Below, one piece after another: positions 1 to 64,000 of a DNA stretch of 64,000 bases. The notes below the pieces were generated by a model. It did no database searches and was not told the DNA's origin. It saw only the letters and a list, made by a program, of their open reading frames with translations. The first letter of the stretch is position 1; the number at the start of each line of letters is the position of its first letter. Source of the DNA: Vibrio sp. JPW-9-11-11 (GTDB lineage: Bacteria > Pseudomonadota > Gammaproteobacteria > Enterobacterales > Vibrionaceae); contig NZ_SZQJ01000003.1 in NCBI RefSeq assembly GCF_013369335.1, positions 124,001 through 188,000 on the forward strand. The letters run 5' to 3'. The translations under genes and the position numbers were made by a program.

Positions 1-1113
1 TCACTTGACCCTGTTTCTCAGCAACAGCTGGAGCGAGCAATCGCAACAAAAATTCCGCAACTCGCGGCCAAAGCGGGCAAATCACTAGAGGGAGCCGCGG
101 TGGCGGTTGATCGTCACAGTGGCGAAATTCGCGCGATGGTGGGGGGGAAACGTACCGGCTATGACGGTTTTAACCGCGCCTTAAATGCCAGCCGCCAGAT
201 AGGGTCGCTCGCCAAACCCGCGGTCTATCTGACCGCATTACAACAGCCTGAAAAATATAACCTTGCCACCACGTTACACGACAAACCGATCAGTCTGAAA
301 GGCAGTAAAGGCAATGTTTGGTCACCTCGCAACTACGACCGACAGTTTCGTGGCGACGTACCGCTTTATATCGCGTTGGCCAAGTCGCTCAATGTGCCAA
401 CGGTTGAGCTTGGTATGCAAGTGGGCATTAGTAATGTCGTGAAAACCTTCGAACGACTAGGGGTGGATAAAAATGAGATTCGCCCTGTGCCCTCCATGTT
501 TTTGGGCTCTTTTACCTTAACGCCGTTTCAAGTGGCGCAGATGTACCAAACGTTGACCAATTCAGGCAAACGCGCCGAGCTGTCGGCACTGCGTTCGGTT
601 ATCGATTTAGAGGGAAATGTGCTTTATCAATCGTTACCTAAAGTGTCACAAACCATCGAACAGCAGGCGGCGTGGTTAACCACCTATGCGATGAAACGCG
701 GCGTACTGGAAGGGACAGGTCGCTACTTAAATAGCCAATTTGGTTGGGCGGCACTCGCGGGTAAAACCGGGACCAGTAACGATACCAGAGACAGCTGGTT
801 TGTGGGCGTTGATGGGCGTGAAGTCACCACCATTTGGCTGGGCCGGGATGATAACAAACCGACCAAACTGACCGGGTCGAGTGGGGCACTGCGTGTTTAC
901 GCGGAATACCTTCAACATCGCATTCCAGAAAAGCTAGTATTGCCCTGGCCGAAAGGAGTGAGGACGATAGGTTTTACCTCAGTCACGCAAGGTGGCTTAG
1001 ATTTGGACTGTGATAATGATTTTACCTTGCCTGTTTGGGATATCAATCAGACCTTCAAACAGCAGTGTGATAATCAACCCAAGCAGTGGTTGAAAAAGTT
1101 ATTCACTTGGTAG
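1..1113 (+). CDS. mrcB: Penicillin-binding protein 1B, C-terminal part (5' end outside window)
   Basis: Bifunctional class A PBP that polymerises and crosslinks peptidoglycan at the inner membrane; only the transpeptidase half is here. The frame is open from base 1. The active-site serine lies in GSLAKP (SxxK, near base 205) and the KTG box in AGKTGTSNDT (near 760). The preceding LDPVSQQ and GAAVAVDRHSGEIRAMVGG segments are typical of the start of the PBP1b transpeptidase domain. The reading frame ends in a short Cys-containing tail (CDNDF...QQCDNQ), as in gammaproteobacterial PBP1b. The family has about 780 residues, so roughly half is missing. The mrcB assignment over mrcA rests on the motif context and on the neighbouring acnB region. 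Confidence 0.88.
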   Translation, partial: SLDPVSQQQLERAIATKIPQLAAKAGKSLEGAAVAVDRHSGEIRAMVGGKRTGYDGFNRALNASRQIGSLAKPAVYLTALQQPEKYNLATTLHDKPISLKGSKGNVWSPRNYDRQFRGDVPLYIALAKSLNVPTVELGMQVGISNVVKTFERLGVDKNEIRPVPSMFLGSFTLTPFQVAQMYQTLTNSGKRAELSALRSVIDLEGNVLYQSLPKVSQTIEQQAAWLTTYAMKRGVLEGTGRYLNSQFGWAALAGKTGTSNDTRDSWFVGVDGREVTTIWLGRDDNKPTKLTGSSGALRVYAEYLQHRIPEKLVLPWPKGVRTIGFTSVTQGGLDLDCDNDFTLPVWDINQTFKQQCDNQPKQWLKKLFTW

Positions 1114-1198
1114 GGCTATAGCATTGAATATTGGCGCTTTACCGCAGTAGATTCTGACAGTATAAACAGCTAGTCGATTAGCAAAGGAAACTCGTATC

Positions 1199-3496
1199 GT
1201 GAAAAAAATGGCCTCACTGTTGTTAGGTGTGCTCACCAGTAGCGTCCTCCATGCCGCTACATTGAGCGATACGCACGTTGAACCACGGCCTAAAGTGGCC
1301 TTGGTTCTAGCGGGCGGTGGGGCAAAAGGCGCCGCGCATATTGGGGTATTAAAAGCGCTGGAAGAGCTGAAAGTGCCGATTGATATCATTACGGGTACCA
1401 GTATGGGCGCTTATGTGGGCGGGCTCTACGCGACCGGGATGAGTGCGAGTGAAATTGAGTCGTTTATCGAGACCGTCGATTGGAATAGTGGTTATCGCGA
1501 TAGAGTCGACCGAAGCCAGCGTAAAGTGCAAGATAAAGAGTACGAGGATAGGTATCAATTGACGACCGACCTCGGATTGGGTTGGGGAGAGATCAAAAGT
1601 AAACGTGGGATTGTCCAAGGGCAGGGAATGCTTAAGCTACTGCGGGAAACCACGGGGAACTTACCCCCTCTCGATTCGTTCGATCAGCTAGCGATTCAAT
1701 ACCGTTCGCTAGCAACGGATATTATCGAGCTAGAGCCAGTGGTGCTCGATAAAGGCTACTTAGTGGACGCCATGATGGCGAGTATGTCTGTACCTGGGGC
1801 ACTACCACCGTATGAACTTGATGGACGGTTGTTGGTGGATGGGGGCGTAACCAATAACATGCCGGTCGACGTCGCTCGCGAGTTGGGCGCCGACATTGTT
1901 ATTGCGGTTGATATCAGCACCGAGTACAAGCGTGCAGAAGACTTTACCAACGTGCTCACCGTGGCAGACCAGCTGTCCAACTATCTAGTGAGAAACACGA
2001 CCAATCGCCAAGCCGAATCTCTGACCGACAAAGATCTGTTCTTGCGACCCAAAGTTGGGGACATGGAAACGACTGAGTTTGATAAAATGCCTCAAGCCTT
2101 TATCAGTGGTTATCAAACCGCAATGACTCAAAGCGAGCAACTGACGGCGCTCAGCGTGTCTTCAGCCGATTACCAAGACTATATCGACGCGAAAGAAGAG
2201 GCGCGTAAAAAGCTCCGTTATGGTGACGAAATTCGCGTAGAGCAGGTCATAATCAACAACCACACGCACTATTCACAAACATTGCTTGAGAATCGCCTCG
2301 ACCTTGTCGCAGGAGAGACCTACAGCCTTGAACAAGTTGAGCAGAGCGTTCAAGACCTGTACGCATTAGACCGTTTTGAACTGGTTACTTATCGTTACGA
2401 TGTGGTTGACGGTCAAGACAGTTTGATTGTCAATGTGGACGAAAAATCGTGGGGCCCCAATTATGTCAACTTTCGCTTTTTTCTCGAAGATGATTTCACG
2501 ACCGATAGCCAATATTCGATCGGTGTGTCGACCAACTTTACCAATCTCAATCAACACGGTGCCGAGCTCAGGGCCAACGTTGAGATGGGTAGCGATAAGT
2601 TGATACAAGCGCAGTTCTACTCCCCCTTTTTCTCCAGCCAAAAAACCTTCACCACCCTTGGGCTCACATACAGTGACGAAAAGCGCAATGCGCCGGTTAC
2701 AGGTTTTGAAGATACCAGCCTTGAAGCGACAAAAAACTATATTCCAGTCACTTACAATGAATGGGTGGCTGAATGGGCCTTAGGCTATCAGGATACCTTG
2801 TGGCGCCGATTCAAATTTGGTGCTCGTTACACCGACGGGGAAGGCCAGTTCTCAACCTTACCTAGTTTGGGTGACATTCGCTTTAAGCGGTTAGGAGCTT
2901 TTGCCAATTATCGTATTGATACCTTGGATAACTACAGTTTTCCGCGTAAAGGCTTTTACCTCGACCTGGATTACTTGGTGTCTCATGATGAAAGTGTTGA
3001 TGAGAGCTTCGATGATACCTTACTGACCAATCAAACCGGAGAAGATACTTCTTATGAGTTAGGGGCGAAAATGATCGCGGCGCAGACCTTTTCTCGCCAT
3101 ACTTTGGTCGCAAATATCGATCTGGGGTTTGTTGAGAGTAAAAAGTCCTCATTACCGATCGATCCACAAGAAATTGGTGGTTTTTTAAACCTGTCTGGGA
3201 TTCCGCGCAATAGCTTAATTGGCCAAAACAAAGTGTTTGGCAGTATGGTCTATCGTTACCGCTGGTTTGATAACGACTTCGGCTTGTTTACTTCGCCTTT
3301 CTATGTGGGAGCGTCGCTTGAATATGGCGGGGTGTGGTCTGACCCAGAGTTGAGTATTCGCCAAGCGCCTTTATATGCGGCTGGCACCGTATTTGCGGGG
3401 GTGGATTCACCGATAGGCCCCATTATGGTGGGCTATGGTCGAACTGAGCAAAACTTTGACTCGTTCTACGTGATCTTAGGAACGACGTTTAAATAA
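1199..3496 (+). CDS. Patatin-like phospholipase with POTRA and outer-membrane barrel (PlpD-like, type Vd)
   Basis: Predicted secreted lipase of 765 residues. The GTG start is preceded by AAGGAA nine bases upstream and gives a signal peptide ending near HAATLS (about residue 20). Patatin domain, about 33-235: GGGAKG oxyanion loop, nucleophile Ser68 in GTSMG, catalytic Asp214 in VDGG. A POTRA-like segment follows (about 345-415), then a beta-rich region of about 350 residues ending in a C-terminal Phe-Lys, typical of BamA/D15-type barrels. This is the layout of Pseudomonas PlpD, which exports its patatin domain through its own barrel. It is a single gene after mrcB with no clear terminator before acnB. 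The substrate is unknown; phospholipid or lysophospholipid hydrolysis is inferred from the family. Confidence 0.85.
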   Translation: MKKMASLLLGVLTSSVLHAATLSDTHVEPRPKVALVLAGGGAKGAAHIGVLKALEELKVPIDIITGTSMGAYVGGLYATGMSASEIESFIETVDWNSGYRDRVDRSQRKVQDKEYEDRYQLTTDLGLGWGEIKSKRGIVQGQGMLKLLRETTGNLPPLDSFDQLAIQYRSLATDIIELEPVVLDKGYLVDAMMASMSVPGALPPYELDGRLLVDGGVTNNMPVDVARELGADIVIAVDISTEYKRAEDFTNVLTVADQLSNYLVRNTTNRQAESLTDKDLFLRPKVGDMETTEFDKMPQAFISGYQTAMTQSEQLTALSVSSADYQDYIDAKEEARKKLRYGDEIRVEQVIINNHTHYSQTLLENRLDLVAGETYSLEQVEQSVQDLYALDRFELVTYRYDVVDGQDSLIVNVDEKSWGPNYVNFRFFLEDDFTTDSQYSIGVSTNFTNLNQHGAELRANVEMGSDKLIQAQFYSPFFSSQKTFTTLGLTYSDEKRNAPVTGFEDTSLEATKNYIPVTYNEWVAEWALGYQDTLWRRFKFGARYTDGEGQFSTLPSLGDIRFKRLGAFANYRIDTLDNYSFPRKGFYLDLDYLVSHDESVDESFDDTLLTNQTGEDTSYELGAKMIAAQTFSRHTLVANIDLGFVESKKSSLPIDPQEIGGFLNLSGIPRNSLIGQNKVFGSMVYRYRWFDNDFGLFTSPFYVGASLEYGGVWSDPELSIRQAPLYAAGTVFAGVDSPIGPIMVGYGRTEQNFDSFYVILGTTFK

Positions 3497-3794
3497 CGAG
3501 CTAGTAACAAGTGGCGATAGTTTTTCTCTCATTGGGTAGGAAATCAGAGAATTTCGCAAACAAAATCATAGAACTTTAGTCTTAAGTTGCTATGTTGGTC
3601 AAAGTGATGAGATTTTAATTTAAGGTTAAATTTGCTATCCTACCGCCCACAGTTTGGCCTCTCTGGCACTGTTTCTCAGTCAACATTGAATGAAAAATAT
3701 GGCATGGAGAGCCAAGTTTCCAAGGATGTTCACTCCCTTATTTTCTGAATAACTAAGTAATAAAAGGGAGGAACCGCAATGAGAGGAAAAAGTC
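3497..3794 (+). promoter_or_regulatory. acnB upstream region
   Basis: 298 bases between the patatin gene and acnB. A loose inverted repeat runs from about 3653 to 3717 (TTGGCCTCTC against GGAGAGCCAAG), which could form a 5' UTR stem. A strong Shine-Dalgarno (AAGGGAGG, 3763-3770) serves the overlapping minigene, not acnB itself. I could not place a -10/-35 pair with confidence. Confidence 0.4.
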
Positions 3795-3802
3795 GTGCTT
3801 GA
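3779..3802 (+). CDS. Seven-codon minigene overlapping the acnB start
   Basis: ATG at 3779 lies seven bases after a near-perfect Shine-Dalgarno (GGGAGG). It reads MRGKSRA and stops at TGA 3800-3802, eight bases into acnB in another frame. acnB begins at GTG 3795 with its own weaker site (AGAGGA, 3782-3787) inside the minigene. The arrangement suggests translational coupling or a ribosome-loading peptide. This is seen directly in the sequence; expression is an inference. Confidence 0.4.
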
Positions 3803-6383
3803 AGCCTATCGTAAACACGTCGAAGAGCGTGCTGCTGAAGGAGTTGTACCTAAACCACTAGACGCTGAGCAAACTGCTGGCCTAGTCGAACTTCTTAAAA
3901 ATCCCCCTCAAGGTGAAGAAGCGTTTATTCTTGACCTGTTAGAGAATCGAATCCCGCCAGGTGTTGATGAAGCTGCTTACGTAAAAGCGGGTTTTCTTAC
4001 TGCGGTCGCCAAAGGCGAAGTAACATCGCCACTCGTAAACCGTGAAAAAGCGGCGCAGTTGCTCGGTACGATGCAAGGCGGTTACAACATTGCGCCATTG
4101 GTGGACCTACTCGATGACGCCGACCTCGCCCCTATCTCCGTTAAAGCTCTGTCTCATACCCTGCTGATGTTTGATGCTTTCTACGATGTTGAAGAGAAAG
4201 CGAAAGCGGGTAACAACTACGCACAACAAGTCCTACAATCTTGGGCGGATGCCGAGTGGTTTACTTCAAAAGAGAAAGTTGCGGAAAAAATTACCGTTAA
4301 AGTGTTCAAAGTCACGGGTGAAACTAACACCGATGACTTATCACCCGCCCCTGATGCTTGGTCTCGTCCTGATATCCCAGTGCATGCGAAAGCGATGCTA
4401 AAAATGGAGCGTGACGGCATTAATCCAGATCAGCCAGGCAGCGTTGGTCCAATTAGCCAGCTTGAAGAATTGCAAAAAGACGGCATTCCACTCGCCTACG
4501 TTGGTGATGTTGTCGGTACAGGCTCGTCGCGTAAATCGGCGACTAACTCAGTGCTTTGGTTCATGGGCGACGATATCCCTTATGTTCCTAACAAGCGCAC
4601 TGGCGGCATCTGTCTTGGCGGTAAAATTGCCCCTATCTTCTACAACACAATGGAAGACTCAGGTGCACTGCCTATCGAGCTAGATGTACAAAAAATGAAT
4701 ATGGGTGATGTGATTGATATCTACCCATACGAAGGTGTCGTGCGTAAAGATGGCGAAGTCATCTCTACGTTTGAACTGAGCAAGGTACTGCTGGATGAAG
4801 TACGTGCTGGTGGTCGTATCCCACTCATCATCGGTCGTGGTCTAACAAGCCGTGCTCGCACCTCGCTCGGTCTTGAAGAGACGGATCTGTTTGCTAAACC
4901 TGTTGATCCTACAGCATCAACAAAAGGTTACACGCTAGCGCAGAAGATGGTAGGTAAAGCGTGTGGCGTGGAAGGTGTACGTGCAGGGCAATACTGCGAA
5001 CCTAAGATGACCACGGTCGGCTCTCAAGATACTACCGGTCCTATGACGCGTGATGAACTGAAAGACTTGGCGTGTCTTGGCTTCTCAGCCGATCTCGTGA
5101 TGCAATCTTTCTGTCATACCTCTGCGTATCCAAAACCTGTCGATGTGAATACGCACCATACTCTCCCTGATTTCATTATGAACCGTGGCGGTGTCTCGCT
5201 TCGTCCTGGCGATGGTGTTATCCACTCATGGCTAAACCGTATGCTGCTGCCTGATACTGTCGGTACAGGTGGTGACTCGCATACTCGTTTCCCTCTTGGT
5301 ATTTCATTCCCAGCGGGTTCTGGTCTGGTTGCGTTTGCAGCGGCGACAGGCGTCATGCCCCTTGATATGCCAGAGTCTATCTTGGTTCGTTTCAAAGGCG
5401 AAATGCAACCGGGGATCACGCTGCGTGACTTGGTTCATGCGATCCCGCTATACGGTATCAAGCAAGGTCTGTTAACGGTTGAGAAGGCAGGTAAGATCAA
5501 CGAGTTCTCTGGTCGTGTACTCGAAATTGAAGGCGTTGAACACTTGACGGTTGAGCAAGCGTTTGAGCTTTCAGATGCATCAGCAGAACGCAGTGCCGCT
5601 GGTTGTACGGTTAAGCTGTCTCAAGAATCAGTCGAAGAGTACCTAAACTCGAATATCACTATGTTGAAGTGGATGATTTCTGAAGGTTACGGTGACCGCC
5701 GAACCATCGAGCGTCGTATTACTGCGATGCAAGAGTGGTTGGCTAATCCTGAGCTGATGGAAGCGGACGCGGATGCAGAATACGCTCACATCATTGAGAT
5801 TGACCTAGCTGAAATCAATGAACCTATCCTATGTGCGCCAAATGACCCAGATGACGCGCGTTTGCTGTCTGACGTTCAAGGCACACAGATCGACGAAGTG
5901 TTTATTGGTTCTTGTATGACCAACATTGGCCACTTCCGCGCGGCAGGTAAGCTGCTCGAGAAATGGGGTGGTTCGCTCGATACCCGTCTATGGGTGGCGC
6001 CGCCAACTAAGATGGACCGTGATCAGCTCACCGAAGAAGGTTACTACGGTATTTATGGCCGTGCAGGTGTGCGTATCGAAACACCGGGGTGTTCACTGTG
6101 TATGGGTAACCAAGCCCGCGTTGCTGATAAAGCCACGGTAATGTCGACCTCGACTCGTAACTTCCCGAACCGTTTAGGCACAGGAGCTAACGTTTACCTG
6201 TCGTCAGCCGAACTTGCGGCGGTGGGGGCGATTTTAGGTAAGATCCCGACCAAGGAAGAGTATCTGGCTTACATGGATCAAATTGATGCGACGGCAGCCG
6301 ATACCTACCGTTATCTCAACTTCCATCGTATGGACCAGTACACTGAGAAAGCTGACCAAGTCATTTTCCAAGAGCCAGCTTAA
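3795..6383 (+). CDS. acnB: Aconitate hydratase B
   Basis: Cytoplasmic TCA-cycle enzyme that interconverts citrate and isocitrate through cis-aconitate using a [4Fe-4S] cluster. The 862 residues follow E. coli AcnB (865) closely from [16 protein letters not shown] to QVIFQEPA. Domain order is that of AcnB: an N-terminal HEAT-like domain (1-160), then the swivel domain ([16 protein letters not shown]), then the catalytic domain. Cluster cysteines lie in [10 protein letters not shown] and GCSLCMGNQ near the C-terminus. The start is GTG 3795 within an overlapping minigene. A strong terminator follows at 6412, so it is probably monocistronic. AcnB family members also bind RNA when the cluster is lost; nothing here tests that. 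Confidence 0.97.
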
Positions 6384-6411
6384 CGCAGTTGCGAAAACGA
6401 CTTAGCGAATA

Positions 6412-6445
6412 AACGCCCACCTATCTTAGGTGGGCGTTCTGTTTT
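6412..6445 (+). terminator. acnB terminator
   Basis: An 11-bp perfect stem (AACGCCCACCT / AGGTGGGCGTT) with loop ATCTT, followed by CTGTTTT. It lies 29 bases after the acnB stop. Confidence 0.85.
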
Positions 6446-6551
6446 CTAATACGACAAACTGGGCCTACACCCTGTCTGTGACTTCCCGCAGGTCTCAGGT
6501 GGCTGTATACTGCGGCCCGATTATGTGAGGTGGATGTAGAAGAGGTGTCCG

Positions 6552-6923
6552 GTGGAGTTTGAATTTATTCGTAATACCTTAATGGGCGAATACTATGTTA
6601 AGTCCAGTATGGGGCATGAAATCGTCGGCCGATGGTTACAAGAAGAAGTAAGTAAAGATTGGCATAAAATTGAACAAGTAGAAGGCTTGATTCAGGCTGC
6701 GCGTTCACATCCCCAGCAAGAACATTTGTTAGAAGGCACGGAGATCTCCCTTAATATTCAGGGGGATGAGGTTGTTGTTCAAGAGAATGTACTCGCACAC
6801 GGCCAACAACTGGAAACAGACAATGAGTTTGATTTCTATGACAGTGAAAGCACGGCTAGCTGCGGTATCGAAGATTTTGAACTGCTTATCGAACAGTGGA
6901 AAACCTTCCTGACCACCAAGTAA
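6552..6923 (+). CDS. yacL: YacL family protein (UPF0231)
   Basis: Small acidic cytoplasmic protein of unknown function, 123 residues, matching E. coli YacL (120) in its N-terminus (EFEFIRNTLMGEYYVKSSMGHEIVGRW), the central EEVSKDW-type stretch and the C-terminal YDSEST.SCGIEDFELL. E. coli yacL is also next to acnB, so the neighbourhood is conserved. The start is GTG 6552, chosen because AGAAGAGG (6538-6545) sits six bases upstream and the family N-terminus begins here. No signal peptide or membrane segment. It has its own terminator. Confidence 0.88.
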   Translation: MEFEFIRNTLMGEYYVKSSMGHEIVGRWLQEEVSKDWHKIEQVEGLIQAARSHPQQEHLLEGTEISLNIQGDEVVVQENVLAHGQQLETDNEFDFYDSESTASCGIEDFELLIEQWKTFLTTK

Positions 6924-6966
6924 TGCACTTCATTGGTGAGTGATATCAAGCTTGCCTTAAAATTGT

Positions 6967-7006
6967 GAACAAGGCGCACCGTAATGGTGCGCCTTGTTCG
7001 TTGTTA
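6967..7006 (+). terminator. yacL terminator
   Basis: A 14-bp perfect stem (6967-6980 with 6986-6999) with loop GTAAT. The following T run is weak (GTTGTT), so efficiency is uncertain, but the hairpin is the strongest in this interval. Confidence 0.65.
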
Positions 7007-7049
7007 GGCCTGAGAAATAATTGATTATCAATAAAAATCAATAAGTTAA

Positions 7050-7451
<402 letters not shown>

Positions 7452-7477
7452 GAATTCAAAGGATTGGAGACAACACA

Positions 7478-8707
7478 ATGGAATTAACGACAACAGTAAC
7501 TGAGTTACGTTACGCACTAGATACCTTTTTCTTTCTCATTTCAGGTGCGTTAGTTATGTGGATGGCGGCAGGCTTTGCCATGTTAGAAGCCGGTCTAGTT
7601 CGCTCAAAGAATACCACGGAAATTCTGACTAAGAACGTCTGCCTATATGCTATCGCTTGTACTATGTATTTGATTGTTGGCTACAACATTATGTATGTCG
7701 ATAACGGTGAAGGTGGCTGGTTGCCATCATTTGGTGCCTTGATTGGTACTCAAGGTGAAGGCGCAGATCACTCTTTAGAGTCTGACTTCTTCTTCCAAGT
7801 GGTATTTGTCGCAACGGCAATGTCGGTAGTATCAGGTGCGGTCGCGGAGCGAATGAAACTTTGGTCGTTCCTTATCTTTTCGGCGGTATTGACGGCGTTT
7901 ATCTACCCAATGGAAGGGTACTGGACTTGGGGCGGTGGTTTCCTATCTGAAGCGGGCTTTAGTGACTTCGCAGGTTCAGGTATCGTTCACATGGCGGGTG
8001 CGGCTGCCGCATTAGCAGGTGTTCTACTCCTTGGTGCTCGCAAAGGCAAATACGGTAAGAATGGTGAAATCTACCCAATTCCAGGTTCGAACATGCCACT
8101 TGCAACGCTAGGTACTTTTATCCTTTGGTTTGGTTGGTTCGGCTTCAACGGTGGCTCACAGTTGATGGTGTCTGACTTTGAAAACGCGACAGCGGTTGGT
8201 CAAATCTTCCTAAACACTAACGCAGCAGCGGCTGCAGGTGCTATCGCAGCGTTACTCGTCTGTAAGACTACTTGGGGTAAAGCAGACCTAACCATGATTT
8301 TGAACGGTGCGCTTGCGGGTCTAGTAGCCATTACGGCTGACCCACTATCACCATCACCGCTGTATGCTGTGGCTATTGGTGCAGTATCTGGTGCCATTGT
8401 TGTGTTTAGCATTGTTGGCCTAGATAAGCTTAAGATTGACGATCCAGTAGGTGCGATTTCTGTTCACGGTGTGTGTGGTTTCTTCGGCCTAATGGTCGTG
8501 CCGCTAAGCAATGGTGATGCCACTTTTGGTGCTCAGCTACTTGGTGCGGCGGTTATCTTTGGCTGGGTATTTGGTGCAAGTCTAGTCGTTTGGGCAGTAC
8601 TGAAGGCAACCGTTGGTATCCGCGTCTCTGAAGATGAAGAGATGGAAGGGATGGATATGCACGATTGTGGCGTTGGCGCTTACCCGGAGTTCGTTACTGT
8701 TAAGTAA
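7478..8707 (+). CDS. amtB: Ammonium transporter AmtB
   Basis: Inner-membrane ammonium channel of 409 residues with about 11-12 hydrophobic segments. Characteristic Amt sequences are MWMAAGFAMLEAGLVRSKN near residue 30, the GSGIVHMAGAAAALAG pore segment near 165 (first pore histidine), FGWFGFNGGS near 217, and the second pore histidine in ISVHGVCGFFG near 330. The GMDMHDCGVGAYPEF tail is the cytoplasmic region seen in many bacterial Amt proteins. It is the second gene of the nitrogen-regulated glnK operon, with a terminator at 8754. No classical cleavable signal peptide stands out; the first membrane helix begins near residue 12. Confidence 0.96.
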   Translation: MELTTTVTELRYALDTFFFLISGALVMWMAAGFAMLEAGLVRSKNTTEILTKNVCLYAIACTMYLIVGYNIMYVDNGEGGWLPSFGALIGTQGEGADHSLESDFFFQVVFVATAMSVVSGAVAERMKLWSFLIFSAVLTAFIYPMEGYWTWGGGFLSEAGFSDFAGSGIVHMAGAAAALAGVLLLGARKGKYGKNGEIYPIPGSNMPLATLGTFILWFGWFGFNGGSQLMVSDFENATAVGQIFLNTNAAAAAGAIAALLVCKTTWGKADLTMILNGALAGLVAITADPLSPSPLYAVAIGAVSGAIVVFSIVGLDKLKIDDPVGAISVHGVCGFFGLMVVPLSNGDATFGAQLLGAAVIFGWVFGASLVVWAVLKATVGIRVSEDEEMEGMDMHDCGVGAYPEFVTVK

Positions 8708-8753
8708 TTTACTCTAACTGTGACGTAACAATTAGTTACAAAGAAAACTATCA

Positions 8754-8783
8754 AAAACCTGCTCATTTGAGCAGGTTTTTTTG
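8754..8783 (+). terminator. glnK-amtB terminator
   Basis: An 11-bp perfect stem (AAAACCTGCTC / GAGCAGGTTTT) with loop ATTT, running into a T tract with one G. Confidence 0.88.
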
Positions 8784-8829
8784 TTTCGCATCATTGTTTT
8801 CTAAACTATGATGAATATAATAACGCAAC

Positions 8830-8844
8830 TGATAGACATTATCA
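8830..8844 (+). promoter_or_regulatory. Fur box of fbpA
   Basis: TGATAGACATTATCA matches the 7-1-7 Fur consensus TGATAATnATTATCA at 12 of 14 defined positions. It ends 24 bases before the fbpA start, a normal place for an iron-responsive repressor site. Confidence 0.75.
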
Positions 8845-8868
8845 TTTCGATATTAAAGGATTGCACCA

Positions 8869-9885
8869 ATGAAAAAACTGCTAACTCTTTCTGCTCTGGC
8901 TTGTGCTTCAATTGCTCCGTCTGCAGCATTCGCAGCGGAAGAGGTCAACGTATACTCTTACCGTCAACCATTTCTAGTTGAGCCAATGTTCAACGAGTTC
9001 ACCAAAGAGACGGGTATCAAAGTAAACGTGAAGTTTGCTAAGAAAGGTTTAGCAGAGAAATTGGCTCAAGAAGGCGAATACAGCCCTGCTGATGTGATTC
9101 TTACTGTTGATATCAGCCGTCTTTCTGAACTGACTGAAAAAGGTCTGGTTCAAGCGGTAGAAAGCGACGTTCTTGAGCAAAACATCCCAGCTCAATATCA
9201 AGATACCGACAACGAGTGGTTTGCGCTGACTACACGTACTCGCAGCGTCTACTCATCTCGTGACCGTGTTGGCCGTCTAGGTGAGGATTTTACTTATGCT
9301 GATCTTGCTAAGCCTGAGTTCAAAGGCAAAATCTGTACTCGTAGCGGTAAGCACCCTTACAACGTTTCTCTCGTTTCCTCAATGATTGCTCACAAAGGTG
9401 AAGCGGAAACAAAAGAGTGGCTAGAAGGCGTGAAAGCGAACTTAGCGCGTAAGCCTCAAGGCAATGACCGTGCACAAGTTAAAGCGATCAAAGAAGGTCT
9501 ATGTGACGTTTCTCTAGGTAACAGCTACTACCTAGGTAAGATGGTCAACGATGCTGAGCAGAAAGCTTGGGCAGATGCCGTTTACATTAACTTCCCGAAC
9601 CAGAGCACAACGGGCACTCACGTTAACATCTCTGGGATGGCAATGGCCAAGTACTCGCCAAACAAAGCGAACGCTGTGAAGCTAATGGAGTTCCTATCTA
9701 ACGATACAGCACAGAGCTTGTATGCAGAAGTGAACTACGAATACCCAGTGAAAGAAGGCGTGAAACGCTCTGAGCTCGTCGCCTCTTGGGGGGATTTCAA
9801 AGCAGATACTATTTCACTAGATGAAATTGCAGATCATCACGAGGCCGCGATCAAGCTACTCGACGAAGTGAAATTTGACCTTTAA
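8869..9885 (+). CDS. fbpA: Periplasmic ferric iron-binding protein
   Basis: Substrate-binding protein of a ferric ABC importer, 338 residues. The N-terminus MKKLLTLSALACASIAPSAAFAA is a clear signal peptide. The mature protein starts near EEVNVYSYRQP, typical of the FbpA/FutA group. The pair of iron-coordinating tyrosines lies in GNSYYLGK (Tyr220-Tyr221 of the precursor). An RxxRS-type segment (TTRTRSVYSSRDRV) resembles the anion-binding region. It is followed after 168 bases by the permease and ATPase genes. The Fur box upstream indicates iron repression. The substrate (Fe3+ rather than another metal) is inferred from family and motif. Confidence 0.92.
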   Translation: MKKLLTLSALACASIAPSAAFAAEEVNVYSYRQPFLVEPMFNEFTKETGIKVNVKFAKKGLAEKLAQEGEYSPADVILTVDISRLSELTEKGLVQAVESDVLEQNIPAQYQDTDNEWFALTTRTRSVYSSRDRVGRLGEDFTYADLAKPEFKGKICTRSGKHPYNVSLVSSMIAHKGEAETKEWLEGVKANLARKPQGNDRAQVKAIKEGLCDVSLGNSYYLGKMVNDAEQKAWADAVYINFPNQSTTGTHVNISGMAMAKYSPNKANAVKLMEFLSNDTAQSLYAEVNYEYPVKEGVKRSELVASWGDFKADTISLDEIADHHEAAIKLLDEVKFDL

Positions 9886-9912
9886 TCTTTAGTGGGTTAA
9901 TGCTTGAATTGA

Positions 9913-9960
9913 GATAGCCTCAAGTCGCTCTTTTCTTAGGGTTACTTGAGGTTATTGTTT
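9913..9960 (+). other. Intercistronic hairpin fbpA-fbpB
   Basis: CCTCAAGT (9918-9925) pairs perfectly with ACTTGAGG (9944-9951) across an 18-base loop and is followed by TTATTGTTTT. It may be a partial terminator that leaves more of the binding-protein mRNA than of the permease mRNA. Confidence 0.45.
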
Positions 9961-10053
9961 TATACAGGTATAAATACCCTTAATCTATTAAAGGGATATG
10001 AGATTTATTTGCAAACGCATTTATGTTTCATACAGCCTCGTTGTATTTAGGCG

Positions 10054-11679
10054 ATGAAAGAAAAAAATTACCTATGGAAAACCAGTAGTGGAGTACTTGC
10101 TTTACTGCTGGTTTTGCCGATCTTAGCGATATTCACTACTGCCGTTGGCGAAACTAATGAGCTTTTTGCGCATTTGATGTCAACGGTCATGCCTACGTAT
10201 GCCTTTAATACCGTGGTATTAGTCACGGGCACTATGGTGCTGTCAACACTGCTTGGGATCCCTGCCGCTTGGGTGATGGCGATGTGCCGAGTCCCCGGAG
10301 AGCGAGTGCTGCAGTGGGCGTTGGTTCTGCCTCTGGCCATGCCGGCTTATATTATTGGTTATATATTCACCGATTGGTTTGATTTTGCGGGCCCGGTACA
10401 AATCTTACTACGCGACCTGACAGGCTGGGGCCCCGGTGACTATTGTTTTCCTGATATTCGAACTTTGAGCGGCGCGATCATCGTTCTATCGCTAGTGCTT
10501 TATCCTTATGTCTATCTGTTGTGTCGTGCTGCGTTTATGGAGCAGAACGTGTCTCTGCTTCAATCGGCGCGATTGCTGAAGTGTTCACCGTGGGATAGTT
10601 TTCGCCGCATTTCTCTGCCACTGGTGCGTCCCTCTATTGCCGTCGGGTTATCGCTGGTTGCGATGGAAACCTTGGGGGATTTTGGCACGGTTAGTTACTT
10701 TGCGGTCAATACCTTGACGACCGCGGTGTACGATACTTGGCTCGGTTACTCGAGCTTGACCGCGGCGGCAAAAATATCGGCGATTATGCTGGTGGTGGTG
10801 ATTTTGCTACTTAGTAGTGAGCGTTATAGCCGCCGTAAACAGAAACTATTCCAAAACCAGTTTAGTAGCCGAGAAGATTTTCGCTATGAGTTGAATGGGT
10901 GGAAAAAATGGCTAGCGTTAACCTGGTGCTGGGGGTTGGTATGCGTGGCGTTTTTGTTTCCTCTAGGCCAGTTGTTGATCTACGCCTACAAGTATTTTGC
11001 CCAAAGTTGGACCAGTGAGTTTCGTGATTATGCATTAAACAGTTTATATGTCTCGTTGACCGCCGCACTGGTTGGGGTGTTGGTGGCGTTAGTGGTAAAT
11101 TTCTGTCAACGCCTCAATCCAAGCCGTACTAGTCTTGCGATGATGCGTTTATCATCAATGGGTTATGCTGTCCCTGGCACGGTATTGGCGATTGGCGTGA
11201 TGGTACCCGTACTGTTTATGGACCATCTGGTTAATGACATTGCTAAAGCGATGGAGTGGAGTCGTCCTGGCTTGATTTTCTCTGGCTCGATGTTTGCTCT
11301 TATTTTTGCGATGGTTGTGCGCTTTTCGGCCGTCGCGATCGGCAGTATTGAAAGTAGTTTAAGTAAAGTGTCGCCGTCGTTAGATATGGCGTCGCGTACC
11401 ATGGGGTGCAATGGCAATAGTATGCTTTGGCGCGTGCATTTGCCTTTGGTCCGCCGCGGGGCGCTAATCGCAGGGTTGTTGGTATTTATCGAGTCGATGA
11501 AAGAGCTCAATGCTGCGCTATTGCTGCGTCCGTTCAACTTTGAAACGCTCGCGACTTATGTTTATAACTTCGCTTCCGACGAGCATCTAGAGCTTGCTGC
11601 TTTACCCGCGGTGCTATTGGTGTTAGTGGGGTTAGTGCCGTTAGTTATTGTTAACCGTTCACTGGAGCATTCCCACTAA
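10054..11679 (+). CDS. fbpB: Ferric ABC transporter permease
   Basis: Inner-membrane subunit of 541 residues with the duplicated permease layout of FbpB/AfuB: two homologous halves, each of about six helices. The coupling EAA-type loops are recognisable near residue 175 (SARLLKCSPWDSFRRISLPL) and near 445 (ASRTMGCNGNSMLWRVHLPL). Start ATG 10054 is the first in frame; its Shine-Dalgarno is poor. The stop codon shares one base with the start of fbpC, so the two are translationally coupled. It moves Fe3+ delivered by the preceding binding protein. Confidence 0.92.
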   Translation: MKEKNYLWKTSSGVLALLLVLPILAIFTTAVGETNELFAHLMSTVMPTYAFNTVVLVTGTMVLSTLLGIPAAWVMAMCRVPGERVLQWALVLPLAMPAYIIGYIFTDWFDFAGPVQILLRDLTGWGPGDYCFPDIRTLSGAIIVLSLVLYPYVYLLCRAAFMEQNVSLLQSARLLKCSPWDSFRRISLPLVRPSIAVGLSLVAMETLGDFGTVSYFAVNTLTTAVYDTWLGYSSLTAAAKISAIMLVVVILLLSSERYSRRKQKLFQNQFSSREDFRYELNGWKKWLALTWCWGLVCVAFLFPLGQLLIYAYKYFAQSWTSEFRDYALNSLYVSLTAALVGVLVALVVNFCQRLNPSRTSLAMMRLSSMGYAVPGTVLAIGVMVPVLFMDHLVNDIAKAMEWSRPGLIFSGSMFALIFAMVVRFSAVAIGSIESSLSKVSPSLDMASRTMGCNGNSMLWRVHLPLVRRGALIAGLLVFIESMKELNAALLLRPFNFETLATYVYNFASDEHLELAALPAVLLVLVGLVPLVIVNRSLEHSH

Positions 11680-12710
11680 TGAGTTGTGCCTTATCCATCA
11701 AGAACCTTACCTGTAAGTATGACCAACAGACCACAGTGCTTGAGTCGTTGTCGTTGGAAGTTGAACAGGGCGAGATTGTCTGTTTGCTCGGTGCTAGTGG
11801 TTGCGGTAAGACGACGTTGCTCAAGGCGATAGCAGGTTTGTTACCTCTTAGCTCCGGTGAGATGAGTCTCAACTGTATGTTGATTGACGATGGTGATAAC
11901 TGGTTGCCACCGGAGCAGCGCAATATAGGGATGATTTTCCAAGACTACGCGCTGTTTCCTCACCTTACTGTTGCCGAGAATATCTCGTTTGGCTTACGTG
12001 ATATCAGCGCCGAACAGCAGCAGGAGAAAGTGGCGGAAATGCTTGAACTGGTTCATCTATCTGGTTTTGAGCAACGTTATCCGCACCAGCTTTCCGGAGG
12101 TCAGCAGCAACGCGTCGCGATTGCCCGGTCACTGGCTTACAAGCCCGATCTTTTGCTGCTTGATGAGCCATTTTCCAATATTGATACCCAAGTACGCCAC
12201 GAGCTAATTGGTGAGATCCGCAAGATCTTTAAAAAGCAGGGGGTGACCGCGATTTTTGTTACCCACAGTCGTGAAGAGGCCTTTGCTTTTGCGGACAAAA
12301 TGGCGGTGATGAACCATGGTGTGATAGAGCAATATGGCACGGCTGGTGAGCTCTACTACCAGCCTTCAAGTAAGTTTGTCGCCGATTTTCTTGGTGGAGG
12401 AAGTTACTTGCTTGCGACCCGACGCTCAGATGATGAGTTTGTCACTGAACTTGGCACGATTGAAGCCAAGGCGCAGGCCACTATCGCAATCGGCGCACAA
12501 TGCGAGCTGCTACTGCGTCCGCAGCATGTGCAGATTTCAGCGACTGAAGAAAGCAGTGTGACGGTACTTGAGCAACAGTTTATGGGCGATCACTGTCGTT
12601 ATGTGATTGATGCGGGCGGACAACGTTTGTTGGCGAGCTCTGCTGAGGCACTGAGTATTGGTCAGCAAGTCGCAGTGAAAGTCGAAACCCAGGGTATTTT
12701 GGCATTTTAG
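11679..12710 (+). CDS. fbpC: Ferric ABC transporter ATP-binding protein
   Basis: Energising subunit of the iron importer, 343 residues. Walker A is GASGCGKT (about 39-46), Q-loop FQDYALFPH, signature LSGGQQQR, Walker B LLLLDEP, and switch histidine FVTHSREE. After the nucleotide-binding domain comes a C-terminal regulatory region of about 110 residues (TOBE-like), as in FbpC and PotA. ATG overlaps the fbpB stop codon by one base. A convergent terminator for the next operon follows. Confidence 0.93.
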   Translation: MSCALSIKNLTCKYDQQTTVLESLSLEVEQGEIVCLLGASGCGKTTLLKAIAGLLPLSSGEMSLNCMLIDDGDNWLPPEQRNIGMIFQDYALFPHLTVAENISFGLRDISAEQQQEKVAEMLELVHLSGFEQRYPHQLSGGQQQRVAIARSLAYKPDLLLLDEPFSNIDTQVRHELIGEIRKIFKKQGVTAIFVTHSREEAFAFADKMAVMNHGVIEQYGTAGELYYQPSSKFVADFLGGGSYLLATRRSDDEFVTELGTIEAKAQATIAIGAQCELLLRPQHVQISATEESSVTVLEQQFMGDHCRYVIDAGGQRLLASSAEALSIGQQVAVKVETQGILAF

Positions 12711-12750
12711 CCGTCTAGCGTGTTATCAATCGCAGCGTGATTATAAGCAC

Positions 12751-12777
12751 AAAAAAAGCCCGGCAGTGATGCCGGGC
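12751..12777 (-). terminator. Terminator of the chitin operon
   Basis: GCCCGGCA / TGCCGGGC stem with loop GTGA and a seven-base A run on its plus-strand left side, which is a T run when read on the minus strand. It lies 36 bases past the last gene of the minus-strand operon. fbpC read-through from the other side would meet the stem but no U tract. Confidence 0.85.
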
Positions 12778-12812
12778 AAGTGTTCTTCACCTATAGGGTG
12801 AAAGAGCGCTGG

Positions 12813-14225
12813 CTAGAGTTGCAAGAACTCCTTCATTTGCTGAAGAACACATTCCGCCGTATCTTTGTCCGCCATCTCTGCGAAGATACGTAGCAGTGGT
12901 TCGGTACCAGAGAAACGCGCTATCACCCAGCCACCGTTTTTGAAATAGACTTTAGCGCCATCTTCATAGCTGACGTGGTCGATTTCAAAGTCGAATTTAG
13001 GCAATTGTTTCTCAACATAAACCTTGTTGTACAACGCCTCTTTTTGCGCAGGTTTAAAGGTGCAATCGCCTTCGGCCGTGTAGGCATAGCCATACTTAGC
13101 GTAGATCTCGTCGAGTAGCTCAGAAAGCTTCTTGCCCGTCACTGAGATCATTTCAACCAACAGGCTAGAGGCAAATACGCCATCTTTACCTTTAATATGA
13201 CCACGAATCGTCAAACCACCGGAACTCTCGCCCCCGATAAGAGAATCATCAGCTTCCATTTGTGAGCTAATGTGTTTAAAGCCCACCGGGACTTCAAAGC
13301 ATTGTTCGCCGTGGTCGTTGGCGATCTTATCCAGCAGGTGAGTGGTGGCAATATTCCGTACCACCGATCCTGACCAGCCTTTATACTCGAGTAGGTAATA
13401 GTAAAGTAAGATTAAAACTTCATTGGGATGAATGAAGTTGCCTTTTTCATCAATGATACCTAGGCGATCGGCGTCTCCATCAGTACCGATACCGATATCA
13501 TAGCCTTCCGCTGCCACAAGGTGTTTGAGGCGATACAGTGTTGCTGCGCTTGGTGACGGCATCAAGCCGCCAAAGTCTGGGTTTTTACCGTCGTTGATGA
13601 CATCTACATCACAGCGACCGTTGATCAGCACCGTTTGTAGAGCATTTTTGGCAACACCGAACATTGGGTCGATCAGTACGCGTAAGTTGGCCTTTTTGAT
13701 CGCCTCGATGTCGATAAAATTAATGATCGAATCGACAAACTCGTTCATCGGGTTGATCACTTCGATCAACTTATCTTCCACTGCTTGCTCAAAATCAACC
13801 GACTTAATCTGCTCAACCGAAAGTTGGCTGATTTGAGTCTCGATCTTTTCGGTAATGATTTCGTCAGCGTCACGTCCGCCTTCGATAAACACCTTAATGC
13901 CGTTGTAGTCGGCAGGGTTATGTGAGGCGGTGATACAGGCTGAGTAGGCGCAGCCCATCTCTTTTGCTTTGAACATCACAATCGGTGTGGGTACAAACTT
14001 GTCGATAAAGCTGACTTTAATGTCATTGGCCGCCAGTACCTCTGCAAACCAGCGTCCTGCTTTGTCTGACAAGAAGCGGCGGTCGTAGCCGACCACAAAA
14101 CCACGCTCTGCGACCTGTTCATGGTTAATAATATTGGCGACGGATTGCGCGACAAGGCAAACATTGTCTTTGGTGAACTCTTCACCGATAAATGCGCGCC
14201 AGCCACCAGTACCAAACTTGATCAT
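12813..14225 (-). CDS. Phosphoglucomutase/phosphomannomutase family protein
   Basis: Alpha-D-phosphohexomutase of 470 residues. The phosphoserine loop is TASHNPADYNG with Ser101; the metal-binding loop is GTDGDADRLG; the sugar-binding GESSG and the C-terminal phosphate-binding FSGTEPLLRIF are intact. It is the last gene of the chitin-utilisation operon, 57 bases after the phosphorylase. The likely role is converting the sugar 1-phosphate released by chitobiose phosphorylase (GlcNAc-1-P) to the 6-phosphate. That substrate is inferred from context; the family also includes glucose and mannose mutases. It is distinct from glmM at 51.9 kb. Confidence 0.9.
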   Translation of the reverse strand: MIKFGTGGWRAFIGEEFTKDNVCLVAQSVANIINHEQVAERGFVVGYDRRFLSDKAGRWFAEVLAANDIKVSFIDKFVPTPIVMFKAKEMGCAYSACITASHNPADYNGIKVFIEGGRDADEIITEKIETQISQLSVEQIKSVDFEQAVEDKLIEVINPMNEFVDSIINFIDIEAIKKANLRVLIDPMFGVAKNALQTVLINGRCDVDVINDGKNPDFGGLMPSPSAATLYRLKHLVAAEGYDIGIGTDGDADRLGIIDEKGNFIHPNEVLILLYYYLLEYKGWSGSVVRNIATTHLLDKIANDHGEQCFEVPVGFKHISSQMEADDSLIGGESSGGLTIRGHIKGKDGVFASSLLVEMISVTGKKLSELLDEIYAKYGYAYTAEGDCTFKPAQKEALYNKVYVEKQLPKFDFEIDHVSYEDGAKVYFKNGGWVIARFSGTEPLLRIFAEMADKDTAECVLQQMKEFLQL

Positions 14226-14249
14226 AACTCTTATCCTTACTCTTAAGTA

Positions 14250-14273
14250 AAGAGCCTCAACAAAGAGGCTCTT
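14250..14273 (-). other. Intercistronic hairpin chbP-mutase
   Basis: A 9-bp perfect stem (AAGAGCCTC / GAGGCTCTT) with a six-base loop, in the 56 bases between two operon genes. Minus-strand sequence after the stem is only mildly T-rich (TACTTAAG), so it is more likely an mRNA-stability or partial-termination element. Confidence 0.5.
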
Positions 14274-14281
14274 GCTCGCGT

Positions 14282-16690
14282 TTAGCCAAGTACAACAACA
14301 ACGTCGTTGACACTGCCTTCAGCTTGCACCGGAACCGAAGTGCCTAGCAGTTTTTCGCCATTCAGTGTCACTGATTGGACGCCTTTGCTGACAGCGTTCG
14401 GGTTCTCTACTTTGATCTGGTAGGTTGCGCCAAGCCACTCGCGAGTTACTTCAAACCCTGGCCAGTTGGTTGGGATACAAGGGTCAATCGTCAAAGCATC
14501 GAAACCGGTGCGCACACCGAGAATGAAGTTGGTGACCGCGAAGTAAGCCCAGCCCGACGTTCCTGTCAACCATGGGTGGTTGGCACGGCCGTGGTCTTGA
14601 TGGTCGCGGCCCATGATGAACTGCACGTATGAGTAAGGTTCGGCAATACGTTTCTCAATGATGTCGTTTTGGTTATACGGGTTGAGTGCATCGTAAAACT
14701 TCATCGCACGGTCACCACGGCCAAGCTTAGCTTCAGCGACCCATGCCCATGGGTTTGGGTGCGAGAAGATAGCGCCGTTCTCTTTGACGCCTTGGTAGAC
14801 GCGAGTGACGAAGCCAATGTCATCGTTTGGCGTTGCGAATGACGGTGAGTTGAGGTGCAGGCCGTACTCAGAGAACAGATTCTCGTCGACAGCGTCCATA
14901 GCTTTCTCACCGCGCTCTTGAGAAACCGCACCGGAGAGCACCGCAAGGGTGTTGGATTCCAGGTGCACTCGACCTTCCGCTTGCTGCGCGGTACCAATTT
15001 TATCGCCATTCTTGGTTAGGCCACGGATGTACCAGCCGCCTTCGTCATCCCAAAGGTGAGTTTCACACGCTTCACGAACGTTGGCTGCCATTTCGGTGTA
15101 CTTCTCAACATCGGCTTGTTTGCCTAGGAATTTCGCAAGGTCGATAAACTCTTGCAGCGCCCAGAAGTGTAGGAATGACACCATCGAAGACTCACCACCG
15201 CCTAGGTTGAGGCAGTCGTTCCAGTCGGCGCGCAGACCTTTACAGATACCGGTTTGACCCACGTACTCAGCCGAGAAGTCTAGCGCGGCTTTCATGTGGT
15301 CATAAACGGTCGCATCGCCGCCATCTGCGTAAGGGATCATTTCGTCGAAGAAGCTGTGCTCGCCTGTTTCCATCACGTACTTACAGATGGTCGGTACTAG
15401 CCATAGATGGTCATCCGAACAGGTGTCTTCGATGCCGTGGATTTTGTCTTCATCAGATGGCGTCGGTACAACCGTTGGAGATTTAGACGGTTTCACATCC
15501 GCTTTCTCAGGATCGAACCAATCTGGATCGAACAGGTGCAGACCGTAACCCGCTTTCACCTGACCACGCAGAAGATCAACGATGCGTTTACGCGTCATAA
15601 CTGGGTTAGCATGCGGAACGGAAATAGCGTCTTGCGCGGTATCGCGATAACCAAGACCAGTACGACCTCCCACTTCGATAAATGACGCAAAGCGAGACCA
15701 AACCACACAGGTTTCTGCTTGGTAAAGTGTCCAAGCGTTGATCATGGTGTCTAGGCCTTCATTTGGTGATTTCACTTGGAACTTGGCGCAACGCTCATCC
15801 CAGTGCGCCTTGATACCTGCAAATGCAGCATCTACATTCGCTAGGTCTTGGTACTTATCACGTAAACGTGCACCATTGCCTTTACCAATACCCAAGATGT
15901 AAGCAAAGCGAACCTCTTCCCCTGGCTGGATAGTGAATTGCTTGTGCAGTGAGCCACAGTGGTTGTAACAAGTTTGCGCGGTGTTGAAGCATTTACCTTG
16001 CTCGACCGCTAACGGATTGGCTTCATCACGGTATAGGCCAAGGAAGCTGTCACGCTGACCGTCGTATGAATCTGGGTCGAAAGTCGAGGCGAGGTAGTAG
16101 AAACCTTCGAAATCGTTAGTGTTGTAATACAGGTCGTATTCAATCACGCCTTGGTTGTATGAAGTGCCGGCAGAGTACAGAGACATCTGATGGTTTTGGT
16201 TATCAGATTGAATGTGGCTGAATGAGAACTCAACGAATGAGAATGCGCTGATGGTACGTGGTTTATCCGATGTATTCTTAATCACCACATCCCACACTTC
16301 AGCGTCTTCACCTTTGGGAACGAAGAGCGTCTTTTCGGCTTCGATGCCGTTGTAGTCGCACTTGAACTTGGAGTAAGACAAGCCATGACGAACTTCGTAG
16401 CTCGCTTCGTCAAGGCTTTTGGCTACTGGTTGCCATGAAATAGACCAGTAATCGCCCGTCTCATCATCACGCAGGTAAACGTAGTGTCCTGGACGGTCAA
16501 AGGTTGCGTTGGGACGGAACTTAGTCACACGGTTATATTCAGGAGAGTTGTAGAAAGAGTATCCCCCAGCGTTATGAGAAATGACCGTACAAAACTTCTC
16601 AGTGCCAAGGTAGTTTGTCCATGGCGCAGGTACGTCTGGTCGAGTGATGACGTATTCACGATGGTCGTTATCGAAATAGCCGTATTTCAT
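14282..16690 (-). CDS. chbP: N,N'-diacetylchitobiose phosphorylase (GH94)
   Basis: Cytoplasmic enzyme of 802 residues that splits (GlcNAc)2 with phosphate into GlcNAc-1-phosphate and GlcNAc, saving an ATP. The whole length matches the Vibrio chitobiose phosphorylase family (about 801 residues). The catalytic motif is DWND, and the second aspartate is residue 492, the number reported for the catalytic acid of the V. proteolyticus enzyme. The start MKYGYFDNDHREYVITRPD is typical. A hairpin (16711-16727) lies just ahead of its AAAAGG ribosome-binding site. It is the ninth gene of the operon. Confidence 0.95.
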   Translation of the reverse strand: MKYGYFDNDHREYVITRPDVPAPWTNYLGTEKFCTVISHNAGGYSFYNSPEYNRVTKFRPNATFDRPGHYVYLRDDETGDYWSISWQPVAKSLDEASYEVRHGLSYSKFKCDYNGIEAEKTLFVPKGEDAEVWDVVIKNTSDKPRTISAFSFVEFSFSHIQSDNQNHQMSLYSAGTSYNQGVIEYDLYYNTNDFEGFYYLASTFDPDSYDGQRDSFLGLYRDEANPLAVEQGKCFNTAQTCYNHCGSLHKQFTIQPGEEVRFAYILGIGKGNGARLRDKYQDLANVDAAFAGIKAHWDERCAKFQVKSPNEGLDTMINAWTLYQAETCVVWSRFASFIEVGGRTGLGYRDTAQDAISVPHANPVMTRKRIVDLLRGQVKAGYGLHLFDPDWFDPEKADVKPSKSPTVVPTPSDEDKIHGIEDTCSDDHLWLVPTICKYVMETGEHSFFDEMIPYADGGDATVYDHMKAALDFSAEYVGQTGICKGLRADWNDCLNLGGGESSMVSFLHFWALQEFIDLAKFLGKQADVEKYTEMAANVREACETHLWDDEGGWYIRGLTKNGDKIGTAQQAEGRVHLESNTLAVLSGAVSQERGEKAMDAVDENLFSEYGLHLNSPSFATPNDDIGFVTRVYQGVKENGAIFSHPNPWAWVAEAKLGRGDRAMKFYDALNPYNQNDIIEKRIAEPYSYVQFIMGRDHQDHGRANHPWLTGTSGWAYFAVTNFILGVRTGFDALTIDPCIPTNWPGFEVTREWLGATYQIKVENPNAVSKGVQSVTLNGEKLLGTSVPVQAEGSVNDVVVVLG

Positions 16691-16710
16691 GTTAATTTCC
16701 TTTTTACCAA

Positions 16711-16727
16711 GCTACCACTTTGGTAGC
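16711..16727 (-). other. Hairpin before chbP ribosome-binding site
   Basis: GCTACC / GGTAGC stem with a five-base loop, 21 bases before the chbP ATG. It may protect the downstream mRNA or tune initiation. There is no U tract. Confidence 0.4.
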
Positions 16728-16779
16728 CAAAACTTCTAAAGCTAGTGAAAACTACGAATGAACGTCATTCGTGTCGTTG

Positions 16780-18693
16780 TTATTTCCAAGGTTGTCGATA
16801 CTCAATGCCCTGCATATCGAGCAAAGGTAAGTGGCCTTTCAGCCGCGCTAGGTAGTCATGCCAGTTACGATGCGGTTTCTCTGTCCAGCATGCCTCCGCT
16901 AGGGCGGTTAACCTTGGGAAAATCATGTAATCCATGCGTGACTGATGAGTGACAATTTCACTCCACAGCGCACATTGGATGCCTAAAATACGCTTGCGAG
17001 TTGGGTCGGATGACGGCACTTGAGCTAAAGGCTCATAGCGATAGGCGGTTTCAAGTGGTATCACCGCTGCCCAATCCACCCCGGGTTCTTCAGGGCTAAA
17101 ATCTTGAGTCATATCTAAGTAGGTCGACTGACCTGGCTGCAAAATCACATCAAAGCCTTGCTTGGCGCAATTGAGCGCCGCCTCTTCACTCAGCCATGAG
17201 TAAATAACGGTGTCTTTGCTCACCTTGTTGCCATGTTGTGCCTCTTCCCAGCCGACCATACGTTTACCGAGTGAACGCAGTTTCTTCTCCGCGTAGCGAA
17301 GCAAATGCCCTTGCAACTCCTTGGCGCTTTGATAACCATGTTGCTGCATAAGCTCTTGACAGGCTGGGCTATCGAGCCAGACTCCATCAGGGACTTCGTC
17401 GGCACCAATATGAACCCATGGCGAGGGAAACAGATCGGCAACCTCTTCCAGTACTCGGTCTAAGAACTGGTAAGTGCCAGGCAGTGCAGGCGATAACACG
17501 TTGTCGTTGTAGTGTTGAATGCTGCGATATTGGGACGCATCTTGCTGGTCGCAAAGTAGCGCTGGCAGTGACTTAATCGCCGCTCGGCAGTGACCGGGAA
17601 TATCGATTTCAGGGATAACGGTAATACCGCGTTGCTCGGCATACTCAATTACCTGCTTGATCTCTTGCTGGGTGTAAAAGCCGCCGTAGCGCTCGGCGAG
17701 GTGACTAAACTGTGGTTCAAGAGCTTGGTGTGGACCACGATAGCCTCCCGTTTCTGTCAACTGAGGAAATGCCTTGATCTCGACTCGCCAGCCTTCGTCA
17801 TCCGTGAGGTGCCAATGGAAAGTATTGAATTTGTAGTGCGCTAATTGGTTGATCAGACGTTTAACCATATCAAGCGAATGAAAATGACGCGCACAGTCGA
17901 GCATCATGCCTCGATATTTGAAGCGGGGTTTATCGCAGATTTTGACATGGGGTAACTTGAGCGTGTCGCTCGTGCTATCTGTCTGAATCAGTTGAATCAG
18001 GGTCGCCGTCGCATGGACAAACCCACAACGAGAGCCTGCCTCGAGTTTGGCTCCAGAGCCGTTAATCGTGAGTTGATATTGCCCATCATCTAGTGTTGGG
18101 TTGTTGCGATAGACTACCGCACTTTGGCCTATGGTTTGAACGCGAAAATCGTACAATCGCTCTAACTCTTGTTGCAGCCAAGTCGCCGCATGTTCGGCTA
18201 AAGAGGCTTGCAAAGTGATTTGACTTGATGCCGTAAGGTGCAAAACCCCTTCACTCGTTTCGATGTGGTTGGGTTTTGGGATCACAGCAAAGGTATCGCA
18301 GTTCACTGTTGGCACATCGGTACGTTCACGAAACGGTGAGGCAAGTGAGATGGGAGTCAGTGTTACTTGGTGTTGAGTGGCCCCTTGGTCGGCAACAATC
18401 ACAGCGTCTTTGAGTCCATCGGTATAGAAACGCAGCGGCGCCGTATTGATGCTGAACTCACAATAATAGTGTTGGTTAGCCGGTAAGTTTGGCTGTTTAG
18501 GGCGTAAGGTGCAGAAACTACCAATTTGCTCTATCTCACCTTGAGTGAGGCTGTCTGGCAGAATAAATCGGTCGATAATGAACTGTAAATGCCAGTCAGA
18601 CAGTGCTTGGTCACTGAGGTTATGTACGGTCAGACCAAAACGGCAAAAGTGCTTTTGTTCGGCAAGTACAGCAAGTTCAACGCGATAGCTCAT
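16780..18693 (-). CDS. Beta-N-acetylhexosaminidase (GH20)
   Basis: Hydrolyses terminal GlcNAc from chitin oligosaccharides, 637 residues. An N-terminal GH20b-like domain (about 100-240) precedes the TIM barrel. The catalytic Asp-Glu pair is Asp432-Glu433 in HIGADEVPDGVW, and the substrate-positioning FHWHLTDDEGWR motif lies near 295. The N-terminus MSYRVELAVLAEQKH is not a signal peptide, so the enzyme acts in the cytoplasm on imported oligosaccharides. It lies ten bases after the kinase gene. It offers a hydrolytic route beside the phosphorolytic one and would also handle oligomers longer than two. Confidence 0.94.
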   Translation of the reverse strand: MSYRVELAVLAEQKHFCRFGLTVHNLSDQALSDWHLQFIIDRFILPDSLTQGEIEQIGSFCTLRPKQPNLPANQHYYCEFSINTAPLRFYTDGLKDAVIVADQGATQHQVTLTPISLASPFRERTDVPTVNCDTFAVIPKPNHIETSEGVLHLTASSQITLQASLAEHAATWLQQELERLYDFRVQTIGQSAVVYRNNPTLDDGQYQLTINGSGAKLEAGSRCGFVHATATLIQLIQTDSTSDTLKLPHVKICDKPRFKYRGMMLDCARHFHSLDMVKRLINQLAHYKFNTFHWHLTDDEGWRVEIKAFPQLTETGGYRGPHQALEPQFSHLAERYGGFYTQQEIKQVIEYAEQRGITVIPEIDIPGHCRAAIKSLPALLCDQQDASQYRSIQHYNDNVLSPALPGTYQFLDRVLEEVADLFPSPWVHIGADEVPDGVWLDSPACQELMQQHGYQSAKELQGHLLRYAEKKLRSLGKRMVGWEEAQHGNKVSKDTVIYSWLSEEAALNCAKQGFDVILQPGQSTYLDMTQDFSPEEPGVDWAAVIPLETAYRYEPLAQVPSSDPTRKRILGIQCALWSEIVTHQSRMDYMIFPRLTALAEACWTEKPHRNWHDYLARLKGHLPLLDMQGIEYRQPWK

Positions 18694-18703
18694 GCTCGTC
18701 TCC

Positions 18704-19579
18704 TTAATACAGGTTGTGCTCAGGCTGACCTGCGAACATTAGTGCTCCTTCAATCGCATCGCACTGAGGTTCAACAATCCAAGCTTGAACAGGAGGAGAA
18801 AGCCAAGCCTTGATGCGCTCAGCGATACTACCCATTAAACAGATGCGTTTGGCACCGCGTGCATGCAAAGCGGTCACAAACATTTCGATATCGGCGGCGG
18901 TTTGCTTGAGCATCTCTATGGCTAGGGCATCCCCTTGAGAGGCGTACTCAAAGATCGCTGGAGAGAATTGACCATAGTCGCGCGGGAGAGCTTGTTTTGA
19001 CCAACTGACGACGGTGTCTACATCGTTTCCAAACTCACGCATCACATGCTGGGCCAACGGCGTGTTTTCACCAATTCCATCTTGTGCAAGTAGTACTTTT
19101 TGTATCAGTCGCAAGCCCATTACTGCACCGCCACCTTGGTCAGAAATCGGAAATTCGCGTCCACCTACTACATGTTGTTCGCCATGCGCGAGGTAAATGC
19201 CACAAGAGCCCGTGCCGGCAATCATGATGGCACCTGGTTCTCCTTTGTGGGCGCCGATACAGGCACCATAAGCATCGGTATTGAGAGTGATGGAAGCAAA
19301 AGGGTGCTTGGCCGACATAAACTCAAACCAAGCGGATTTCTGCTCAGCCCCGGCAAGAGCAAGACCTACGTGCATATGGCTAAACGCCGACTCGTTTAAG
19401 CCTCCTTGGGCGGCAGCTTGTGCAATCGCATCCAGAATAGAGGCCATCGCGATGTCTACACCGAGTAAGATATTGGCGCTGCCACTTTTCGCTTCACCGA
19501 TAACGTGACCTTGCTCATCCCGAATGCGAGCACGGCAAGAAGTGCCACCACCATCAATGCCAACATAATACAGCGTCAT
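18704..19579 (-). CDS. gspK: Glucosamine kinase GspK-type (BadF/BcrA family)
   Basis: ATP-dependent amino-sugar kinase of 291 residues in the actin-like fold. Phosphate-1 motif is GIDGGGTSCRARI at the N-terminus; the GTGSCGIYL phosphate-2 segment lies near 125; GAVMGLRL and a C-terminal GSIAERIKAWL follow. It sits one base after the GH9 gene and ten before GH20. The corresponding V. cholerae protein is described as a glucosamine-specific kinase, which pairs well with the GH9 glucosaminidase upstream. Whether this copy prefers GlcN or GlcNAc cannot be told from sequence. Confidence 0.88.
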   Translation of the reverse strand: MTLYYVGIDGGGTSCRARIRDEQGHVIGEAKSGSANILLGVDIAMASILDAIAQAAAQGGLNESAFSHMHVGLALAGAEQKSAWFEFMSAKHPFASITLNTDAYGACIGAHKGEPGAIMIAGTGSCGIYLAHGEQHVVGGREFPISDQGGGAVMGLRLIQKVLLAQDGIGENTPLAQHVMREFGNDVDTVVSWSKQALPRDYGQFSPAIFEYASQGDALAIEMLKQTAADIEMFVTALHARGAKRICLMGSIAERIKAWLSPPVQAWIVEPQCDAIEGALMFAGQPEHNLY

Positions 19580-19580
19580 G

Positions 19581-21302
19581 TTAGTAATCCTTGTGCTCGT
19601 TAAAGTGATGAAATTGCGTGACGATGGCTAACAAATACCAAGCGCCGTGAGGGATCCATTGCTCACCCCAGCGCCAGTTTTGGAGCATGTCGTCTTTTTG
19701 TCCGGCAGGATTGAATGCGATGTCTTGTTCGTCCTCAAAGCCTGCGGTAATACCGTTACAAATCCCGCCTTTGGCGTTAAAAAAACCAAGTTGGGGTAGG
19801 TAGTCTGGGTTGTTATAACCGTGACCGTCCAACATGCACATGTGGTAGGGGTTTAAGCCTAGTACCCAGTTGAGCGAGTTTTGCGAGTACGACAGTAGTT
19901 GCTGTTGTAGCTGCTGATTCTTTATGTATGGAAGGGCGATGAACGCCATCGACGCTAAAGAGCCTAAACGTGCGTTTTCACCTTGCCACCAGTAACCCGT
20001 TTCGTTGTCTTGCGCGACAAAAAACGCATCACGTTTGGCGCTGTTGACCCCTTTTACGTATTGACGCGGATAGCCAAACGGATTGTCTACCGCTTGAGTG
20101 ATCTCGAGTTCGAAACTGACGGCTTGTTCAATCGTGGTTAACGTTCCTGCCGACAATGACACGTCTGTCTCGATATCTAGATATGCACACAGAGCGATCA
20201 CAGGTAGGCCCGCTTCGGCTGCGTGATAATAAGGTCGCGAGCCGTCAAGATTTGCTGCCCAGAAGTGGTTAAATTGGTTGTCGCTTTGCTGGCGATGTTG
20301 AAGCTTATTCGCCCAATAACGGCTCTCGCCGAGGTAATCGGATTTTTGGGTTGTTGTGTAAAGCTCAACACTGGCGAGCAGTGCACAGTATTCGTCGATG
20401 ATGTTCTCTTCACCGTCATTAAGGTATTGCGAGTTGAACTCGCGTAAATGCCAGTAGCCTTTTTCGGCGGCTTGCAAGTACTGCTCTTGAGTATACTCGC
20501 CACATTCATCCTGACGCGCGGCCGCTGCCAACGCTGCAATTGAAGCACCGCCGCCTTGTCTGAAACCTGCTTGGAAATCGTCGGTCTTATGGCCTTCTTG
20601 AGTGGCGAACACACAGATTTCGCGTTGTTTGACGTCTTTCGACCATTTATCAAACACAGTGATGAAAAAGAACCCTTGTTCGCTTTGCATGCGCACTAAA
20701 AAGTCGGCTCCGTATAGCGCTTCTTCAGCCAAACGAACTTTGGTGTTCAGTGGAACTTGTTCGTTGTTGGCGGTTATTTCTAGGCTACGGAGCATATTCC
20801 ACACCACCATCGGCGTTTGCTGCGGGTTGAGATAGTTGGCATAAGAGAGGTGGCTGAGGTACTTACTCACATCACCGGAGGCGTCATACCAACCACCGTG
20901 GACATCTGCGGTAGTGTCGGTTCCCAGTATAGGGGCGTTGTGGTCTTGCTTGTCGAAACGGCCACCACAACGTTGTGATTTGAAGTAGTGCAAAACGTCG
21001 GACAGGGTATGTTTAAGCAACAAACCTTGCTCAATGTTAAACGGCTCTGAACGGAGATTATCGACTTTTAAGTAGTAGTGGCCGATTTGTTCAAAGTGTG
21101 AGAAATCAATGCGAAAAAAATTCCCTTGGTGCCAATTGGCAACTTTAGTGCCTTTTTCAATCGAGAAAGTGGCGACTGTCTGATGGCTTTCAGCACAGAC
21201 TAACAAGGCAGTGGTAGAAGATAGGCGCGCTTTGCGAGTCATCAAAACAGCCTGCTTTGGCCCAAGGGCTTCGTAACCAATATGGTTAGTAAGTAGCAGC
21301 AT
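19581..21302 (-). CDS. GH9 family exo-beta-D-glucosaminidase (endoglucanase-related)
   Basis: 573 residues: an N-terminal CelD-like Ig domain (about 1-85) followed by the GH9 (alpha/alpha)6 barrel. Typical GH9 features are HGGWYDASGDVSKY (catalytic base aspartates) near 130, NPYHMCMLDGHGYNNPDYLP near 485 and a C-terminal acidic EDEQDIAFNP (general acid region). No signal peptide. GH9 proteins at this locus in Vibrionaceae have been characterised as glucosaminidases that release GlcN from chitosan oligosaccharides, although genome annotation often says endoglucanase. The adjacent glucosamine kinase supports that role. Confidence 0.85.
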   Translation of the reverse strand: MLLLTNHIGYEALGPKQAVLMTRKARLSSTTALLVCAESHQTVATFSIEKGTKVANWHQGNFFRIDFSHFEQIGHYYLKVDNLRSEPFNIEQGLLLKHTLSDVLHYFKSQRCGGRFDKQDHNAPILGTDTTADVHGGWYDASGDVSKYLSHLSYANYLNPQQTPMVVWNMLRSLEITANNEQVPLNTKVRLAEEALYGADFLVRMQSEQGFFFITVFDKWSKDVKQREICVFATQEGHKTDDFQAGFRQGGGASIAALAAAARQDECGEYTQEQYLQAAEKGYWHLREFNSQYLNDGEENIIDEYCALLASVELYTTTQKSDYLGESRYWANKLQHRQQSDNQFNHFWAANLDGSRPYYHAAEAGLPVIALCAYLDIETDVSLSAGTLTTIEQAVSFELEITQAVDNPFGYPRQYVKGVNSAKRDAFFVAQDNETGYWWQGENARLGSLASMAFIALPYIKNQQLQQQLLSYSQNSLNWVLGLNPYHMCMLDGHGYNNPDYLPQLGFFNAKGGICNGITAGFEDEQDIAFNPAGQKDDMLQNWRWGEQWIPHGAWYLLAIVTQFHHFNEHKDY

Positions 21303-21368
21303 TAAAATCTCCGAAACATTCTATCGTTATTGTTATTGAGCCAAGAGCTAGGCCCTTGGCTCTGTTGG

Positions 21369-22364
21369 TTAGTTTTCGTATAGGTAACAACGCACAAAGT
21401 GGTTGTCAGATAGTTGCGTCACTTCAGGTAGCTTCTCACGGCACTTGTCAGTGGCATGTTGGCAGCGTCCAGCAAATGGACAGCCTAACGAAGCTGGCGT
21501 CCAGAGTGGGATCTCACCCTTGTTACCTTTGAGTTTTTCGTGAATTGACTTGCTTGGATCGGGCACCGCAGAAACCAGCAGTTGAGTATATGGGTGCTGA
21601 GGATCGTGAATGATCTCTTCAGTATCTCCCCATTCCACCATATGGCCGACATACATGACGGCAAGGTCTTCGGCGATGTAACGAGCGGTTGCGATGTCAT
21701 GGGTGATGTAAAGTAGCGACATCTGTTTGTCGAACTTCATCTCTTCCATCAGATTGAGTACCCCTGCTCGAATCGACACATCGAGCATTGAAGTTGGCTC
21801 ATCGGCTAGAACGACTTCAGCACCGACCGCGATATTTCGCGCAAGGTTGACGCGCTGGCGTTGGCCCCCCGATAGCTGGTGAGGGAACTTCTGCGCAGTC
21901 TCTTTTGGTGGAATCAGACCTACTTGCTCGAGAAGCTCATAAACGCGTTCTTCCAGTTCCTTCTTGTTGCCCGGTGATACTTTTTTGTGAATCAGTAGCG
22001 GACGAGCAATGTGATGAAAAATATTGTGGGTTGGGTTGAGCGACCCAAATGGGTCTTGCCAAACCATTTGTACCCCTTCACGGTAGTGCATCAGGTCACT
22101 GCGTGAGTTGATGGTTTGGATGTCGCGACCTTTATATTCGATCACACCATCGGTCGGGGCGTACATTTTTGCGATCATTTTCGCTGTCGTGGATTTACCC
22201 GAGCCCGATTCACCAACCACAGACAAGCCGCGGCTTTTGTACATTTTGAATGACACGTCATTGATAGCACGCATCATAGGTTGTTGTAGTGCGTTACTGT
22301 TGATTGGAAAATCTTTGACTAGATTTTTGCCTTCAACCAGTAGTTCGCCAAATTGTTTGCTCAT
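21369..22364 (-). CDS. Chitin-oligosaccharide ABC transporter ATPase (OppF/DppF type)
   Basis: 331 residues. Walker A GESGSGKST near 55, Q-loop VWQDPFGSLNP, signature LSGGQRQR, Walker B VVLADEPTSMLD, switch histidine ITHDIAT. The C-terminal oligopeptide-transporter region has the Cys cluster CPFAGRCQHATDKC ... CYLYEN, which in this family can hold an Fe-S cluster. It is the partner of the ATPase encoded 42 bases upstream. The opp/dpp family assignment is firm; the substrate is inferred from the operon. Confidence 0.92.
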   Translation of the reverse strand: MSKQFGELLVEGKNLVKDFPINSNALQQPMMRAINDVSFKMYKSRGLSVVGESGSGKSTTAKMIAKMYAPTDGVIEYKGRDIQTINSRSDLMHYREGVQMVWQDPFGSLNPTHNIFHHIARPLLIHKKVSPGNKKELEERVYELLEQVGLIPPKETAQKFPHQLSGGQRQRVNLARNIAVGAEVVLADEPTSMLDVSIRAGVLNLMEEMKFDKQMSLLYITHDIATARYIAEDLAVMYVGHMVEWGDTEEIIHDPQHPYTQLLVSAVPDPSKSIHEKLKGNKGEIPLWTPASLGCPFAGRCQHATDKCREKLPEVTQLSDNHFVRCYLYEN

Positions 22365-22406
22365 AATTATCTCCAGTAATCTTAATGCTTATTTCTCAAT
22401 CAGTGG

Positions 22407-23390
22407 CTAGAGCTTGGCTTGAGCAATGGTTTCACCATATAAGTGACAGTTTGAGAAACGATTTGGCTCTATTTCTCTTAACGTTGTTGGGACCTGAGTG
22501 CAGGCTTCATGAACGCGGTCACAGCGAGCTTGGAAGCGACAGCCTTGAGGAATTTCCAACAAGTTAAGCGGGTTACCAGGAATACCGGTTAGCTTAGTTT
22601 TTGGGCCAATTAATGGAGGGAAAGAACTACCCAACCCTTTGGTGTAAGGGTGGAAAGGGCTTTCGAGAATTTGTTTTGAAGGTGCGACTTCTATCAATTC
22701 ACCCGAGTACATGATGCCGATGCGGTCTGAGAACTCGACCATCAATGACAAGTCATGGGTGATGAATAAGATTGAGAAGCCGAACTCTTCTTTTAGCGCG
22801 TAGATCTTCTGTAAGATTTCGCGTTGTACCACCACGTCCAAAGCGGTCGTCGGCTCATCCATGATGATCATCTTTGGATTGAGCGCTAAAGCGATGGCGA
22901 TAACCAAGCGTTGACGCATACCACCAGAGAACTGGTGTGGGTAGTCGGTCAAACGGCTAGGGTGAATATCGACGATTTCTAGCAGACCTTCTGCACGCTT
23001 ACGCGCTTGTTCGCGTGTCATGTTGGTGTGACGCATTAATACATCACAGAACTGGTCTTCCATGGTGAGAACTGGGTTGAGTGCGTTCATCGCACTCTGG
23101 AACACCATCGACATTTCACTCCAGCGGAATGACTGCATACGTTCGTCGCTGTATTTAAGGATATCTTCACCGTTGAAGATGACCTCACCTCCTGTGATAA
23201 ATGCGGGCGGCTTATGGAGACGCATCAGTGAGAAGGCGACGGTCGATTTACCACAACCCGATTCACCGGCAAGGCCAAAGACTTCGCCCGGGGCGATATC
23301 AAAGCTGACGTTATTACATGCACGCACATCACCTGCATCAGTAATGTAGTCGACGCATAGATTGCGGATAGAAATAAGTGGATTGGTCAT
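22407..23390 (-). CDS. Chitin-oligosaccharide ABC transporter ATPase (OppD/DppD type)
   Basis: 327 residues. Walker A GESGCGKST near 40, signature FSGGMRQR, Walker B MIIMDEPTTALD, switch histidine ITHDLSLM, and the C-terminal cysteine-containing oligopeptide-transporter domain (GCRFQARCDRVHEAC). It starts two bases after the permease gene. It is paired with the DppF-type subunit as a heterodimer that powers import of (GlcNAc)n. Confidence 0.92.
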   Translation of the reverse strand: MTNPLISIRNLCVDYITDAGDVRACNNVSFDIAPGEVFGLAGESGCGKSTVAFSLMRLHKPPAFITGGEVIFNGEDILKYSDERMQSFRWSEMSMVFQSAMNALNPVLTMEDQFCDVLMRHTNMTREQARKRAEGLLEIVDIHPSRLTDYPHQFSGGMRQRLVIAIALALNPKMIIMDEPTTALDVVVQREILQKIYALKEEFGFSILFITHDLSLMVEFSDRIGIMYSGELIEVAPSKQILESPFHPYTKGLGSSFPPLIGPKTKLTGIPGNPLNLLEIPQGCRFQARCDRVHEACTQVPTTLREIEPNRFSNCHLYGETIAQAKL

Positions 23391-23392
23391 GA

Positions 23393-24418
23393 TTATTTAT
23401 CTCCGCTCCAAAGTGCATTTTGTGGTGGTAGCTCAGGGGTGCGCTCTTTTTGGTCTTGCTGAGCCAGTTTCTTCCAGCGCTTCATTCCTTTGTGTGAACG
23501 TAGCTGTGGGTTAGCGATTTCATCGACGGCAAAGTTAAGCAGTGCCAAGCCCGTAACAAGAACTGTGAGGGCGAAACACGGAGCCAATACTTCCCACCAA
23601 GCGCCAATCAACATGGCAGAAGAGGTTTGTACGTTGTACAGCATGATGCCCCAACTGATGGTGCTCGGATCGCCTAGACCTAGGAATGAAATGATTGACT
23701 CCATACCGATGGCGTACATGACCGAACCGATAAAGCTCGCCCCTACGATTGGAATTAGGTTTGGTAGAATTTCGACGAAGATGATGCGGAACGATGATTC
23801 GCCCAAAACTTCAGCGGCTTTCACGAACTCTTTTTCACGCAGTGCCAAGGTTTGTGAGCGAATCACCCTTGCGCCCCACGCCCAGGAGGTACAGCCGATG
23901 ATAATGGCAATGGTTAGCGGCCCTGCCTCACCGATGAATGCGGCCAGAACGAATAGCAGTGGATATTGAGGAATCACCAACATGATGTTCATTGCTGCGG
24001 TCAGAATGTCATCGACGCGCCCACCAAAGTAACCTGCAGAGATACCAATTACCGTCGCGAGGAAACACACCGTCAAACCAGCACCAAAGCCGACCCCCAA
24101 AGAGATGCGCGCACCGTAAACCAGTTGAGACCAAATATCGCGTCCCATACGGCTGGTACCCAGCACATGGTCGGCTTTCTTCGACATCAGCATAGTACGG
24201 CGGTCTGTGGCTAAGTTTTCTGCTACCCAGCCATCTGGGGAGGCTTGGGCACTTTTTACGACAAACGCTGGGTATTCATGAGGATTACCGGTGCGTTTAT
24301 CGGGCGCATGTTTAGTGATCAGTGGCGCTGCCACGGCCATAAAAATAAACAGAGAAACAATGGCTAAGCCGATACGAGCGTAGGCATTACCAAGAATGAG
24401 TTTAAATAAAGATTTCAT
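23393..24418 (-). CDS. Chitin-oligosaccharide ABC transporter permease (DppC type)
   Basis: Inner-membrane permease of 341 residues. A first helix near 17-33 is followed by a periplasmic stretch of about 70 residues, then five further helices. Ends of the BPD_transp_1 domain are recognisable: GTSRMGRDIWSQLVYGARISL near 87 and the EAA loop AAEVLGESSFRIIFVEILPNL near 205. A charged tail (KRWKKLAQQDQKERTPELPP) is unusual but consistent with cytoplasmic location. Tight spacing with the flanking genes (two bases each side). Confidence 0.92.
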   Translation of the reverse strand: MKSLFKLILGNAYARIGLAIVSLFIFMAVAAPLITKHAPDKRTGNPHEYPAFVVKSAQASPDGWVAENLATDRRTMLMSKKADHVLGTSRMGRDIWSQLVYGARISLGVGFGAGLTVCFLATVIGISAGYFGGRVDDILTAAMNIMLVIPQYPLLFVLAAFIGEAGPLTIAIIIGCTSWAWGARVIRSQTLALREKEFVKAAEVLGESSFRIIFVEILPNLIPIVGASFIGSVMYAIGMESIISFLGLGDPSTISWGIMLYNVQTSSAMLIGAWWEVLAPCFALTVLVTGLALLNFAVDEIANPQLRSHKGMKRWKKLAQQDQKERTPELPPQNALWSGDK

Positions 24419-24420
24419 GA

Positions 24421-25407
24421 TTATTTGCCTCCCTTACGCAGGCGAGGGTCAAGGACGACGTAGAGCATGTCGGCAATCAAGTTAAATGACAGCATAAAGA
24501 GCGTCATAATGATCAACTGACCTTGCAGCACTTGGTAGTCACGGGCGTGAATCGCATTCAATAGCACGGTGCCAAGACCTGGGTAGTTAAAGATGATCTC
24601 GATAATCAGCTGACCACCAATCGCCATACCTAAAGACATGGATAGTGCCGTGACGCTAGGTAGTAAGGCATTTCGTGCTGCGTAGTTGAATACCACGCGG
24701 TTTTCACTTAAGCCCTTACCTTTCGCCATGGTGATGTAATCTTCAGCTAAAAGGTTGATCATGTTGTTACGCATGTTGACGAGGAACCCACCGATTTGAA
24801 TGATGGAAGCACAAAACAGAGGTAATACGGCGTGGTACGCCACGTCTTTATAAAACGCCCAGCTGGTCCAGTCTGGCGTCGTTCCCGCGGTATAGGCGTA
24901 GCCAGTAGGGAACCATTTGAGACCGATAGCAAAGATGAACAGCGCAAGCATGGCGATAACCACCTGTGGGACGGCCTGGATAATCAGCATACCCGGGGTC
25001 ACAAAGGCATCGTACTTACTGCCGCGTTTCCAAGCCGCAAAGATACCCAAGATTGAGCCGAGCGAGAAAGAGAGGATAACCGCGCTGCCCGCTAAAAACA
25101 GCGACCACCCAAAAGCGCCACCTAATAGCGTATTGACCGACAGAGGATAGAACTGAATCGAAGTGCCCAGCTCCCAACTGAGGATGTTTTTCATGTAGGC
25201 GATGTACTGTACAAACAGACCGCCATCAACAAAGCCAAGCAGTTCTTTCATTGCAGCGATACGCTCAGGCGTTACCTGAACCGAAGCATTGGCGAACATC
25301 ATGGTGACTGGGTCACCAGGCATTGCACGAGGAATAATAAAGTTTAACGTCGCAGCAACTAGCAGCGCGACCAAATAGAACGACAAACGTCTTAAAAAAT
25401 AACCCAT
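24421..25407 (-). CDS. Chitin-oligosaccharide ABC transporter permease (DppB type)
   Basis: Inner-membrane permease of 328 residues with six helices. N-terminal MGYFLRRLSFYLVALLVAATLNF and IPRAMPGDPVTMM are typical of DppB/OppB proteins; the coupling EAA loop is MAKGKGLSENRVVFNYAARNALLP near 225. It comes after the binding-protein gene with a 174-base gap that carries a strong hairpin, and forms the translocation pore with the DppC-type protein downstream. Confidence 0.92.
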   Translation of the reverse strand: MGYFLRRLSFYLVALLVAATLNFIIPRAMPGDPVTMMFANASVQVTPERIAAMKELLGFVDGGLFVQYIAYMKNILSWELGTSIQFYPLSVNTLLGGAFGWSLFLAGSAVILSFSLGSILGIFAAWKRGSKYDAFVTPGMLIIQAVPQVVIAMLALFIFAIGLKWFPTGYAYTAGTTPDWTSWAFYKDVAYHAVLPLFCASIIQIGGFLVNMRNNMINLLAEDYITMAKGKGLSENRVVFNYAARNALLPSVTALSMSLGMAIGGQLIIEIIFNYPGLGTVLLNAIHARDYQVLQGQLIIMTLFMLSFNLIADMLYVVLDPRLRKGGK

Positions 25408-25541
25408 AACTCACACCTTACTTACCCAGATTTTCCCTGTTTCTGGTTTCAGGTCGCTCCTAGCGAAAACAAAAATTAGAGCGAACAATCCCCTGACGAC
25501 TGGCGCCATACTTTAAACAAGCTAAAGAGTGGGGGGATTGA

Positions 25542-25564
25542 GCGGCGCACAGAATATGCGCCGC
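25542..25564 (-). other. Hairpin between cbp and permease genes
   Basis: GCGGCGCA / TGCGCCGC, an 8-bp GC-only stem bar one pair, with a seven-base loop, 18 bases after the cbp stop codon. No U tract follows on the minus strand. Such stems after binding-protein genes commonly protect the 5' part of the mRNA so that more binding protein than permease is made. Confidence 0.6.
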
Positions 25565-25581
25565 ATAGTTAGAACAACTAC

Positions 25582-27264
25582 TTATTTAACTGGTTTTAGG
25601 TCCAGTACGTGTAGTAGACGCTCTGGGATACCAGCCCAAATGTTTGGACGGCCTTTTGGATTTTCTTCGTTCCACCAACCAGTGAAGCGAGTCGTGTTGT
25701 ACTGGTACATGTAAGCACCAGACATAACAGGAATCGTGACTTGGTCAGCCGCAATGATTTGCTGGATACCGTGAGCGATTTCTAGCTGTTCGTTCTTATC
25801 AGCTGTCTTGTAGAAGCTGTTTAGAAGGCCGTCTAGCTTATCGTTCTTGTAGAAGTGCATTGCGAAACGAGGCATACCGTCACCAGACTGTAGCTCTGAG
25901 TTGTAAGCACTGTTCCAGTATAGATGTGGATCCGCACCGTGGAAGTAGTTGGTGTAAGCTACATCATAAGTTGCTTCAAGCATCGCTTGGTTGTACACAG
26001 AGAAGTCAGGAGTACGAGCTTTCGCTTTGATACCGACTTCTGCTAGTTGCTCAACCGCTAGCTGAACTGTGTTGTTAAAGTCTGTCCAACCATTTGGCGA
26101 TTGAATAAGCAGTTCAAAAGATTTACCAGATGGTGTGTCAACGAATCCATCGTTGTTGACATCTTTAAAGCCCGCTTTGCTCAGCAGCTCTTTCGCGCCT
26201 TCTACGTTGTACGTGTTGTAGCCTTGGAATTTCTTATGAGTTTCCTCATCAGACCAAGTCTTAAACGCATAACCTAGGCCAGAGGCGAAGTCATTGACCG
26301 TACCACCGCCGTAGAACGCGATGTCGATGATAGTTTGACGGTCAAGAGCCATTGAGAACGCGCGGCGGAAGTCAACGTTAGTGAGCGCTTCGTTCTTCGC
26401 TGGATCTGGGTGTTTAAAGTTAACCACGAACGCTTGAGTACCTGCTGGCGGGTACCAGTATTGGTGGTTAGGGCTTGCAGCCGCGTAAGTACGGTCGATA
26501 TCTGGAATGAATGATGAAGTCCAGTCCATTTCGCCATTGACAACTTTACCAAGGAACTGGTCGTTGTTCGCGATTTGAGGAACACGTAGACAGTCAACGT
26601 CTAGGTTGTCTGCATCCCAGTAGTTAGGGTTAGCACACTGGATGTAAAGCTGTGCGGTAAACGTATCGATCTCAGTGAAAGGACCTGAGCCTACAGGATT
26701 TTCGTTGGTGAAGGTTGAAGGATCTTTGATGGTCTTCCAAACGTGCTCAGGTACCACTGGTACTTTCACGATTTCGTAAGGAGCGTTTGAGTTAGCTTCT
26801 TTGATGTTGAACTTAACTTGGTAGTCGTTCAATTTCTCAACGCTAGAAACCCAAGAGTTGATACCACTTTGATCGAGTTCTGGCTTCTCTTTCACTAGAT
26901 TGAAAGAGAAAATTACGTCGTCTGCGTTGAACGTTTCACCGTCAGACCACTTAACACCTTTACGTAGGTCAAACACAACACTCAGTAGATCGTCAGCAAT
27001 TTCGTAGTTCTCTGCTAGACGGAATACAGGTGTGTTACCTTGCATTTCGTTGAACACAACTAAAGGCTCGTACATGAAGTCAGTCGTAGTGTGCAAGTTG
27101 GTTGCACCTAAGAATGGGTTAAAGTTACGAACAAAAGTTGTAAATTCTTTCGGGTGTACAGTCAGTTCACTGCGTTCAGCCGCTGTTGCAACAGAAGCGA
27201 AGCCTGTTGTTGCAGTAGCAATAATTGCTGTTGCTAGTACTGTTTTTTTAATGTTGGCAAGCAT
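25582..27264 (-). CDS. cbp: Periplasmic chitin-oligosaccharide binding protein (SBP family 5)
   Basis: 560-residue solute-binding protein of the oligopeptide-binding family. Signal peptide MLANIKKTVLATAIIATATT...ATAA with cleavage near residue 28. The family signature around DLRKGVKWSDGETFNADDVIFSF (near 95) is intact. In V. cholerae this protein binds (GlcNAc)n for import and also holds the sensor ChiS inactive until chitin oligosaccharides are present; the same gene pair is here. It is the first gene of the ten-gene operon, behind a long regulatory region. Confidence 0.93.
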   Translation of the reverse strand: MLANIKKTVLATAIIATATTGFASVATAAERSELTVHPKEFTTFVRNFNPFLGATNLHTTTDFMYEPLVVFNEMQGNTPVFRLAENYEIADDLLSVVFDLRKGVKWSDGETFNADDVIFSFNLVKEKPELDQSGINSWVSSVEKLNDYQVKFNIKEANSNAPYEIVKVPVVPEHVWKTIKDPSTFTNENPVGSGPFTEIDTFTAQLYIQCANPNYWDADNLDVDCLRVPQIANNDQFLGKVVNGEMDWTSSFIPDIDRTYAAASPNHQYWYPPAGTQAFVVNFKHPDPAKNEALTNVDFRRAFSMALDRQTIIDIAFYGGGTVNDFASGLGYAFKTWSDEETHKKFQGYNTYNVEGAKELLSKAGFKDVNNDGFVDTPSGKSFELLIQSPNGWTDFNNTVQLAVEQLAEVGIKAKARTPDFSVYNQAMLEATYDVAYTNYFHGADPHLYWNSAYNSELQSGDGMPRFAMHFYKNDKLDGLLNSFYKTADKNEQLEIAHGIQQIIAADQVTIPVMSGAYMYQYNTTRFTGWWNEENPKGRPNIWAGIPERLLHVLDLKPVK

Positions 27265-27330
27265 AGCTGTTCCTTACTATTTGCTTTCATTTCACTAATG
27301 GATGGAATGTCATCAATTGATAAACACTCA

Positions 27331-27401
27331 CTAAGGCCTACCTCTAAGGTTGAAATCGAACCGGAGGAGACTCGATATCGAGAGTGGCCTGTAGGCCTTA
27401 G
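27331..27401 (-). repeat. Nested inverted repeat in the cbp leader
   Basis: Outer arms CTAAGGCCTAC (27331-27341) and GTAGGCCTTAG (27391-27401) are perfect 11-base complements. Between them is the 12-base palindrome CTCGATATCGAG (27371-27382). It ends 67 bases before the cbp start and would be transcribed if the promoter is upstream of it. Confidence 0.7.
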
Positions 27402-27573
27402 GCAAGCTAAGAAAACACCTTAATGTTAAAATACGCAATCGCTATTCCCGTCAAAAACGTAAAAATCACCACTAACGACGTCAATAACGTTAAAAAATCT
27501 CAACGAGCTGCTTTTTTGTACGATTTTTTGGGTTTGAACTGTGTCGCATAAAGAGTGTGGTTATAGGCTGTTT

Positions 27574-27585
27574 GTTAGTGCTTAC
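27574..27585. promoter_or_regulatory. SlmA-binding-site-like palindrome
   Basis: GTTAGTGCTTAC matches the degenerate SlmA site GTKAGYRCTMAC at 11 of 12 positions. SlmA, the nucleoid-occlusion protein, is a reported direct activator of the chitobiose operon in V. cholerae. Confidence 0.6.
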
Positions 27586-27701
27586 TATTTATTTGTTTCT
27601 TTATTTTTATTGGTTTTGAGACTTGTTTTAGAGGGTGAGATCTTGGTCACTGATGGCGATTTTGATTAATTCTCGTAGTTAATTAAAAACTGCCGTCTTG
27701 T

Positions 27702-27717
27702 TGTGACTAGTATCGCA
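27702..27717. promoter_or_regulatory. CRP-like site
   Basis: TGTGA-CTAGTA-TCGCA matches TGTGA-N6-TCACA with one mismatch. It is 438 bases before the cbp start, far for a simple class I/II site. Confidence 0.45.
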
Positions 27718-27857
27718 ATCTGGGTTCTTTTTCGTCTATTTGGATTGTTTATCGCGCTCTATAAAGCAACAGAGGCTTAAATTGACGTTTGATTTCGCGC
27801 TTGTTTGTGTGTTGTTTTACGTAACGTAATAACCCTTTAGCTGGGCTATTTTCGATA

Positions 27858-27883
27858 TAAAAAAAGCCCGCATCAGCGGGCTT
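27858..27883 (-). terminator. chiS terminator
   Basis: AAGCCCGC / GCGGGCTT stem with loop ATCA, preceded on the plus strand by a run of A, hence a U tract for minus-strand transcripts. It is 22 bases past the chiS stop codon. Confidence 0.87.
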
Positions 27884-27904
27884 ATCAAACAGCGTGGTTT
27901 AGAG

Positions 27905-30900
27905 TTAACTGGTAAGTAAATGCTGAAGCTTATCGCGCATCGCCTCGATGTGCGAACGCTCTGGGCTTTGTTCGTTACAGTGCTCTAAGATGTAGTCCAG
28001 TGAACTCAATACCGTGCGCCAGCGCGGTGTTTTAGGCAGAGTTTCCAGACGTAGATACTTATCTAGCGTGCGAGTTTGCAAGGTGCTGCGGTCAAGGTAA
28101 ACGCGCCACAAACCACTTTGTTCGGCAAACGCAAACTTGGTCTGCCCTGTGACTGACTCCCAGTAAGTCAGAGCGCTGGTCATCGCTTCGACCAGTACCT
28201 CACGCATCACATCCTGCTTCGACTTATTGTCCCCGGCTACTTTGTCTGCAAGGCGAGTAAACTCACCACCGAGCTCTTTGAGCTCTTGAAGTTTGGCTCT
28301 GTCCCCCTCAAACGCAAAGCTGGAGAGTGCCTCTATCGCGGTTTCAAGGTTATTGATGCGAGTCACATTGACCCCACCACCGACGTTAAAGATATACATA
28401 AAACGCAATCCAGATTCAGGCGGGAGCCTTAATATATCGGCCGACAGATGTTGTCTCACATCATCAACATAAATGTCTATCTTGCCGCAATAGTGCTCTT
28501 GCTCAACCTTCAAATATTTGGGCGCAATGATTTCGTCGGCACTTGAACGCTTGAGCTGTTCAGCTGAGCGTCTGAATAGTTTCGATGCCGCTTCATTGGC
28601 AAAGCGAATCTTATTGTCTTCGCGTACGCAAATAATGGCTTCTGGCGCGGTCTCTAGCTGTTCTAATAATCGCCCTTGAGTTTCAAGTAAACTTGCTTCG
28701 ACCATCGCTCGTTGCTTGAGTTCTTGTTGCAGTTGTTGGTTTTCAATCCGCCTTAGCTCGGCTTGGCTTGCTGTCAGGTGGGCACGAATACGCGCCGCCA
28801 ACTCCTGCTTGTTAAATGGCTTCGACAGATAATCGTTGGCGCCCACGTTAAACCCTCGTAACCGATCATCCGTTTGATTAAGAGCGGTCAGCATGATGAC
28901 AGGGAGCTGGGCGTGGTCGTGTTGTTGGCGGAGCGTTTCACACACTTGATAGCCGCTCATTCCTGGCATCATAATATCGAGCAACACCAGTGCGGGTTTT
29001 TCGCTCTTGACGGCTTCCAGTGCTTCGTGGCCGTCTTTGGCTGTGCGCACGCGATAGCCTTCGATGCGTAAGAAACTGTCTAGCACACGTAAGTTAACGG
29101 GTTCGTCGTCGACAACCAGCAATAATGGGCCATCACTGTTCTCGGGTAAGTTAGTCGGCTCCTCAAGTTCGAGCTCGTTATTATCGGGCGCTTTAAAGTG
29201 TGGAGCATCGTAGTGGTAATGATTGGCTGCTTTTATTTGCTCATCATTCGCCAGTGGTAAAGTAAAGCTAAAGGTTGTGCCCACCATTGGTTGGCTGCTG
29301 ACGTACAAAGAGCCGTGCATCAGTTCGATAAGTTGGCGGCTGATGGACAAGCCTAAACCGGCACCTTGTCGATATCGACTCGAATCGCTACCTGCTTGGA
29401 TCAAAGGTTCAAAAATATGTTCGAGTTGATCGGCGGGAATACCTTGACCGGTATCAACGACTTGCACACGAACATTGTCATCGACTACGCCAGCAGAGAT
29501 AACGATTTTACCCTCACTGGTGTACTTGATCGCATTGCCCACAAGATTATACAGCACCTGTTCAAGTCGCTGCGGATCAGCGCAAACCCAAACTGGATCA
29601 TTTGGCACTTGGTTGATGATACGAATAGGTTTGTTACCCAGTAGGTGCGACGAAAGCTCGAGGACTAATCGGGTCGAGCCAGCCAGGTCGACGGCGCATG
29701 TTTCAATATCTAAGTTGCCATAACGCATTTTATGGTAATCAAGCAGGTCATCGACCAATGTGGCTAGGCGTTGACCGCTGTTGATAATGATATCGAGTTG
29801 ATATTTTTGTTCGGCGGTAATGGGGCCGTTGGCGCCAGAAACCAACGCCTCGGCGATACCAACCATGCCATGCAGTGGAGTGCGCAGTTCGTGCGAGGTT
29901 GTGGCAAGGAATTCATCTTTAAGCTTGTTGGCTAATTGGAGCTCATCGTTTTGCTTTTGGATGAGTTTGATGTTGCTCTCAAGCTCTTCGTTTTGCTGCT
30001 TGATCAATAAAATCTTTTCGCGGATCGAGCGTTGCATACGTTCGAAACTGACGGCAAGGCGACCAATCTCATCCTTACGCTGAGTGTTGATCATATCGGC
30101 ATCGAGATCACCGGCCGAGACTTTCTCTGCTGCCCAAGTGAGTTTCAATAGCGGTGAAGTGATGAAGTTAGACAAGTAGTGTGAAGCCATCACCACCAGC
30201 AAGATCGCGGTGAGCATGGCGAAAATAAACAGTGTCTCCAACTGATGAACACGAGCAAACGCGACCTTCTCAGGGACTTCGACCACGATGGCCCAATTAA
30301 TACTTTTGACCGAAACTGGGCTGTAGGCGGCGATAATAGACTCATTCTCGGCGTTAGAGTATGTGCCGACGTCGGTTAATCCTGATAAGGCTAAATCGAT
30401 GACGGTTTTACTTTTATCAATATCCGATTGTTGGTAGGCCAGAGAGCGAGATAGATGATCACTACCGACTAAAAGTGTACGTCTTGGGTTGTTGGGATCG
30501 TCGGCAATCAGTTTGGTAATGCCATTGTTGGGTAAACGAAACAGCGCGTAACTGTGCAAGTAGCCTTGCTGAATAATGGGCGCGCCAAGCCAAGCGACCG
30601 ATTTACCGTCTTGGGGGGAGAAATCCGACACCACTACTGGCGTAAAGTCTTCGTTGGTTTTGCGTTTCTCGTTGACAAGATTACGCAGCTTGAGGAAGGT
30701 TTGTCCTAGATTGTCGTCTTTGTAACGACCAGATAGTAGGTTAGTGCCGAAGTAATCATGCTTATAAATCGAATAAGTGACGTTGCCTTCTCGGTCGACC
30801 AGCAGCACATCATTAAAGTCGGAGCGTTTCAGCAGTTCTAAATAAGCCCAATGGTAGCGTTTGTGCAACAAACGGTAGCGCTCAGTGCCATTGAACACAC

Positions 30901-31294
30901 TCGACTGAGGTAAGATGGAGGTCTTAATTTGGTCACCAGAGCCTTGAATGTAGCGCTGCTGCGCATTTGCTCGAGCTTGCTCTATATCCAACCCTAAGTT
31001 TTGGAATGCGTTCACTAAACCGTAAAAGCGACCACCACTGGCGTAGGCAAGTTCAGAGCGTACGAATCCCATCACTTCAGACTCTTTGGCATATAAGTAG
31101 TCGATCACTTGTTGCTGCTTACTGTCTCGAACGGAAACAAGGTGCGAAGTACTCTGTTCTTGAAGATCTTTGGTGTGGGACTGTAAGAAAAAGATCGCAA
31201 TCACGGTCAGTGGCGTGATGCTCAATACCAAAAACGCCAACATTAACGTATTTTGCAGGCGTTTAAATTTCTGCTTTCGATACAACTTAAACAT
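27905..31294 (-). CDS. chiS: Hybrid sensor kinase ChiS, regulator of chitin utilisation
   Basis: 1129 residues, the same length as I recall for V. cholerae ChiS. Order: helix near 16-38, periplasmic sensor domain to about 350, second helix about 352-372, HAMP, coiled coil (ESNIKLIQKQNDELQ), HisKA with His468 in SHELRTPLHG, HATPase (NLVGNAIKYT, DTGQGIP, GAGLGLSISRQL), receiver with Asp773 in LLDIMMPG, a Gln-rich linker, a PAS-like part, and a C-terminal region of about 200 residues. In V. cholerae that last part binds DNA directly, so ChiS is a one-protein membrane-bound transcription activator. It lies upstream of the operon it controls. Cognate input is chitin-oligosaccharide-loaded CBP. Confidence 0.94.
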   Translation of the reverse strand: MFKLYRKQKFKRLQNTLMLAFLVLSITPLTVIAIFFLQSHTKDLQEQSTSHLVSVRDSKQQQVIDYLYAKESEVMGFVRSELAYASGGRFYGLVNAFQNLGLDIEQARANAQQRYIQGSGDQIKTSILPQSSVFNGTERYRLLHKRYHWAYLELLKRSDFNDVLLVDREGNVTYSIYKHDYFGTNLLSGRYKDDNLGQTFLKLRNLVNEKRKTNEDFTPVVVSDFSPQDGKSVAWLGAPIIQQGYLHSYALFRLPNNGITKLIADDPNNPRRTLLVGSDHLSRSLAYQQSDIDKSKTVIDLALSGLTDVGTYSNAENESIIAAYSPVSVKSINWAIVVEVPEKVAFARVHQLETLFIFAMLTAILLVVMASHYLSNFITSPLLKLTWAAEKVSAGDLDADMINTQRKDEIGRLAVSFERMQRSIREKILLIKQQNEELESNIKLIQKQNDELQLANKLKDEFLATTSHELRTPLHGMVGIAEALVSGANGPITAEQKYQLDIIINSGQRLATLVDDLLDYHKMRYGNLDIETCAVDLAGSTRLVLELSSHLLGNKPIRIINQVPNDPVWVCADPQRLEQVLYNLVGNAIKYTSEGKIVISAGVVDDNVRVQVVDTGQGIPADQLEHIFEPLIQAGSDSSRYRQGAGLGLSISRQLIELMHGSLYVSSQPMVGTTFSFTLPLANDEQIKAANHYHYDAPHFKAPDNNELELEEPTNLPENSDGPLLLVVDDEPVNLRVLDSFLRIEGYRVRTAKDGHEALEAVKSEKPALVLLDIMMPGMSGYQVCETLRQQHDHAQLPVIMLTALNQTDDRLRGFNVGANDYLSKPFNKQELAARIRAHLTASQAELRRIENQQLQQELKQRAMVEASLLETQGRLLEQLETAPEAIICVREDNKIRFANEAASKLFRRSAEQLKRSSADEIIAPKYLKVEQEHYCGKIDIYVDDVRQHLSADILRLPPESGLRFMYIFNVGGGVNVTRINNLETAIEALSSFAFEGDRAKLQELKELGGEFTRLADKVAGDNKSKQDVMREVLVEAMTSALTYWESVTGQTKFAFAEQSGLWRVYLDRSTLQTRTLDKYLRLETLPKTPRWRTVLSSLDYILEHCNEQSPERSHIEAMRDKLQHLLTS

Positions 31295-31503
31295 GATTTC
31301 TATAGACTTTCCGTGCGAATGCGGCTCACAAGAGCGTTTTCACGCCAGTAAGCAAGACAAAAACGTTATTTTCTAACCTGACAAAATTAACGAGTTTTTT
31401 TACTTTGACAAGTAAGTTGCAAGGAAAGCGTGCAGGAAGGCGCAGTTTTGGCGAACTTTGCGGGGTTTGTACTCAAAGCTCGCCAAAGTAACACGCTAAA
31501 GCG

Positions 31504-32526
31504 TTATTTTTTTGCGTGGTAAATGGTGAATTTGTTGGTCTTATTTAGCGTCTCACAATTACTGTAGGCTTGCTCAATAATGGGAGGGTATTTAAGAAAA
31601 CTGTTGGCAACGATAAAGAGCTCTCCTTGCGCCGATTGATGGCTAGGGCCTTGTGCCAATAGGGTCTCTGTTGCGCTGTAACTGGTGTCTAGGCCAGAGT
31701 GAAAAGGTGGATTGCTAATTATGTAGTCGTAGTCTCGGCTGGTATCTGAGTAAATATCAGAAGCAAACACCTGAGCATGTAGACCGTTGGCCGCTAAGGT
31801 AGCGCGACTTGATTCGACGGCGAGAGCGCTAATGTCGCACATTTCGAGTTCGATACCGGGGTTAAGTAGAGCAAGCACAGAACCAATCACGCCAGCACCA
31901 CAGCCAAAGTCGAGCACTTTGCCGGATAGGGACGGTAAGGTATCGAGCAACAACTGACTACCAATATCAAACTCGCCATGACTAAAGACGCCAGGGAGAC
32001 TTTTAATCGTCAGTGTTGAGCCTCGATAATTCACGATATAGGTTTTAAACCACTCGGTCAGGCTGAAGCGCTCTGGAGCGTGGTGACATACCCCCCAGTA
32101 AAAGGAGCAGCGGCGCGCAGAGTCGTATTTGGTGATAGGGCCATAAGGCTTAAACATTTTTTCAATGCTTTTTATCCCGGAGCGATTTTCGCCGACAACG
32201 ACAATTTCAGTGTTTTCTCCTAGCTTGGCCATTAGCATCGCGAGTAGGTATTCGGCTTCCGCTTTCGCTTTGGGCCAGTACAGCAGCACCATATCGGCTT
32301 GAGTCGTTTGATCAAACTCAGCACCGAACACAATGCTGATTTGAGTGTGCGTTTGCAACTGGCGGTGGTACCCATAATTGGTGGTAAACACGGTCACCGA
32401 CTGACAGTGTTGCGCTAACTCGACAGGAAAGAGATCTTCAACTTCACCTGCAACGAGTACATGCTTGTCGGCAAAATAGTCCAGTTGTCTTTGCGCAATT
32501 TGGCTAGGGGCGATATAGGCAGACAT
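31504..32526 (-). CDS. rsmC: 16S rRNA m2G1207 methyltransferase RsmC
   Basis: Methylates guanine 1207 of 16S rRNA from S-adenosylmethionine. 340 residues from ATG 32526, chosen over the upstream in-frame start because the protein then begins [15 protein letters not shown] as in the family and GAGG lies nine bases upstream. N-terminal pseudo-methyltransferase domain, then the catalytic domain with [12 protein letters not shown] (SAM-binding) and the base-flipping SNPPFHSG motif. It ends 209 bases from chiS. The gene upstream on this strand is the PerM-type protein, 69 bases away. Confidence 0.93.
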
Positions 32527-32595
32527 AAAAGCCTCAGTGTAAAAATCCGAGTGGGGATTCTCGCACAATCCCCGCTGGTCATAAACAGTTAGTGA

Positions 32596-33681
32596 TTAAC
32601 TGCGATCTTGTTGGTCTAGAAAGCCTTTAAACTCTTCTTCGTAAATGTTGAATAACACTATGGTGATGGCAAAAATCAATGGACCGTAAATAAGGCCGAT
32701 AAGGCCAAATAAGTGTAAACCGCCGAGCAAGGAGAAGAAGATCATCAAAGTATTCATCCCCGCACTCCCTTGCATCAATAGAGGACGCAGTAAGTTATCG
32801 ATTGACCCGACGATCACGATACTCCAAATGGCGAGGAAAATGGCCCAAGTGGTATCGCCAATTAAAAACAGGTAGATGGTCGCGGGGATCCAGATAAGGG
32901 CGGTGCCGACCACAGGAATAAACGAGGCAAAGCCCATCATGGTTCCCCAAAATAGCCCAGGGAAACCGGCGATCCACATGCCGATACCGCCAGCAAAACC
33001 TTGGGCGATTGCGGTCAAAAACGATCCCATTACCGCGGATTTCGACACTTGTTCGATCTCTTCGAGTAGTTTGTCCTCTTGGCTACGCGATAGTGGCAGA
33101 ATATGACGCATCGCGCTGATGATCTTGTCGTGATCTCTCAACAAGAAAAACAGTACAAACAGCATCAAGAAGAAGTTGATCAAGAAGTTGGTCGCATCGC
33201 CCAGTATTTTGGCGCTAATGCCCACGAGGTTGGTGCCAAATGAGGTGGCAAACTGACCGATTTTTTGTGCGATCTCTTGTGGTTCAATCGTGTCAAACGG
33301 TAGATAAGTATTGATCAGTGAGAGTCCTTTGACGACCCAGGGATGCGCGAACAGAGTTTGGATCCCGCCGTGCGTGACCCACTGATAGACGTTCTGTGAG
33401 AAGTTGGAACCCTGCTGAACGATGGCGGCAAACACAAACAACAAAGGGACCACAATGATAAACGTCAGCACAATACAGGAAAGCAGTGACGCGATATTGG
33501 CGTGTTTGGGTAGCGCTCGTTCAATCCATTGATGGATCGGAAACATCAGCAGCGAAATAATAAACGCCATCACAATGGAGTTAATATAGGGTTCGATCAG
33601 TAGAAAGCAGGTAAAAGCCGCTGCGATGAGAGCCACGACGAGTACCCAATGGCTTGAAGTGATTTTAACTTTGTTTGACAC
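32596..33681 (-). CDS. AI-2E family (PerM/YdiK-type) membrane protein
   Basis: 361 residues with about eight hydrophobic segments: two near the N-terminus (11-50), one near 60-85, and a cluster between 150 and 340. The FPIHQWIERALPKH segment, GFAGGIGMWIAGFPGLFWG and the C-terminal GLIGLIYGPLIFAI are typical of this family. Members have been linked to autoinducer-2 export, permease-like functions or sodium-proton antiport, so the substrate is unknown here. Likely co-transcribed with rsmC. A small stem (CAGTTA / TAACTG) covers its stop codon. Confidence 0.85.
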   Translation of the reverse strand: MSNKVKITSSHWVLVVALIAAAFTCFLLIEPYINSIVMAFIISLLMFPIHQWIERALPKHANIASLLSCIVLTFIIVVPLLFVFAAIVQQGSNFSQNVYQWVTHGGIQTLFAHPWVVKGLSLINTYLPFDTIEPQEIAQKIGQFATSFGTNLVGISAKILGDATNFLINFFLMLFVLFFLLRDHDKIISAMRHILPLSRSQEDKLLEEIEQVSKSAVMGSFLTAIAQGFAGGIGMWIAGFPGLFWGTMMGFASFIPVVGTALIWIPATIYLFLIGDTTWAIFLAIWSIVIVGSIDNLLRPLLMQGSAGMNTLMIFFSLLGGLHLFGLIGLIYGPLIFAITIVLFNIYEEEFKGFLDQQDRS

Positions 33682-33713
33682 AAGCGTTGTCCCAGTGTTT
33701 GACCATATTTGCG

Positions 33714-33719
33714 TATAAT
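33714..33719 (+). promoter_or_regulatory. -10 element of the small membrane protein gene
   Basis: A perfect TATAAT, 61 bases before the GTG start of the 39-codon gene. The -35 region (33691-33696, CCCAGT) is poor, so the promoter may need an activator. Confidence 0.45.
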
Positions 33720-33779
33720 GGCGTCAAACCGTCGAGACATCAACGCAAAATCAAAAAGTTAACTTAGGGAGAACACAGA

Positions 33780-33899
33780 GTGGGCTGTTGCAACAAAGAG
33801 AGGCCGTGCCAAGGACAATCTAAGCCAAGGGCGCGTATCCCTTGGTTTGCTATATGTGTCGCGCTGTTAGTCGTAATGGTCGTGTTCAACTGGCGCTAA
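33780..33899 (+). CDS. Small cysteine-rich single-pass membrane protein (39 aa)
   Basis: Short gene beginning at GTG 33780, with AGGGAGA eight bases upstream. The predicted protein has a cytoplasmic-looking polar half with Cys-Cys at 3-4 and a third cysteine at 10 (MGCCNKERPCQG), a basic KPRAR patch, and one membrane helix (about 20-36) ending FNWR. It has its own TATAAT, ribosome-binding site and terminator, which argues for a real gene. It lies between divergent perM and convergent hemL. I do not recognise a family. N-terminal cysteines suggest metal binding or a redox role, but that is a guess. Confidence 0.7.
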   Translation: MGCCNKERPCQGQSKPRARIPWFAICVALLVVMVVFNWR

Positions 33900-33930
33900 A
33901 AAAAGGCTGCACTGAGCAGCCTTTTAATCT
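33898..33930. terminator. Bidirectional terminator, small gene / hemL
   Basis: AAAAGGCTGC / GCAGCCTTTT perfect 10-bp stem with loop ACTGA, A-rich on the left and T-rich on the right. It serves the 39-codon gene on the plus strand and hemL on the minus strand. Confidence 0.87.
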
Positions 33931-33939
33931 GATGTGGGC

Positions 33940-35232
33940 TTAGGCTTCGTTAGCGAGGATAGCAAAACAACGTTCTGCCGCTTCCAGTGTTGCGTCAATC
34001 TCTTTACTGCCATGGGCAAGTGAGGTGAAGCTGGCTTCGAAAGCCGATGGAGCTAGGTAGACACCGTGCTCAAGCATCAAATGGAAGAAGCGTTTAAAAC
34101 GTTCGATATCGCATTTCGTGACGTCTTCATAACGAGTAACGGTTTCTTGTTCAGTAAAGAAGAAGCCGAACATGCCACCCACTTGGTTGACAACCAATGG
34201 GATACCATGTTGTTCAGCCAGAGATTTGAATCCATCTGCTAACTGTTTGGTTTTAGACGCCAAGCGCTTCTCGTTGCCTTCCTCTTTTAGCAGGTTTAAA
34301 CACGCGTAGCCTGCGGCCATGGCCACAGGGTTACCAGACAAAGTACCAGCTTGGTAAACTGGGCCTGTTGGCGCGATGTACTGCATGACTTCTTTACAAC
34401 CACCAAAGGCGCCAACTGGCATACCACCGCCGATCACTTTACCAAGTGTGGTGAGGTCTGGCTTGATGTTGTAGTGACCTTGAGCACCGCCCAAAGCAAC
34501 GCGGAACCCCGTCATCACCTCGTCAAAAATTAACAGAGCGCCTTCTTCATCACAGAGTTGACGCAGGCCTTCATGGAAACCTTCTATTGGTGGAATACAG
34601 TTCATATTGCCAGCCACCGGCTCAACGATGATACAAGCAATGTCCCCTTTGTTGGCGGCAAACAGCTCACGAACCGAATCTAAATCGTTGAAGGTTGCTG
34701 TTAGTGTGTACTTGGCAAAATCAGCAGGAACGCCAGGAGAACTTGGCTGGCCGAGCGTGAGTGCGCCTGAGCCTGCTTTAACCAGCAAGCTATCAGCGTG
34801 GCCGTGGTAACAACCTTCGAATTTGATGATTTTGTCGCGGCCAGTGTAACCACGCGCAAGACGAATCGCGCTCATGGTAGCTTCAGTGCCCGAGCTCACC
34901 ATACGAATTTGCTCCATCGATGGAACCAGTTCTGAGACCAGTTCCGCCATCGCAATTTCCATCTCAGTGGGCGCGCCAAAACTGAGACCACGTTGAGCCG
35001 CATCGATAACCGCTTGACGAATGACCGCGTGGTTATGACCAAGAATCATGGGGCCCCATGAGCCGACGTAATCGATATACGCTTTGCCATCAGCATCAAA
35101 GATAAGTGGGCCGTCGGCACGTTCGATAAAGATAGGTGCGCCGCCTACGCCGTTAAAAGCACGAACTGGCGAGTTGACACCGCCGGGAATCGTTTGTTGT
35201 GCTTTTTCAAATAAGTCTGCTGATTTGGTCAT
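33940..35232 (-). CDS. hemL: Glutamate-1-semialdehyde 2,1-aminomutase
   Basis: PLP enzyme of the C5 pathway that makes 5-aminolevulinate for haem. 430 residues from ATG 35232 ([26 protein letters not shown]), with AGAGG seven bases upstream; an in-frame start ten codons earlier is not supported by the family. The PLP lysine is Lys265 in [12 protein letters not shown], the same number as in E. coli. FDEVMTGFR and [16 protein letters not shown] are also diagnostic. Divergent from erpA with 255 bases between them. Confidence 0.97.
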
Positions 35233-35487
35233 GGGATATCCTCTTTTGATTGCTCGGACCAATTTTGGAAGGCATTGTACCTGCCGAACTCACTCGAATA
35301 AAACGCTTTGCGCCACATTCTGGACACTTTGCCCTGAGATATCGCTACATTGATGGAAAAAATCGCCACAATGCTGGCGAATACTTGAACGCTTCACTCA
35401 GGTATTAGATAATCCCCCTAATAGACTAATTAGGAAGCTTCAAATTGACGGGTTTGATTTGAAGATTGACGACTGAGAGAGGTCATC

Positions 35488-35829
35488 GTGAGCGAAGTAA
35501 ATATTCCTTTAACATTCTCTGATGCCGCGGCCCAACGCGTGGGCGCTTTAATTGCAGAAGAGGAAAATCCCAATTTGAAGTTGCGAGTGTACATCACTGG
35601 TGGCGGCTGTAGTGGTTTCCAATACGGTTTCACTTTCGATGAGAACGTTAATGAAGGCGACACCACCATCGTCAATAGTGGTGTCACTTTAGTGGTCGAC
35701 CCAATGAGTTTGCAGTACCTAGTCGGCGGCCAGGTTGACTATACAGAAGGCCTTGAAGGCTCACGCTTCTTTGTTAATAACCCGAATGCGACCACTACCT
35801 GTGGCTGCGGCGCCTCATTCAGCGTTTAA
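35488..35829 (+). CDS. erpA: Iron-sulfur cluster insertion protein ErpA
   Basis: A-type carrier that delivers Fe-S clusters to apoproteins (IspG/IspH among others). 113 residues with the three ligand cysteines Cys41 ([10 protein letters not shown]), Cys105 and Cys107 (TTCGCGASF). Start GTG at 35488 gives the family N-terminus [17 protein letters not shown], with GAGAGAGG upstream. A single gene with its own terminator. It is divergent from hemL, as in other vibrios. Confidence 0.96.
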
Positions 35830-35839
35830 TCTGCTTCAA

Positions 35840-35875
35840 CTAGGTTGCGGCCTACGCAGCCTAGCCTCTTTCCCC
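35840..35875 (+). terminator. erpA terminator
   Basis: CTAGGTTGCG / CGCAGCCTAG stem (one G-U pair) with loop GCCTA, followed by a pyrimidine-rich stretch (CCTCTTTCCCC) and not a clean T run, so moderate strength. Confidence 0.6.
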
Positions 35876-36087
35876 TCCCAGTTGATAACCCTAGTTTTAA
35901 TCCCTTCGCTGATTTGAGAAATACGCTAAATAGTTGGTCATATTAGTGTATTTTTAATTGATTAATTTATATCCTAGTTGCTCAAGTTTACTGCAGTGTT
36001 CAGTAAGCGCTCTATCTCTCGCCTTTGATTGGTTGGATTGCCAGCAAAAAATCGTTTTGACGCGAGGCAGATACACTAAGGATAGTT

Positions 36088-37167
36088 ATGGCTAGATTCT
36101 CCCCACTGCGCTTTATCGCGGTTAGACCTTATATCGTTTCTCTTTTTATTGTCGTTATGCTTACTGTCTGGCTTGGCATAGGAATGCTTAATGCCGATGA
36201 CACCCCCCCTGAGCATGGCAACGAAACCATTCCATTGGCGAAAGTTGCCTTTCGCACTTTCGTTGCCGAATCGACACATCAAACAATCGAACTCTATGGC
36301 CGTAGCGCGCCAAATAAACAAGCGCGGCTGGGGGCTGAAATAGCAGGTACCATAACAGCTCTTAAAGTCCAGAAAGGGGACTCGGTTAAAAAAGGCCAGG
36401 TGATCGCCCAGATAGATAAAGGCGATTTAGACATCCAACTGCAACGTGCTGAAGCGATGCTCAAAGTACGTTTACAAGAATATAAAGCGGCTCAGTCGTT
36501 GAAAAGTAAAGGGCTCCAAGGAGAAGTGGCGTTTACCAATGCCGAAGCGAGCTTAGTGGAAGCGCGAGCAATGGTTAGTAATGCTAAGCGTGCATTGGCA
36601 AATACTCAAGTGTTGGCGCCGTTTCCTGGTGTGGTCGATCATTTGTTTGTCGAAACGGGGGACTTTCTCGGTGTCGGCGATCCGGTCGCGACGCTACTCG
36701 ACTTAACTTACATTGTTATTGAAGCGGATGTCAGTGAACGCCATATTCAAGACTTACGCCTTAATCAACAAGCGAGCATCCGTTTTATCGATGGTCAGCA
36801 AGCTACGGGAACCGTGCGTTATATTTCACGTGTGTCATCGCCAGCGACCAACACCTTCCCGATCGAAATCGAACTGCCGAATCCTGAGCAGCGTGTCCCT
36901 GCGGGTATTAGTACCGAGGTGGCGCTGAACCTTAAAGATCGACTCGCGGTAAAAGTCACCCCTGCGATGCTAGCACTGAACGAGGCGGGCGATTTAGGGG
37001 TGAAAACACTGGTTGAAAACCGAGTGAAGTTTGTACCAATCAAGTTGGTCAAAGCAGAGCAAGACGGAGTGTGGCTAACCGGCTTGGGCGAGCGGGTCGA
37101 TATTATCACCACAGGGCAAGGCTTTGTTCGAGATGGCGATCCTGTCATCGCTCAAGCGCAGCAATAG
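36088..37167 (+). CDS. RND efflux periplasmic adaptor subunit
   Basis: Membrane-fusion protein of 359 residues. N-terminal anchor helix near 12-34; no lipoprotein cysteine, so it is an inner-membrane anchored type. The lipoyl halves flank a coiled hairpin: AEIAGTITALKVQKGDSVKKGQ near 88 and ANTQVLAPFPGVVDHLFVETGDFL near 170, followed by beta-barrel and membrane-proximal parts. It ends ten bases before the pump gene. No outer-membrane TolC-type gene is nearby, so a chromosomal TolC elsewhere is likely used. Substrate unknown. Confidence 0.92.
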   Translation: MARFSPLRFIAVRPYIVSLFIVVMLTVWLGIGMLNADDTPPEHGNETIPLAKVAFRTFVAESTHQTIELYGRSAPNKQARLGAEIAGTITALKVQKGDSVKKGQVIAQIDKGDLDIQLQRAEAMLKVRLQEYKAAQSLKSKGLQGEVAFTNAEASLVEARAMVSNAKRALANTQVLAPFPGVVDHLFVETGDFLGVGDPVATLLDLTYIVIEADVSERHIQDLRLNQQASIRFIDGQQATGTVRYISRVSSPATNTFPIEIELPNPEQRVPAGISTEVALNLKDRLAVKVTPAMLALNEAGDLGVKTLVENRVKFVPIKLVKAEQDGVWLTGLGERVDIITTGQGFVRDGDPVIAQAQQ

Positions 37168-37177
37168 GGGAGCGACG

Positions 37178-40100
37178 ATGTTTACCTTAATTGATGCGGC
37201 GATGTCTCGCACCCGAACCATGATGGTGTTGTTGGTGTTTATTCTTATCGCAGGCGTGGGGACATACTTAACCATACCCAAAGAGTCGAGCCCCGATATC
37301 ACCATACCAATTATTTATGTTTCTGTCGGTCACCAAGGTATCTCGCCCGACGATGCAGAACGTTTGCTAGTACGTCCCATCGAGCAAGAGCTGCGTTCGA
37401 TTGAAGGGGTCAAAGAGATGACGTCGACCGCAGCAGAAGGGCATGCCTCTGTGATGCTCGAGTTTAGCGTAGGCGTCGATCTTAATAAGGCGATGGCCGA
37501 TGTTCGTGAGGCGGTTGACTTGGCAAAACCTAAGCTGCCCAGCGACAGTGATGAGCCGACCGTGAACGAAGTGACCATGGCGTCAGAAGAGCCGGCGCTG
37601 TCGATAGTGTTATACGGTACCGTACCTGAGCGCACCATAGTACACATTGCTCGGCAGCTTAGCGATAAACTGGAAGGTTTTCGTCAGATCTTGGAAGTCG
37701 ATATCGCCGGTGATCGAGAAGATATTGTCGAGATCATTGTCGATCCACTCCTGATGGAAAGTTACGGACTTGATCAGGGTGATATCTATAACCTGATTGC
37801 ACTGAATAACCGGGTCGTGGCCGCAGGGTTTGTTGACACTGGCTACGGGCGTTTTTCAGTGAAAGTCCCATCGGTGTTTGATTCACTCAAAGATGTGCTA
37901 GAGCTGCCTGTTAAGGTGGATGGCAAACAAGTGATCACTTTTGGCGATGTTGCGACGGTGAAACGTGCGTTTCGCGATCCAGAAAGTTATGCACGCCTAG
38001 ATGGCAAGTCGGCTGTTGTTCTTGATGTAAAAAAGCGTGCGGGTGAGAACATTATCGAAACCGTCGCCTTGGTCAAAGAAGTTCTGGCACAAGCTCAGCA
38101 ACGCGATGATTGGCCGAACAATCTACTGGTCAAATACACTTGGGATCAGTCGAAAGACGTCAAGATGATGCTCAATGATCTGCAGAATAATATCATGTCA
38201 GCCATCATCTTAGTGGTGATCGTGATCATCGCTATATTGGGGGTTCGTACTGCGTTTTTGGTTGGTGTTTCGATTCCGGGGTCTTTCTTAACCGGTTTGT
38301 TGGTGCTGTCGGTATTTGGCCTAACGGTTAATATCATCGTGTTGTTCTCACTAATTATGGCCGTGGGGATGCTGGTTGACGGGGCCATTGTGGTAACCGA
38401 GTTTGCCGACCGACGTCTGCAAGAGGGAACCTCACGACAACAAGCTTATCGAGATGCGGCTAAGCGAATGGCTTGGCCGATTACCGCCTCGACGGCAACC
38501 ACACTGGCCGCTTTTGCTCCGTTACTGTTTTGGCCTGATGTGACGGGCGAATTCATGAAGTATCTGCCGTTAACCTTAATTGCAACCTTAAGTGCTTCTC
38601 TTGCTATGGCGCTGTTGTTTGTTCCTGTGTTGGGCAGTTTAATTGGGCGCCCACAGCATGTGACTCGTCAGCAACGTGAGAAAATGGTCGCCTTGCACGA
38701 TGGGGACTTTAGTAAAGCAACCGGGATCACTAAGCTCTATTTTCATACCTTAGACATTGCTATTCGCCATCCGTTAAAGATTTTGCTCAGTGCGATTTTG
38801 CTCGCGATTGCGGTCGGCTTTACCTATGCCAAGGCAGGGCTTGGCGCCGAGTTTTTCCCTGAAGTTGATCCGCCTTTCTTTACGGTAAAAGTGCGCTCGT
38901 ACGGAGACTTATCTCTGGATGAGAAAGATTTGATTATGCGCGATATTGAAGCTGTGATGCTTGGCCATGACGAGTTTGAAAGTGTTTATACTCGCACTGG
39001 TGGCGATGACGAAATTGGTCAAATTCAGATCACCCCCGTCGATTGGCAGTATCGTCGCCCAGTTAAGGCCATTATTGAAGAGCTTAAGCAGCAAACCGAT
39101 GATTATGCTGGCGTCGAAATCGAGTATAAGTTTCCAGATGCAGGGCCTCCGGTTTCACATGATTTAGTGATTGAGATGTCTGCGCGAATTCCCGATCAGT
39201 TAGATCAGTCTGCCAAACAAGTACGCCAGTGGGCGGATAATTATCCGGCCTTTACCAACCTAAGCGACACCTCGAGTAAAGAGGGGATCGACTGGCAGAT
39301 AGATATTCGACGTGATGATGCTTCTCGCTTTGCGGCGGACGCCACTTTGGTAGGAAACACGGTTCAATTTGTCACTAATGGTCTCAAAATCGGGGATTAT
39401 TTGCCGGATGACTCTAATGAAGAGGTCGACATTTTGGTGCGCTACCCTGCCGATAAGCGGGATATTGGCCGTTTTGACCAATTAAGAGTAAAAACTCCGG
39501 CGGGCTTGGTGCCGATCACAAACTTTGCCACTATTGTCCCTGAGCATAAACAGGACACAATTCGTCGTATTGATGGTCAACGAGTGATCAATATTATGGC
39601 CGACATCAAAGAAGGGTATAACCTCGCTTTAGAGCTGCCAAAAATTGAGCAGGCGATCACTGAGCTAGATTTACCGCCAGGCGTTGAGTTTAAAATCCGT
39701 GGTCAGAACGAAGAGCAAGAGAATTCATCGGCGTTTCTAAAAAATGCTTTCCTAGTGGCATTGGTTGTGATGGCGTTGATTCTTATCACTCAATTTAACA
39801 GCTTCTATCAAGCATTTTTGATCTTGAGTGCGGTGCTGTTTTCTACCGTTGGTGTGTTCGTCGGACTGTTAATATTCCAAAAACCGTTTGGCATTATTAT
39901 GTCGGGTATTGGTGTGATCGCTCTTGCTGGGATCGTGGTGAACAACAATATCGTGTTAATCGACACCTATAACCAGCTTTTGCGCCGAGGGTTGGATAAA
40001 CGTGAGGCTATCTTACGTACTGGTGTTCAACGTTTACGTCCGGTGATGTTAACAACGGTCACTACCATTCTCGGTCTATTGCCAATGGTATTGGAAATGA

Positions 40101-40294
40101 ATATTGATCTTATCAATCAGAAAATTGAGTTTGGAGCACCGAGTACGCAGTGGTGGTCGCAACTCGCGACTGCTGTCGCTGGTGGGTTGGCGTTTGCCAC
40201 TGTACTGACGTTAGTTCTGACTCCATGCCTGCTGATGCTTGGCCGAGTGCATAAAGTCGAAGAAAAAGCTAACCAGGTTATTGAAGCAGAATAG
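37178..40294 (+). CDS. RND family efflux pump, inner-membrane transporter
   Basis: 1038 residues from ATG 37178, chosen because GGGGA lies seven bases upstream and MFTLIDAAMSRTR begins like the family; an earlier in-frame ATG lies within the adaptor gene. Twelve helices in the usual 1+5+1+5 pattern with two large periplasmic loops. The helix-4 proton-relay region reads GMLVDGAIVV with one aspartate (Asp401), where AcrB-type pumps have Asp-Asp. This single-Asp type forms a subgroup apart from AcrB. Proton motive export of drugs, bile acids or fatty acids is the family role; the actual substrate is unknown. Ends in a strong terminator. Confidence 0.92.
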   Translation: MFTLIDAAMSRTRTMMVLLVFILIAGVGTYLTIPKESSPDITIPIIYVSVGHQGISPDDAERLLVRPIEQELRSIEGVKEMTSTAAEGHASVMLEFSVGVDLNKAMADVREAVDLAKPKLPSDSDEPTVNEVTMASEEPALSIVLYGTVPERTIVHIARQLSDKLEGFRQILEVDIAGDREDIVEIIVDPLLMESYGLDQGDIYNLIALNNRVVAAGFVDTGYGRFSVKVPSVFDSLKDVLELPVKVDGKQVITFGDVATVKRAFRDPESYARLDGKSAVVLDVKKRAGENIIETVALVKEVLAQAQQRDDWPNNLLVKYTWDQSKDVKMMLNDLQNNIMSAIILVVIVIIAILGVRTAFLVGVSIPGSFLTGLLVLSVFGLTVNIIVLFSLIMAVGMLVDGAIVVTEFADRRLQEGTSRQQAYRDAAKRMAWPITASTATTLAAFAPLLFWPDVTGEFMKYLPLTLIATLSASLAMALLFVPVLGSLIGRPQHVTRQQREKMVALHDGDFSKATGITKLYFHTLDIAIRHPLKILLSAILLAIAVGFTYAKAGLGAEFFPEVDPPFFTVKVRSYGDLSLDEKDLIMRDIEAVMLGHDEFESVYTRTGGDDEIGQIQITPVDWQYRRPVKAIIEELKQQTDDYAGVEIEYKFPDAGPPVSHDLVIEMSARIPDQLDQSAKQVRQWADNYPAFTNLSDTSSKEGIDWQIDIRRDDASRFAADATLVGNTVQFVTNGLKIGDYLPDDSNEEVDILVRYPADKRDIGRFDQLRVKTPAGLVPITNFATIVPEHKQDTIRRIDGQRVINIMADIKEGYNLALELPKIEQAITELDLPPGVEFKIRGQNEEQENSSAFLKNAFLVALVVMALILITQFNSFYQAFLILSAVLFSTVGVFVGLLIFQKPFGIIMSGIGVIALAGIVVNNNIVLIDTYNQLLRRGLDKREAILRTGVQRLRPVMLTTVTTILGLLPMVLEMNIDLINQKIEFGAPSTQWWSQLATAVAGGLAFATVLTLVLTPCLLMLGRVHKVEEKANQVIEAE

Positions 40295-40334
40295 ACAACG
40301 CTTGAATGATGGAGTGACAAACGTCATCAAATAT

Positions 40335-40370
40335 AAAGCCCCGCAACTCGTGCTGCGGGGCTTTTATTTA
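40335..40370. terminator. Bidirectional terminator, RND operon / M23 peptidase
   Basis: AAAGCCCCGCA / TGCGGGGCTTT perfect 11-bp stem with an eight-base loop and a TTTATTTA tail. It separates two convergent genes. Confidence 0.85.
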
Positions 40371-41654
40371 TGGCGTGGCGAGCAGTTCGCCATATCGCTC
40401 CAGTTTAGACAGTCTCAGCTTGGCGTTGGCGATAAAGGTCGTCTTCGATTTACCCGTTAACGATTTGGACTGCGGTAACTTCACCGTACGCGGGTTTTTA
40501 TGGACCCCGTTTACTAAGAACTCGTAGTGCAGGTGCGGACCAGTGACTCGACCTGTGCCGCCAAGAGTACCGATAGTCTGACCTTGTTTGACACGCTGAC
40601 CTGTTTTGACCATGCGCTTGGTAAGGTGTAGATACTTAGTAATGTAGGTATTGCTATGTTTGATGAAAACATAGTGACCATTGAATTGGTTGTAACTTGA
40701 TTTTTGTACAATACCGTCACCCGCGGCCCAAATGGGGGTGCCGACTGGCGCTGCGTAGTCTGTGCCTCTATGGGCACGGACTTTTCCAGTCACGGGGTGG
40801 CGTCGAGTAGGGTTAAAATTGGAGGTTACGCGGCGAAAGTCCAAAGGTGAGCGTAAGAACGCTTTCTTCATTGCACGCCCGGTTTCGTCATAATAATTGC
40901 CAGTTTTATCATCCAAAATAGCCTTAAAAGTATCGCCCTGGTTGCTGAACATTGCCGCGATGATCTTACCTCGGTCTACGACTTCACCTTCGACGACTTT
41001 TTCTTGGTAAAGAATTTTGAAGTTGTCACCGCTGCGGATGTCGAGAGCAAAGTCGATATCCCAACCAAAAATGCCCGCCAGCTCCATAATTTGGTTGGGG
41101 GTAAGCCCTGCTGATACGGCCGCATTCCAGAAGTTAGAGCTAATGGTAGCTTCGGCATAGTTGTATTGATAATTGACTTCTTTCTTATCCACTGAAGAGG
41201 TATAACCCTGACTCGATTTAGTGATCAGAAAGGTTTCGTAAGGGCTGATCTGGCGTTTGATTTGTACCAGTTGGTTGTCTTCATCAAAGCCAAGTAAAAA
41301 GGTGTCACCGGGCCTGACTCGGGTCAGTTGACGTTCGATGTCTTTACTGGTGGAGGTCAATTGATAGAGAAGACGTGAAGAGAGTCCGGCCCGTTGAAAC
41401 AATAGAGCCATGCTATCACCGGAGCCAATACTATGTTTCTCCCAGCGCAAGGTGGCGAATGGTGAGGTCGTTTGCTGCGCTATGATCGCATCAAGATCAA
41501 TCGCGAGAGGGTACGCGGTGCCAACTTGATAAAAGTTTTCGTTCTGACGCAGATCTTGTGGAGCGGGCAGAAACAGCGCCACAACCATGAAGGCACTGAA
41601 AAAAGCAATGAGGGCTCGATGAATCCAAGGCAGACGAGCGTAAAGAGACAACAT
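40368..41654 (-). CDS. M23 family peptidoglycan DD-endopeptidase (MepM/Shy-like)
   Basis: 428-residue murein hydrolase that cuts peptide crosslinks to let new strands in. N-terminal anchor helix (about 15-32), an OapA/LysM-like segment (GSGDSMALLFQRAGLS near 78), and a C-terminal LytM domain with zinc ligands in HRGTDYAAPVGTP and HLHYEF. All metal-binding residues of the family (HxxxD, HxH) are present, so it should be active. It is divergent from tyrS (128 bases). Vibrio has several related Shy endopeptidases; I cannot say which this is from sequence alone. Confidence 0.9.
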   Translation of the reverse strand: MLSLYARLPWIHRALIAFFSAFMVVALFLPAPQDLRQNENFYQVGTAYPLAIDLDAIIAQQTTSPFATLRWEKHSIGSGDSMALLFQRAGLSSRLLYQLTSTSKDIERQLTRVRPGDTFLLGFDEDNQLVQIKRQISPYETFLITKSSQGYTSSVDKKEVNYQYNYAEATISSNFWNAAVSAGLTPNQIMELAGIFGWDIDFALDIRSGDNFKILYQEKVVEGEVVDRGKIIAAMFSNQGDTFKAILDDKTGNYYDETGRAMKKAFLRSPLDFRRVTSNFNPTRRHPVTGKVRAHRGTDYAAPVGTPIWAAGDGIVQKSSYNQFNGHYVFIKHSNTYITKYLHLTKRMVKTGQRVKQGQTIGTLGGTGRVTGPHLHYEFLVNGVHKNPRTVKLPQSKSLTGKSKTTFIANAKLRLSKLERYGELLATP

Positions 41655-41782
41655 CTTATGTCCGTATTAAAAAATCAGTAAAAAAGCATAGCTGTTTAGT
41701 CTAACTGGTTTCAAAAAGCATCGCTATTCAAGTAAGATGGCAAACTAACAAATTTTTGCCAAATCTGTGGGAGTGAACAAGA

Positions 41783-42970
41783 ATGGCGAGCATTGAAGCT
41801 GCACTAGCCGAGATTAAGCGCGGTGTTGATGAACTGATTCCAGAAGAAGAACTGATTGCCAAGCTCAAAGAGGGGCGTCCTCTGCGCATTAAATTGGGGG
41901 CCGATCCAACGGCGCCAGATATCCATTTAGGTCACACAGTTATTTTTAACAAGTTGCGTGCATTTCAGGAGCTCGGTCATGACGTTACCTTCCTGATCGG
42001 CGACTTTACCGCCATGGTCGGTGACCCAACTGGTAAAAACAACACTCGTCCGCCTTTAAGCCGTGAAGATGTGCTGCGTAATGCTGAAACCTATAAAGAG
42101 CAAGTGTTTAAGATCTTAGACCCAGCCAAGACTAAAATTCAGTTTAACTCTGAGTGGTTATCAGAGTTAGGTGCTGAGGGTATGATTCGCTTGGCGGCGA
42201 ACCAAACAGTAGCACGTATGCTAGAGCGTGATGATTTTAAAAAGCGTTATGCAGGCGGCCAACCTATTGCCATCCATGAGTTTATGTATCCACTCCTACA
42301 AGGTTATGACTCAGTAGCAATGGAGACGGACGTTGAGCTAGGCGGTACTGACCAGAAGTTCAACTTGCTAATGGGTCGTGAGCTACAAAAAGCCAACGGT
42401 CAGAAGCCTCAGGTTGTGCTTATGATGCCACTTCTTGTTGGTCTTGACGGCGAGAAAAAAATGTCGAAGTCAGCCAATAACTACATCGGCATTAGCGAAG
42501 CGCCAAGTGAGATGTTCGGTAAGATCATGTCGATCTCAGATGACCTGATGTGGAACTACTACGATCTCTTGTCATTCCGTCCGCTTGATGAAGTGGCGAA
42601 GCTAAAAGCTGATGTGGAGGCGGGTCAGAACCCACGTGATGTTAAAGTGGCACTCGCGAAAGAGATCATCGCACGCTTCCATAGCCAAGCAGATGCCGAT
42701 GCAGCTGAGCAAGAGTTTGTAAACCGTTTTGCTAAGAACCAAATCCCTGACGAAATGCCAGAGTTTGAGTTTGAAGCGGGCCTACCAGTTAGCAACCTGC
42801 TCAAAGAATCGGCACTGTGTGCCTCTACTTCAGAAGCGATGCGTATGGTTAAGCAAGGCGCTGCTAAAATTGACGGTGAAAAAGTCGCAGATTCTAAGTT
42901 CGCCCCGCAAGCTGGGACTTACGTATTCCAGGTCGGTAAGCGCAAGTTTGCTCGCATCACTATCAAGTAG
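41783..42970 (+). CDS. tyrS: Tyrosyl-tRNA synthetase
   Basis: Class I aminoacyl-tRNA synthetase that charges tRNA-Tyr, 395 residues. HIGH motif is HLGH near 47; the KMSKS loop KKMSKS is at 225-230; a C-terminal S4 RNA-binding domain (about 333-395, [29 protein letters not shown]) is present. The sequence is of the TyrZ-like type seen in vibrios. Start ATG 41783 follows GGGAGTGAAC. A single gene with a strong terminator. Confidence 0.96.
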
Positions 42971-42990
42971 TGGGTGTGGTTTGTCTGCTC

Positions 42991-43018
42991 AAAAAGCGCC
43001 TCTCGGGCGCTTTTTTTA
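42991..43018 (+). terminator. tyrS terminator
   Basis: AAAAAGCGCC / GGCGCTTTTT perfect stem with loop TCTCG and a seven-base T run. It isolates tyrS from the mgtE leader that starts about 70 bases later. Confidence 0.9.
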
Positions 43019-43052
43019 TACCTTTCTCAATCGGTGAGAAAAATTTCCCTTC

Positions 43053-43081
43053 TTGACACAATAACCACTGTTTTCTCTTAT
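43053..43081 (+). promoter_or_regulatory. Sigma-70 promoter of the mgtE leader
   Basis: TTGACA (perfect -35, 43053-43058), 17-base spacer, TCTTAT (43076-43081, 4 of 6 for -10). The predicted transcription start near 43088 gives a leader of about 290 bases before mgtE. Confidence 0.65.
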
Positions 43082-43088
43082 CACATTT

Positions 43089-43381
43089 GCTATCATCGCC
43101 GCGCTGCCAGTTAGGCAGTTTATTCGGAGATTTCTATGAACAATATCGACCATCCTCCTAGTATGAGAGGGGAAAAATAGTCCGCTACGGTATGGTCGTC
43201 TTACGTCTCTACCTCAAGTGGTAGAGCATCCTTTCAATTGAACTGCATCCTCACGTTTTTCTCCTTTAAATTCTAGAATCAACACAGCTATATGGCTCTT
43301 AACATGGGTGGCATGCGCCTATGTTGTTCGTATGCGACTGTGTTTGATGGTCGTTACCAATTGCCAATCGGGAGATTCGCC
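43089..43381 (+). promoter_or_regulatory. Structured mgtE leader with competing pairings
   Basis: A 290-base leader. CTGCC/GGCAG hairpin at 43104-43118. The octamer CGACCATC (43147-43154), inside the leader peptide, can pair with ATGGTCG at 43192-43198 (7 bp) or GATGGTCG at 43346-43353 (8 bp), but not both. Further stems: CTCTACC/GGTAGAG (43207-43226), AACACAG/CTGTGTT (43281-43344) enclosing an AACAT/ATGTT hairpin of about ten pairs (43301-43325). The second ATGGTCG copy ends 16 bases before the mgtE Shine-Dalgarno GGGAG (43370). Not an M-box by eye. Confidence 0.6.
43136..43180 (+). CDS. Predicted 14-residue leader peptide of mgtE
   Basis: ATG 43136 lies seven bases after CGGAGA and reads MNNIDHPPSMRGEK with stop TAG 43178-43180. 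Acidic and proline residues (IDHPP) resemble the kind of sequence in the Salmonella mgtA leader peptide, where such codons make translation sensitive to Mg2+. Codons 4-7 overlap the segment that pairs with two alternative downstream sites. Confidence 0.5.
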   Translation: MNNIDHPPSMRGEK

Positions 43382-44227
43382 ATGACGGTAATGAGCAATA
43401 CATACATCGAAAATAGCCCTAACTTTTCTCAAGAGGAAATTGGCGCCGCTCGCAATGCGTTTTTGCAGTACGATCAGGCTCAGCAAGTGCATTTACTGAC
43501 GGTGATGCCGGTGGAAGAAGCGGTCGCGATCCTGCATCACTGTTCGGTCGGCTATGTGCAACACCTTATTTCGGCCCTAGAAAATCAGGGGCACGATAAA
43601 CTGGCGCGTCACTACGCGCATCAACTGGGGTTTATCCTCTCAGAAGTGGAGACGCCCAGTGGCTACTTAGCGACATCGGTCTTTGAGCATGTCAAACAGC
43701 GTATTGGTTGGATCATTGCATTGGCGCTGCTTGGTATTGTGTCTGGATTAATCATTGCACAGTACGAAGATACGCTGAGCCAACTCGTGTTGCTGGCGGT
43801 GTACATGCCAGTGATTGCAGCGGCTGGAGGGAATACTGGTACTCAAGCGGCCACTTTAGTGATTCGCGCTTTGGCGACGGGTGAGTTACGCAAACGTCAA
43901 TGGCTTGCGGTACTTTGGAAAGAGAGCCGCGTAGCGATATGTCTTGCGTTGGCGATATCCATGGTGATGATCGGGCGTATTTTGATCTTTAGCGACTCAA
44001 GCAGCGCTGGTGGCTTTAATTTAAACACCATTGCACTAGCGATTGCTGTTGCATTGTTTATTCAAGTGACAATGTCGACCACCCTTGGTGGCTTACTGCC
44101 CATTTTAGCCAGGGTGTTTAAATTAGATCCGGCCGTGTTAGTGAGCCCTGTATTAGCGTCGATTGTCGATATCAGCGGAATGTGGGTCTACTTTACAGTC
44201 GTGAACTATTTTTTGGGCATTGCCTGA
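43382..44227 (+). CDS. mgtE: Short MgtE-type magnesium transporter lacking CBS domains
   Basis: Probable Mg2+ channel of 281 residues. Start ATG 43382 is preferred over an in-frame ATG at 43292 because GGGAG lies seven bases upstream and the extra 30 residues would run through leader hairpins. The protein has a shortened N-domain (about 1-100), no CBS pair, and then five helices (about 112-278). The pore signature AAGGNTGTQAATLVIRALATGE and the C-terminal LVSPVLASIVDISG (Asp263, the equivalent of the ion-site aspartate of Thermus MgtE) are intact. Full MgtE has about 450 residues, with CBS domains that close the channel at high Mg2+. Its last 22 bases overlap dacB on the other strand. Confidence 0.88.
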   Translation: MTVMSNTYIENSPNFSQEEIGAARNAFLQYDQAQQVHLLTVMPVEEAVAILHHCSVGYVQHLISALENQGHDKLARHYAHQLGFILSEVETPSGYLATSVFEHVKQRIGWIIALALLGIVSGLIIAQYEDTLSQLVLLAVYMPVIAAAGGNTGTQAATLVIRALATGELRKRQWLAVLWKESRVAICLALAISMVMIGRILIFSDSSSAGGFNLNTIALAIAVALFIQVTMSTTLGGLLPILARVFKLDPAVLVSPVLASIVDISGMWVYFTVVNYFLGIA

Positions 44228-45636
44228 CTGAACTTAATCACTTCTTGATAGAACAAGGTTTCAAACTGAGTAATGGGTGCGATGCGCTTCGGGGCATCGC
44301 TACTGGGTTTAGGGGGGTGATAATCTGCGACAAACTGAACAAACAAAGTGCTAGGTTGGCCTTGTTTATCTAATCCGAATCCCGCCATGTTGTAGGAGCC
44401 ATAGACAGAGCCGCTTTTAGCGATCAGTTCCCCTTTGATCGGCGCTTTGCGCATGCTGCGGCGATATTTGAGCGTGCCGTTGGTGCCCGATTTTGGCATG
44501 AGAGCAATCAGATTAAGTTGATCATCATGCTGCCATATATAGCGCAGGACTTTCGCCATTTCTTCACTGCTAAAACGATTGTTACGTGATAAACCACTGC
44601 CGTCGGCAAGGGGGAGTGAGTCAAGGTTGACCCCCGTATGGGCGAAGATAATCTGTTTGAGCGCCTTGATCCCGTTGCCAAAACTGCCTGGTTGAATATA
44701 AAAGGCGGCCCCAAGCGCTTTAGTTAAGTTATCAGCAATTAAGTTATCTGACTTTTGCAACATGGTAGCGAGTAACTCGGGTAAAGGCGCAGAGTGATGG
44801 GTTGCCAGTACGCGTGCTTTGCTCTGTTTGACGCCCACTTTTATCTCACCCTTGAGAGTGATGCCTAACTGGGAGAGAAAAGAGTGCACCATTCTTTGGG
44901 TGTATAGCGCAGGATCTTGGATAGCGAATTTTAGCGGTAACGGTTTACTGCGGCTCTGTAGGCAACCTTGCAACTGGTAATGATTGTCGGGCGAAGAGAG
45001 CAACTCCAAATCACATTGGGTACTGTCGCGTTCTATTTTTGAGACTGATTTTGCGATCGTAGTGACGTAAATCGGTTGATGTTCGGGCACATAGACTCGG
45101 GTACGCCCGTCTTGCTCCGTGTAAATAGAGGCTTGTACGCAGTTGCCATCAAGCGCAATGGCGGAAGCGGGGGCACTGTAGCAAACCCCAAGAATATCCC
45201 AAGGCCAGCCTACAGCACGGTCATAGCCGGTAAAGGCACTGTTTTCTAGCCATAGGTCTCCCTCGATAGCATCGATGCCGTTTTGTTTAAGCTGCCCCAA
45301 TAGGCCTTTTAAATCACCACTGGTTAAGGTTGGATCGCCGCCAAAACGGATGATGATATCTTTTCCTGACTGTTCGAGTTGAGTATGAAAACGAAATTGG
45401 TCACCAAGCTCTAACTTGGCCGCTAGGGCGGTAACGAGTTTTAAGGTGCTAGCGGGGGGGAATAGCTGCTGCTGATTGTCCGTTTGTTGGTAGATGTTCG
45501 ATTGCTCGAGACTCTCGACACGAGTAGAGACACGGCTGCCTTGTGGCAATACCTGCATCGATGAACTCGCCGAGGCAAAAAAGCTGAACGACGAACAAAT
45601 AATGGTGGCAATGAGCGTGTAGCAACAACGTAACAT
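44206..45636 (-). CDS. dacB: D-alanyl-D-alanine carboxypeptidase/endopeptidase (PBP4)
   Basis: Periplasmic low-molecular-weight class C PBP of 476 residues that trims and cuts peptidoglycan peptides. Signal peptide about 1-23 (LIATIICSSFSFFASASS). Active site: Ser63-x-x-Lys66 (STLK), SDN (KSDNLIADN near 298), and the KTG-equivalent KSGS near 417, with an S13-family insert between. Start is ATG 45636. It is transcribed towards mgtE, with 22 bases of overlap at the 3' ends and no terminator seen. ompU lies upstream with its own terminator. Confidence 0.93.
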   Translation of the reverse strand: MLRCCYTLIATIICSSFSFFASASSSMQVLPQGSRVSTRVESLEQSNIYQQTDNQQQLFPPASTLKLVTALAAKLELGDQFRFHTQLEQSGKDIIIRFGGDPTLTSGDLKGLLGQLKQNGIDAIEGDLWLENSAFTGYDRAVGWPWDILGVCYSAPASAIALDGNCVQASIYTEQDGRTRVYVPEHQPIYVTTIAKSVSKIERDSTQCDLELLSSPDNHYQLQGCLQSRSKPLPLKFAIQDPALYTQRMVHSFLSQLGITLKGEIKVGVKQSKARVLATHHSAPLPELLATMLQKSDNLIADNLTKALGAAFYIQPGSFGNGIKALKQIIFAHTGVNLDSLPLADGSGLSRNNRFSSEEMAKVLRYIWQHDDQLNLIALMPKSGTNGTLKYRRSMRKAPIKGELIAKSGSVYGSYNMAGFGLDKQGQPSTLFVQFVADYHPPKPSSDAPKRIAPITQFETLFYQEVIKFSQAMPKK

Positions 45637-45679
45637 GAACAGACAGTCGGTGATGGGGTTTACACTCAGTATAGCGAGT

Positions 45680-45708
45680 AAAAAAAACGCCTGCTAGAGA
45701 GCAGGCGT
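45680..45708 (-). terminator. ompU terminator
   Basis: ACGCCTGCT / AGCAGGCGT stem with loop AGAG and a run of A on the plus-strand left side. It is 28 bases past the ompU stop codon on the minus strand. Confidence 0.87.
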
Positions 45709-45736
45709 GTTAGATTCTTGACCTAGAGTCAGGAAA

Positions 45737-46777
45737 TTAGAAGTCGTAACGTAGACCTAGCGCTAGCTCGTCTTCAGCATCTGTTTTAGAGATGTATGAC
45801 TTGCTATCATCAAGTAGGTTGAAGTTGTACGAGATGTAAGTACGGAAGTTTGGCTTGAAGTAGTACGTCGCGTCGATAGCGATGTTGTCCGCTGCGTCGT
45901 ACTTAGTACCAGAAACTTTGTCTTCTAGGTAGTTGTACGTGGTCGTGAACGCAACTTTGTCCATTTTGTAAGCCGCTGCGAACTCGTAACCAGTTTTATC
46001 GGTTTTGCTTGAACCGTCTTTTTCTTGGCCGTCAACGAACGTACCTGCGAAGTATAGGTCGTTGATCGAGTATGACGCCGCTAGAATGTATTGATCAGCA
46101 GAGGCATTAGTATCTGTGTTTTGATCAGCGTAACCCGCACCTAGCTTAACGCCACTGTCGCCAATTGCGTAGATAGCAGATAGTGAGTAACCATCCGTTT
46201 CATTGTCAGTGTAGCCGCCGTTAGTCGTATCTTCGATGCGGTCAGCGAAACGGTAGCTTGCTTTCACGCCTAGGTCAGCAAATTGGCCTTTGTAAGACAG
46301 CATGTTGTCTGTACGGTCTGCAACAGCAATTTTGTATGCCGCAGTGTTGCCGTGGTAAGACATGATATCGGTAAAGTCAGTGATAACACCCAATGCACCG
46401 TCGTTTTTACCGTAAGTCACTTCACCGAAGTTACCGCCGATACCCGCGTAAGTGTAACGATGGTCGATGTCGTCCTTATCACCCGCAGTACCGCTGTCGT
46501 TTGCTTGGAATTCACCTTCGTAGAAACCAAGGCCGTATAGGCTGTCTGTGATTTGAGTTTTACCTAGGAAGTTTAGACGTACACGAGTTCTATCTTCAGC
46601 TTTGCCATCTTTTAGAGATAGACGAGCTTCAGCACGACCACCGATCTCTAGAGAGTTGCCGTTAGCGCTGTATACAGAAGTACCTTCGATACCGCCTGCT
46701 TGAATACCGTCTGCCGCGTTTGCGCCAGTTGCTACTGCTGCAGCTGAAACTGCTAGAGCAATCAGAGTTTTGTTCAT
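45737..46777 (-). CDS. ompU: OmpU-type outer-membrane porin
   Basis: General porin of 346 residues. Signal peptide MNKTLIALAVSAAAVATGANA, then ADGIQAGG. The sequence is beta-rich with GIGGNFGEVTYGKNDG (the constriction-loop side typical of Vibrio porins), and it ends in YDF, the C-terminal aromatic needed for Bam assembly. In V. cholerae ompU is turned on by ToxR and helps resist bile and antimicrobial peptides. A 537-base AT-rich region lies upstream. I did not see a convincing ToxR repeat. Confidence 0.92.
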   Translation of the reverse strand: MNKTLIALAVSAAAVATGANAADGIQAGGIEGTSVYSANGNSLEIGGRAEARLSLKDGKAEDRTRVRLNFLGKTQITDSLYGLGFYEGEFQANDSGTAGDKDDIDHRYTYAGIGGNFGEVTYGKNDGALGVITDFTDIMSYHGNTAAYKIAVADRTDNMLSYKGQFADLGVKASYRFADRIEDTTNGGYTDNETDGYSLSAIYAIGDSGVKLGAGYADQNTDTNASADQYILAASYSINDLYFAGTFVDGQEKDGSSKTDKTGYEFAAAYKMDKVAFTTTYNYLEDKVSGTKYDAADNIAIDATYYFKPNFRTYISYNFNLLDDSKSYISKTDAEDELALGLRYDF

Positions 46778-47248
46778 CTTATAAGTCCTAATTTACTGTC
46801 CATAAATAGTTGTGTTGCGAGTGATGAGCCATTAGATGACCATCCTCTATCGATTGCTCAAGTGATTCAATCTTCATAAGTGAGAATCACGCTGAATAAC
46901 ATCTCGATCAATCGGTGAGCAATGTTGTAACGCTAAAGTTCCAGTAGCAGTTAGTAAAACGATATAAATTGGATTATTGAACAGTGTTTTATTTATCAAA
47001 ATAAATATCAAGATGATGATATTAAAGGTTTTTATTCGATTGTTGACTGGCTTGTAATTAACGTGTGTTTTAGTTTTTTTTTGTTTGCTGCTGGGTTTTT
47101 TATCAATGTGGTGAATGAGTGCATTTAATTTGTGATTGGAAAAATCGAACATGGACGGGCATAAGTTAACGCAAAAACGTCGGGAATGGATTTAGGATGA
47201 TTTCGGTGCTAAGTTTGTTTACACTAGAGAAAATTGATTAGCTTACAC
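46778..47248. promoter_or_regulatory. AT-rich region between ompU and greA
   Basis: About 470 bases without a convincing gene, containing divergent promoters for ompU (minus) and greA (plus). T-rich tracts (47067-47082) and TGTGATTGGA-type sequence are visible but no consensus site could be assigned. An ORF of 92 codons on the minus strand (46874-47152) looks like chance. Confidence 0.5.
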
Positions 47249-47285
47249 ACTACCTAATCCTTGTGGTTGGGTAGTTTTGTTTTGT
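47249..47285 (+). terminator. greA leader attenuator-like hairpin
   Basis: ACTACCTAA / TTGGGTAGT stem (nine pairs, one G-U) with a nine-base loop, followed by TTTGTTTTG. It ends about 30 bases before the greA start. The position resembles the E. coli greA leader, where early termination gives short GraL RNAs. Confidence 0.6.
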
Positions 47286-47314
47286 CCAAAGAAAGCTTTG
47301 GAATGAGGTAAATG

Positions 47315-47788
47315 ATGGAAAAAGTCCCTATGACATTGCGTGGCGAACAAAAGCTACGCGCAGAACTCGACCGACTACTCAAGCTTCGCCCGCAAATTTC
47401 TGAAGCGATTGCCGAGGCTCGTGAGCTAGGTGATTTAAAAGAGAATGCAGAATACCACGCAGCTCGTGAAGAGCAGGGTATTTGTGAAGCACAAATTCGC
47501 GATATCGAATACAAGCTTTCAGTGGCGCAAGTGATTGACGTAACGAAAATGGACAACACGGGCAAGATCATTTTCGGCTCGACTGTTACATTGATCGACT
47601 GTGACACGGAAGAAGAGAAAACTTACCAGATTGTCGGCGATGATGAAGCCGACATTAAAGCGGGGTTGATTTCGGTTAGTTCCCCTATTGCTCGTGGTTT
47701 GATTGGTAAAATGGAAGGTGACGAGGTAGCTATCTCGACGCCTGGCGGCGAACGTGATTTCGAAATCGACCGCGTTGAGTACATTTAA
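47315..47788 (+). CDS. greA: Transcription elongation factor GreA
   Basis: Rescues stalled RNA polymerase by promoting cleavage of backtracked RNA. 157 residues: a coiled-coil N-terminal domain with the tip acidic residues in [21 protein letters not shown] (Asp and Glu that hold the catalytic Mg2+) and a C-terminal FKBP-like domain ([18 protein letters not shown]). Start ATG 47315 is taken over the adjacent ATG 47312 because GAGG (47305-47308) then has a six-base spacing. A strong terminator follows. Confidence 0.96.
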
Positions 47789-47803
47789 TTATACCTAGAT
47801 AAC

Positions 47804-47831
47804 AAAAAAGGTCGCTTAGGCGACCTTTTTT
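47804..47831. terminator. Bidirectional terminator, greA / yhbY
   Basis: AAAAAAGGTCGC / GCGACCTTTTTT with loop TTAG, perfect 12-bp. It serves convergent greA and yhbY. Confidence 0.9.
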
Positions 47832-47850
47832 ATTGCTCATTGCAGTACAA

Positions 47851-48147
47851 TTACTTGCGTGGCAGTTCGATTTTACGCTCGTCTGATTGACGGAACAGAA
47901 CCAGTGTTTTACCGATAACTTGTACTTTCTCAGCGCGAGTTTCACGCACGATAGCGTCGATAATCAGGTTTTTTGTTTCGCGCTCTTCAGAGGCGACTTT
48001 TACTTTGATCAGCTCGTGGTGATCAAGAGCAATTTCGATTTCCGCTAGAACAGCTTCAGTAAGTCCATTTGCGCCCATAAGCACAACAGGTTTTAGACTG
48101 TGCGCTAGGCCTTTTAGATGCTGCTTTTGTTTAGTGCTTAGGTTCAT
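47851..48147 (-). CDS. yhbY: Ribosome assembly RNA-binding protein YhbY (CRS1/YhbY domain)
   Basis: Binds pre-50S ribosomal particles; 98 residues and one CRM domain. Start ATG 48147 gives MNLSTKQKQHLKGLAH exactly as in E. coli YhbY. Other diagnostic residues are KPVVLMGANGLTEAVLAEIE (GxxG-type loop) and KTLVLFRQSDERKIELPRK at the C-terminus. It is divergent from rlmE with 113 bases between them, as in E. coli. Confidence 0.95.
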   Translation of the reverse strand: MNLSTKQKQHLKGLAHSLKPVVLMGANGLTEAVLAEIEIALDHHELIKVKVASEERETKNLIIDAIVRETRAEKVQVIGKTLVLFRQSDERKIELPRK

Positions 48148-48260
48148 TACGCGGCCAATTTTCTTTACTATTAGGGTTGAAAAATACCATTTTAACGCCA
48201 TCTAACCCTGAAGACTATAATTTATTGGGTTAGTTGCTCCCTCTCTCTGCTAGGAAACGA

Positions 48261-48890
48261 ATGAGTAAACAGAAACATTCAGCCAGCTCAGGCCGTTGGT
48301 TGAAAGAACATTTTGACGACAAGTATGCCAATGAAGCCCGTAAAAAAGGCTACCGTTCGCGTGCGTATTTCAAAATCGAAGAGATCCAAACCAAAGATAA
48401 ACTCCTAAAACCGGGTATGACGGTGGTCGATTTGGGGGCTGCGCCCGGTGGCTGGTCTCAATATGCTGCTAAGATAGTAGGAGAGCAAGGTCAGATTATC
48501 GCTTGTGACTTACTGCCGATGGACCCTATCGCAGGTGTGAGTTTCCTTCAGGGAGACTTCCGCGAAGAAGCGGTACTCGAGGCATTGCTCGAGCGCATTC
48601 AGCCGTCTATGGTCGATGTTGTCATGTCAGATATGGCGCCCAACATCGCTGGCAACAACTCAGTCGACCAGCCAAGAGCCATGTATTTGGTGGAGTTGGC
48701 CTTAGATATGTGTCGACAAGTTCTAGCCCCTAATGGTAGCTTTGTGGTCAAGGTTTTCCAGGGCGAAGGGTTTGATCAGTTCGTCAAAGAAGTCCGAAAC
48801 GAATTTAAAGTCGTAAAAGTAAGAAAACCTGACTCTTCGCGAGCGCGCTCACGAGAAGTCTTCATCGTAGCCACTGGTTACAAAGGTTAA
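48261..48890 (+). CDS. rlmE: 23S rRNA 2'-O-ribose U2552 methyltransferase
   Basis: Methylates U2552 in the ribosomal A-loop of 23S rRNA, late in 50S assembly. 209 residues from ATG 48261 ([20 protein letters not shown]), after TAGGAA; an upstream in-frame TTG is not supported by the family. Catalytic Lys38 is in RAYFK; the second and third catalytic residues are in SDMAPN and VVKVFQG, and the glutamate is in SRARSREVF. The SAM motif is [16 protein letters not shown]. It precedes ftsH by 99 bases. Confidence 0.96.
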
Positions 48891-48989
48891 CCATTTTGCG
48901 CTTTGATAGGCAAGTTAACACTATAGCTACAGGTTATAAACTGTAGTACCCTACCTTTAATTACAATTAGTTATCGAGAGGCTGACACC

Positions 48990-50948
48990 TTGAGTGACAT
49001 GGCAAAAAATTTAATTCTGTGGCTTGTTATCGCCGTCGTGTTGATGTCGGTTTTCCAGAGCTTTGGCCCTGGAGAAAGCAATGGCAGAGCAGTGGATTAC
49101 ACCACGTTTGTACAGGAAGTTGGCCAAGGCCAGATTCAGGAAGCAACTTTTAAAGACGGTGAAATTACTTTCACTCGTCGTGGCGGTGGCGCACGTTATG
49201 TTACTTACATGCCTGTCTACGACCAAAAGCTCCTTGATGACCTCATCAACCAAAACGTGAAAGTGCAAGGTACGCCGCCAGAAGAGCAGAGCCTACTAGG
49301 TACAATCTTTATCTCTTGGTTCCCAATGATCTTACTGATTGGTGTATGGATTTTCTTCATGCGTCAAATGCAAGGCGGCGGCGGTAAAGGCGCGATGTCG
49401 TTTGGTAAGAGCAAAGCTCGAATGATGAGCGAAGAACAAATTAAAACAACTTTTGCTGACGTTGCAGGGTGCGACGAAGCAAAAGAAGATGTGAAAGAAC
49501 TCGTTGACTACCTTCGCGACCCGAGCCGCTTCCAAAAGCTGGGCGGTAAGATCCCAACGGGTGTGTTGATGGTCGGTCCTCCAGGTACGGGTAAAACGCT
49601 ACTGGCTAAAGCTATCGCAGGTGAAGCCAAAGTCCCATTCTTTACCATCTCTGGTTCTGACTTCGTAGAAATGTTCGTCGGTGTTGGTGCCTCTCGTGTA
49701 CGTGACATGTTCGAGCAAGCGAAAAAAGCCGCACCTTGTATCATCTTTATCGATGAGATCGATGCGGTCGGTCGCCAGCGTGGCGCAGGCGTAGGTGGTG
49801 GTCACGACGAGCGTGAGCAAACCCTGAACCAAATGCTAGTTGAGATGGATGGTTTTGAGGGTAACGAAGGTATTATCGTTATCGCTGCGACTAACCGCCC
49901 AGATGTACTAGACCCAGCCCTTCTTCGTCCTGGTCGTTTCGACCGTCAGGTTGTGGTTGGTCTACCTGATGTCCGTGGTCGCGAACAAATCCTAAAAGTT
50001 CATATGCGTAAAGTGCCTCTTGCTGGTGACGTAGAGCCTTCTTTGATTGCTCGTGGTACGCCTGGCTTCTCTGGTGCAGATCTCGCTAACCTAGTTAACG
50101 AAGCGGCACTGTTTGCTGCGCGTGGTAACAAGCGCAATGTCTCTATGGTTGAGTTTGAACTAGCGAAAGACAAGATCATGATGGGTGCTGAACGCCGCTC
50201 TATGGTGATGTCTGAAGAGACAAAAGAGTCAACGGCATACCACGAAGCGGGTCACGCGATTGTTGGTCGCTTAGTGCCTGAGCACGATCCTGTGTACAAG
50301 GTGTCGATCATTCCTCGCGGCCGTGCACTTGGTGTGACCATGTACTTGCCGGAACAAGACCGCGTCAGCATGTCTCGTCAGCACCTTGAATCGATGATCT
50401 CAAGTTTATACGGTGGTCGTCTTGCTGAAGAGCTTATCTATGGTGCGGATAAAGTATCCACCGGCGCTTCAAACGATATCGAGCGTGCTACCGATATTGC
50501 ACGTAAGATGGTGACTCAGTGGGGCTTCTCTGAAAAGCTCGGTCCACTGCTTTACGCTGAAGATGAAGGCGAAGTGTTCCTTGGCCGTAGCGTGACGCAA
50601 ACTAAGCATATGTCCGATGACACGGCGAAACTCATTGATGATGAAGTTCGTAGCATCATTGACCGCAACTACGAACGTGCGAAGCAAATCCTTGAAGATA
50701 ACATGGATATTATGCACGCGATGAAAGATGCGTTGATGAAGTATGAAACCATCGATGCTGGTCAGATTGATGACCTGATGGAGCGTAAGGCGGACATTCG
50801 TGAGCCTGCGGGCTGGGGGGATAACCCAAGTAATAAGCCAGAGGCGAAAAGCGAAGCCAAGCCGGAAGACGCGACGGATGAGCCGCAAACAGATGCTGTT
50901 CAAGAAGACGCCAATGTAGAGCCTACAGAGAAAAAAGACTCTGAGTGA
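48990..50948 (+). CDS. ftsH: ATP-dependent zinc metalloprotease FtsH
   Basis: Membrane-anchored AAA protease that degrades LpxC, RpoH and damaged membrane proteins. 652 residues. Two helices (about 7-25 and 104-124) flank a periplasmic loop. Walker A GPPGTGKT near 198, SRH region ([18 protein letters not shown]), protease HEAGH with His418-Glu419 and His422. The start here is TTG 48990; ATG 48999 (MAKNLILW) is the alternative and matches E. coli numbering. Start of the rlmE-ftsH-folP-glmM block. A Lys/Glu/Pro-rich tail of about 50 residues follows the last domain. Confidence 0.96.
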
Positions 50949-50963
50949 TTGCTAGTAATAATT

Positions 50964-50989
50964 AAACCCCGAGATTCCTCGGGGTTTTT
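50964..50989 (+). terminator. ftsH-folP terminator-like hairpin
   Basis: AAACCCCGAG / CTCGGGGTTT perfect 10-bp stem with loop ATTC, then TT and G. It ends only 12 bases before the folP ATG and contains the only Shine-Dalgarno-like bases (GGGG), so read-through transcripts may be poorly translated. Confidence 0.7.
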
Positions 50990-50998
50990 GTGTTTATG

Positions 50999-51829
50999 AT
51001 GAAAATTAAAGCCAACAATAAAACCCTCGACCTTTCTCAGCCTCAAGTGATGGGCATCCTGAATGTCACGCCAGACTCCTTTTCTGATGGCGGCAAGTTC
51101 AATCGTTTGAATGACGCTTTGCATCAAGCCAAACGCATGATTGATGCAGGTGTGGCGATAATTGATATTGGCGGAGAGTCGACTCGTCCAGGGGCTCCCG
51201 ATGTGGAACTCGAACAAGAGTTGCAACGTGTACTACCTGTCATTGAAGCGATTCGCCGTGAATCGGATGTGTGGATTTCGGTGGATACCAGTAAAGCCGA
51301 GGTCATGCGCCAAGCCGTTGATGCTGGAGCCGATATTATTAACGATGTTCGAGCGCTACAAGAGCCGGGGGCTCTGCAAGTCGCGGCGGATTCTGGGTTG
51401 CCGATTTGTTTAATGCATATGCAAGGTCAGCCAAGAACCATGCAAGCCAATCCGCATTATGATGACTTGCTCAAAGACGTAGGTGAGTTTCTCGAGCAGC
51501 GCATAGCTGAATGTGAATCTGTCGGAATTAGTCGTGATAAACTGATCCTAGACCCAGGGTTTGGGTTTGGTAAAACCATGGCACATAACTATCATATGCT
51601 GGCAAATTTAGAACAGTTTCATCAGTTTGGGCTACCGATTTTGGCGGGGATGTCTCGTAAGTCGATGATTTTCAAATTATTAGAAAAAACGCCAGCGGAG
51701 TGTGTCGCGGCCAGTGTGAGCTGTGCGACCATTGCAGCGATGAAAGGCGCGCAAATTATTCGTGTTCACGATTTTGAACAAACGCTAGATGCCATGAAAG
51801 TGGTCTCAATGGTACGTAATCACCGTTGA
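50999..51829 (+). CDS. folP: Dihydropteroate synthase
   Basis: Condenses p-aminobenzoate with dihydropterin pyrophosphate in folate synthesis; the sulfonamide target. 276 residues from ATG 50999 (MKIKANNKTLDLSQPQ). GTG 50990 and ATG 50996 are also in frame and no start has a good ribosome-binding site. Family motifs: NVTPDSFSDGG near 20, DIGGESTRPGA near 57, DPGFGFGKT near 182, GMSRKS near 217. The gene is read from the ftsH side with glmM 27 bases downstream, the usual enterobacterial order. Confidence 0.95.
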   Translation: MKIKANNKTLDLSQPQVMGILNVTPDSFSDGGKFNRLNDALHQAKRMIDAGVAIIDIGGESTRPGAPDVELEQELQRVLPVIEAIRRESDVWISVDTSKAEVMRQAVDAGADIINDVRALQEPGALQVAADSGLPICLMHMQGQPRTMQANPHYDDLLKDVGEFLEQRIAECESVGISRDKLILDPGFGFGKTMAHNYHMLANLEQFHQFGLPILAGMSRKSMIFKLLEKTPAECVAASVSCATIAAMKGAQIIRVHDFEQTLDAMKVVSMVRNHR

Positions 51830-51856
51830 GATAAGAAAAAAGATAAAGGAATCACT

Positions 51857-53197
51857 ATGTCGACGAAAAGACGTTATTTCGGTACAGATGGTGTACGAGG
51901 AAAAGTGGGGCAGTACCCAATCACTCCAGATTTCGTGCTAAAACTTGGCTGGGCTGCGGGGCGCGTATTGGCTAAGCAAGGCACAAAGAAAGTCATTATT
52001 GGTAAAGATACGCGTATCTCGGGCTATATGTTGGAGTCTGCATTAGAGGCGGGCCTTGCCGCTGCAGGCCTTAAGGCGACGTTTACTGGACCAATGCCAA
52101 CGCCCGCCGTTGCGTATCTGACGCAAACATTTCGTGCTGAGGCCGGCATTGTTATTTCTGCGTCGCACAACCCGTATTACGATAACGGTATTAAGTTTTT
52201 CTCGTCCGAGGGAACCAAACTTCCAGACGATATCGAATTAGCCATTGAAGCTGAGCTTGATAAAGAGATCGAGTGTGTTGAGTCGGCAGAATTGGGTAAG
52301 GCGACGCGCCTTAACGATGCAGCAGGTCGCTACATTGAGTTTTGTAAAAGCACTTTCCCCTCTGAACTAAGCTTGGCGGGACAAAAGGTTGTCGTTGATT
52401 GCGCGCACGGCGCGACTTACCACATTGCTCCTGCGGTGTTTAGTGAGCTTGGTGCTGAAGTCATTGCGATGGGCGTTGAGCCAAATGGCACCAACATCAA
52501 TGATCAAGTCGGTGCAACCGATGTTCGCGCATTGCAGCAACGCGTGGTTGAAGAAGGCGCGGCACTCGGCCTGGCGTTTGACGGTGACGGTGACCGAATT
52601 ATTATGGTCGACCATCTCGGTAATAAGATTGATGGGGACCAAATCGCCTATATCATCGCGCGTGATGCTCTGCGTCGTGGTGAGTTGAAGGGCGGTGTTG
52701 TCGGTACGCTTATGACCAACCTAGGTATGGAAAATGGCCTGAAACAGCTAGGCATTCCATTCGTTCGCGCGGCGGTGGGTGACCGTTATGTCATGGAGCA
52801 ACTGCTAGAAAAAGGTTGGAAGATCGGCGCGGAAAACTCAGGTCACGTCATCTTATTGGATAAAGTCACGACGGGCGATGCGATTGTTGCTGCGCTACAG
52901 GTGTTGGCATCTGTGGTAGGAAGTGACATGTCATTGCATGACTTATCACAAGGTATGACGCTATACCCTCAAGTGCTAGAAAATGTGCGTTTTTCCGGTG
53001 ACTCAAACCCACTTGAAGCCGACGCGGTAAAAGCCGCTGTTGCGACAGTAGAGCGTGAACTGGGTGACAAAGGGCGCGTACTACTGCGTAAGTCAGGAAC
53101 CGAACCGTTGATCCGAGTGATGGTTGAGGGTGAAGACGCAGAGTTAGTTCAAAACTCAGCGCTGAAAATCGCCCAAGCGGTTAAAGAGAGTTTTTAA
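51857..53197 (+). CDS. glmM: Phosphoglucosamine mutase
   Basis: Converts glucosamine-6-phosphate to glucosamine-1-phosphate for UDP-GlcNAc synthesis. 446 residues. N-terminus [17 protein letters not shown]; phosphoserine Ser103 in [11 protein letters not shown]; metal loop FDGDGDR; GENSGH sugar loop; C-terminal [12 protein letters not shown] phosphate loop. A different family branch from the phosphohexomutase at 12.8 kb. Last gene of the ftsH operon with its own terminator. Confidence 0.97.
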
Positions 53198-53206
53198 GGT
53201 CAATAC

Positions 53207-53238
53207 AACTGCCGCCTAATGGTGGCAGTTTGTTTTCT
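53207..53238 (+). terminator. glmM terminator
   Basis: AACTGCCGCC / GGTGGCAGTT stem (one G-U pair) with loop TAAT, followed by TGTTTTC. Confidence 0.82.
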
Positions 53239-53280
53239 ATTCCGGTTGGCTTTTGTGCTAGTATCGGCCCGTTCTCACTA

Positions 53281-53691
53281 ATGGCAAATGGTATGCAATC
53301 ACAATCATTACAGTTTCTGCATGAAATGGGTGTTGATTACTATCAACTGCATCACCCAGAAAGACTGGCGGGATATCAGGCGCCTTCTTTGTCTCTTGAA
53401 CCAAACTGCCGTCTGTTACTGGTCGCGCCGCATTGCCCAACCGGGCCTTATGCTGTTCTATTTGAGCGAGTGCTAACCAGCATCAATCTTAGTTTATCCG
53501 ACGCTCGTCATATCGCACCTTACCAATTATCGATGTTGGGAGACCATCAGCTTGAATGGATATGGTTTGCTGGTTGTGAGGTGGAAGGGGTGTTCAACGC
53601 TAACGTATTAACCTCTCCCTCGCTCGATTTGATCGACGGTAATCAGCAACATCGCCGAGCTTTATGGCAGCAGATTTGTTCCTATAAATAA
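53281..53691 (+). CDS. holD: DNA polymerase III psi subunit
   Basis: Links the clamp loader to SSB through the chi subunit. 136 residues from ATG 53281; ATG 53293 (MQSQSLQFLHEMG) is also possible, and neither has a strong ribosome-binding site. An in-frame TTG at 53230 overlaps the glmM terminator and is rejected. The family is weakly conserved, but the N-terminal LQFLHEMGVDYYQLHHPERLAGY and C-terminal RRALWQQICSYK match HolD. One-base overlap (TAATG) with rimI, the usual neighbour. Confidence 0.85.
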   Translation: MANGMQSQSLQFLHEMGVDYYQLHHPERLAGYQAPSLSLEPNCRLLLVAPHCPTGPYAVLFERVLTSINLSLSDARHIAPYQLSMLGDHQLEWIWFAGCEVEGVFNANVLTSPSLDLIDGNQQHRRALWQQICSYK

Positions 53692-54137
53692 TGAAAATTC
53701 TTCCTTTAGCCGAGACCCATCTTGACCAAGTATGGGCGATTGAAACTCAGGCTCACAGCCATCCTTGGGCTGAGAGCATGATCCGCGATTTACATTCTCG
53801 TGGCGCTTGCCACCACGTACTCGTCGACAATGAAAAGGTGGTCGGTTACTTCTATGCTCAGAATATTGTTGGAGAAATCACCTTACTGAATATCGCCGTT
53901 GACCCTAGTCGTCAGGGGCAAGGTTTAGGTAAAAAACTGCTCAACGGTTTTTTAGAGCTATGTGAACAGTGCCAAGCGGAAAGTGCCTGGCTGGAAGTGA
54001 GGGAAAGCAATTTCACAGCTTTTCATCTCTACCAAGCGTTGGGGTTTAATGAGGTGGATCGTCGTCGCAATTACTATCCGAGTGCTAACGGTAACCGAGA
54101 AGATGCCATCATCATGAGTTATCTGTTTTTCTACTAA
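53691..54137 (+). CDS. rimI: Ribosomal protein bS18-alanine N-acetyltransferase
   Basis: Acetylates the N-terminal alanine of ribosomal protein S18. 148 residues, GNAT fold. Acetyl-CoA binding RQGQGLGKKLL near 85, LEVRESNFTAFHLYQALGF near 105-125, and the C-terminal YY-containing catalytic part (RRNYYPSANGNREDAIIMSYLF). Translationally coupled to holD. Its stop is only four bases from the convergent GGDEF-EAL gene, with no terminator between them. Confidence 0.94.
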   Translation: MKILPLAETHLDQVWAIETQAHSHPWAESMIRDLHSRGACHHVLVDNEKVVGYFYAQNIVGEITLLNIAVDPSRQGQGLGKKLLNGFLELCEQCQAESAWLEVRESNFTAFHLYQALGFNEVDRRRNYYPSANGNREDAIIMSYLFFY

Positions 54138-54141
54138 CTCA

Positions 54142-56193
54142 CTACTTTTGTGCGGCTTTCATGACTGTCGGGGCAGGAACTTCGTAGAAATTGCGCTTAA
54201 AACGTTCGACGAGTTCTGACGCCGGTAGAGGCTTATCAAATAAATAACCTTGGAACTGTTCGCATCCTAACTGCTTAAGTGCGTACAACTCATTGGCATC
54301 TTCGACCCCTTCGGCGATCACTTCGAGATTTAGGCGTTGCGCAGTCATGATAATGGTATCGACAATCGCTTGGTCACTCTCGTCCATGTGCAACTGGGTG
54401 ACAAAAGATCGATCAATTTTGAGTACATCGACGGACAAATGTTTCAAATAACGTAACGACGAGTACCCGGTACCAAAGTCATCGATAGACGTTTTTAATT
54501 GGTGCTGTTTTAGTTCCGCCATCTTCTCGACTGCGGCATCCACGTTCTCGAGCAATAAGTTCTCGGTGATCTCTAGCTCAATATCATGACCATCAATGCC
54601 GGCTTGAGCTAAAGAGTCGACAATGTGTTCAACAAAGGAGCTTTGCGAGAATTGTAACGGGCTGATATTGATGGCGAGGCGGCGAAAACTCTCGGGTAAG
54701 ATGCCTTCTTTTTGCCAATTTGCGTATTGATAGCAAGCTTGTTCAATAATCCAATTACCTATTTGGAGTATTTGTCCTGTCTCTTCTGCGATAGGCATAA
54801 ATAACCCTGGTGGTAGCAACCCTTTCGTCGGGTGGTTCCAACGAATTAAGGCTTCGACACCGATGATGCGGTGGTTTGAATCGACCTGTGGTTGATAATA
54901 AAGCTCCAATTGGCCTTTATTGAGTGCTTCATGCAGTCCTTTCTCTATCTCCAAGAACGATTCCACTTGCGCCTGCATTTCAGGCTCATAGAACATAAAT
55001 TTATTACGCCCGGCGACTTTTGCGCGGTAAAGAGCGGTGTCTGCCTGGCGCAGCACATCAATATTGGTGATGCCAGCCGAAGGGAATAGGGCAATCCCGA
55101 CACTCACGGTGCAGTAGAGCTGATGATCATCGATTGAGTAGGGATTTGAAATTAACGCCAGTAACTGCTTGGCAAGCTCTTGTGCTTTGTCTGAATCGAC
55201 ATTGGGCAATAGCAGAGCGAATTCGTCACCGCCGATACGCGCGGCGGTAAAGTCGGTTTTTAGCCACGCTTCAATCCGCATGGAAATGGCATTTATCAGC
55301 TTATCTCCAATCGTATGGCCGAGTGAGTCGTTAATGGTTTTAAATCGGTCTAGGTCAAGGTAGAACAGGGCTCCACTTTGCTGATTGCTGCGAGTGTCGT
55401 CGATGGCCTTGCCGAGCAGTTGCAGTAACAAGCTACGGTTGGCGAGCCCTGTCAGTGAGTCGTAGTAGGCTAACTGATTGAGTTTGACCTCGGCGGCCTC
55501 GCGCTCCTGCCACAAGGTATGAAAGGTTTTAGCCAGTTGCCCCAGTTCATCGTCTCGATATCGGGTCGGCGGCGGAACATCTTTGCTCGGTCCTTGCAGC
55601 GAGCGTACCCAGTCGATCAGGGTAACAAGCGGCTTAGACAGTTTTTGGTAGAAGAACAACAGCAGTATGGTTGTCAAAATAATGTTACGCAGCAGGTCAA
55701 ACAGCAAAATTCGACTGGTTCGGCTAATAAAGTTTTGTGCGATGTGCTCCCCGTTGACAGAAAAGGTCAGATTGCCAACCACAACGTGAGAATTGGGCTG
55801 ATGGAGCTCGGTGCTAAAGGTTGGCGTGGTCGGCGTTAAGTAAGACGATAAGGCTTCAATGAAGTTACCTTGGGTCGAGATATCACGCTGCTTCGAGGTG
55901 AGCGTATCGCCGAAATCATCAACGATCTCGACGTGATAGACCGCTTTATCCATCATTAACGTAGAGGCGACTTGCTCGGCGAGAAGTTGGTTTAGATGAT
56001 AGGCGGCTTGGCTAGCATTGGAGTAATTCTGCAATAGCTTAAACTGGTAGTGTTCTTGAATGCGTTTTTGCTCCTGATGGAGATCCACCAAAATATGATA
56101 CAAGCTAAAACAGAGCCCTAGAATCACCGAGACTAAGAATACCGTTTTCGCCTGGCGAAACGCTAATGAGTTGACTTTTTTGCTTTGATTCAT
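54142..56193 (-). CDS. Membrane GGDEF-EAL cyclic di-GMP protein
   Basis: 683-residue protein that may both make and break c-di-GMP. Helices near 15-35 and 163-185 flank a periplasmic sensor segment of about 130 residues. GGDEF domain about 240-400 with Gly-Gly-Asp323-Glu-Phe intact; EAL domain about 425-670 with Glu447-Ala-Leu and DDFGTGYSSL intact. Substrate-binding DxLT-type region (YDSLTGLANR) is also normal, so neither half is visibly dead. As far as I remember the gene neighbours those of VC0658 in V. cholerae. It probably controls motility or biofilm, but the direction of activity is unknown. Confidence 0.92.
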   Translation of the reverse strand: MNQSKKVNSLAFRQAKTVFLVSVILGLCFSLYHILVDLHQEQKRIQEHYQFKLLQNYSNASQAAYHLNQLLAEQVASTLMMDKAVYHVEIVDDFGDTLTSKQRDISTQGNFIEALSSYLTPTTPTFSTELHQPNSHVVVGNLTFSVNGEHIAQNFISRTSRILLFDLLRNIILTTILLLFFYQKLSKPLVTLIDWVRSLQGPSKDVPPPTRYRDDELGQLAKTFHTLWQEREAAEVKLNQLAYYDSLTGLANRSLLLQLLGKAIDDTRSNQQSGALFYLDLDRFKTINDSLGHTIGDKLINAISMRIEAWLKTDFTAARIGGDEFALLLPNVDSDKAQELAKQLLALISNPYSIDDHQLYCTVSVGIALFPSAGITNIDVLRQADTALYRAKVAGRNKFMFYEPEMQAQVESFLEIEKGLHEALNKGQLELYYQPQVDSNHRIIGVEALIRWNHPTKGLLPPGLFMPIAEETGQILQIGNWIIEQACYQYANWQKEGILPESFRRLAINISPLQFSQSSFVEHIVDSLAQAGIDGHDIELEITENLLLENVDAAVEKMAELKQHQLKTSIDDFGTGYSSLRYLKHLSVDVLKIDRSFVTQLHMDESDQAIVDTIIMTAQRLNLEVIAEGVEDANELYALKQLGCEQFQGYLFDKPLPASELVERFKRNFYEVPAPTVMKAAQK

Positions 56194-56409
56194 CGTTTCG
56201 AATAGCTCCCTCTACTTCTTTAGTTATAGTTCATATTTATTGATAAATTAATCTGTAAATAAAAAACTCGCCTTTTTCAGCCAATCGGGTGGAGGAAGTT
56301 GCCCCTAACGCGAATATGAGCGAAAATACCGCGCAAATTTGAATCGAACCGCTAGAGCTAGCGTTAAGCGCTCGTCTTCTCTAGCCTACAGACAGAAGAA
56401 GACCCTTTC

Positions 56410-57999
56410 ATGTCAAATACTCCTTTTGTTAGCGAAGTTTCTAAACGTCGAACTTTCGCTATTATCTCGCACCCTGATGCGGGTAAAACTACGATTACTG
56501 AAAAAGTACTGTTGTTCGGACGTGCGATACAAACAGCGGGTACAGTCAAAGGTCGTGGTTCAGCGCAACACGCTAAGTCTGACTGGATGGAAATGGAAAA
56601 AGAGCGTGGTATCTCGGTGACCACCTCGGTGATGCAGTTTCCGTACAACGAGTGTTTGGTTAACCTTCTGGATACTCCTGGACACGAAGACTTCTCGGAA
56701 GATACCTATCGTACCCTGACAGCGGTGGACTCATGTCTGATGGTTATCGACGCGGCAAAAGGTGTTGAGGACCGTACTCGTAAGTTGATGGAAGTTACTC
56801 GCCTGCGTGATACGCCTATCGTGACCTTCATGAACAAACTCGACCGTGATATTCGTGATCCAATGGAACTGTTGGATGAGGTGGAAAGCGAGCTAAATAT
56901 GTCGTGTGCACCTATCTCATGGCCAATTGGTTGTGGTAAAGAGTTTAAAGGCGTGTACCACATTCACCGCGATGAGACGATCCTTTACAACACGGGACAA
57001 GGCCACATGATTCAAGACTCTCGCATTATTAAAGGCCTGGATAATCCAGACCTTGATGAAGCGGTGGGGCCAGAGTTGGCAGAGCAGCTTCGAGAAGAGC
57101 TCGAGCTGGTGATCGGCGCATGTCCGGAGTTTGATCAGGAACTGTTCTTAGCTGGCGAGTTGACGCCAGTCTACTTTGGTACCGCTCTCGGTAACTTTGG
57201 CGTCGACCATATGCTCGATGGCTTGACGGAGTGGGCTCCAGCGCCGATGCCACGTCAAGCGAATGAACGTGAAGTTGAGGCGAGCGAAGAGAACTTCTCT
57301 GGTTTCGTGTTTAAGATTCAGGCCAATATGGATCCGAAACACCGCGACCGTATCGCCTTTATGCGTATCGTGTCGGGGACCTATAAGCAAGGCATGAAGA
57401 TGAATCATGTGCGTTTAGGTAAGCAGGTCAATATTTCAGACGCCGTGACCTTTATGGCAGGCGACCGCTCTCGCGCTGAAAATGCTTACGCCGGTGACAT
57501 CATTGGTCTGCATAACCACGGCACGATCCAAATTGGTGATACCTTCACTCAAGGCGAATCTCTAAAATTCTCAGGTATTCCTAACTTTGCCCCTGAACTG
57601 TTCCGCCGTATTCGTCTGCGTGATCCACTGAAACAGAAACAGCTGCTCAAAGGCTTAGTTCAGCTTTCGGAAGAGGGCGCTGTACAGGTATTTCGTCCAT
57701 TGCAAAACAATGACCTGATTGTAGGCGCTGTGGGTGTGCTGCAGTTTGACGTTGTCGTCGCTCGTCTGAAGGCGGAATACAACGTAGAAGCCATCTATGA
57801 AAGCGTTAACGTAGCAACCGCACGTTGGGTTGAGTGTGAAGATGGTAAGAAATTGGATGAGTTCCAACGTAAGAACCAAACCAACCTAGCGTTGGATGGG
57901 GGCGACAACCTAACCTACATCGCACCGACTATGGTCAACTTGAATCTAGCGAAAGAACGTTTTCCTGATGTGGAGTTCCGCGCGACCCGCGAACACTAA
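56410..57999 (+). CDS. prfC: Peptide chain release factor 3
   Basis: GTPase that removes RF1/RF2 from the ribosome after termination. 529 residues: P-loop [13 protein letters not shown] near 20, switch [17 protein letters not shown] near 143, then domains II and III ([28 protein letters not shown] and [15 protein letters not shown]). Start ATG 56410 has only a weak ribosome-binding site (AGAAGA). Followed by a 118-base palindrome and a strong terminator shared with srmB. Confidence 0.96.
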
Positions 58000-58003
58000 T
58001 CTT

Positions 58004-58121
58004 CTTCGCCTTTGAGGCGATAACTTCGTTGACGGCGTAAACTCACCTTAGTCACGTAGCTTACTACGCTCCCAAGGTTGAGTTTACTTGTCGCCTTGTT
58101 CTAGCCCCAAAGGCTTTGAAG
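58004..58121. repeat. 118-base imperfect palindrome after prfC
   Basis: Left arm from CTTCGCC (58004) to AAACTCACCTT; right arm from AAGGTTGAGTTT to GGCTTTGAAG (58121). The best paired part is GTAAACTCACCTT with AAGGTTGAGTTTAC, around a small CGTAG/CTACG hairpin (58055-58068). No ORF. Looks like a small interspersed repeat of the kind scattered in Vibrio and Shewanella genomes. Confidence 0.6.
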
Positions 58122-58168
58122 AGGTGATGAATAGCTGGATTCGAATATTGATCGTCTACTACGGATGT

Positions 58169-58203
58169 AAAAAATGCCGCTTCAATTGAAGCGGCATTTT
58201 TAT
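58169..58203. terminator. Bidirectional terminator, prfC / srmB
   Basis: AAAAATGCCGCTTC / GAAGCGGCATTTTT 14-bp perfect stem with loop AATT, A-rich left and T-rich right. Confidence 0.9.
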
Positions 58204-58221
58204 TGTTTTAAAGCGTGGCGG

Positions 58222-59457
58222 TTACTTTTTCTTCTTCGCGTTTTTCTTCTTACCCTTAGCAGCGTTGGTCTTTTTCTTATCGTCTTTTTTCTTTTTCTTA
58301 AACACGGGCTTTTTGTGTTTTGGACGAAGCTCTTTGATAAAGCGCTCTTTGACCTCTTCTTTGGTATAGCGTACGACTCGGTCCATCATAGGTTGATCGT
58401 GCGCTTCTACTAGAGAGATAGCGTTGCCTTTTTTACCTGCACGAGCGGTACGCCCAATACGGTGTAAGTAGACGTCGGCGCTGCGTGGCATGTCGTAGTT
58501 GATCACATGACTCACATCCGGGAGGTCAATACCGCGCGCTGCCACATCGGTGGCCAGCAGTACGTTGACGGTGCCGTCGCGGAAACGACTGATCGCGTTG
58601 TTGCGACGATCTTGAGGCATTTCACCTTGAATCCACGAGCACGGGATTTGTGCTTTCTCTAGTTCAACGCGCAGCTCGGCTAGACGCTCACGGGTTTTGA
58701 GAAAGACGATCGATCGCTCAGCTTGCTCTGTGAGGATCTTTTTTAGTAGCGCTAGTTTGTGATTCATATCGTCGGCACGGTGATACCACTGAGCAATCTT
58801 TTTGCGTTCACGACGAGAAGGCTCGGCATCGATTTCTGCCGGATCTTTGAGAAGATCGGCGGTAAACCCTTCCACGCCTTTGCCTTCTAACGTTGCTGAA
58901 AAGAGTAGTGTCTGTTTACGCCAATGGCATTCTGAAGAGAGACGGTCGACGGTTGGACCAAAACCCATATCGAGCATGCGGTCGGCTTCATCAAGGATCA
59001 GCCATTCAATGGCACGACAGTCAAAACGTTCAGCGTTGATGTATTCCATCAAACGTCCAGGCGTTGCGACTACGATATCCTGAGTTTTACCTAAGATATC
59101 AGCGTGCTCTTGGTACTGAACTCCCCCAGTAATCGTGAAGATGTTCAGCTTAGTATGTTCGGCTAGTGCACGAGCTTGGTCTGCCACCTGCATCGCTAAC
59201 TCACGGGTCGGAGTTAGGATCAAAACACGAGCTGGTCCTGGCTTGCGACGAGGAAAGTCTTGTAAATATTGCAGTGCAGGCAGTACAAATGCTGCGGTTT
59301 TGCCCGTACCCGTTGGAGCAGAAGCTAAGATATCTCGACCTTCCAACGCTTGCGGAATTGCCTGAGCCTGAACTTGTGTCGGGCGGCTAAACCCCATTTC
59401 TTCTATCGCGAGGAGTAGGTTAGGGTCTAACTCTAGGTCGGCAAAATTTTTGATCAC
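58222..59457 (-). CDS. srmB: ATP-dependent RNA helicase SrmB
   Basis: DEAD-box helicase for 50S subunit assembly. 411 residues from GTG 59457 (VIKNFADLELDPNLL), with GGAG eight bases upstream; an in-frame start 26 codons further out gives residues unlike the family. Q motif SRPTQVQAQAIPQ, ASAPTGTGKT, PTRELAMQV, DEAD, SATLEG, HRIGRTARAG. The C-terminal tail of about 45 residues is almost all Lys/Ala, a basic RNA-binding tail. trmN6 lies 88 bases upstream on the same strand. Confidence 0.95.
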   Translation of the reverse strand: MIKNFADLELDPNLLLAIEEMGFSRPTQVQAQAIPQALEGRDILASAPTGTGKTAAFVLPALQYLQDFPRRKPGPARVLILTPTRELAMQVADQARALAEHTKLNIFTITGGVQYQEHADILGKTQDIVVATPGRLMEYINAERFDCRAIEWLILDEADRMLDMGFGPTVDRLSSECHWRKQTLLFSATLEGKGVEGFTADLLKDPAEIDAEPSRRERKKIAQWYHRADDMNHKLALLKKILTEQAERSIVFLKTRERLAELRVELEKAQIPCSWIQGEMPQDRRNNAISRFRDGTVNVLLATDVAARGIDLPDVSHVINYDMPRSADVYLHRIGRTARAGKKGNAISLVEAHDQPMMDRVVRYTKEEVKERFIKELRPKHKKPVFKKKKKDDKKKTNAAKGKKKNAKKKK

Positions 59458-59545
59458 TATGATGTCTCCACAAGCTTGTTGGGGTGAGCAATAAATAAGG
59501 GGTCGTATTATAGAGTGTTCGGTGACAAGGATCACACCTTATTTT

Positions 59546-60253
59546 TCACATCTTAAGATAAAACGCCTTTGTTAGCTGAACAAACTCTGCACTGTAACCT
59601 TGAGAGCTTGCGATTTGTAGCGTCTCATTCTGCACCGGAGATGGTTGCTTGGAGAGTTCTATCAATAGTCGATTGACGGGCTTAACCTCACTAGGTTTGA
59701 CTTGGCAGTAACGGCTCAGATGCCATCCCATCTTTAGCGCCAACTGGATAAACTGCCCTCCTTCAGCCGCAGGCAGAATAAAGTTTGCTTTGCCATCATG
59801 ATTTAGCAGACGCCAACACGTACTCAGTAGGGCCGGGTGGGTGAGCGTATCTGTGTGTCTAGCCGTTGCTCGAGCTTGGTTTTTCGCTTGTTCACCACTC
59901 GTGAAATAGGGAGGGTTGCAGATAATCGCTGAATACGTTTGGTTGAAACAATGGCTGAGCACATCGCCGCTCAGTAGCTTAAGACGCGGTCCCCAAGGTG
60001 AGTCTGCAAAGTTCTGTTTGGCCGCGCTGATCGCGTGTTGGTCGATATCAATCGCATCGACTTCGATGGAAGGATAGCGCTGCGCAGCCATTAGGCTAAG
60101 TAGGCCAGTGCCGGTGCCAATGTCGAGTAAACATGAACATTGGCTGAGGTTTGCCCAAGCACCAAGTAGGACGCCATCGGTACTCACGGGCATGCCTGAG
60201 TAACCGCCCTCTATGTTGAATTGTTTGAACTGAAAGTTTTTGGTCTTTTTCAT
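59546..60253 (-). CDS. trmN6: tRNA1(Val) adenine-37 N6-methyltransferase
   Basis: Methylates A37 of tRNA-Val. 235 residues, class I methyltransferase. SAM loop LDIGTGTGLLSLMAA near 40; catalytic NPPYF near 127 (CNPPYFTSGEQ); N-terminal FKQFNIEGGYSGMPVSTDGVLLGAW is characteristic of the YfiC/TrmN6 group. In E. coli the gene is divergent from srmB; here both are on the minus strand. Confidence 0.93.
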   Translation of the reverse strand: MKKTKNFQFKQFNIEGGYSGMPVSTDGVLLGAWANLSQCSCLLDIGTGTGLLSLMAAQRYPSIEVDAIDIDQHAISAAKQNFADSPWGPRLKLLSGDVLSHCFNQTYSAIICNPPYFTSGEQAKNQARATARHTDTLTHPALLSTCWRLLNHDGKANFILPAAEGGQFIQLALKMGWHLSRYCQVKPSEVKPVNRLLIELSKQPSPVQNETLQIASSQGYSAEFVQLTKAFYLKM

Positions 60254-60564
60254 TTATTACGTTTGTCGGCAATCGTTTAAATATTGAGTTAATTGATCTG
60301 TTGTTAACGTCTTGTTTGGTGTTTTGTTCTAACTGTTCGTGGTTTGTAATGAAATATGAATAGCAAATTGGTCTGACTATTTTTATTAATGTAGTTATAT
60401 ATGCTGGATTTTAGCCTTATTTATAAATTTATATGGTGTTTTAATCCTTTGGGTTGCGACTTGATGAGGATTTCGTCATTATGCGCGCCTAATTTTAAGA
60501 GTGTGCGCTGTGTCGCAACACTCATGCAACACAACATTAATTAAAGATAAGTAAAGGGTCGACA
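60254..60564. promoter_or_regulatory. Region between trmN6 and brnQ
   Basis: 311 AT-rich bases that must hold divergent promoters. I see no strong consensus elements or leader-peptide pattern with branched-chain codons. Confidence 0.4.
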
Positions 60565-61878
60565 GTGAATCAGACTTTAAAACTAACAGATATTATTGCG
60601 GTAGGCTTTATGCTTTTCGCTTTCTTTTTAGGTGCAGGTAACATCATTTTTCCACCTCTCGCGGGTCAACTGGCGGGTGATAATCTGCTTCCTGCGATGA
60701 CAGGTTTCTTAATCACTGCGGTAGGTCTCCCTCTTATTACTATCGTTGCTATTGCAGTGGCTGGTGGTTCTTGGGAACACTTGACTAAAGATCTCCCTAA
60801 GCGTGCTGCGATGGTGATGGCGGTACTGATTTTTATCATTATCGGTCCTGCGTTTGCAGCGCCTCGTACCGGCCTTGTGGCTTACGAAATGGCGGTGAAA
60901 CCCTTCTTTATTGATGCCGCGCAGTCGCACCTCACCATCTTCTCAATTCTGTTCTTCGCCGTGGCGATGTTCTTCGCGTGGTCGCAAGGAAAGCTGATTG
61001 ATGTGATTGGTAAAGTGCTTACGCCAGTGCTATTTATTGGTTTAATCGTGCTTGCGGTGGCTGTGTTTGTCGACCCACAGGGCGATATGATCGCCGCGCA
61101 AGGTGAATACCTCACGCACCCGTTGCAAAAAGGTTTCCTTGAAGGTTACAACACCATGGATACATTTGGTTCACTGATGTTTGGTGTGCTGATTGTTGAT
61201 GCGCTACGCCAAAAAGGCATCACAGAGCAGAAAGCCACCGCCAAATACCTGATTAGCGCTGCGTGTATTGCGGCAGCAGGTTTGGCGTTTGTGTACATCT
61301 CACTATTTTATTTAGGTGCAACCAGTGCAGCCGTGGCGGCTGGCGCTGATAACGGTGGTGTGGTGTTGAGCCTTTACGTTCAGTCACTCTTTGGTCCATA
61401 CGGTCAAGTTGTACTGTCAGTGATTGTGCTTCTGGCGTGTCTAACCACGGCAATTGGTCTAATTTCAGCGTGTTCTGACTACTTTAGTTCTCTGACGCCG
61501 ATCTCTTATAAAGGTTGGGTTATCATCAATGGTGTGGCGTGTGCGGTTGTCGCAAACGTTGGTCTGTCACAGCTTATCGCTCTATCTGTACCGGTCCTAT
61601 TTGCGCTCTACCCGGTGGCAATTGCGCTAGTGGCACTGACTTTCCTACGCAATAAAATGCCAAACCCTCAAGCGGCCTATCGCGTGGTGATCTTAGTTTC
61701 ATTACTCTTTGCACTTATTGATGCGGCAAAAGTGGCGGGCGTGGATGTATCTGCCTTGTCTATGCTGCCTCTGTTTGATATCGGCATGGGGTGGTTGTTG
61801 CCTACAGCCGTTGCGATTGTGGCTATGTTCTTTGTTGGTCAAGCTGAGCAACCAGAACTGACGCAAGAAAACGCCTAA
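60565..61878 (+). CDS. brnQ: Branched-chain amino acid:sodium symporter
   Basis: LIVCS-family importer of leucine, isoleucine and valine driven by Na+. 437 residues with about twelve helices. The N-terminal region LTDIIAVGFMLFAFFLGAGNIIFPPLAGQLAG and DNGGVVLSLYVQSLFGPYGQ near 270 match BrnQ. Start GTG 60565 with AAAGGG upstream. A single gene ending in a strong terminator. No leucine-responsive site identified. Confidence 0.94.
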   Translation: MNQTLKLTDIIAVGFMLFAFFLGAGNIIFPPLAGQLAGDNLLPAMTGFLITAVGLPLITIVAIAVAGGSWEHLTKDLPKRAAMVMAVLIFIIIGPAFAAPRTGLVAYEMAVKPFFIDAAQSHLTIFSILFFAVAMFFAWSQGKLIDVIGKVLTPVLFIGLIVLAVAVFVDPQGDMIAAQGEYLTHPLQKGFLEGYNTMDTFGSLMFGVLIVDALRQKGITEQKATAKYLISAACIAAAGLAFVYISLFYLGATSAAVAAGADNGGVVLSLYVQSLFGPYGQVVLSVIVLLACLTTAIGLISACSDYFSSLTPISYKGWVIINGVACAVVANVGLSQLIALSVPVLFALYPVAIALVALTFLRNKMPNPQAAYRVVILVSLLFALIDAAKVAGVDVSALSMLPLFDIGMGWLLPTAVAIVAMFFVGQAEQPELTQENA

Positions 61879-61897
61879 TCTAGCGATCAATTGAGTG

Positions 61898-61938
61898 AAA
61901 AAATCCCCGGGTACGCAAGGCGTAACCGGGGATTTTTT
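61898..61938 (+). terminator. brnQ terminator
   Basis: AAAAAATCCCCGG / CCGGGGATTTTTT stem with an inner TACG/CGTA extension and a seven-base T run. Confidence 0.88.
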
Positions 61939-62039
61939 ATTGTTTGAGTTTTTAGTCGTCATTAAAAAATTCCTGTATCTTCGTCACACTTTTCAGTACA
62001 ATTCTGCGGTTAAATTCTACTCATAAATGTTGAGCAAAC

Positions 62040-63138
62040 ATGTTTGAAATCAATCCTATTAAAAACCGCCTAAAGGACGTGTCTGAGCGCACTAATGTCC
62101 TGAGGGGGTACCTTTGACTATGACGCCAAACAAGAGCGTCTAGAAGAAGTCAACGCAGAACTGGAACAGCCCGATGTATGGAACGAGCCAGAGCGCGCTC
62201 AAGCGCTAGGTAAAGAACGTTCTTCTCTAGAAGCGGTTGTTGAAACCATTGATCAGCTGGAGCAAGGCGTCGAAGACGTTGAAGGTCTACTCGAACTTGC
62301 TGTAGAAGAACAAGATCAAGAAACCTTCGATGAAATCGAGCCAGAACTCGCTGAGCTTGAAGCAAAGCTAGAGCAGCTTGAGTTCCGTCGTATGTTTGCC
62401 GGTGACCACGACTCGTCAGACTGCTACATCGACCTGCAATCAGGTTCGGGTGGTACCGAAGCGCAAGATTGGACGTCTATGATGCTACGCATGTATTTGC
62501 GTTGGGCGGAAGCCAAAGGCTTCAAGACCGAAGTGATCGAAGTGTCTGAAGGTGAAGTGGCAGGTCTAAAAGGGGCTACCGTTAAGATCTCTGGCGAATA
62601 TGCTTACGGTTGGTTGCGCACGGAAACGGGTGTACACCGCCTGGTACGCAAATCACCGTTTGATTCCAGTGGTCGTCGCCACACCTCATTTGCTTCTGCG
62701 TTTATTTATCCAGAGATTGATGACAACATTCAGATCGACATTAACCCGTCTGATTTACGTATTGACGTATACCGCGCGTCAGGCGCTGGTGGTCAGCACG
62801 TCAATACCACAGAGTCTGCGGTACGTATTACCCACGTTCCGACCAATACTGTGGTGCAATGTCAGAATGATCGCTCTCAGCATAAAAACAAAGATCAAGC
62901 GATGAAGCAACTGCGCGCAAAACTGTTTGAACTTGAGATTCAAAAACAGAATGCGGAAAAGCAGGCCAACGAAGATGCCAAGTCTGACATCGGTTGGGGG
63001 AGCCAGATCCGTTCTTACGTGCTGGACGACTCACGAATCAAAGACCTACGTACTGGCGTTGAAAACCGCAATACGCAAGCGGTTCTTGACGGCGACTTAG
63101 ACAAATTTATCGAAGCTAGCCTGAAATCAGGTCTTTAA
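62040..63138 (+). CDS. prfB: Peptide chain release factor 2 with programmed +1 frameshift
   Basis: RF2, which ends translation at UGA and UAA. ATG 62040 opens 25 codons that stop at TGA 62115-62117. Just before it is AGGGGG-TAC-CTT-TGA, the standard autoregulatory frameshift site. A +1 slip at CTT moves to GAC at 62116 and continues to 63138, giving 365 residues as in E. coli. GGQ ([12 protein letters not shown]) and the UGA-recognition SPF ([11 protein letters not shown]) are intact. prfB is followed 41 bases later by lysS, the classic order. Confidence 0.97.
62103..62118 (+). promoter_or_regulatory. prfB frameshift signal
   Basis: Internal Shine-Dalgarno AGGGGG (62103-62108), three-base spacer TAC, slippery CTT-T, in-frame TGA. 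The spacing is the canonical one. Confidence 0.96.
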
Positions 63139-63179
63139 GCTTTTCACCGACACTCAAATCGAAACAGGATACATCGAAA

Positions 63180-64000
63180 ATGACTGATGCTGTTCAAAAC
63201 GACAACGCACAAGAAGGCTTTTCACCTGAAGAAAACAAGTTAATTGCAGAACGCCGCGCGAAACTAGACGAAATTCGTAAGAGCTGTAAAGCAAACGGCC
63301 ACCCAAACGACTTCCGTCGTGACGCGCTAGCGGGCGATCTGCAAAAAGAGTTCGGTGATAAGACTAAGGAAGAGCTAGAAGCGCTGAACCACGTTGTGGC
63401 GATCGCTGGTCGTATCATGGCGAAACGTGGTCCTTTCCTAGTGATCCAAGAGACTTCTGGACGTATTCAAGCGTACGCTGCGAAAGATGTACAGAAAGCA
63501 CTAAAAGAGAAATACCAAGGTCTCGACATCGGTGACATCATCGGTGTAAAAGGCGCGCTGCATAAGTCGGGTAAAGGCGATCTATACGTCAACATGGAAG
63601 AGTACGAGCTGCTAACCAAAGCACTACGTCCTCTACCTGAAAAATTCCACGGCCTGACTGACCAGGAAATGCGTTACCGTCAGCGTTACGTCGACCTGAT
63701 TGTGAACGAAGATTCACGTCAAGCGTTCATCATTCGCTCTAAATTGGTTTCTTCAATTCGTAACTTTATGAGCTCAAAAGGCTATCTAGAAGTTGAAACG
63801 CCAATGATGCACGTGATCCCTGGTGGCGCGACGGCTCGTCCATTCATCACGCACCACAATGCACTAGACATCGACATGTACCTACGTGTTGCTCCCGAGC
63901 TATACCTGAAGCGCCTGGTTGTGGGTGGTTTTGACCGTGTGTTCGAGATCAACCGTAACTTCCGTAACGAAGGTTTGTCTCCTCGTCACAACCCAGAATT
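63180..64000 (+). CDS. lysS: Lysyl-tRNA synthetase (3' end outside window)
   Basis: Class II synthetase that charges tRNA-Lys. The first 273 codons are present. OB-fold tRNA-anticodon domain about 55-180 ([26 protein letters not shown]), then the start of the catalytic domain: motif 2 region [19 protein letters not shown] at the window end, with motif 1 YLEVETPMM. Start ATG 63180 follows CAGGAT. Co-transcribed with prfB. Confidence 0.95.

Follow-up and report, generated by a model that had tools for sequence, protein, structure and literature searches.

A conserved leader open reading frame with overlapping RNA pairings upstream of a short mgtE gene in Vibrionaceae

The analysed window is a 64,000-nucleotide stretch of the genome of Vibrio sp. 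JPW-9-11-11, in which a short mgtE gene follows tyrS. The gene (43382–44227, plus strand, like all the features described below) encodes a 281 aa protein whose MgtE pore domain was recognised by Pfam (PF01769, E 7e-32, residues 142–273); the NCBIfam model TIGR00400 matched below its cut-off and only over positions 271–449 of 450. An in-frame ATG at 43292, 90 bases upstream, lengthens the raw mgtE ORF to 311 aa, and an annotation choosing this ATG as the start would hide the putative switch. The tyrS–mgtE interval comprises an extended −10 element, a 5′ hairpin, a 14-codon open reading frame (ORF) with its own Shine–Dalgarno (SD) sequence and a conserved mgtE start region.

The tyrS terminator, read by eye at 42991–43017, is located upstream of the extended −10 element TGCTATCAT (43088–43096), the likely promoter of the mgtE transcript. 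A good sigma-70 promoter had been proposed here in a sequence-only reading of the window. The promoter scanner found no sigma-70 site on either strand over 42800–45500, and the TTGACA at 43053–43058 sits 32 bases ahead of the −10 at 43091; the part that stands is the extended −10 element, as TG precedes the best −10 in 100 of 151 loci versus 28 of 151 shuffled upstream sequences. The predicted 5′ end of the transcript carries hairpin H1 (43104–43118), which is changed on both sides at 5/5 pairs and has 82.4% of cells paired. The ribosome-binding site of the leader ORF, GGAG (43126–43129), has invariant columns in alignments A1 and A2. The ORF itself, MNNIDHPPSMRGEK, occupies 43136–43180, from the ATG at 43136 to the stop codon TAG at 43178–43180, and its codons 7 and 8 (43154–43159) encode Pro-Pro. 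No intrinsic terminator was found on the plus strand between the leader and mgtE by a scanner that also misses the tyrS terminator, and this result is partly a by-eye reading.

M-box riboswitches are found in the leaders of Mg2+ transporter genes. The impression gained from the letters that an M-box core is missing was borne out by a search of the window with all families of Rfam 15, which gave no match at the gathering score to any known riboswitch or other family. The M-box model (RF00380) matched neither at this score nor up to E 5 within 42970–43420, where only sRNA models appeared, at or overlapping the tyrS terminator. The M-box and the other Rfam families were rejected as the identity of the element for lack of a match.

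An MgtE-like match is present in 195 of 196 genomes of the genus. From part of these matches 110 loci were taken, three of which (L102–L104) had no MgtE match in the piece, leaving 107 that were judged. The 14-codon leader with its own ribosome-binding site, as read in the window, is in place there, and a leader ORF (ATG, GGAG, 8–40 codons) was found in 104 of the 107 MgtE-homology loci, all 104 reading M...D-x-P-P; L099 (from the same genome as L223), L100 and L101 had none. Loci L100–L102 (G082:C2, G052:C1 and G007:C2) are second short MgtE copies, 60–66% identical, in leader-carrying genomes, and the leader pattern was not found upstream of the second or distant copies L100, L101, L103 and L104.

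The pattern used to choose a larger set of 153 rows required an Asp codon, [CA]A[TC] and two CCN codons. On these rows Asp and Pro-Pro cannot be counted without circularity, since the pattern demands them, and the counts were therefore made again on the 107 MgtE-homology loci; synonymous counts are valid because the pattern left the wobble bases of Asp, His/Asn and Pro free. The rows were kept from 171 loci and correspond to 150 genomes (L177, L184 and L218 repeat L098, L097 and L096); loci L135 and L164–L223 had been picked by the leader model itself (R1, see below). The 18 dropped loci consist of L099–L104 and 12 with a D-x-P-P leader, in some cases read by eye on the reverse strand, that the pattern missed owing to a GTG start, DQPP, DYPP, DSPP or the lack of an in-frame ATG.

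R1, a covariance model that covers the leader half and was derived from 50 loci, matches 220 of 329 genomes of the family and 7 of 13 genera, with a single match per genome, under strict filters that can miss some. A sample of the order gave matches in 26 of 394 genomes, 24 of the same genus (own genome included). Outside the family R1 matches G242, ahead of MgtE in a different neighbourhood (1 of 11 in that genus). The match in G483 (E 0.006) was taken as chance, its locus L136 having no mgtE in the ORF list. Among the matches listed, an exact-pattern scan found V. harveyi, V. coralliilyticus, V. furnissii, V. splendidus, Photobacterium damselae, Salinivibrio costicola and Enterovibrio norvegicus. 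At least 118 loci came from pattern scanning, and the 12 non-Vibrionaceae records among them were set aside as chance matches, as 0/12 match R1 versus 8/8 of the exact-pattern Vibrionaceae loci tried as controls. Within the genus sample, 131 of the 133 genomes with a strong short-MgtE match carry the element (the sets were compiled by hand); the MgtE of the two that do not, G016 and G167, is 54% identical. Judged by sequence comparison, the leader element is real, conserved across Vibrio, Photobacterium, Salinivibrio and Enterovibrio, and wider than first noted.

In the 104 leaders of the MgtE-homology loci, codon 5 is always GAC (104/104) and codon 6 is CAT (101) or AAT (3); CAC is used in L180, one of the dropped leaders. 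Codon 7 is CCT (86) or CCC (18), and codon 8 is CCT (79), CCC (21) or CCA (4). CCG occurs at codon 8 in other genera, while codon 7 is always CC[C/U]. Leader codons 2–6 are nearly frozen at synonymous sites and the C-terminus varies freely. His is replaced by Q, Y or S in some of the D-x-P-P leaders that the pattern missed. Pro-Pro is conserved at the amino-acid level, since it is found in 104/104 loci while its wobble bases vary; the comparison thus points to peptide-level selection at Pro-Pro and RNA-level selection on the neighbouring codons. Loci L096–L098 (G171, G164 and G135) carry the leader MSN[AT]DNPPSSRGEK before an MgtE of 68–69% identity; the 700 bases upstream contain no tyrS.

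Two features of the leader-ORF switches of Mg2+ transporters are present: a short ORF, conserved and equipped with an SD of its own, ahead of the gene, and alternative pairings that involve this ORF, as helices A, B and C all overlap it. The leader region folds better than its shuffles (z −2.2; 2 of 100 shuffles did as well), and the minimum-energy fold contains helix B, formed by an octamer within the leader and GATGGTCG, and helix C, from the leader end to about 43255–43267. Pairs were counted in A2, 57 of the 153 rows selected by length, leader type and divergence and free of long-leader, Photobacterium and Enterovibrio rows. In swap tests strands were exchanged between lineages, which served as groups, on samples of 58–70 rows; helix C went through two such tests, with narrower strands in the second.

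The 5′ strand of helix B is the octamer CGACCATC (43147–43154), in which codons 5–6 are synonymously frozen; its 3′ strand, GATGGTCG (43346–43353), is invariant, with 99.3% of cells paired. This distal pairing had been proposed for the window and proved to be conserved, with 8/8 positions paired in 134 of 150 genomes, a count whose weight rests on the partner because the leader pattern that picked the 150 fixes most of the octamer. Double changes were found at 0/8 pairs in the 57 loci of A2, which thus says little for or against B. The swap test gave little signal (native −12.9 versus −12.4 kcal/mol, native better in 54 of 62). One lineage-level compensatory change was seen: the DNPP leaders of three genomes (L096–L098) have the octamer partner GGTTGTT, for which counting by eye gives 7 pairs, including two G-U, in the best register, and helix A is not detectable in them. 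Helix B is short in DQPP leaders, and L223 is without a B partner.

As the competitor of this pairing the sequence-only reading had named ATGGTCG (43192–43198). The match to the octamer is present here, but a 7-base partner past the stop exists in 1 of 150 genomes, this one alone, and it was rejected as a general competitor; of the two partners of the octamer, conservation across species holds for the distal one only. Sequence comparison indicates that the general competitor is helix A, in which a CGGTATTG-like sequence past the stop, not a second copy of the octamer complement, pairs with leader codons 2–5. The outline of a switch before a short MgtE, coupled to a leader ORF through mutually exclusive pairings, is thereby retained in its leader coupling and distal pairing and altered in its competing partner. 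The strands of helix A lie at 43141–43148, where pair counts and the swap test bear on it, and at 43188–43195, overlapping ATGGTCG; runs of at least 7 pairs, G-U counted, occur in 131 of 150 genomes. Native strands were better than swapped ones in 46 of 58 rows (−11.7 versus −9.7 kcal/mol), with double changes at 1/8 pairs. In the swap-test sample helix A is unsupported in the g116, g120, g124 and DNPP lineages and weak in NTT leaders.

Helix C and a hairpin at the mgtE start (hairpin F) are features absent from the earlier reading. The 5′ strand of C, AGAGGGGAAAAAT (43166–43178), is the end of the leader ORF, and the 3′ strand, GTTTTTCTCCTTT (43255–43267), is also complementary to the mgtE ribosome-binding site. 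The helix came from duplex prediction; in A2, 4/10 pairs are doubly changed and 97.5% paired. With wide strands the swap test gave −15.5 versus −13.9 kcal/mol (native better in 42 of 62), and with narrower strands −14.3 versus −12.3 kcal/mol (64 of 70; Wilcoxon p 1e-10, for rows that are non-independent). Helix C is rebuilt with different letters elsewhere, as GGTGGGAAATAAC with GTTATTTCCTTCC in G242, with one mismatch, and as GGGAAGC with GCTTCCC in an Enterovibrio-type genome; in several lineages (long leaders, g116, g120) it is no better than shuffled sequence.

Hairpin D (43207–43226) has both-side changes at 7/7 pairs, so that both H1 and D covary at every pair, and in the 57 loci the structure taken as a whole surpasses each of 500 shuffles as well as the slid controls, the shuffles ignoring relatedness. 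It is followed by a C-rich, G-poor stretch (43227–43254), a possible Rho-loading site by its base composition across 122 loci. Arm E (AACACAG...CTGTGTT, 43281–43344), read by eye, ends directly before the B 3′ strand and is weak across species: in 147 loci its longest stem is 6.9 versus 5.8 in shuffled sequence and reaches at least 6 in 78% versus 54%. In one Vibrio clade (L078, L089–L092) arm E is enlarged, by eye, by near-tandem units around CTCTTGGTGCG. Helix A together with B or C cannot be judged by folding, because the folds ignore pseudoknots.

Hairpin F encloses the ribosome-binding site and start of mgtE. Its 5′ strand, TCGTTACC (43351–43358), shares TCG with the B strand and pairs with GGTAATGA (43387–43394) in mgtE codons 2–5, at 8/8 positions in 135 of 150 genomes (G-U counted). 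Inside it, hairpin G (AATC-GGGA-GATT, 43366–43377) holds the mgtE ribosome-binding site GGGAG (43370–43374) and is nearly invariant, with 100% of cells paired. Codons 2–3 of mgtE are frozen: ACG is used at codon 2 in 109 of the 115 rows with Thr, and GTA at codon 3 in each of the 147 rows with Val, whereas variation is free from codon 6 on. The F pairing is kept although TTACC and the SD are 5 to 85 nt apart. In L075, L077, L082, L083, L085 and Photobacterium-type loci, hairpin-like inserts separate the F 5′ strand from the SD hairpin, with both kept intact. Double changes were seen at 1/8 pairs of F, and its swap test gave no signal (native better in 32 of 62). The case for B and F is made by conservation and folding, with hardly any covariation.

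In folding models, helix B is predicted to take three bases (TCG) of F and so weaken it. With the B strand blocked, F falls from −20.3 to −13.2 kcal/mol, a loss of about 7, and from 7.2 to 3.5 pairs; at least two F pairs are lost in 86 of 94 distinct sequences. The accessibility of the mgtE AUG is unchanged when B is taken (0.51 and 0.51). The ribosome-free ensemble contains on average 4.0 pairs of B, 11.2 of C and 4.0 of F (61 sequences). With a ribosome at initiation, Pro7, Pro8 or the stop, the same 61 sequences give 0.03, 0, 0 and 1.08 pairs of B and 6.1, 5.2, 5.2 and 4.8 of F, respectively. Against the proposed switch, the accessibility of the mgtE SD hardly shifts, from 0.63 with no ribosome to 0.64 (initiating), 0.55 (Pro7), 0.54 (Pro8) and 0.56 (stop).

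These models do not support the proposal that a ribosome near the leader stop would cover the first partner of the octamer and free the octamer for the distal one. Masking the stop region lowers the expected pairs of helix C from 11.15 to 0.07 and those of the octamer with GATGGTCG from 3.99 to 1.08 (means of 61 sequences). When the last sense codon occupies the P site, the standard ribosome footprint ends here at about 43191, just short of 43192–43198.

It seems somewhat probable that the fate of the ribosome on the 14-codon leader decides mgtE expression, drop-off at Asp-x-Pro-Pro meaning ON and completion OFF. The components of this reading found by sequence analysis and comparison are the ORF, its Asp-x-Pro-Pro core, the covarying C, D and H1, the complementarity of A and B and a potential hairpin F. 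At low Mg2+ the ribosome would stall and drop off at Asp-x-Pro-Pro, which would leave the rest of the leader bare; C and then B could form, F would open and mgtE would be made. If the leader is completed, B and C would be held apart, A would re-form behind the ribosome and F would stay closed, and the C-rich stretch would be open to Rho, turning mgtE off. The ON state needs drop-off rather than a lasting stall, because a ribosome parked on Pro-Pro covers the octamer. Mg2+ or proline may be the signal; Mg2+, a role of Rho and the direction of the switch are suggested by analogy. The direction and the Mg2+ signal are drawn from the mgtL and corL leaders, where the transporter is lowered when the leader is translated efficiently, and from reports on ribosome destabilisation by acidic residues with prolines and on slow Pro codons at low Mg2+.

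According to the portions consulted of the papers on mgtL, corL and mgtQ, translation of the leader ORF is inversely related to the Mg2+ transporter, ribosomes are destabilised by acidic residues combined with prolines, and low Mg2+ makes the Pro codons CC[C/U] slow (PMC11282234, PMC11552253, PMC8092293, PMC6335274). The same portions report mixed results for mgtQ, where destabilising residues raise mgtB and removal of the start codon lowers it. The direction is not uniform among the precedents, since the mgtQ start-codon mutation lowered the transporter gene. The element may work like these three leaders, a likeness of functional class. As depicted there, mgtL of mgtA (Salmonella, E. coli) shares the short leader ORF, the N-terminal acidic residues and prolines, the inverse relation to the transporter and a Rho site; however, mgtA encodes a P-type ATPase and the peptide (motif EPDP) and RNA are different, whereas here the leader codons could open a conserved start hairpin. 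The corL leader of corA likewise has a leader ORF, alternative folds and a pyrimidine-rich Rho site, but a single N-terminal proline, and the portions consulted describe no helix from leader codons to the start hairpin of the gene. A further case is mgtQ before mgtB (Salmonella), a tiny ORF with ribosome-destabilising residues and stems 1:2 and 3:4 versus 2:3, with the ribosome-binding site in 3:4; there the region after the ORF opens the ribosome-binding-site stem while the ribosome is on region 1, whereas here the leader codons themselves would be the opening strand and a second helix would capture the leader end.

The mgtE motif (SRC-65-1) of Thioalkalivibrio, compared by its description, is also a structured RNA before mgtE, in which a stem has the SD and AUG at its base; it differs in being reported only from Thioalkalivibrio and in being a riboswitch candidate, with no leader ORF mentioned in the portion consulted (PMC11109978). 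No description of the present element was found among the results listed for the open-licence literature searched, including the portions consulted of Vibrionaceae annotation and RNA-seq papers (PMC2330054, PMC3505737). In enteric bacteria, mgtA, corA and mgtB are known to be subject to leader-ORF sensing, and on MgtE it would be a separate case; if the proposal is true, cells, including many marine bacteria, repeatedly use ribosome failure as a gauge of Mg2+.

Control may instead be transcriptional: the completed leader would keep C open, Rho would load on the C-rich stretch and stop transcription before mgtE, and B and F would be secondary. Rho sites are C-rich and G-poor, and the base composition fits, as C exceeds G in 146 of 147 loci over the 60 nt after hairpin D versus 49 of 153 upstream of the promoter, and the segment that separates D from helix C and belongs to none of the proposed pairings has mean C 0.283 and G 0.080 in 122 loci. 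In the portions consulted of the four papers on enteric leaders cited above, mgtL and corL are reported to be Rho-dependent, although one of the papers reports that no Rho termination was detected for mgtA in E. coli. Transcriptional control would leave unexplained why F and G are frozen at the mgtE start, and it is considered possible but rather unlikely. Less probable still is an anti-SD mechanism, in which a ribosome on the leader end would free the C 3′ strand TTTTTCTCC to pair with the mgtE GGGAGA, helix C acting as an anti-sequestor. The predicted pairing of the SD with the segment from the C to the B 3′ strand does rise, from 0.04 to 0.19 at Pro7 and 0.18 at the stop (mean, about 60 sequences), but the effect is small, and, judged by eye, not every C 3′ strand in other genera makes a good anti-SD sequence.

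The nested B, C, D and E arms resemble a junction, and their very strong primary conservation could suit a ligand- or metal-binding riboswitch at the B–C–E junction with an incidental ORF. Rfam gave no match, however, arm E is variable, the frozen bases are mostly in the ORF and start site, and Pro-Pro is kept despite its varying wobble bases; such a riboswitch appears improbable. A working small protein encoded by the leader, with RNA pairing as a by-product, would account for the conserved start, SD and N-terminal peptide, but is hard to reconcile with the free C-terminus, the synonymously frozen codons 5–6 and the covarying helices A and C, and is very improbable.

The leader also precedes mgtE genes that lack the pore, which tells against the main reading and calls for caution over Mg2+. 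In 12 of the 84 rows with enough sequence (69 rows were short) the gene ends short of 200 codons; together with L188 (G028), which has a DHPP leader frame without ATG and a 119-aa MgtE N-domain ORF behind it, this gives 13 loci with a pore-less gene behind the leader and products of 93–134 aa. In the genus sample, 7 genomes have the element and only the N-terminal part of MgtE. The cut products comprise the N domain, followed in most cases by a single membrane-like stretch (by eye); two of them have no Pfam match. The Salinivibrio N domain has a dN/dS of 0.08–0.18 where dS could be estimated, several dS values being near saturation, which indicates purifying selection. As the Salinivibrio gene lacks the channel, the switch cannot control a channel there, and either the N domain has a role of its own or the switch is a relic. 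Retention of the switch over a channel-less MgtE makes the role of the N domain alone testable.

Tentatively, and with rather less confidence than the ribosome-fate reading itself, the element may be a ribosome-completion sensor that arose apart from mgtL in Vibrionaceae. Its ORF would be caught twice by a nested fold, codons 4–7 by B and codons 11–stop by C, so that mgtE would stay off unless ribosomes fail at Asp-x-Pro-Pro. The sensor would have outlived the channel and, in Salinivibrio and some Vibrio, would still drive a pore-less N-domain protein.

A Photobacterium damselae gene annotated as MgtE (A0J47_RS13535) is listed as 5.35-fold up at 1% versus 3% NaCl in Table 2, the portion consulted, of PMC10308900; its identity with the leader-borne copy is only possible. 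Among the cut genes, mgtE is shortened to 108–134 aa in the Salinivibrio-type loci L169, L171, L174, L195 and L198 and in the Vibrio-type loci L106–L110, L188 and L192, and the product of L170 stops at 93 aa.
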